In this document: positions 1 through 17,345 of the stretch, piece after piece | How the letters are laid out: each line of letters begins with the position of its first letter | Numbering within the stretch: the stretch's first letter is position 1 | Translations under genes and position numbers: made by a program | Assembly (NCBI GenBank): GCA_028700355.1 | Contig: JAQVSX010000001.1 | Span: 1-17,345, forward strand | From: Clostridia bacterium | GTDB taxonomy: Bacteria; Bacillota; Clostridia; Christensenellales; HGM11417 | Length of the DNA: 17,345 bases | Reading direction: 5' to 3' | Notes under the pieces: model-generated | What the model saw: only the letters and a program-made list of their open reading frames with translations | Told to the model about the DNA's origin: nothing | The model's database searches: none

Positions 1-1
1 C

Positions 2-76
2 CGTACGGGTAAAAAAACAGAAATAAAACCTATGCTTGACAAGATAAAAAATATCCGATTAAATACGTTGGGCTAG
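2..76 (+). CDS. C-terminal tail of an unidentified upstream gene (partial)
   Basis: An open frame enters from the left edge and runs 24 codons to a TAG stop at 74-76. The residues read RTGKKTEIKPMLDKIKNIRL and then NTLG. The basic, helix-like tail resembles the C-terminus of a cytoplasmic enzyme, but it is too short to assign to a family. The next gene starts only 16 bases downstream on the same strand, which is normal operon spacing and is the main support for treating this as a real gene end. An ATG at 32 lies in the same frame but lacks a convincing ribosome binding site, so a 14-residue separate peptide is less likely. Confidence 0.45.
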   Translation, partial: RTGKKTEIKPMLDKIKNIRLNTLG

Positions 77-92
77 ATATAAATGGCGGTCT

Positions 93-1301
93 ATGTTTTC
101 AAAATTCTTTGATAACAAAGGGCCGCTGTCGCATCATATCCATCACGGCTATAGGATTGCGGCGCACGCAGGCGAGGCGGGCAAACCGAAGATGTATTCT
201 TATGGAGATATTAATATGTTTAATGAGAACGAGCAACAACGAAGAGAAGAAACTCTTTCCGCGGTTTATGAGCGGAAAACGAATGCATCGGCAGCGGTTG
301 CATTTTATTTTAATCAGCCGTATTCCTATAAAGAAACCCTGACGGACTTTGAGAAAATGGAAAACGGCAGCCGGCTGATTATTGACGAAATGTATAAATC
401 AGGCGGCGATAATCCCATGTTTGTCAATACATTTTGCTCGATAGGTATGGTTGCAGAAGCATTTGGCTGCGAAATAGAAATCCCTGAGGAAAAAATGCCC
501 TGGGTACACAGGGTTGTAAAAACAGAGGATGTATATTCTATCGTCCCAAAAAAAATCAGTCAGCTTGCTTACTATAAGCGTCAGCGTGAATGGGTGGATT
601 ATGCTCAGCGGAAAATCGGTGTTGATTTGCCTTATTGGAGTTTAGATATTCAATCTCCGTTCTCTGTTGCCGCGCAGGTTTTGGGAACGGAAGAGCTTTT
701 GATAGCTTGCTATGACGACCCTGCGGCGGTACATCACCTGTTGCGTATGATTACAGACGTAACAATCGATTTGCATGACGACCACATGAGACAGATGGAA
801 CATCCCGGCTATCCCGGGAGGAATTTTCCCAGCATATCAAAAAACATCGGGATCTGTATAGCGGACGATACGCCTCTCATTATGTTGTCCGGCGACATGT
901 ACCGCGAATTCGCATTGCCGTATAATAGCGAGCTTGGCAGGCATTACGGCGGCGTTCATATCCATTCCTGCGGCGCATATATGAACAATATGGACAGGGT
1001 GCTGGAGATTGAAAACGTGAGGTCCGTACAGCTTCATGCCGGTCCCGGCGAGTATGTATTGCCGGAAAAAGCGGGAGAGGACTGCGCTTTTGTCCGCGCA
1101 ATGCAAAAAGCAGCAATGTTCATAGATACTAATGCGATAAGCCGTTCAGATCGATGGGCAAAGCGTCCGATAGCATTTTACGAGGAATACCTATTGCCGA
1201 GACTGCGGCAGAACACGCCGAAATGGCTGATGCTGGAAGCGCCTGAGAACGAAATGAAATTGGCTGAACAATGGTTGTCCGGGTTATATGCGAAAAAATA
1301 A
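93..1301 (+). CDS. URO-D/MtbA-like family protein, putative corrinoid-type methyltransferase
   Basis: This 402-residue cytoplasmic protein belongs to the uroporphyrinogen decarboxylase superfamily (TIM barrel), which includes true URO-D and the zinc-dependent MtaA/MtbA/CmuA methyltransferases. The clearest motif is HIHSCG at residues 289-294. H291 and C293 match the H-x-C zinc pair of the methyltransferase branch, not a haem-biosynthesis active site. The further cysteine that usually completes the zinc site near the C-terminus is not obvious; the C-terminus ends in a LEAPENE segment without cysteine. The N-terminus carries a His-rich stretch (residues 14-18). The start at 93 has only a weak TGGCGG (84-89) very close to it. 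The frame stays open back to 63 without a better start codon. No corrinoid protein is encoded nearby, so a methyl-transfer role in this sugar locus is a guess. The gene looks more GC-rich than the rest of the window. Confidence 0.75.
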   Translation: MFSKFFDNKGPLSHHIHHGYRIAAHAGEAGKPKMYSYGDINMFNENEQQRREETLSAVYERKTNASAAVAFYFNQPYSYKETLTDFEKMENGSRLIIDEMYKSGGDNPMFVNTFCSIGMVAEAFGCEIEIPEEKMPWVHRVVKTEDVYSIVPKKISQLAYYKRQREWVDYAQRKIGVDLPYWSLDIQSPFSVAAQVLGTEELLIACYDDPAAVHHLLRMITDVTIDLHDDHMRQMEHPGYPGRNFPSISKNIGICIADDTPLIMLSGDMYREFALPYNSELGRHYGGVHIHSCGAYMNNMDRVLEIENVRSVQLHAGPGEYVLPEKAGEDCAFVRAMQKAAMFIDTNAISRSDRWAKRPIAFYEEYLLPRLRQNTPKWLMLEAPENEMKLAEQWLSGLYAKK

Positions 1302-1358
1302 GAATTGCGGGTTAAGGTGTCAACCACGGTGGAATTAATATAGGCAATAAAGGATATC

Positions 1359-1363
1359 AGGAG
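1359..1363 (+). promoter_or_regulatory. Shine-Dalgarno that decides the start of the first Gfo gene
   Basis: AGGAG lies 1 base before the ATG at 1365 but 4 bases before the ATG at 1368. The second ATG has the workable spacing. It also gives an N-terminus (MEKVKFGIIG) that lines up exactly with the paralogue starting at 7900 (MEKIKFGIIG), so 1368 is the preferred start. Confidence 0.6.
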
Positions 1364-1367
1364 AATG

Positions 1368-2489
1368 ATGGAAAAAGTAAAATTTGGAATAATTGGTTTT
1401 GGCAATATGGGAAGCAACCATGCCAACAGCTTTATAGAAAACAAAATAACAAACGGAATGCTTACCGCCGTGGCCGACAATGATATTAAAAAAATAGAAA
1501 GCGCTAAACAAAAATTGGGCGGTAATATTACCTATTTTAACAGCGCAGACGAGCTTATTTCGAGCGGCTTAACAGATGCCGTAATAGTCGCAACTCCACA
1601 TTATTCCCATTGCGGGATAAGCATAAACGCTTTAAACAGGGGTCTTAATGTTATATGCGAAAAGCCTGCCGGCGTTTACACAAAGCAGGTAGAAGAAATG
1701 AACAACGCTGCGGCAAAAGCCAAAGGGCTGTTTACGGTAATGTTTTGCCTCAGGGCAAACAGCCTTTATAAAAAAGTTAGCGAAATTGTAAGCGGCGGGG
1801 GCGTGGGAGAAATAAAAAGGGTAAATTGGCTTATTACCGATTGGTACCGCCCCCAAAGCTACTATAATTCAAGTACATGGCGTGCGACATGGAAGGGCGA
1901 AGGGGGAGGGGTGCTGTTAAATCAGTGTCCCCATCAGATTGACCTTTTAATATGGATAACAGGAATGGTGCCCAAAAAAGTCAGGGCGTTTTGCCGTTTC
2001 GGAAAATGGCATGATATAGAGGTTGAAGACGACGTTACCGCCTATTTTGAATACGAAAACGGCGCAAGCGGAGTTTTTGTAACATCAACGGCGGACAGCC
2101 CCGGCACAAACAGGCTGGAAATTTTGGGAACAAAGGGCAAGGTTGTATGCGAAAAAGGGCAAATAACCTATTACAAATTGAAACAGGATGAAAGGGAATT
2201 TAATAAAGAATTTAAAGGCTTTATGGGCGAACCGGCATATGACATTATACCCGTTGAGCATGACGGCAAAAACCCTCTGCACGCTGCCATAATAAATAAT
2301 TTTGCAAATGCAGTAAAAGGTGCAGAGCCCTTGTTTATAGACGGCAGGGAAGGTTATAAAAGCGTTCAATTGTTAAATGCCATGCTCCTTTCATCATGGC
2401 TTGATAAGACGGTTAAAATACCTTTTGACGATGATTTATATCTGTCCATGCTTGAGGAAAGGATAAGGCGTTCTGAAAAAACAAATTAA
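1368..2489 (+). CDS. Gfo/Idh/MocA family NAD(P)-dependent sugar oxidoreductase (paralogue 1)
   Basis: This 373-residue cytoplasmic dehydrogenase acts on sugars or cyclitols. The N-terminal Rossmann fold shows GxGxxG (GFGNMG, residues 10-15). The family EKP motif is at 98-100 with K99 as the conserved active-site lysine. The HxxD motif, H189 and D192 in CPHQID, supplies the other catalytic and substrate residues. The C-terminal half is the usual alpha/beta dimer domain. Length is typical for the longer members. It is strikingly similar, roughly 60-70% by eye and almost without gaps, to the protein encoded at 7900-9069, so the two arose by duplication. The reaction is unknown. A plausible role is oxidation or reduction of a glycoside or amino-sugar hydroxyl, since a NagB/TIM-barrel fusion follows. 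The family is certain but the substrate cannot be inferred. Confidence 0.9.
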   Translation: MEKVKFGIIGFGNMGSNHANSFIENKITNGMLTAVADNDIKKIESAKQKLGGNITYFNSADELISSGLTDAVIVATPHYSHCGISINALNRGLNVICEKPAGVYTKQVEEMNNAAAKAKGLFTVMFCLRANSLYKKVSEIVSGGGVGEIKRVNWLITDWYRPQSYYNSSTWRATWKGEGGGVLLNQCPHQIDLLIWITGMVPKKVRAFCRFGKWHDIEVEDDVTAYFEYENGASGVFVTSTADSPGTNRLEILGTKGKVVCEKGQITYYKLKQDEREFNKEFKGFMGEPAYDIIPVEHDGKNPLHAAIINNFANAVKGAEPLFIDGREGYKSVQLLNAMLLSSWLDKTVKIPFDDDLYLSMLEERIRRSEKTN

Positions 2490-2514
2490 TTTTTTTGTTT
2501 TATTGTTGTAAAAG

Positions 2515-2543
2515 TTGATGCTGCTAACCGTAACGGTTAAATT
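2515..2543 (+). promoter_or_regulatory. Candidate promoter with a palindromic operator in the spacer
   Basis: TTGATG (2515-2520, 4 of 6 to the -35 consensus) is separated by exactly 17 bases from TAAATT (2538-2543, 4 of 6 to the -10 consensus). The spacer holds a perfect inverted repeat, TAACCGT-A-ACGGTTA (2525-2539), that also touches the -10 box. This arrangement is typical of repressor operators, for instance LacI-type regulators of sugar operons. It sits in the 81-base gap before the NagB fusion gene. The boxes are weak and no cognate regulator lies in the window. Confidence 0.4.
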
Positions 2544-2570
2544 CATAACAACATCATTATACGGTATTAT

Positions 2571-4187
2571 ATGAGCTTAATTAAAAAAATAAATTCGGAC
2601 AATCTTAATGTCGGCGTTTATTCTTCACGGAAAGAAATGGGGTCAGAGGCTGCAAGGCATTGTGCAAAGATTATTAAAAAATTATTAAATGAAAAAGAGA
2701 ATATAAATATGCTGTTTGCTGCGGCGCCTTCCCAAAATGAATTTCTAAGCTCTTTAATTAATGAAAGCGGTATACAATGGGAAAGGATAAGGGCTTTCCA
2801 TATGGATGAATATATCGGTTTATGCGCAGACGCGCCCCAGAGCTTTGGTAATTTTTTGAATAACGCCGTTTTTTCAAAGGTTTGTTTTAAAGAAATATTT
2901 TATATCAAAAGCAAAGGCAGCGCGGAAGAACAGTGTAAAAGGTATGAAAGCCTTATTAAGCAATATCCAATAGATTTGGCTTGCATTGGCATAGGAGAAA
3001 ACGGGCATATAGCTTTTAACGACCCTCACGAAGCGGATTTTAACGACAGAAAAACTGTAAAGATTGTTAATCTTGATGATATCTGCAGAAACCAGCAGGT
3101 TAATGACGGATGTTTCAAAAATTTGGATTCCGTTCCGAAACAGGCAATTACGCTTACAATACCCGCAATAACAAATGCACCATATATTATTTGCACGGTG
3201 CCCGCTGCTTCAAAAGCAAATGCGGTTTTTAACACCGTTCGGGGCAAAATAGGGGAAAACTGCCCTGCTTCAATATTGAGGGCTCATAAAAATACTGAAA
3301 TGTTTTGCGATATTTACAGTGCCAAACATATTTTGTTCAGGAAATCGGTAATTACCGATGAAATTTCACAGGATTTTGAAACGGCCGTAAAGCTTGCAAA
3401 AAAATACAATCTTGAAGGTGTTGAAATCCGCTCAGTTTGGGACACTGCGCCCGAGGCATTATCCGAAGAACAGATAAGCCGAATAAATAATATACTTGAA
3501 CAAAACGGATTAAAGGCCGTAGGACTCAGTTCTTCTATTTTCAAATGCAATGTCAAAGAGGATGAAACAATAAAAATAGAAAAAAGCATTAATGTCGCAA
3601 AAAAATTGGGGTGCAAATATATCAGGTGCTTCAGTTTTTGGAAAGACAATAATTACAGCGATGACATGTTTACAGAGATACTTAAAGGCTGTGAAGATAA
3701 ATTGAGGGATAACGGGCTTATAATGCTTTTAGAATTTGACCCTGCCGTAAACATAACCAACGGCAGGTCTTCTGCTAGGCTGTTGAAAAGGCTGAATTCT
3801 CCCTTTATTCAGGCCATTTGGGATCCGGGCAACGATATATACGAACCTTTTAAAGAGATACCTTATCCCGACGGCTATAATCTGATTAAACCTTTTATAA
3901 GGCACATACATATAAAAGACGCTGTAAAAAAAGAGGGCAAAACCGTTGGTGTTGCTTTCGGAAAAGGGGAAGTTGATTATAAAGGTCAGTTAAAGGCGCT
4001 TTTAAATGACAATTATGACGGCTTTGTGTCCATGGAAACACATTACAAAAAAGAAATTGCCATAAGTGAAAAAATGCTTAAGAATCCCGGCGGAAAAGAA
4101 TTCTCCTATCTTGGTTATGAATCTACTGAGGAATGCCTGCAAAATCTTGATGGGTTGATTGATTTAATAATGGAAGAAACCGTTTAA
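2571..4187 (+). CDS. Fusion: variant NagB-like deaminase/isomerase domain plus xylose-isomerase-like TIM barrel
   Basis: This 538-residue protein has two enzyme domains. Residues about 1-255 are NagB-like (glucosamine-6-phosphate deaminase fold), with HMDEYIGL (D79, E80) and GIGENGHIAFNDP. They lack the canonical TGGTP phosphate loop, which is replaced by AAAPSQNEFL. The glutamate of the usual FNEP is aspartate. This AAPSQNEFL variant occurs as a recognisable subfamily whose substrate is, to my knowledge, not settled. Residues about 262-538 form a sugar phosphate isomerase/epimerase (AP endonuclease 2-like) barrel. Its putative metal ligands are Glu in LLEFDP, Asp in IWDPGND, His in HIHIKDA and Glu in SMETHY. 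Canonical NagB is about 240-260 residues and stands alone, so the fusion is unusual. The start lacks a good Shine-Dalgarno, but the next in-frame ATG (residue 22) would cut into the conserved MGSEAA region. The NagA gene begins 1 base after the stop. Confidence 0.85.
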   Translation: MSLIKKINSDNLNVGVYSSRKEMGSEAARHCAKIIKKLLNEKENINMLFAAAPSQNEFLSSLINESGIQWERIRAFHMDEYIGLCADAPQSFGNFLNNAVFSKVCFKEIFYIKSKGSAEEQCKRYESLIKQYPIDLACIGIGENGHIAFNDPHEADFNDRKTVKIVNLDDICRNQQVNDGCFKNLDSVPKQAITLTIPAITNAPYIICTVPAASKANAVFNTVRGKIGENCPASILRAHKNTEMFCDIYSAKHILFRKSVITDEISQDFETAVKLAKKYNLEGVEIRSVWDTAPEALSEEQISRINNILEQNGLKAVGLSSSIFKCNVKEDETIKIEKSINVAKKLGCKYIRCFSFWKDNNYSDDMFTEILKGCEDKLRDNGLIMLLEFDPAVNITNGRSSARLLKRLNSPFIQAIWDPGNDIYEPFKEIPYPDGYNLIKPFIRHIHIKDAVKKEGKTVGVAFGKGEVDYKGQLKALLNDNYDGFVSMETHYKKEIAISEKMLKNPGGKEFSYLGYESTEECLQNLDGLIDLIMEETV

Positions 4188-4188
4188 A

Positions 4189-5361
4189 ATGGATAAAATA
4201 ACATTTAAAAATGCCAAGGTAATATACGATGATAGATTTGCCGAAGGCGGTATCACAATTGAAAAAGGAAAGATAAAAAGCCTTGAAACAGATTATACCT
4301 GCAGTAATATTGTTGACTGCTCGGGCAATTATCTTTCAGCCGGTTTTATTGATATGCATCTGCACGGCGGGGGCGGAAGCGATTTCATGGACGGTACAGT
4401 CAAGGCATATGAAAACATTGTTAGCTCGCATATAAAACACGGTACTACAAGTTTTGCGCCTACTGTGCTTGGCAGCAGTCACGAGGAAATAATGACCGCA
4501 ATTAATACATATAAACAGGCGAAAAAACTTTCCCATTTAAATAATAAGCTTTTAGGAATCCATCTGGAAGGCCCTTATATATCTAAAAACCAAATCGGCG
4601 CCCAGCCGGAAAAACATGTAAGAATTCCTGAACCTGAAGAATATGAAAAAATTGCAGAAACCGGAGGGAAAGACATAATACGCTGGAGTGTGGCGCCTGA
4701 ACTGGAAGGTATGGAAAAATTTTCCTGTTATATAAAAGAGCGCGGCATACTTCTTTCAATTGCGCATTCGGATGCTGATTATAATCAGGTAGTGCAGGCG
4801 TTTAAAGAAGGTTTTTCGCTTATTACGCATCTTTATTCTGCTACTTCAACAATAAAAAGAGTCAACGGTTTCAGAGTAGCCGGCATAATCGAAAGCGCAT
4901 ATTTAATAGACGATATGGATGTTGAAATTATAGCTGACGGATGTCATTTGCCCGAAAGCCTTTTAAAATTAGTCTGTAAATTCAAGAATATTAATAGGAT
5001 AGCTCTTATTACAGATGCTATGAGGGCTGCCTGCCAGAATGTTAAAAAATCGTTTTTAGGAAAAGAGGGTACGGGAGTTGAAGTAATTATTGAAGACGGT
5101 GTAGCTAAATTAAAAGATAAAAGCTCATTTGGAGGAAGCATAGCTACTGCCGACAGGCTTATAAGAACAATGATAAATTCAGATACAGGCATAAATTTAT
5201 TTCAGGCAGTAAATATGATGACAAAAAATCCTGCAAGAATGTTAAATATTGATAATAAGATAGGAGCAATAAAAATCGGATACGATGCCGATATTGTTGT
5301 TTTTGATGATAACATAAATATAAAGAAAGTCTACTCAAAAGGTGTAGAACAAAACATGTAA
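4189..5361 (+). CDS. nagA: N-acetylglucosamine-6-phosphate deacetylase (NagA)
   Basis: The protein has 390 residues, the normal NagA length, and is a cytoplasmic amidohydrolase-superfamily TIM barrel. NagA removes the acetyl group of GlcNAc-6-phosphate to give glucosamine-6-phosphate, the substrate of NagB. Visible motifs are H57-x-H59 in DMHLHGGGG, E127 in HLEGPY, H193 in AHSDAD, H214 in THLYSA, a DGCH motif at 250-253, and catalytic D276 in LITDAM. The full set of binuclear-metal residues is present, as in the Bacillus type and unlike the E. coli enzyme. The usual THLFNAM is THLYSAT here, so the phosphate/N-acetyl contact may differ. The gene starts 1 base after the NagB-fusion stop and is probably translationally coupled to it. 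Together they suggest an amino sugar or a derivative as a substrate. The family is secure, though exact specificity is less so because the partner NagB domain is atypical. Confidence 0.85.
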   Translation: MDKITFKNAKVIYDDRFAEGGITIEKGKIKSLETDYTCSNIVDCSGNYLSAGFIDMHLHGGGGSDFMDGTVKAYENIVSSHIKHGTTSFAPTVLGSSHEEIMTAINTYKQAKKLSHLNNKLLGIHLEGPYISKNQIGAQPEKHVRIPEPEEYEKIAETGGKDIIRWSVAPELEGMEKFSCYIKERGILLSIAHSDADYNQVVQAFKEGFSLITHLYSATSTIKRVNGFRVAGIIESAYLIDDMDVEIIADGCHLPESLLKLVCKFKNINRIALITDAMRAACQNVKKSFLGKEGTGVEVIIEDGVAKLKDKSSFGGSIATADRLIRTMINSDTGINLFQAVNMMTKNPARMLNIDNKIGAIKIGYDADIVVFDDNINIKKVYSKGVEQNM

Positions 5362-5401
5362 AGCTTAAAAACCTTAATAATAAACATTAAAATTAATTAA
5401 A

Positions 5402-5413
5402 GTAAATATTTAC
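5402..5413. promoter_or_regulatory. 12-bp perfect palindrome before the GH13 gene
   Basis: GTAAATATTTAC is a perfect palindrome in the 56-base gap between nagA and the GH13 gene, ending 4 bases before the first ATG (5418). It lies where a ribosome binding site would be expected, so a protein bound here could block transcription. It is AT-rich, and a chance palindrome cannot be excluded. Confidence 0.25.
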
Positions 5414-5432
5414 AAATATGGAAAGAATCAGA

Positions 5433-7061
5433 ATGAAAAATTGGATAAATAAAGCAGTATTATATCAGATATATCCCACCTCGTTTTATGACGGTAACAA
5501 AGACGGAATAGGCGATTTTAAGGGAATAACTGAAAAATTGAAATATGTGAAGGATCTGGGGGTGAATGCAATATGGTTAAACCCCTTTTACAAGTCACCG
5601 TTTATGGATGGCGGCTACGATATCGAGGATTACTGTTCGGTGGACGAGCGTTTTGGCACGCTTGAGGATTTCGATTATTTTGTTTCCGAAGCCAAGCGTT
5701 TAAAACTGAAAATAATTATTGACCTCGTAATCGGGCATACCTCAGATAAACATCCCTGGTTTATCGAATCTGCGAAAGATGAAAAGAACAGGTATTCAGA
5801 TTATTATATCTGGACGGATAGCATTTTCAACAAATACAAAGATAAAACGATACACGGTTTGTATGAACGCAACGGCGGTTATTACGTTAATTATTACGCA
5901 TGTCAGCCGGCGTTAAATTACGGTTTTAACAATGCGGGTAAAGCGAAGGCTAATGATAATAATAACTACGATATAGGCGACGGTTGGAAAATGCGCTATA
6001 CAGACGAACGTCTTTCGCCCCTCCGAAAAGAAATATACGACATTATCCGATATTGGATGGTGCGCGGAGTGGACGGCTTCAGGGTGGATATGGCCAATTC
6101 TCTTGTTAAGGACTGTATTTATGATTCTGCAGACGAAAAAAACATAGAAGGCTTAATCTGGCTTTGGCGCAAAATGTTATCAAAAATGAGAAAGGAATTC
6201 CCTGATATCATATTTGTATCCGAATGGGTGAATCCGATAAACGCCGTGGAAAAGTGCGGATTTGATATAGATTTTTTGGCGCACGATATTCCGTGCTATA
6301 ATTCGCTCTTCAGAAACGAAAAAGGAAGTAATCTGCTTCCAAGTTTTGAAAGGGGCTATAATTATTTTTCCGAAGGCGGCAGAGGAAATGTAAATGAATT
6401 TATAGAATATACATTAATGCTGAATGAACATTTGAACGGTAAAGGATATTTTTCTGCCCCGTCAGGCAGCCACGATCAGATAAGACTTGCGGCAAACAAG
6501 ACAGAAGGCCAGATGAAGGTGATTTTCTCATTTTTGCTGACGTATAAGCATATACCGTTTATTTATTACGGAGACGAAATAGGCATGACGCATAATTTCT
6601 CGGCAAATAAAGACGGAGGTTTTATACGTACAGGTGCAAGAACTCCCATGCAATGGACAAACGGAAAAAACCGGGGTTTCTCAGATAACGATGTCATTTA
6701 TTTACCTGTAAATAACGATATTCGCCAATCTGTGGAATCGCAGGTTGCAGACGAGAATTCCTTGCTTAATACCGTAAAAAATCTTATCTCATTGAGAAAG
6801 CGGTATCCCTGCTTTGCGGTTGATGCTGAAATTAAAATAATTAAATGTGAAAACGGCGGATATCCGCTTGTTTTTGAAAGAAAAAGCGTTTGCGACAGCG
6901 CGCTAATATTAATTAATCCGTCAAATAATGAATTGGATTATGTAATAGACGAAGGCTATAATGTTGTGATGTCACATAATTGCGAATTTAAGGGTGAAAA
7001 AGTAAAAATACACGGCGTTAGCTTTTTAATAATGCATAAATCGGAGGTAACATGGAAATAA
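5433..7061 (+). CDS. GH13 alpha-glucosidase (oligo-1,6-glucosidase-like)
   Basis: The 542-residue cytoplasmic glycoside hydrolase of family 13 has no signal peptide. It hydrolyses alpha-linked glucosides such as isomaltose, sucrose, trehalose-like or phosphorylated forms; the exact substrate is open. The start MKNWINKAVLYQIYP is the standard N-terminus of this group, so 5433 is preferred over the in-frame ATG at 5418, which adds only MERIR. A GGAAAGA at 5420-5426 fits 5433. Catalytic residues are nucleophile D219 (GFRVDMA), acid/base E264 (VSEWVNP) and stabiliser D348 (GSHDQ). The last motif is SHD where most members have NHD. The DGNKDGIGDFKGI loop and MQWTNGKNRGF near the C-terminal part are typical. 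Length matches the family. The neighbouring enzymes suggest it releases monosaccharide from an imported oligosaccharide. It overlaps the next gene by 10 bases. Confidence 0.9.
   Translation: MKNWINKAVLYQIYPTSFYDGNKDGIGDFKGITEKLKYVKDLGVNAIWLNPFYKSPFMDGGYDIEDYCSVDERFGTLEDFDYFVSEAKRLKLKIIIDLVIGHTSDKHPWFIESAKDEKNRYSDYYIWTDSIFNKYKDKTIHGLYERNGGYYVNYYACQPALNYGFNNAGKAKANDNNNYDIGDGWKMRYTDERLSPLRKEIYDIIRYWMVRGVDGFRVDMANSLVKDCIYDSADEKNIEGLIWLWRKMLSKMRKEFPDIIFVSEWVNPINAVEKCGFDIDFLAHDIPCYNSLFRNEKGSNLLPSFERGYNYFSEGGRGNVNEFIEYTLMLNEHLNGKGYFSAPSGSHDQIRLAANKTEGQMKVIFSFLLTYKHIPFIYYGDEIGMTHNFSANKDGGFIRTGARTPMQWTNGKNRGFSDNDVIYLPVNNDIRQSVESQVADENSLLNTVKNLISLRKRYPCFAVDAEIKIIKCENGGYPLVFERKSVCDSALILINPSNNELDYVIDEGYNVVMSHNCEFKGEKVKIHGVSFLIMHKSEVTWK
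7043..7047 (+). promoter_or_regulatory. Strong Shine-Dalgarno inside the end of the GH13 gene
   Basis: GGAGG lies 4 bases before the ATG at 7052 and is embedded in the last codons of the GH13 gene. It confirms that the overlapping TIM-barrel gene is genuinely translated from 7052. Confidence 0.7.
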
Positions 7062-7912
7062 GATTATGTGCTTTTGCGGACGAGGCAGGGAAATTACTGT
7101 CTGAACAAATATCCGCGCTTAAAAGAAACAAAATCTATTTAATTGAAATACGCAGTGTTGACGGTATTAATATAAAGGATATCAAATTGGGACGCGCTGC
7201 GCAAATAGCTGACAAACTGAAAGAAGAAGGTTTAGAAGTCTGGTCAATAGGCTCACCTTTGGGAAAGGTTAAGATAACCGATGATTTTAATGAGGAAAAG
7301 GAAAGGCTTAGGCATATTTTAGAGCTTTGCAAAATTTTTCATTGCAATAAAATAAGGGTATTCAGCTTTTTTACCAAAGATTATGATAAGTACAGAAATG
7401 AAGTTTTTGCGCGTTTACAGGAAATGGTTGATATATCCGGGCAGGACAATGTTTTACTTTATCATGAGAACGAGAAAGAAATATATGGGGATAATGCAAA
7501 ACGCGTTAAGGATTTATTGGAAAATGTTAAAGGGTTGCAAAGTATATATGACCCGGCAAACTATATTCAGATAGGCGAAGATACCGATACTGCAATAAAA
7601 GAAGTATTGCCATATGCCGGTTATCTGCATATAAAGGATGCGTTATACCGCACAGGAATAGTGGTATTGCCCGGAGCGGGTGATGGAAAAATTCAGGAAT
7701 TGCTTTCACGGATTGAACAAGATACCGTGCTTAGCATAGAACCTCATTTAAAAGTATTCGTAGGGTACAATGCAATTGACAATCATGAATTAAAAGGAAA
7801 TTTCATATATAAATCAAACGGAGAAGCTTTTGATGCGGCGGTAATTTCGCTGAAAAATATTTTAATTAAGCTTGGTTTTATGGAGATAGGCGGCGGCATA
7901 TGGAAAAAATAA
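7052..7912 (+). CDS. Sugar phosphate isomerase/epimerase-like TIM barrel (xylose isomerase-like)
   Basis: The 286-residue protein belongs to the AP endonuclease 2/xylose isomerase-like TIM-barrel superfamily, which isomerises, epimerises, dehydrates or eliminates on keto-sugars using a divalent metal. Putative metal ligands are Glu in VLLYHENE, Asp in IYDPANY, His in YLHIKDA and Glu in LSIEPHL. All four are intact. The N-terminus (CAFADEAG) and the VEIRS-like strand (LIEIRSVDG) match the C-terminal domain of the fusion encoded at 2571-4187 (VEIRSVWD; RCFSFW versus RVFSFF), so the two are homologous within the locus. The gene overlaps the GH13 gene by 10 bases and the following Gfo dehydrogenase by 13 bases, which implies tight translational coupling. 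It probably works on the keto-sugar product of the adjacent dehydrogenase. That partnership is inferred from position, and no specific reaction can be named. Confidence 0.85.
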   Translation: MEIRLCAFADEAGKLLSEQISALKRNKIYLIEIRSVDGINIKDIKLGRAAQIADKLKEEGLEVWSIGSPLGKVKITDDFNEEKERLRHILELCKIFHCNKIRVFSFFTKDYDKYRNEVFARLQEMVDISGQDNVLLYHENEKEIYGDNAKRVKDLLENVKGLQSIYDPANYIQIGEDTDTAIKEVLPYAGYLHIKDALYRTGIVVLPGAGDGKIQELLSRIEQDTVLSIEPHLKVFVGYNAIDNHELKGNFIYKSNGEAFDAAVISLKNILIKLGFMEIGGGIWKK

Positions 7913-9069
7913 AATTCGGCATTATTGGCTATGGCAGTATGGGAAGTTCACATGCATCCAGACTGTATTCAGGTCTTATTGAAAACGGAACTCTTGCCGC
8001 GATAGCTGATATAGATAAATCAAAGGTTGATAAGGCACGTGTAAAGTTTGGCGAAAACATATTGTTTTTTGATACTGCCAAAGCTCTCATAATAAGCGGA
8101 TGCGTTGACGCTGTGATTGTCGCCACACCGCATTACAGCCATCCGGAAATATGCATGGAAGCGCTGAAAGAGGGGCTTAACGTAATATGCGAAAAGCCGG
8201 CTGGGGTATATACAAAGCAAGTACTTGAGATGAACGAAGCTGTGTCAAATTCAAAAGGTTTATTTACGGTTATGTTTAACCAGCGTACCAACTGCTTATA
8301 CAGAAAAATGCGCGAAACCGTACTGGGCGGCGGAATAGGGGAGGTAAAGCGGATAAATTGGCTTATAACCAACTGGTACCGCAGCCAAAGTTATTATGAT
8401 TCGAGCGATTGGCGCGCGACGTGGTCAGGCGAGGGCGGGGGCGTGCTTGTAAACCAATGCCCGCACCAGTTAGACCTGCTCCAATGGGTAACGGGGATGA
8501 TGCCTTCAAAAATAAGGGCATTCTGCCATTTCGGCAAATGGCACAATATAGAAGTTGAGGATGATGTAACGGCATACCTCGAATATGAAAACGGCGCTAC
8601 GGGGGCATTTATCACTTCAACTGCGGACTGCCCGGGAACGAATAGGTTTGAGATACTGGGCACTTCAGGCAAGATGGTATGCGAAAACGATAAACTTGAA
8701 TATTATAAGCTCAGCACTGACGAGAGAGAATTTAACAGGACCTATACGGGCGGTTTCGGCGAGCCTGAAGTCACAAAACCCAGCTTGGAGACAGATGGTA
8801 AAAATCCCCAGCATGCAGGCATAATAAATAATTTTGCAAATGCGGTATTAGGATTGGAGCCGTTATTTGTGGACGGCAGGGAAGGTATAAACAGCGTGCG
8901 GATAATGAATGCGATGCTACTTTCAACATGGCTTGATAAAACTGTAGAATTACCCTTTGACGATAACTTATATTACGAAGAACTTAAAAAACGTATAGCA
9001 ATATCCAAACCTAAAAATAAGGGTTCTGTAACCCTTGACGTATCAGGTACATACGGGGGAAGCAAATGA
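7900..9069 (+). CDS. Gfo/Idh/MocA family NAD(P)-dependent sugar oxidoreductase (paralogue 2)
   Basis: The 389-residue protein is a close paralogue of the one at 1368-2489, colinear almost throughout. It has the nucleotide-binding motif GYGSMG (10-15), E98-K99-P100 with the active-site lysine, and H189/D192 in CPHQLD. The two copies share the same positions for all key residues. They also share long identical runs such as WRATW and the GEGGGVL segment. The copy here has about 15 extra residues at the C-terminus (ending KNKGSVTLDVSGTYGGSK). The ribosome binding site is AGGCGG (7888-7893), within the upstream gene. It overlaps that gene by 13 bases and the next by 4 (ATGA at 9066-9069), so all three are likely made in step. 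The reaction is unknown, and dehydrogenation of a sugar or glycoside carbon is the family expectation. Keeping two similar copies suggests different substrates, or opposite directions of one redox cycle. Confidence 0.9.
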   Translation: MEKIKFGIIGYGSMGSSHASRLYSGLIENGTLAAIADIDKSKVDKARVKFGENILFFDTAKALIISGCVDAVIVATPHYSHPEICMEALKEGLNVICEKPAGVYTKQVLEMNEAVSNSKGLFTVMFNQRTNCLYRKMRETVLGGGIGEVKRINWLITNWYRSQSYYDSSDWRATWSGEGGGVLVNQCPHQLDLLQWVTGMMPSKIRAFCHFGKWHNIEVEDDVTAYLEYENGATGAFITSTADCPGTNRFEILGTSGKMVCENDKLEYYKLSTDEREFNRTYTGGFGEPEVTKPSLETDGKNPQHAGIINNFANAVLGLEPLFVDGREGINSVRIMNAMLLSTWLDKTVELPFDDNLYYEELKKRIAISKPKNKGSVTLDVSGTYGGSK

Positions 9070-10043
9070 AGGCGGCAATAATAGGCTGCGGAGCCATATC
9101 CCAAAGACACGCCGATGCGCTTAAAAAATGCGGTATTGAGATTGCGGCCCTTTGCGATGTAATACTGGGCAAAACTGGAAACCTTAAAGAAAGATATTTG
9201 TTAAGGTGTTCCGAATACACCGATTTTAAGGAAATGCTGGGTATGCAGAAAATTGACGCTGTGCATATATGCACGCCGCATTACCTTCACGCCGAAATGG
9301 CCGGGTATGCCCTTAAAAAGAATATTAACGTTCTTTTGGAAAAACCCGCCTGCATAAACGAAAAAGAAATTGAAATGCTGAGAGCGGCGCAGAAAGAATC
9401 GGGCGCCCAGCTTGGTGTTTGTTTTCAAAACAGGTATTTGGAAGGTATACAGACGGCAAAAAAATTTCTTAAGGATAAAAAAGTACAAGGTATTACCGGT
9501 ACTGTGTTATGGAGCAGGGATAAGGAATATTATACCCTGTCGGAATGGCGCGGCAGTAAACAGAAGGAAGGGGGCGGCGTTCTTATAAATCAGGCTATAC
9601 ATACCCTTGACCTTATGCAATGGCTTTCAGGAACGCCCGAATATATTACCGCAACGGTTTCCAACAGGCATTTAATAGGTGTTATTGACGTAGAGGATAC
9701 CGCCGAGTGTTATTGGGAAACCGAAAACGGCAGCGCCCTGCTGTACGCTACAACTGCCGGCAGCAGAAATTATCCTATAAATATAAAAATAGACGTGGGC
9801 GAACATCTGATTGAAATAGCAGGAGAAAACTGTGAAATAGACGGGATAAATTATTGCCGTATACAATCAGGAAAAACAGAAGGAAAAGATTATTGGGGTA
9901 TCGGGCATTATAACCTGATAAATGAATTTTACAATTGCATAAATGACGGCAAGAAATTCCCTATAGATATAGAAGAAGGGACAAAAGCGCTTAAAATGTT
10001 ATTCGCAATATACAAGTCAGAAGGACAAAAAGTCAAGGTTTAA
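9066..10043 (+). CDS. Gfo/Idh/MocA family oxidoreductase, short form
   Basis: This 325-residue third dehydrogenase is clearly more divergent and shorter than the two paralogues in the locus. It shows GCGAIS (7-12) as the nucleotide-binding loop, E92-K93-P94 with the family lysine, and H179/D182 in QAIHTLDLM. So it should be an active NAD(P)-dependent enzyme. The residues around the active site differ from those of the other two (WRGSKQKEGGGVL versus WRATW and GEGGGVL). That suggests a related but distinct substrate. It starts in the ATGA stop/start overlap of the previous gene and has GGGGGA (9055-9060) at good spacing. A tail-to-tail pair of Gfo enzymes could carry out oxidation and re-reduction of one sugar with a cleavage between. 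This is a hypothesis from gene order only. Confidence 0.88.
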   Translation: MKAAIIGCGAISQRHADALKKCGIEIAALCDVILGKTGNLKERYLLRCSEYTDFKEMLGMQKIDAVHICTPHYLHAEMAGYALKKNINVLLEKPACINEKEIEMLRAAQKESGAQLGVCFQNRYLEGIQTAKKFLKDKKVQGITGTVLWSRDKEYYTLSEWRGSKQKEGGGVLINQAIHTLDLMQWLSGTPEYITATVSNRHLIGVIDVEDTAECYWETENGSALLYATTAGSRNYPINIKIDVGEHLIEIAGENCEIDGINYCRIQSGKTEGKDYWGIGHYNLINEFYNCINDGKKFPIDIEEGTKALKMLFAIYKSEGQKVKV

Positions 10044-10068
10044 ATAAAAAACAGGGAGTCAATATAAT

Positions 10069-11112
10069 ATGAAAATGACGTTCCGCTGGTACGGGGAAAA
10101 GGATAGTATACCCTTACAGTACATAAAACAGATACCGGATATGAGCGGTGTGGTAACCGCGGTTTACGATACACTCGCCGGCGAGGCATGGAGCGAAAAC
10201 TCGGTAAGGCGCCTTAAAAGCCTTTGCACGTCTGCGGGGCTCGAGATGGAAGTAATAGAAAGCGTCCCTGTGCACGAGGATATTAAGGCAGGGGGCTGCA
10301 AACGGTATTATTACATAGAAAACTACTGTAAAAATATCCGTCTGCTTTCGCAGTACGGCGTGAAATGCATATGCTACAACTTTATGCCCGTATTCGATTG
10401 GGTAAGGACAAATTTAAAGACCAAAAATGCCGATGGCAGCACCAGTTTATCGTATGACCATCGGAATATATTAAAGCTTAACCCCGGAAGCCTTTCGCTC
10501 CCCGGCTGGGATGAAAGCTATACGAAAGAGCAGTTAAAGGGGCTTATGGAAATGTACAAGAATATTTCGAGGGAAAAGCTTTTTGAAAACCTTGTATATT
10601 TCCTTAAAAAGATTATACCCGTATGCGAGGAATGCGGTATAAATATGGCGGTACACCCCGATGACCCGCCTTGGGACATTTTCGGTTTGCCGAGGATAGT
10701 ATCGACAGAAAAAGATCTAGACTGGCTGTTTTCGGCCGTGCCGTCAAAGCGCAACGGCCTTACGTTCTGCACGGGCTCATTGGGAGCAGGCATGTTTAAC
10801 GATTTAAGCCATATGGCGGAAAAATATTCGAGGCAGGGCAGGGTGCATTTTGCCCATTTAAGGAATATAAGGTATATTGGAGAAAGCAGCTTTTCCGAGA
10901 CCGCGCATCCCACTAATTGCGGAAGCCTTGATATGTACGGAATAGTAAAGGCGCTTGTAGATAATGGTTTTGACGGATATGTGCGCCCCGACCACGGCAG
11001 GAACATATGGGGCGAAAAAGGCAAACCGGGATACGGTTTATTTGACAGGGCATTGGGGGCGGTGTATCTTAACGGATTATTTGAAGCAGCGGAAAAGAAG
11101 AAATTAAAATGA
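10069..11112 (+). CDS. uxuA: Mannonate dehydratase (UxuA)
   Basis: The 347-residue UxuA-type D-mannonate dehydratase (EC 4.2.1.8) converts D-mannonate to 2-keto-3-deoxy-D-gluconate in hexuronate (glucuronate) catabolism, in the cytoplasm. Recognisable signatures are the N-terminal MTFRWYGEKD, YNFMPVFDWVRTNL, AVHPDDPPWDIFGLPR, LTFCTGSLGAG, HFAHLRN and RPDHGR. Together these carry the metal-binding His, Cys and Asp residues of the family. Length is standard. GGGAG (10054-10058) precedes the start by 10 bases. The stop overlaps the start of the following SDR gene as ATGA (11109-11112). No uronate isomerase (UxuC) or KDG kinase/aldolase lies in the window, so those steps must be encoded elsewhere if glucuronate is the source. 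The assignment is confident. Confidence 0.93.
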   Translation: MKMTFRWYGEKDSIPLQYIKQIPDMSGVVTAVYDTLAGEAWSENSVRRLKSLCTSAGLEMEVIESVPVHEDIKAGGCKRYYYIENYCKNIRLLSQYGVKCICYNFMPVFDWVRTNLKTKNADGSTSLSYDHRNILKLNPGSLSLPGWDESYTKEQLKGLMEMYKNISREKLFENLVYFLKKIIPVCEECGINMAVHPDDPPWDIFGLPRIVSTEKDLDWLFSAVPSKRNGLTFCTGSLGAGMFNDLSHMAEKYSRQGRVHFAHLRNIRYIGESSFSETAHPTNCGSLDMYGIVKALVDNGFDGYVRPDHGRNIWGEKGKPGYGLFDRALGAVYLNGLFEAAEKKKLK

Positions 11113-11939
11113 AATTACCATTTGTTGTAGATTTAAGTGATAAAATAATAGCAATTACGGGTGGCGGCGGAGTTTTAATGAGTGAATTCGGAAAAGCTTT
11201 GGCCGAATGCGGAGCAAAGGTAGCCCTTTTGGATGTAAACGAAAAGGCAGTAAAAGAGCAGGCTGAAAATATAGGCAACAATGCATTTCCGGTTATCTGT
11301 AACTGCCTTGATAAAAACAGTATAGTAAACGCAAAAAAAGAGATTGAGCAAAAATTAGGCAAGGTTAATTTTTTAATAAACGGCGCAGGCGGAAACAGCC
11401 CTAAAGCAACGACAGATAACGAATATATGTATCCTGAAACGGAAAACATAAAGGATTTTTTTAAGCTTGACGAAGGCGGAATAAAACTTGTGTTTGATTT
11501 AAATATTATGACAGCCTTTTTGGTAACACAGGTATTTGCTGAAGATATGGTAAAGACAGGCGGAAATATAATAAATATTTCTTCTATGAACGCATATAAA
11601 CCGCTTACCAAAATACCCGCGTACAGTGCTGCAAAGGCAGGTGTTTCAAACTTAACAAAGTGGCTTGCCGTTCATTTTGCACCATGTAACATAAGGGTAA
11701 ACGCAATAGCTCCGGGTTTTTTTGTAACAAATCAGAACAAAGAACTGCTTTTTGATAAAAACGGCAATCTTACAGAGCGTTCAAATAAAATATTAAACCA
11801 TACGCCTTTAAACCGTTTTGGTAATATAGAAGATTTAACAGGCACTCTTTTATGGCTTGCAAGCGATAATGCAAGTGGTTTTGTAACGGGAACTATAATA
11901 CCCGTTGACGGCGGATTTTCCGCTTATAGTGGAGTATGA
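11109..11939 (+). CDS. SDR-family D-mannonate oxidoreductase (fructuronate reductase type)
   Basis: The 276-residue classical short-chain dehydrogenase/reductase has the cofactor motif TGGGGVL (17-23), NGAGG around residue 95, catalytic S159, and YxxxK with Y172 and K176. The insert with YMYPETENIKDFFKLDEGG and the C-terminal PVDGGF are characteristic of the SDR that interconverts D-fructuronate and D-mannonate. In Firmicutes and Thermotoga it commonly sits beside uxuA and replaces the unrelated E. coli UxuB. The 4-base overlap with uxuA supports this: fructuronate is reduced to mannonate here and dehydrated by UxuA. A role on a related ketose such as a 3-keto sugar acid is possible but less likely. 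The ribosome binding site is weak (GGAAAAGAAG), consistent with coupling to uxuA. It ends about 100 bases before the next gene and is probably the last gene of this transcription unit. Confidence 0.85.
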   Translation: MKLPFVVDLSDKIIAITGGGGVLMSEFGKALAECGAKVALLDVNEKAVKEQAENIGNNAFPVICNCLDKNSIVNAKKEIEQKLGKVNFLINGAGGNSPKATTDNEYMYPETENIKDFFKLDEGGIKLVFDLNIMTAFLVTQVFAEDMVKTGGNIINISSMNAYKPLTKIPAYSAAKAGVSNLTKWLAVHFAPCNIRVNAIAPGFFVTNQNKELLFDKNGNLTERSNKILNHTPLNRFGNIEDLTGTLLWLASDNASGFVTGTIIPVDGGFSAYSGV

Positions 11940-11983
11940 TTTTGTAGAGTAAAACTGCATAAAGGAATGAATAAAAAAATATA

Positions 11984-12013
11984 TTGCTATGTATTGTATA
12001 TAAAAAATATAGA
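11984..12013 (+). promoter_or_regulatory. Possible promoter of the second operon
   Basis: The 103-base AT-rich gap before the M24-like gene contains TTGCTA (11984-11989) and, 18 bases later, TATAGA (12008-12013). Both boxes are only partial matches. The gap itself and the strong AAGGAG (12030-12035) before the next ATG suggest a fresh start of expression. No clear terminator for the preceding genes is visible, so read-through is also possible. Confidence 0.3.
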
Positions 12014-12042
12014 ATTTAAATTAAAACTTAAGGAGAACAAAT

Positions 12043-13215
12043 ATGTCATATTATAATGAACAGGAAACAAAAAGAAGGATTTCAAAGGTAAAGGAATTGC
12101 TCAACACAAAAAATATTGATATAGCATTAATTTACTATGACGAACTAAATATAGCAAACGGCTGGTATATTACAGGATGGTGTCCTCAGTTTGAAAAGGG
12201 TTCAGTTCTTATAACCAAAAACGGCGACACAATGCTTTTGGGAGGGCCTGAGAGTGAGCCTTTTGCAAAACAGTCATCTGCAATTAAGGATACCAGAAAC
12301 TTTACTGTATTTATGGTGCCCGATGAGGAATATCCCAACGCAAAAATTATCGGCTTTAAAGAACTGTTTCAAGAGCTAAATAAGAAGATTACTGTTAACA
12401 AAATAGGTCTAGTAGGTATGAACGAAATGCCCTATGCTTTATATAAACAGCTTGAAGAGGGATTTAAAGGAATAGAACTTGTTGACATTACCGAAGAATA
12501 TTTAAAATTAAGATACATAAAAAGCGATTGGGAAGTTGAGCAGGCAAAAAAGGCTACCCAGCTTGCATACAAGGCATATAAGGCAATGGCGGAAAAGGTT
12601 AAGGCAGGTAACAGGGAATACGAGGTTGCCGCCGCAGGCGAAGCTGTATGCCGTGCAAACGGCGCAAACGGTTTTGCATACCAGACAATAGTAGGCAGCG
12701 GAATACGCTCAAATGCTGTGGTGCCGACTGCAACCGATAAAATTATGCAAAACGGAGAAATGGTAATGCTCGGTATAGCACCCAGAATAAACGGATATGC
12801 GGGAACATTCGGACATACCGTTCCTGTAAGCGGTAAATATTCAGAAATACAGAAAAAGTGCCTTATAGATATGATAGAGGTAATGAAAGAGGTTAAAGAA
12901 AACCTGAAAATAGGCAAAAGCGGAAAAGATATAGATAAAGCGGGCAGAAAGCTGTATGAAAAAGGCGGATATTTGAAATATATGGTTTGTCCTTTTGCGC
13001 ATACTATGGGGCTTATGGAAGCGGAAGCGCCGTTTTTCGGGCCTAATAGCGAAGATATACTGCAAAAGAATATGATAGTAAATGTTGATGTAAGCTTTTT
13101 CGGGCATCCTCAGTTAAACGGGTTAAGAGTGGAAACTTGTTATGTAATAACCGAAAACGGAGCACAGCCTTTAAGTTATGAAATGGAAAACGAATTATTT
13201 AATTATATAAAATAA
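12043..13215 (+). CDS. Creatinase-like M24 (pita-bread) family protein lacking key metal ligands
   Basis: The 390-residue protein has the layout of the peptidase M24/creatinase family. An N-terminal creatinase-like domain (about 1-150) precedes a C-terminal pita-bread domain (about 160-390). In metal-dependent M24 peptidases the metal ligands are D, D, H, E, E. Here the first two positions appear as G244 (VMLGIAPRINGY) and T255 (GTFGHT). The histidine is kept (H320 in FAHTMG), the first Glu is Asp (D349 in VNVDVSF) and the last Glu is kept (E364 in LRVETCY). Loss of both aspartates matches creatinase, which works without metal on a small amidino compound, more than an aminopeptidase. H258 in FGHT could be the base. 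The true reaction is not known. It begins the second operon, with AAGGAG 7 bases upstream. Small-molecule C-N hydrolysis is the best guess. Confidence 0.8.
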   Translation: MSYYNEQETKRRISKVKELLNTKNIDIALIYYDELNIANGWYITGWCPQFEKGSVLITKNGDTMLLGGPESEPFAKQSSAIKDTRNFTVFMVPDEEYPNAKIIGFKELFQELNKKITVNKIGLVGMNEMPYALYKQLEEGFKGIELVDITEEYLKLRYIKSDWEVEQAKKATQLAYKAYKAMAEKVKAGNREYEVAAAGEAVCRANGANGFAYQTIVGSGIRSNAVVPTATDKIMQNGEMVMLGIAPRINGYAGTFGHTVPVSGKYSEIQKKCLIDMIEVMKEVKENLKIGKSGKDIDKAGRKLYEKGGYLKYMVCPFAHTMGLMEAEAPFFGPNSEDILQKNMIVNVDVSFFGHPQLNGLRVETCYVITENGAQPLSYEMENELFNYIK

Positions 13216-13229
13216 AGAGGGTAAAAAAT

Positions 13230-13595
13230 ATGAAATATGGTAAAAAGAATTGGGTATTTTGTGACGGGGATTTGCCTCCTGCAGGGGATAACCCCGATTT
13301 TGCAGGGCATGAAGCGCTAATGATAACAAATATATCAAATAAGGATGCTAAAATTGTATTAACTGTTGTTTTTGAAGACAAAGAGCCTTATAATGATATA
13401 ACAATAGATTTAAAAGCACAAAGAACAACATGTATAAGATTAGATAAGCCGATAGGCGAAAAAGGATATAAAATACCTTTAGGTCAATATGCATTATGGT
13501 TAAAAAGTAATACTTCCGTTTGTGCTTGTTTCGGCAGGCTTGATGTAAGACAGCCTAATATGGCATATTACAGTCAAAGCGGCTATAGTTTTTAA
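13230..13595 (+). CDS. Anabaena sensory rhodopsin transducer (ASRT) family protein, predicted sugar-binding beta-sandwich
   Basis: The 121-residue cytoplasmic protein has the ASRT-family signature. The N-terminus is GKKNWVFCDGDLPP, then HEALMITNISNKDAKI, a VVFEDKEPY strand pair, RTTCIRLD, and a C-terminal GRLDVRQ followed by the AYYSQSGYS tail. In Anabaena the family member is a soluble partner of a sensory rhodopsin. Comparative genomics (de Souza, Iyer and Aravind) proposed that the wider family consists of small-molecule, probably sugar-binding, sensors in carbohydrate operons. No rhodopsin gene is present here, and the setting between an M24-like enzyme and a deacetylase fits that proposal. 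No signal peptide or membrane segment is present. AGAGGG (13216-13221) gives a well-placed ribosome binding site 14 bases after the previous gene. The family call is made from motif memory and is fairly strong. The ligand is unknown. Confidence 0.78.
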   Translation: MKYGKKNWVFCDGDLPPAGDNPDFAGHEALMITNISNKDAKIVLTVVFEDKEPYNDITIDLKAQRTTCIRLDKPIGEKGYKIPLGQYALWLKSNTSVCACFGRLDVRQPNMAYYSQSGYSF

Positions 13596-13634
13596 ATTTA
13601 TAATGTCTATATGTAATATAAATAAGGTTGAAAA

Positions 13635-14531
13635 ATGAATAAGGATATAACAGTATTAATAGGCGTAGATGTAGAAACGGATGTGGGCAGCTTTACTCCC
13701 TTTTATGAAGGCGTAAAAAAAGGTGTTCCTATACTGCTTGATATTTTTAAGGAGACAAAAATAAAAGCAACTTTTTACTTTACGGGAGAATCTGCGAAGA
13801 AAAATGCTGAAATTGCAAAAATGACGGCAAAGAGTGGTAACGAAGTAGGCTGTCATTCATTATATCATGAAACGGTAGGGGACGAACTTTTTCCCATACC
13901 GGGGGTAAAACCCCTATTGCCTTTTGAGGTTGAATCAAGATTAAAACTTGCAACCGAGTGGGTACAAGAGGCAAGCGGTATAAGACCGATATCATTCAGA
14001 TGTCCCCGTCTTTGGGGCAGTACCGCTGTAATAAACGCGTTGGAAAAGCTAGGCTACACAAGCGACGCCTCATATCCAATGTATTTTTATAGAGAACAAT
14101 TTGCGCCATATTATCCTTCAAGAGAGGACTGGACAAAAACAGGAGACAGTGCAGTTTTAGAAATACCCAATTTTGCCGATATGGTTATGAAAAGCAACGA
14201 CAGTCCCTTAGAGCGTGACCGAGATCAATGGCCGCAGTTCAGAACAGAGGGCGCTGAATTTGTGCTTAAAAAAATAGAAGGCTTTGTAAACTTTTTAAAA
14301 CAAAAAGATTTGCCTGCCGTTGTATGTCTATATATTCACCCGTGGGAGTTTATACCATGCAAAAAAAGTTACTATTTCGGAGAAGCAACTGTAATACCCG
14401 ATGAATTTATAATAAAAAATACAGGCGATAAAGCAATAACGGAGCTTAAAAAACTGATTAAAGGATTAAAAGCTATAGGCGCAGAGTTTAATACGGCAAA
14501 AGATATTGTGCAAATGTGGAAAGAGCAATGA
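13635..14531 (+). CDS. CE4/PgdA-like polysaccharide deacetylase
   Basis: The 298-residue protein of the NodB/CE4 deacetylase superfamily is closest in layout to the cytoplasmic HpPgdA-like branch (about 290 residues, no signal peptide). The metal site is visible as D12 and E14 in GVDVETD, with H74 and H78 in CHSLYHE. In HpPgdA the second acidic residue is Asp, but DVE is common elsewhere in the superfamily. Further family features are KATFYFTGESAK, SFRCPRLWGS and the C-terminal IHPWEF histidine. It should hydrolyse an N-acetyl, formyl or related C-N bond on a sugar or small molecule. Without a signal peptide, an intracellular oligosaccharide is a better target than cell-wall peptidoglycan. 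AAGG (13624-13627) precedes the ATG. The stop codon overlaps the next gene start as ATGA (14528-14531). The family is confident and the substrate is open. Confidence 0.85.
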   Translation: MNKDITVLIGVDVETDVGSFTPFYEGVKKGVPILLDIFKETKIKATFYFTGESAKKNAEIAKMTAKSGNEVGCHSLYHETVGDELFPIPGVKPLLPFEVESRLKLATEWVQEASGIRPISFRCPRLWGSTAVINALEKLGYTSDASYPMYFYREQFAPYYPSREDWTKTGDSAVLEIPNFADMVMKSNDSPLERDRDQWPQFRTEGAEFVLKKIEGFVNFLKQKDLPAVVCLYIHPWEFIPCKKSYYFGEATVIPDEFIIKNTGDKAITELKKLIKGLKAIGAEFNTAKDIVQMWKEQ

Positions 14532-16693
14532 ATTTACCCGAAGTTAAAAAAATAAAAAATTTACCGTTAAATTTTCCTAAAAATTGGCAGGCGGTAATAT
14601 TCCGCAATTACGGAATTGTACCCGTAAAAAATATAGCTCAAATATTAAATACCGATGAAAATACAATAAATACAGAGGCGGTAAATTTAGGGCTTTCAAA
14701 TGTAAAATATAATAAAAACTGGCTTAGCAAAGGTTATATTTCAATAATCAGAAACAACTGGCATCTATTGTCTTACATACAGATTACACAGCTTTTGTGT
14801 ATAAGCAAACAGCATCTTGCTTTTATATTAAAGGAAGATGATTTTTTAGATGTAAAGCTGGGGAATTTTAAGCCATATGTTATTGAGCCTAAATATTCAC
14901 CGTTAAATAATGAGCAAAAAAAACAAACTAAAAAAATAAAAAATATTGTTGAATCGTATTATATACCATATCAAAAACAGCCCTTTGATTTTTTTGATAA
15001 AAATATTAATTCATATAATAATAACTTTAATAATGAATCAATAAAAGGCCGTATAATATACAGCTATTTTGCGTTATATGGGGACAGTCTCGCAAGCGGG
15101 GACAACGAATCTTATCCCGACTACCTTCTTCAAAGATATGCTAATTTAAATATAAACGGCATATGGCTTCAAGGGTTATTGTACCAATTATCCGAATATC
15201 CGTTTGATAACAGCTTAAGCCACGGATATGAAAAAAGAAGGGAAAATCTTAATGCACTCATTAAAAGGTGTAAAAAATACGGCATTAAGGTATATTTGTA
15301 TTTTAACGAGCCGAGGGCAATGAACGAAGCTTTTTTTATAGGGAAAGAGGATATAAAAGGAGAGCAATTTGATGAACTGTATTCACTTTGTACATCAAAA
15401 AAGGTTGTTGGGGATTATCTTTATAACTCTATTAAAGATTTATTTTCAGCCTGTCCAGATTTAGGCGGCATGATAACAATAACAATGTCGGAAAATCTAA
15501 CGCATTGCTATTCAAAATCATATGACGGCAAATGCAATTGCCCTGTATGTAAAGAAAGGGAAGCTGAAGAGGTTGCCGCAGAAATAAACAACATCTTTTA
15601 TAATGCAGTTAAAGACAGCGGCAGCAAAGCAAAGGTTATAGCAAATCTTTGGGGCTGGGACGAGTTTATGAGGTGGGATATTGAAAAGACAAAAAAGGGC
15701 ATATCTTTACTTGATAAAAATATAGACATAATGCTTATTAGCGAAAACTGTATGAAAATAAATAAAGGCGGAATACAAAATACAATAATTGATTATTCCA
15801 TATCTAATGTCGGACCGAGTAATAGGTCAAAAATTTTGTTTAAATATGTAAAGGAACAAGGACATAATATATTTGCAAAGGTGCAAATAAACAATAGCTG
15901 GGAATGTTCCGCAGTTCCTTATATTCCTGTATTTGATTTAATAAAAAGGCATATAAACAACCTTAAAAATTTGAATATTGACGGTCTAATGCTAAGCTGG
16001 ACGGTGGGAGGGTATCCTGGAGGAGGTCTTAATTTTATATCCAATGGTTACGGCAGTGATAATTTCAATGAAGATAATTGGTACAGGGTTACATTTGGAA
16101 ATGAATATATAAAAATAAAAAAAGCTGTAAATTTGTTTTCGGAGGCTTTTGAAAATTTTCCCTTTGATTTAAATTTTTTATACAACGGTCCTCAAAATAT
16201 GGGTTGCGGTAATTTATGGTACGCTGAAAATACAAATTTAAAGTCTACAATGGTGGGATTCCCGTATGATGATATAGAAGGTTGGAGAGGCGAATACAGT
16301 AAAGAAATACTTGCAGACCAGCTAAAAAAACTATCAGATAAATGGAAAGAAGGGATTGATTTATTAGATATGGTAAAAGATGATAACAGTAATATTATAG
16401 AATTAAAAACAATAGCTAACGCCTGTTACGCACACTTTAACAGCAGTTATATGTTATGTGAATTTATATTAAAAAGAGAAGAATACAGTAATAGTAATGA
16501 TAAAAAAATAAGAGAAGAAATAAACAATATTATAGAGAAAGAAATACAAAATACATTGATACTGTATAAAGCTCAATCTCAAAACGCTTGCATAGGCTTT
16601 GAGGCAAGCAATCACTATTATTATAATGAAAACACATTGCTTGAAAAACTTGTTAATCTTAATAATTTAAAAGAATATTATTTGGAAAAATAA
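14528..16693 (+). CDS. Large glycosidase-like protein: HTH-like N-terminus, probable TIM barrel with Cys cluster
   Basis: This 721-residue protein has no signal peptide. I recognise the overall type but cannot name the family. Residues about 10-110 contain two helix-turn-helix-like segments (FRNYGIVPVKNIAQIL; RNNWHLLSYIQITQLL). Residues about 155-520 look like a TIM-barrel glycoside hydrolase, with NINGIWLQGLLY, KVYLYFNEPRAM, GMITITMSENLTHC, VIANLWGWDEF and LMLSWTVGGYPGG resembling successive strand ends. E322 is a candidate catalytic acid. C327, C336, C338 and C341 follow within 20 residues and could bind zinc. The last ~150 residues are charged and helical. Some GH20-like bacterial proteins share this plan, so a hexosaminidase-type role is possible but unproven. 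ATG 14528 overlaps the deacetylase stop as ATGA and is preferred over the in-frame GTG at 14516. The gene is the most AT-rich in the window. Confidence 0.7.
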   Translation: MNLPEVKKIKNLPLNFPKNWQAVIFRNYGIVPVKNIAQILNTDENTINTEAVNLGLSNVKYNKNWLSKGYISIIRNNWHLLSYIQITQLLCISKQHLAFILKEDDFLDVKLGNFKPYVIEPKYSPLNNEQKKQTKKIKNIVESYYIPYQKQPFDFFDKNINSYNNNFNNESIKGRIIYSYFALYGDSLASGDNESYPDYLLQRYANLNINGIWLQGLLYQLSEYPFDNSLSHGYEKRRENLNALIKRCKKYGIKVYLYFNEPRAMNEAFFIGKEDIKGEQFDELYSLCTSKKVVGDYLYNSIKDLFSACPDLGGMITITMSENLTHCYSKSYDGKCNCPVCKEREAEEVAAEINNIFYNAVKDSGSKAKVIANLWGWDEFMRWDIEKTKKGISLLDKNIDIMLISENCMKINKGGIQNTIIDYSISNVGPSNRSKILFKYVKEQGHNIFAKVQINNSWECSAVPYIPVFDLIKRHINNLKNLNIDGLMLSWTVGGYPGGGLNFISNGYGSDNFNEDNWYRVTFGNEYIKIKKAVNLFSEAFENFPFDLNFLYNGPQNMGCGNLWYAENTNLKSTMVGFPYDDIEGWRGEYSKEILADQLKKLSDKWKEGIDLLDMVKDDNSNIIELKTIANACYAHFNSSYMLCEFILKREEYSNSNDKKIREEINNIIEKEIQNTLILYKAQSQNACIGFEASNHYYYNENTLLEKLVNLNNLKEYYLEK

Positions 16694-16752
16694 ATTTTGT
16701 AAACCAGTTTTGTAATATATAAATATGTTCAAACCTTAACATATACAAATCT

Positions 16753-16818
16753 TCGACATCTTGTTCGGGTTAGATATCGACCGAACAATTTATCTAAAAA
16801 CTTCGATATCTTGTTCGG
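16753..16818. repeat. Interleaved repeat block in the 3' end of the operon
   Basis: The 16-base unit TCGAyATCTTGTTCGG occurs at 16753-16768 (with C) and at 16803-16818 (with T). Between them lie GATATCGA (16773-16780) and CCGAACAA (16781-16788), the reverse complements of the two halves, but in swapped order. Each half can therefore pair with the middle copy in a crossing pattern, on either side. A further inverted repeat, TTAGATA (16770-16776) with TATCTAA (16791-16797), overlaps it. The block lies after the last gene and before the terminator, so it would be in the 3' untranslated RNA. Confidence 0.75.
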
Positions 16819-16829
16819 TATAGCCATCT

Positions 16830-16870
16830 AAACCATTGAAATGGTCTGAATTGACTTTCAATGGTTTTTT
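16830..16870 (+). terminator. Intrinsic terminator of the second operon
   Basis: The arms AAACCATTGAAA (16830-16841) and TTTCAATGGTTT (16856-16867) pair perfectly over 12 bases around a 14-base loop, and a T run reaches 16870. The stem is AT-rich but long. A competing small hairpin, ACCATT (16832-16837) with AATGGT (16840-16845), uses part of the left arm. The terminator closes the transcription unit ending with the gene at 14528-16693. Confidence 0.75.
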
Positions 16871-17148
16871 GCATTTTAAGGGCTTTTTTAAGCGGTTTTT
16901 GCATATTTATTTATATGTTGCGTTTTACAAGGTCTTCAAAAGTTCAAAAAGTTTTCAGTTTTTCCTGCAAAAAGGAGTTGAATAGGTAAAATTAGGCGGC
17001 ATTTAAAAAAGTTTTCAGGGGTTCCTTGTTTTCAGAAAGATACCTTTATGTGTAGATAAAGTAGCGATGATTGGATAGTAGATATGGTCTATTAGTTTTG
17101 CAATTACCTATAAATATTTATTATTTTGTAGAAAAAAACTGCTTTTTA
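16871..17148. other. Gene-free spacer with a short direct repeat
   Basis: I see no convincing gene on either strand. The 13-mer AAAAAGTTTTCAG occurs at 16946-16958 and 17006-17018, exactly 60 bases apart, and each copy is followed after 3 bases by TTCCT. A third shorter copy, GTTTTCAG (17028-17035), follows. An AAAGGAG near 16971 is not followed by a useful open frame. The stretch could be decayed sequence or untranslated DNA. Confidence 0.5.
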
Positions 17149-17157
17149 TGTTAAAAT
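17149..17157 (+). promoter_or_regulatory. Possible extended -10 promoter for the ClpX-type gene
   Basis: TGTTAAAAT fits the extended -10 form TGnTAnAAT, with TAAAAT matching 5 of 6 consensus bases. The -35 region is weak, as is common for extended -10 promoters. The expected leader to the ATG at 17233 would be about 70 bases. The AT richness of the area lowers the weight of this match. Confidence 0.35.
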
Positions 17158-17232
17158 TAAATGGTAATAGTATTTTATTTAATTTATGTAAATATAGGAA
17201 ATAATAACATAAACAAGAGAGGAGATGCCGTA

Positions 17233-17345
17233 ATGAGTAAAAGTATGAAAGAATCTTGGGAATGTTCTTTTTGCAAAAATATTATTAATGAGGCGGGAAA
17301 GATTGTTGAAGGTCCTGATGGACTTCATATTTGCGAAGAGTGTGT
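17233..17345 (+). CDS. N-terminal part of a protein with a ClpX-type C4 zinc finger (partial)
   Basis: The first 37 codons are visible before the window ends. They hold two CxxC pairs, C11-C14 in WECSFC and C34-C37 in HICEEC, around the GKIVEGPDG stretch. This is the zinc-binding domain found at the N-terminus of ClpX, the ATPase that feeds substrates to ClpP. The gap between the pairs is 19 residues, one more than the 18 of E. coli and Bacillus ClpX, and the KNIINEAG part is not standard. So this may be clpX or one of the smaller proteins that carry the same finger. AGGAG (17220-17224) lies 8 bases before the ATG. It follows a terminator and a promoter-like site, so it is not part of the sugar operon. 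Confidence 0.7.
   Translation, partial: MSKSMKESWECSFCKNIINEAGKIVEGPDGLHICEEC

Follow-up and report, generated by a model that had tools for sequence, protein, structure and literature searches.

The locus described here probably degrades a glucuronide through a sequence of oxidation, elimination, hydration and reduction rather than with a glycosidase, a reading to which we assign a probability of roughly 0.65. It lies in a 17,345-nucleotide stretch of DNA (the window) from an uncultured Clostridia-type bacterium, and its two larger dehydrogenases, GfoA and GfoB, are placed by sequence with strong support in the clade of the P2B11-type glucuronide-3-dehydrogenase, for which NAD-dependent C3 oxidation of glucuronides is predicted. 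As judged from the encoded proteins, the new element of the locus is a link to amino sugars through a NagB-TIM fusion. Oxidation-first cleavage sidesteps glycosidases, so that glycosidase inhibitors and glycosidase annotation are bypassed as well. Should the assignment be correct, numerous Clostridia genomes may have the means to free glucuronides without a beta-glucuronidase, the substrates perhaps being glycosaminoglycan-like units or, by extrapolation, drug or steroid glucuronides. The NagB fusions offer a compact handle on whether such chemistry reaches amino sugars.

Organization of the gene cluster

Gene content was computed from open reading frames annotated with Pfam and NCBIfam. GfoA (1365-2489), a Gfo/Idh/MocA dehydrogenase by Pfam, is followed by the NagB-TIM fusion (2571-4187), in which a NagB-like domain spans approximately residues 1-255 (PF01182 at residues 19-240) and a xylose-isomerase-like TIM barrel, TIM-A, approximately residues 256-538 (PF01261 at 273-494). 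NagA (4189-5361), of the N-acetylglucosamine-6-phosphate deacetylase family (TIGR00221, 258.9 bits against a cut-off of 225.65), precedes a GH13 enzyme (5418-7061; PF00128, 266 bits) that sits within the operon. TIM-B (7052-7912) is a metal-type xylose-isomerase-like TIM barrel (PF01261) and a putative lyase and/or hydratase; GfoB (7900-9069) comes after it, and then GfoC (9066-10043), a short Gfo/Idh/MocA enzyme by Pfam and a putative 3-keto-glucuronate reductase. Immediately downstream of the Gfo/TIM genes, both above their curated cut-offs, are the mannonate dehydratase UxuA (10069-11112; TIGR00695, 377 bits against 199.55) and an SDR resembling D-mannonate oxidoreductase, in the UxuB role (11109-11939; PRK08277, NF006132, 385.9 bits against 281). 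From GfoA through the SDR, all genes lie on the + strand with intergenic gaps of -13 to 81 bases, a spacing as in one operon.

The first-pass annotation had described two Gfo/Idh/MocA paralogues, both next to one of two homologous metal-type TIM barrels, plus a third, short Gfo enzyme, and this arrangement was confirmed by the ORFs and the Pfam and NCBIfam matches. The reported 13-base overlap between TIM-B and GfoB is real (7900-7912). The span considered there ended at 9069; the gene unit continues through GfoC, UxuA and the UxuB-like SDR. A promoter scan of the DNA scored near the shuffled mean (63 versus 56.8) and a terminator scan gave 21 versus 14.1 for shuffled DNA; neither was used as evidence.

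GfoA and GfoB group with a glucuronide-3-dehydrogenase

The best solved match of both proteins was 8tdi, the P2B11 glucuronide-3-dehydrogenase, which reportedly acts within an oxidation/elimination glycan pathway (a Nature study of 2024). GfoB matched it at 323 bits, with the next chain at 107.5, and GfoA at 291 bits, with the next chain at 118. A tree with other Gfo proteins united GfoA, GfoB and 8tdi in one 99/99 branch of 39 rows, and a second tree again placed GfoA and GfoB inside the 8tdi clade. Our label "G3DH-type" denotes a score of at least 300 bits to GfoA or GfoB, so that the clustering of rows so labelled is partly built in and the placement of 8tdi is the real test. The two paralogues are 66% identical across 373 residues. 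K99 and H189 of GfoB, equivalent to K100 and H190 of GfoA, are conserved in 39/39 clade rows, and we take this Lys and His to be the catalytic residues. G3DH-type dehydrogenases occur in 118 of 391 genomes sampled from the class, a count that includes the genome of this locus.

The sequence clade and the conserved Lys and His are thus shared with the P2B11 system, and the TIM-barrel partners of related dehydrogenases match 8tcs, 8tcd and 8tct, which are presumably lyases/hydratases from the same study as 8tdi. Unlike that system, the window lacks the TIM-C barrel described below; it encodes a pair of clade dehydrogenases as well as a NagB-TIM fusion and NagA, and the pocket motif of GfoA is altered. 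This motif reads FCLR in GfoA instead of the usual FNQR found in GfoB, and GfoA is the sole row of the 39 that departs at N127, Q128 and T130. The same C-x-R change is present in NagB-fused dehydrogenases on a distant branch; the near-invariant NQ pair appears, from the alignment, to have been lost independently in GfoA and in the fused enzymes. A group statistic for the fused enzymes, which took in grouped rows alone, was set aside as evidence.

TIM-A and TIM-B are candidates for the cleavage step

TIM-A and TIM-B share 24% identity over 243 residues (blastp E 2e-11), and an HMM built from 102 TIM-B relatives matches the fusion at 105 bits. E139, D167, H193, E230 and H232 of TIM-B are kept in 103/103 aligned rows, and its predicted model has a pLDDT of 91.6. 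No NCBIfam model matched TIM-B at 0.001, and the hydroxypyruvate isomerase model gave the fusion only 21 bits against a cut-off of 353. A sequence search of the PDB with TIM-B returned nothing at 1e-3 and chance-level matches only at 10, and a profile search found AsbF (7e-9) and Art22. The structural check of the barrels suggested earlier was carried out as a fold comparison, which did not tell lyase from isomerase.

The strand-5 metal-ligand stretch reads E-N-E in TIM-B and E-F-D in TIM-A. Two residues past the metal Glu there is consequently an acid (E141 or D141 in 103/103 TIM-B rows, D390 in TIM-A) in place of the His of AtOGE and the catalytic His of the C-glycoside eliminases DgpC and CarC, and we rejected a DgpC-type identity for both barrels. 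DgpA/DgpC systems (PuCGE, CarC type) resemble the locus in combining Gfo oxidation with a subsequent metal TIM-barrel eliminase. As the model for the dehydrogenases, however, DgpA, proposed in the first-pass annotation, did not hold up: 7xr9 scored 57 bits with GfoB and 53 with GfoA, and DgpA2 (9m37) 61 and 60, versus 323 and 291 for 8tdi.

We also rejected an eliminase of the AtOGE/LgdB1 type within the window, since TIM-A and TIM-B lack its H-x-H, D, H, E active site and there is no TIM-C ORF. TIM-C is the AtOGE-like beta-eliminase of related operons; it matches AtOGE (8bvk), whose five active-site residues are retained in 79/79 sequences. The tested stretches of the bacterium's own genome gave just 20- and 17-bit matches to it. 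Cleavage must therefore fall to TIM-A or TIM-B, unless a TIM-C gene is located in an unsampled part of the genome. In Agrobacterium, AtOGE is an O-glycoside eliminase and AtHYD a hydratase (PMC10628242). The window differs in having no such eliminase, and AtHYD is 14% identical to TIM-B, ranking 14th. The levoglucosan pathway employs LgdA, LgdB1, LgdB2 and LgdC, of which two are oxidoreductases and two are termed "sugar phosphate isomerases"; together they carry out oxidation, elimination, hydration and reduction (PMC7676230). It resembles the locus in combining two oxidoreductases with two dissimilar TIM-annotated proteins, one partly bifunctional, but has another substrate and dehydrogenase clade, and the passages considered mention no uronate or amino-sugar genes (PMC7676230).

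The dehydrogenase and TIM-barrel genes are neighbours in related genomes

The genome-neighbourhood survey, with gene labels from our own ORF calls and phmmer/HMM thresholds, bore out the pairing. A TIM-A/B/C-type barrel stood beside a G3DH-type gene in 36/40 related loci versus 1/20 controls. The 40 loci were hand-picked, down to about the 85th row, from a list of some 137 places in genomes other than this one; the controls were contig starts (one an inner stretch) taken from genomes in the dehydrogenase sample, and several did not reach 18.5 kb. The pairing therefore exceeds chance. UxuA or UxuC was near only 7 of these 40 dehydrogenase-centred loci, which speaks against the glucuronide reading, and GfoC was found in 13. 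Among the best 80 of 478 TIM-B relatives, a TIM-B-seeded set, 69 loci contained a G3DH-type gene, 56 TIM-C, 38 UxuA, 38 the SDR, 36 GfoC and 24 UxuC. A glucuronyl esterase gene adjoins one related operon. For one homologue search, the counts cover 120 of 609 matches.

A putative route to 2-keto-3-deoxygluconate

The data show the gene content, the dehydrogenase clade, the conserved neighbourhood and the fusions; from these we infer all chemical steps, the substrate and the division of work between TIM-A and TIM-B. GfoB, and perhaps GfoA, would oxidise the glucuronosyl C3 with NAD. A metal TIM barrel, either TIM-B or TIM-A in the fusion, would remove the C2 proton and expel the C1 aglycone, and hydration of the resulting glycal would yield 3-keto-glucuronate. 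GfoC, which forms a separate 100/99 clade in the Gfo tree, or GfoB could then reduce 3-keto-glucuronate to glucuronate and regenerate NAD. Glucuronate would pass through UxuC, the UxuB-like SDR and UxuA to 2-keto-3-deoxygluconate. In the draft genome, UxuC (PF02614) is seen only as a fragment covering 37/464 positions at the end of a 3618-base contig (C21); neither a PF01081 aldolase nor a PTS EIIC was detected there, and ROK gave two weak matches only.

An oxidation-first route for an amino-sugar or uronic-acid glycoside had been proposed for this DNA. Its uronic-acid version is supported by the Gfo clade and by UxuA with the UxuB-like SDR; DgpA/DgpC as nearest kin and the part given to GH13 are not. 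GH13, proposed there to act on a remaining alpha-glucoside, has a match in 1/80 TIM-B loci (best 80 of 478 relatives), and we discarded it as a pathway partner.

The NagB fusion and a proposed amino-sugar arm

The NagB-TIM fusion and NagA would form an amino-sugar arm, in which the released aglycone, probably HexNAc, would be phosphorylated and handled by NagA and then NagB. A glucuronyl-HexNAc unit as substrate, or a parallel amino-sugar branch, is our guess. NagB-like genes occurred in just 1/40 dehydrogenase loci and 1/80 TIM-B loci (best 80 of 478 relatives), and because of this rarity the arm is no standing part of the glucuronide operon. Besides its union with TIM-A, the NagB-like domain is joined elsewhere to TIM-B-type barrels, to a G3DH-type dehydrogenase and to NagA. 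A literature search, limited in collection and terms, found no paper on the NagB-TIM fusion. Tentatively, and with the odds somewhat against it, such fusions might mark an amino-sugar branch of non-hydrolytic cleavage: NagB-like domains built into 3-keto-glycoside dehydrogenase and TIM lyase-hydratase polypeptides, where C3 oxidation and elimination would free or rework an amino sugar for deamination, with at least two lineages having re-evolved the dehydrogenase pocket from NQ to C-[LV].

Alternative readings

A rather doubtful alternative, which the core reading would allow, has two pathways running in parallel: GfoB, TIM-B, GfoC, UxuA and the SDR would act on glucuronides, and a retuned GfoA would oxidise an amino-sugar glycoside cleaved with the help of the fusion and NagA. 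The pocket change unique to GfoA in its clade and its recurrence in the distant fused dehydrogenases point this way, as does the joint presence of NagA, NagB, Gfo and TIM in 11/59 NagB/TIM-A-centred stretches, mostly without UxuA (4/59), a set that omits at least the matches in G364, G405 and G701 and from which L148, the own UxuC contig, was dropped. Yet GfoA has stayed within the 8tdi clade at the identity to GfoB given above, the four NagB-fused dehydrogenases are one close lineage and so make only two events, the Gfo genes adjoining NagB at other loci are mostly outside the clade, and at locus L041, which bears NagB, the clade member present keeps NQR. It is unlikely that NagA and the NagB domain represent ordinary GlcNAc-6-P catabolism that merely shares the operon and polypeptide, the fusion having no mechanistic meaning. 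Like classical NagA/NagB catabolism, the locus has a NagA above cut-off and a NagB half that has the deaminase fold and phosphate-site residues and keeps D79, H146, R173 and K215. Here, however, NagB belongs to a divergent subfamily whose members are joined with TIM, dehydrogenase or NagA partners, in both orders and with two TIM types; it falls below the GlcN6P deaminase model TIGR00502 (129.6 bits against 236.9), and where the aligned solved NagB has the Glu of the NEP motif, 54/54 fusions have Asp.

That TIM-A and/or TIM-B are YcjR-like 3-keto sugar epimerases, so that the system would interconvert stereoisomeric glycosides with no cleavage, seems quite improbable. The Foldseek matches of TIM-B include YcjR, a 3-keto-D-glucoside 4-epimerase (6wn6, E 7e-10, 18% identity), and the missing AtOGE-like eliminase is in keeping with this idea. 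Catabolism of inositol or another polyol, or sugar-nucleotide metabolism, is very improbable. Of the NCBIfam models, inositol dehydrogenase IolG (TIGR04380) ranks first for each of the three Gfo proteins, but its scores of 111.7, 107.5 and 101.5 bits for GfoA, GfoB and GfoC are far under the cut-off of 355, and the clade in the tree is the wrong one for this route. The counter-evidence that the first-pass annotation had named, firm clustering of the barrels with inositol- or hydroxypyruvate-isomerase families or Gfo enzymes confined to free inositol or similar polyols, was not seen in the NCBIfam scores. The chains next after 8tdi in the PDB are 3q2i and 3q2k, which we take to be WlbA-type; the bits of 8tdi are two to three times those of the next chain. 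Glucuronide breakdown is further favoured over these polyol and sugar-nucleotide readings by the glucuronate genes, which adjoin the Gfo/TIM genes.

The window as a probable variant glucuronide locus

Comparisons at the sequence level make it well supported that the locus is an oxidation-first glucuronide system of a known kind, and the window would carry a variant of it, in which a gene fusion joins such a locus to amino-sugar catabolism. The first-pass annotation had proposed oxidation-first sugar or glycoside breakdown by paired Gfo/Idh/MocA dehydrogenases and TIM barrels; this core appears well supported by the dehydrogenases grouping in the clade of 8tdi, the TIM-barrel neighbourhoods in relatives, and the adjoining glucuronate genes.

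The window (17,345 bases) is the start, and probably the full length, of its contig, from a draft genome of 0.95 Mb that is 75% complete. ORF calls and family models matched the gene anatomy proposed earlier, placing on the forward strand GfoA (1365-2489), the fusion of NagB with the barrel TIM-A (2571-4187), NagA (4189-5361), GH13 (5418-7061), the stand-alone barrel TIM-B (7052-7912), GfoB (7900-9069), the short GfoC (9066-10043), UxuA (10069-11112) and a UxuB-like SDR (11109-11939). Over the run from GfoA through the SDR, adjacent genes either share at most 13 bases or leave gaps of 1 to 81 bases. Upstream of GfoA lies a URO-D-like protein (93-1301, forward; 61 bits to the Pfam family), a label with zero matches across 80 TIM-B-seeded loci. 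Genes for an M24 peptidase, an ASRT-family protein and a polysaccharide deacetylase follow the SDR on the same strand, and the last in order encodes a 725-residue protein (14516-16693, forward) with no Pfam family even at E 5, one sub-threshold match aside. An ORF start at 17233-17345, truncated by the window end, resembles by eye a ClpX zinc-binding domain.

Relatives of the dehydrogenases

One solved relative was outstanding, the P2B11 glucuronide-3-dehydrogenase (8tdi), with 323 bits for GfoB and 291 bits for GfoA; the runner-up chain, 3q2i, scored 107.5 and 118 bits, respectively. We take 3q2i and 3q2k to be WlbA enzymes, which also oxidize a uronic-acid sugar at C3. Among 77 Gfo proteins placed in a tree, a single branch (99/99) holds 8tdi, GfoA, GfoB and 36 relatives, and another (100/99) holds GfoC and 12 relatives. 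Lys99 and His189 of GfoB, presumably the catalytic pair, are unchanged in 39/39 clade rows. No NCBIfam model reached its cut-off for GfoA, GfoB or GfoC.

Neighbourhoods in related genomes

The TIM-B alignment, used to scan named genomes, found 478 relatives, and the best 80 loci among these were labelled for TIM-B (73; under the label threshold or length in the other 7), a G3DH-type dehydrogenase, assigned by score to GfoA/GfoB (69), a second barrel, TIM-C (56), UxuA (38), SDR (38), GfoC (36), UxuC (24), and NagB, NagA and GH13 (1 each). A frequent order is TIM-B, TIM-C, G3DH, GfoC, UxuC, UxuA, SDR; Pfam confirmed the UxuC of locus L010. Around 40 dehydrogenase-centred loci we found any TIM in 36, TIM-B in 26, TIM-C in 22 and GfoC in 13, but only 7 had UxuA or UxuC, 4 had NagA and 1 had NagB; 20 control stretches contained one TIM and no Uxu genes. 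These counts and controls indicate that the dehydrogenase is generally linked to a TIM barrel, often but not always to glucuronate genes, and that NagB is rare in such operons. In locus L039, a glucuronyl esterase-type gene (8833-9996; PF22244, 156 bits) lies directly upstream of a TIM-B/TIM-C/G3DH operon, and a rhamnosidase-type gene follows it within the operon. Elsewhere, a lacto-N-biose phosphorylase family (GH112) gene (L003, 15406-17613) lies 3' of UxuC-UxuA-SDR.

Candidates for the elimination step

The L010 TIM-C matches AtOGE (8bvk) at 3.9e-15. AtOGE is a Mn-dependent O-glycoside beta-eliminase with residues H132, H134, D163, H189 and E233 (PMC10628242); the equivalents of these residues, H127, H129, D157, H183 and E233, are invariant in 79/79 TIM-C proteins. 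For levoglucosan, the complete path of oxidation, elimination, hydration and reduction is made up of a 3-dehydrogenase, a Gfo reductase and two TIM-annotated proteins that are dissimilar, and a single TIM protein is partly capable of both elimination and hydration (PMC7676230). The same scheme fits the related operons, where a glucuronide would be converted into glucuronate through C3 oxidation, elimination, hydration and reduction.

TIM-C is absent from the window, and its HMM reached 20 bits at most against the own-genome stretches tested, other PF01261 matches included. Either TIM-A or TIM-B would therefore catalyse elimination, the base being a carboxylate or the His of strand 8, or the draft misses a TIM-C gene. 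The active sites of TIM-A and TIM-B follow a common plan (a D-E close to the start, E-x-R, the strand-5 Glu, D..N, H-x-K-D and E-x-H), with an acid two residues past the strand-5 Glu (E-N-E in TIM-B, E-F-D in TIM-A). The four predicted metal-binding residues are kept in 103/103 TIM-B rows and 54/54 fusions.

The amino-sugar partners and onward routes

The NagB fusion may reflect a HexNAc released as the aglycone, or the amino-sugar genes may form a parallel branch. Domains PF02522, PF00356 and PF06245 are further fusion partners of the NagB subfamily of the window (P0226, P0228 and P0231). Contig C137 of the same genome encodes a second NagB, which stands alone (L199, 3053-3823; 162 bits to the NagB domain of the window), with another Gfo gene nearby (4827-5927). 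Onward routes are incomplete in the present draft, since UxuC is truncated by a contig end, and searches of the draft found neither a PF01081 aldolase nor a PTS EIIC; they did give a single PfkB kinase and two ROK matches, both weak.

Departures from the pocket motif

Clade members carry F-N-Q-R past the strand leading into the sugar-binding domain, as in 124/124 ORFs of one set. The motif is kept in 119/120 GfoA homologues, the sole departure being GfoA itself (FCLR), and all four NagB-fused dehydrogenases have FCVR. In the GfoA tree, GfoA is placed amid FNQR relatives, far from the 100/100 branch of the NagB-fused four, and two separate origins would thus be the simplest account of the change from FNQR to C-x-R. 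An additional 64 ORFs, which share genomes with the earlier motif sets, gave NQR in 61, NTR in 1 and LMR in 2. The lone NTR case adjoins a TIM-C, and the two G3DH-like dehydrogenases with FLMR in place of FNQR (L319, 8473-9612; L320, 8367-9503) have neither TIM nor NagB neighbours among the labels assigned. Departures from FNQR are thus uncommon, and other partners accompany three of their four kinds, though the numbers are small, the NagB-fused four represent a single close lineage, and L041, a NagB-bearing locus, retains NQR. Each FLMR dehydrogenase adjoins an ORF whose start resembles by eye a DeoR-type regulator, without a TIM barrel.
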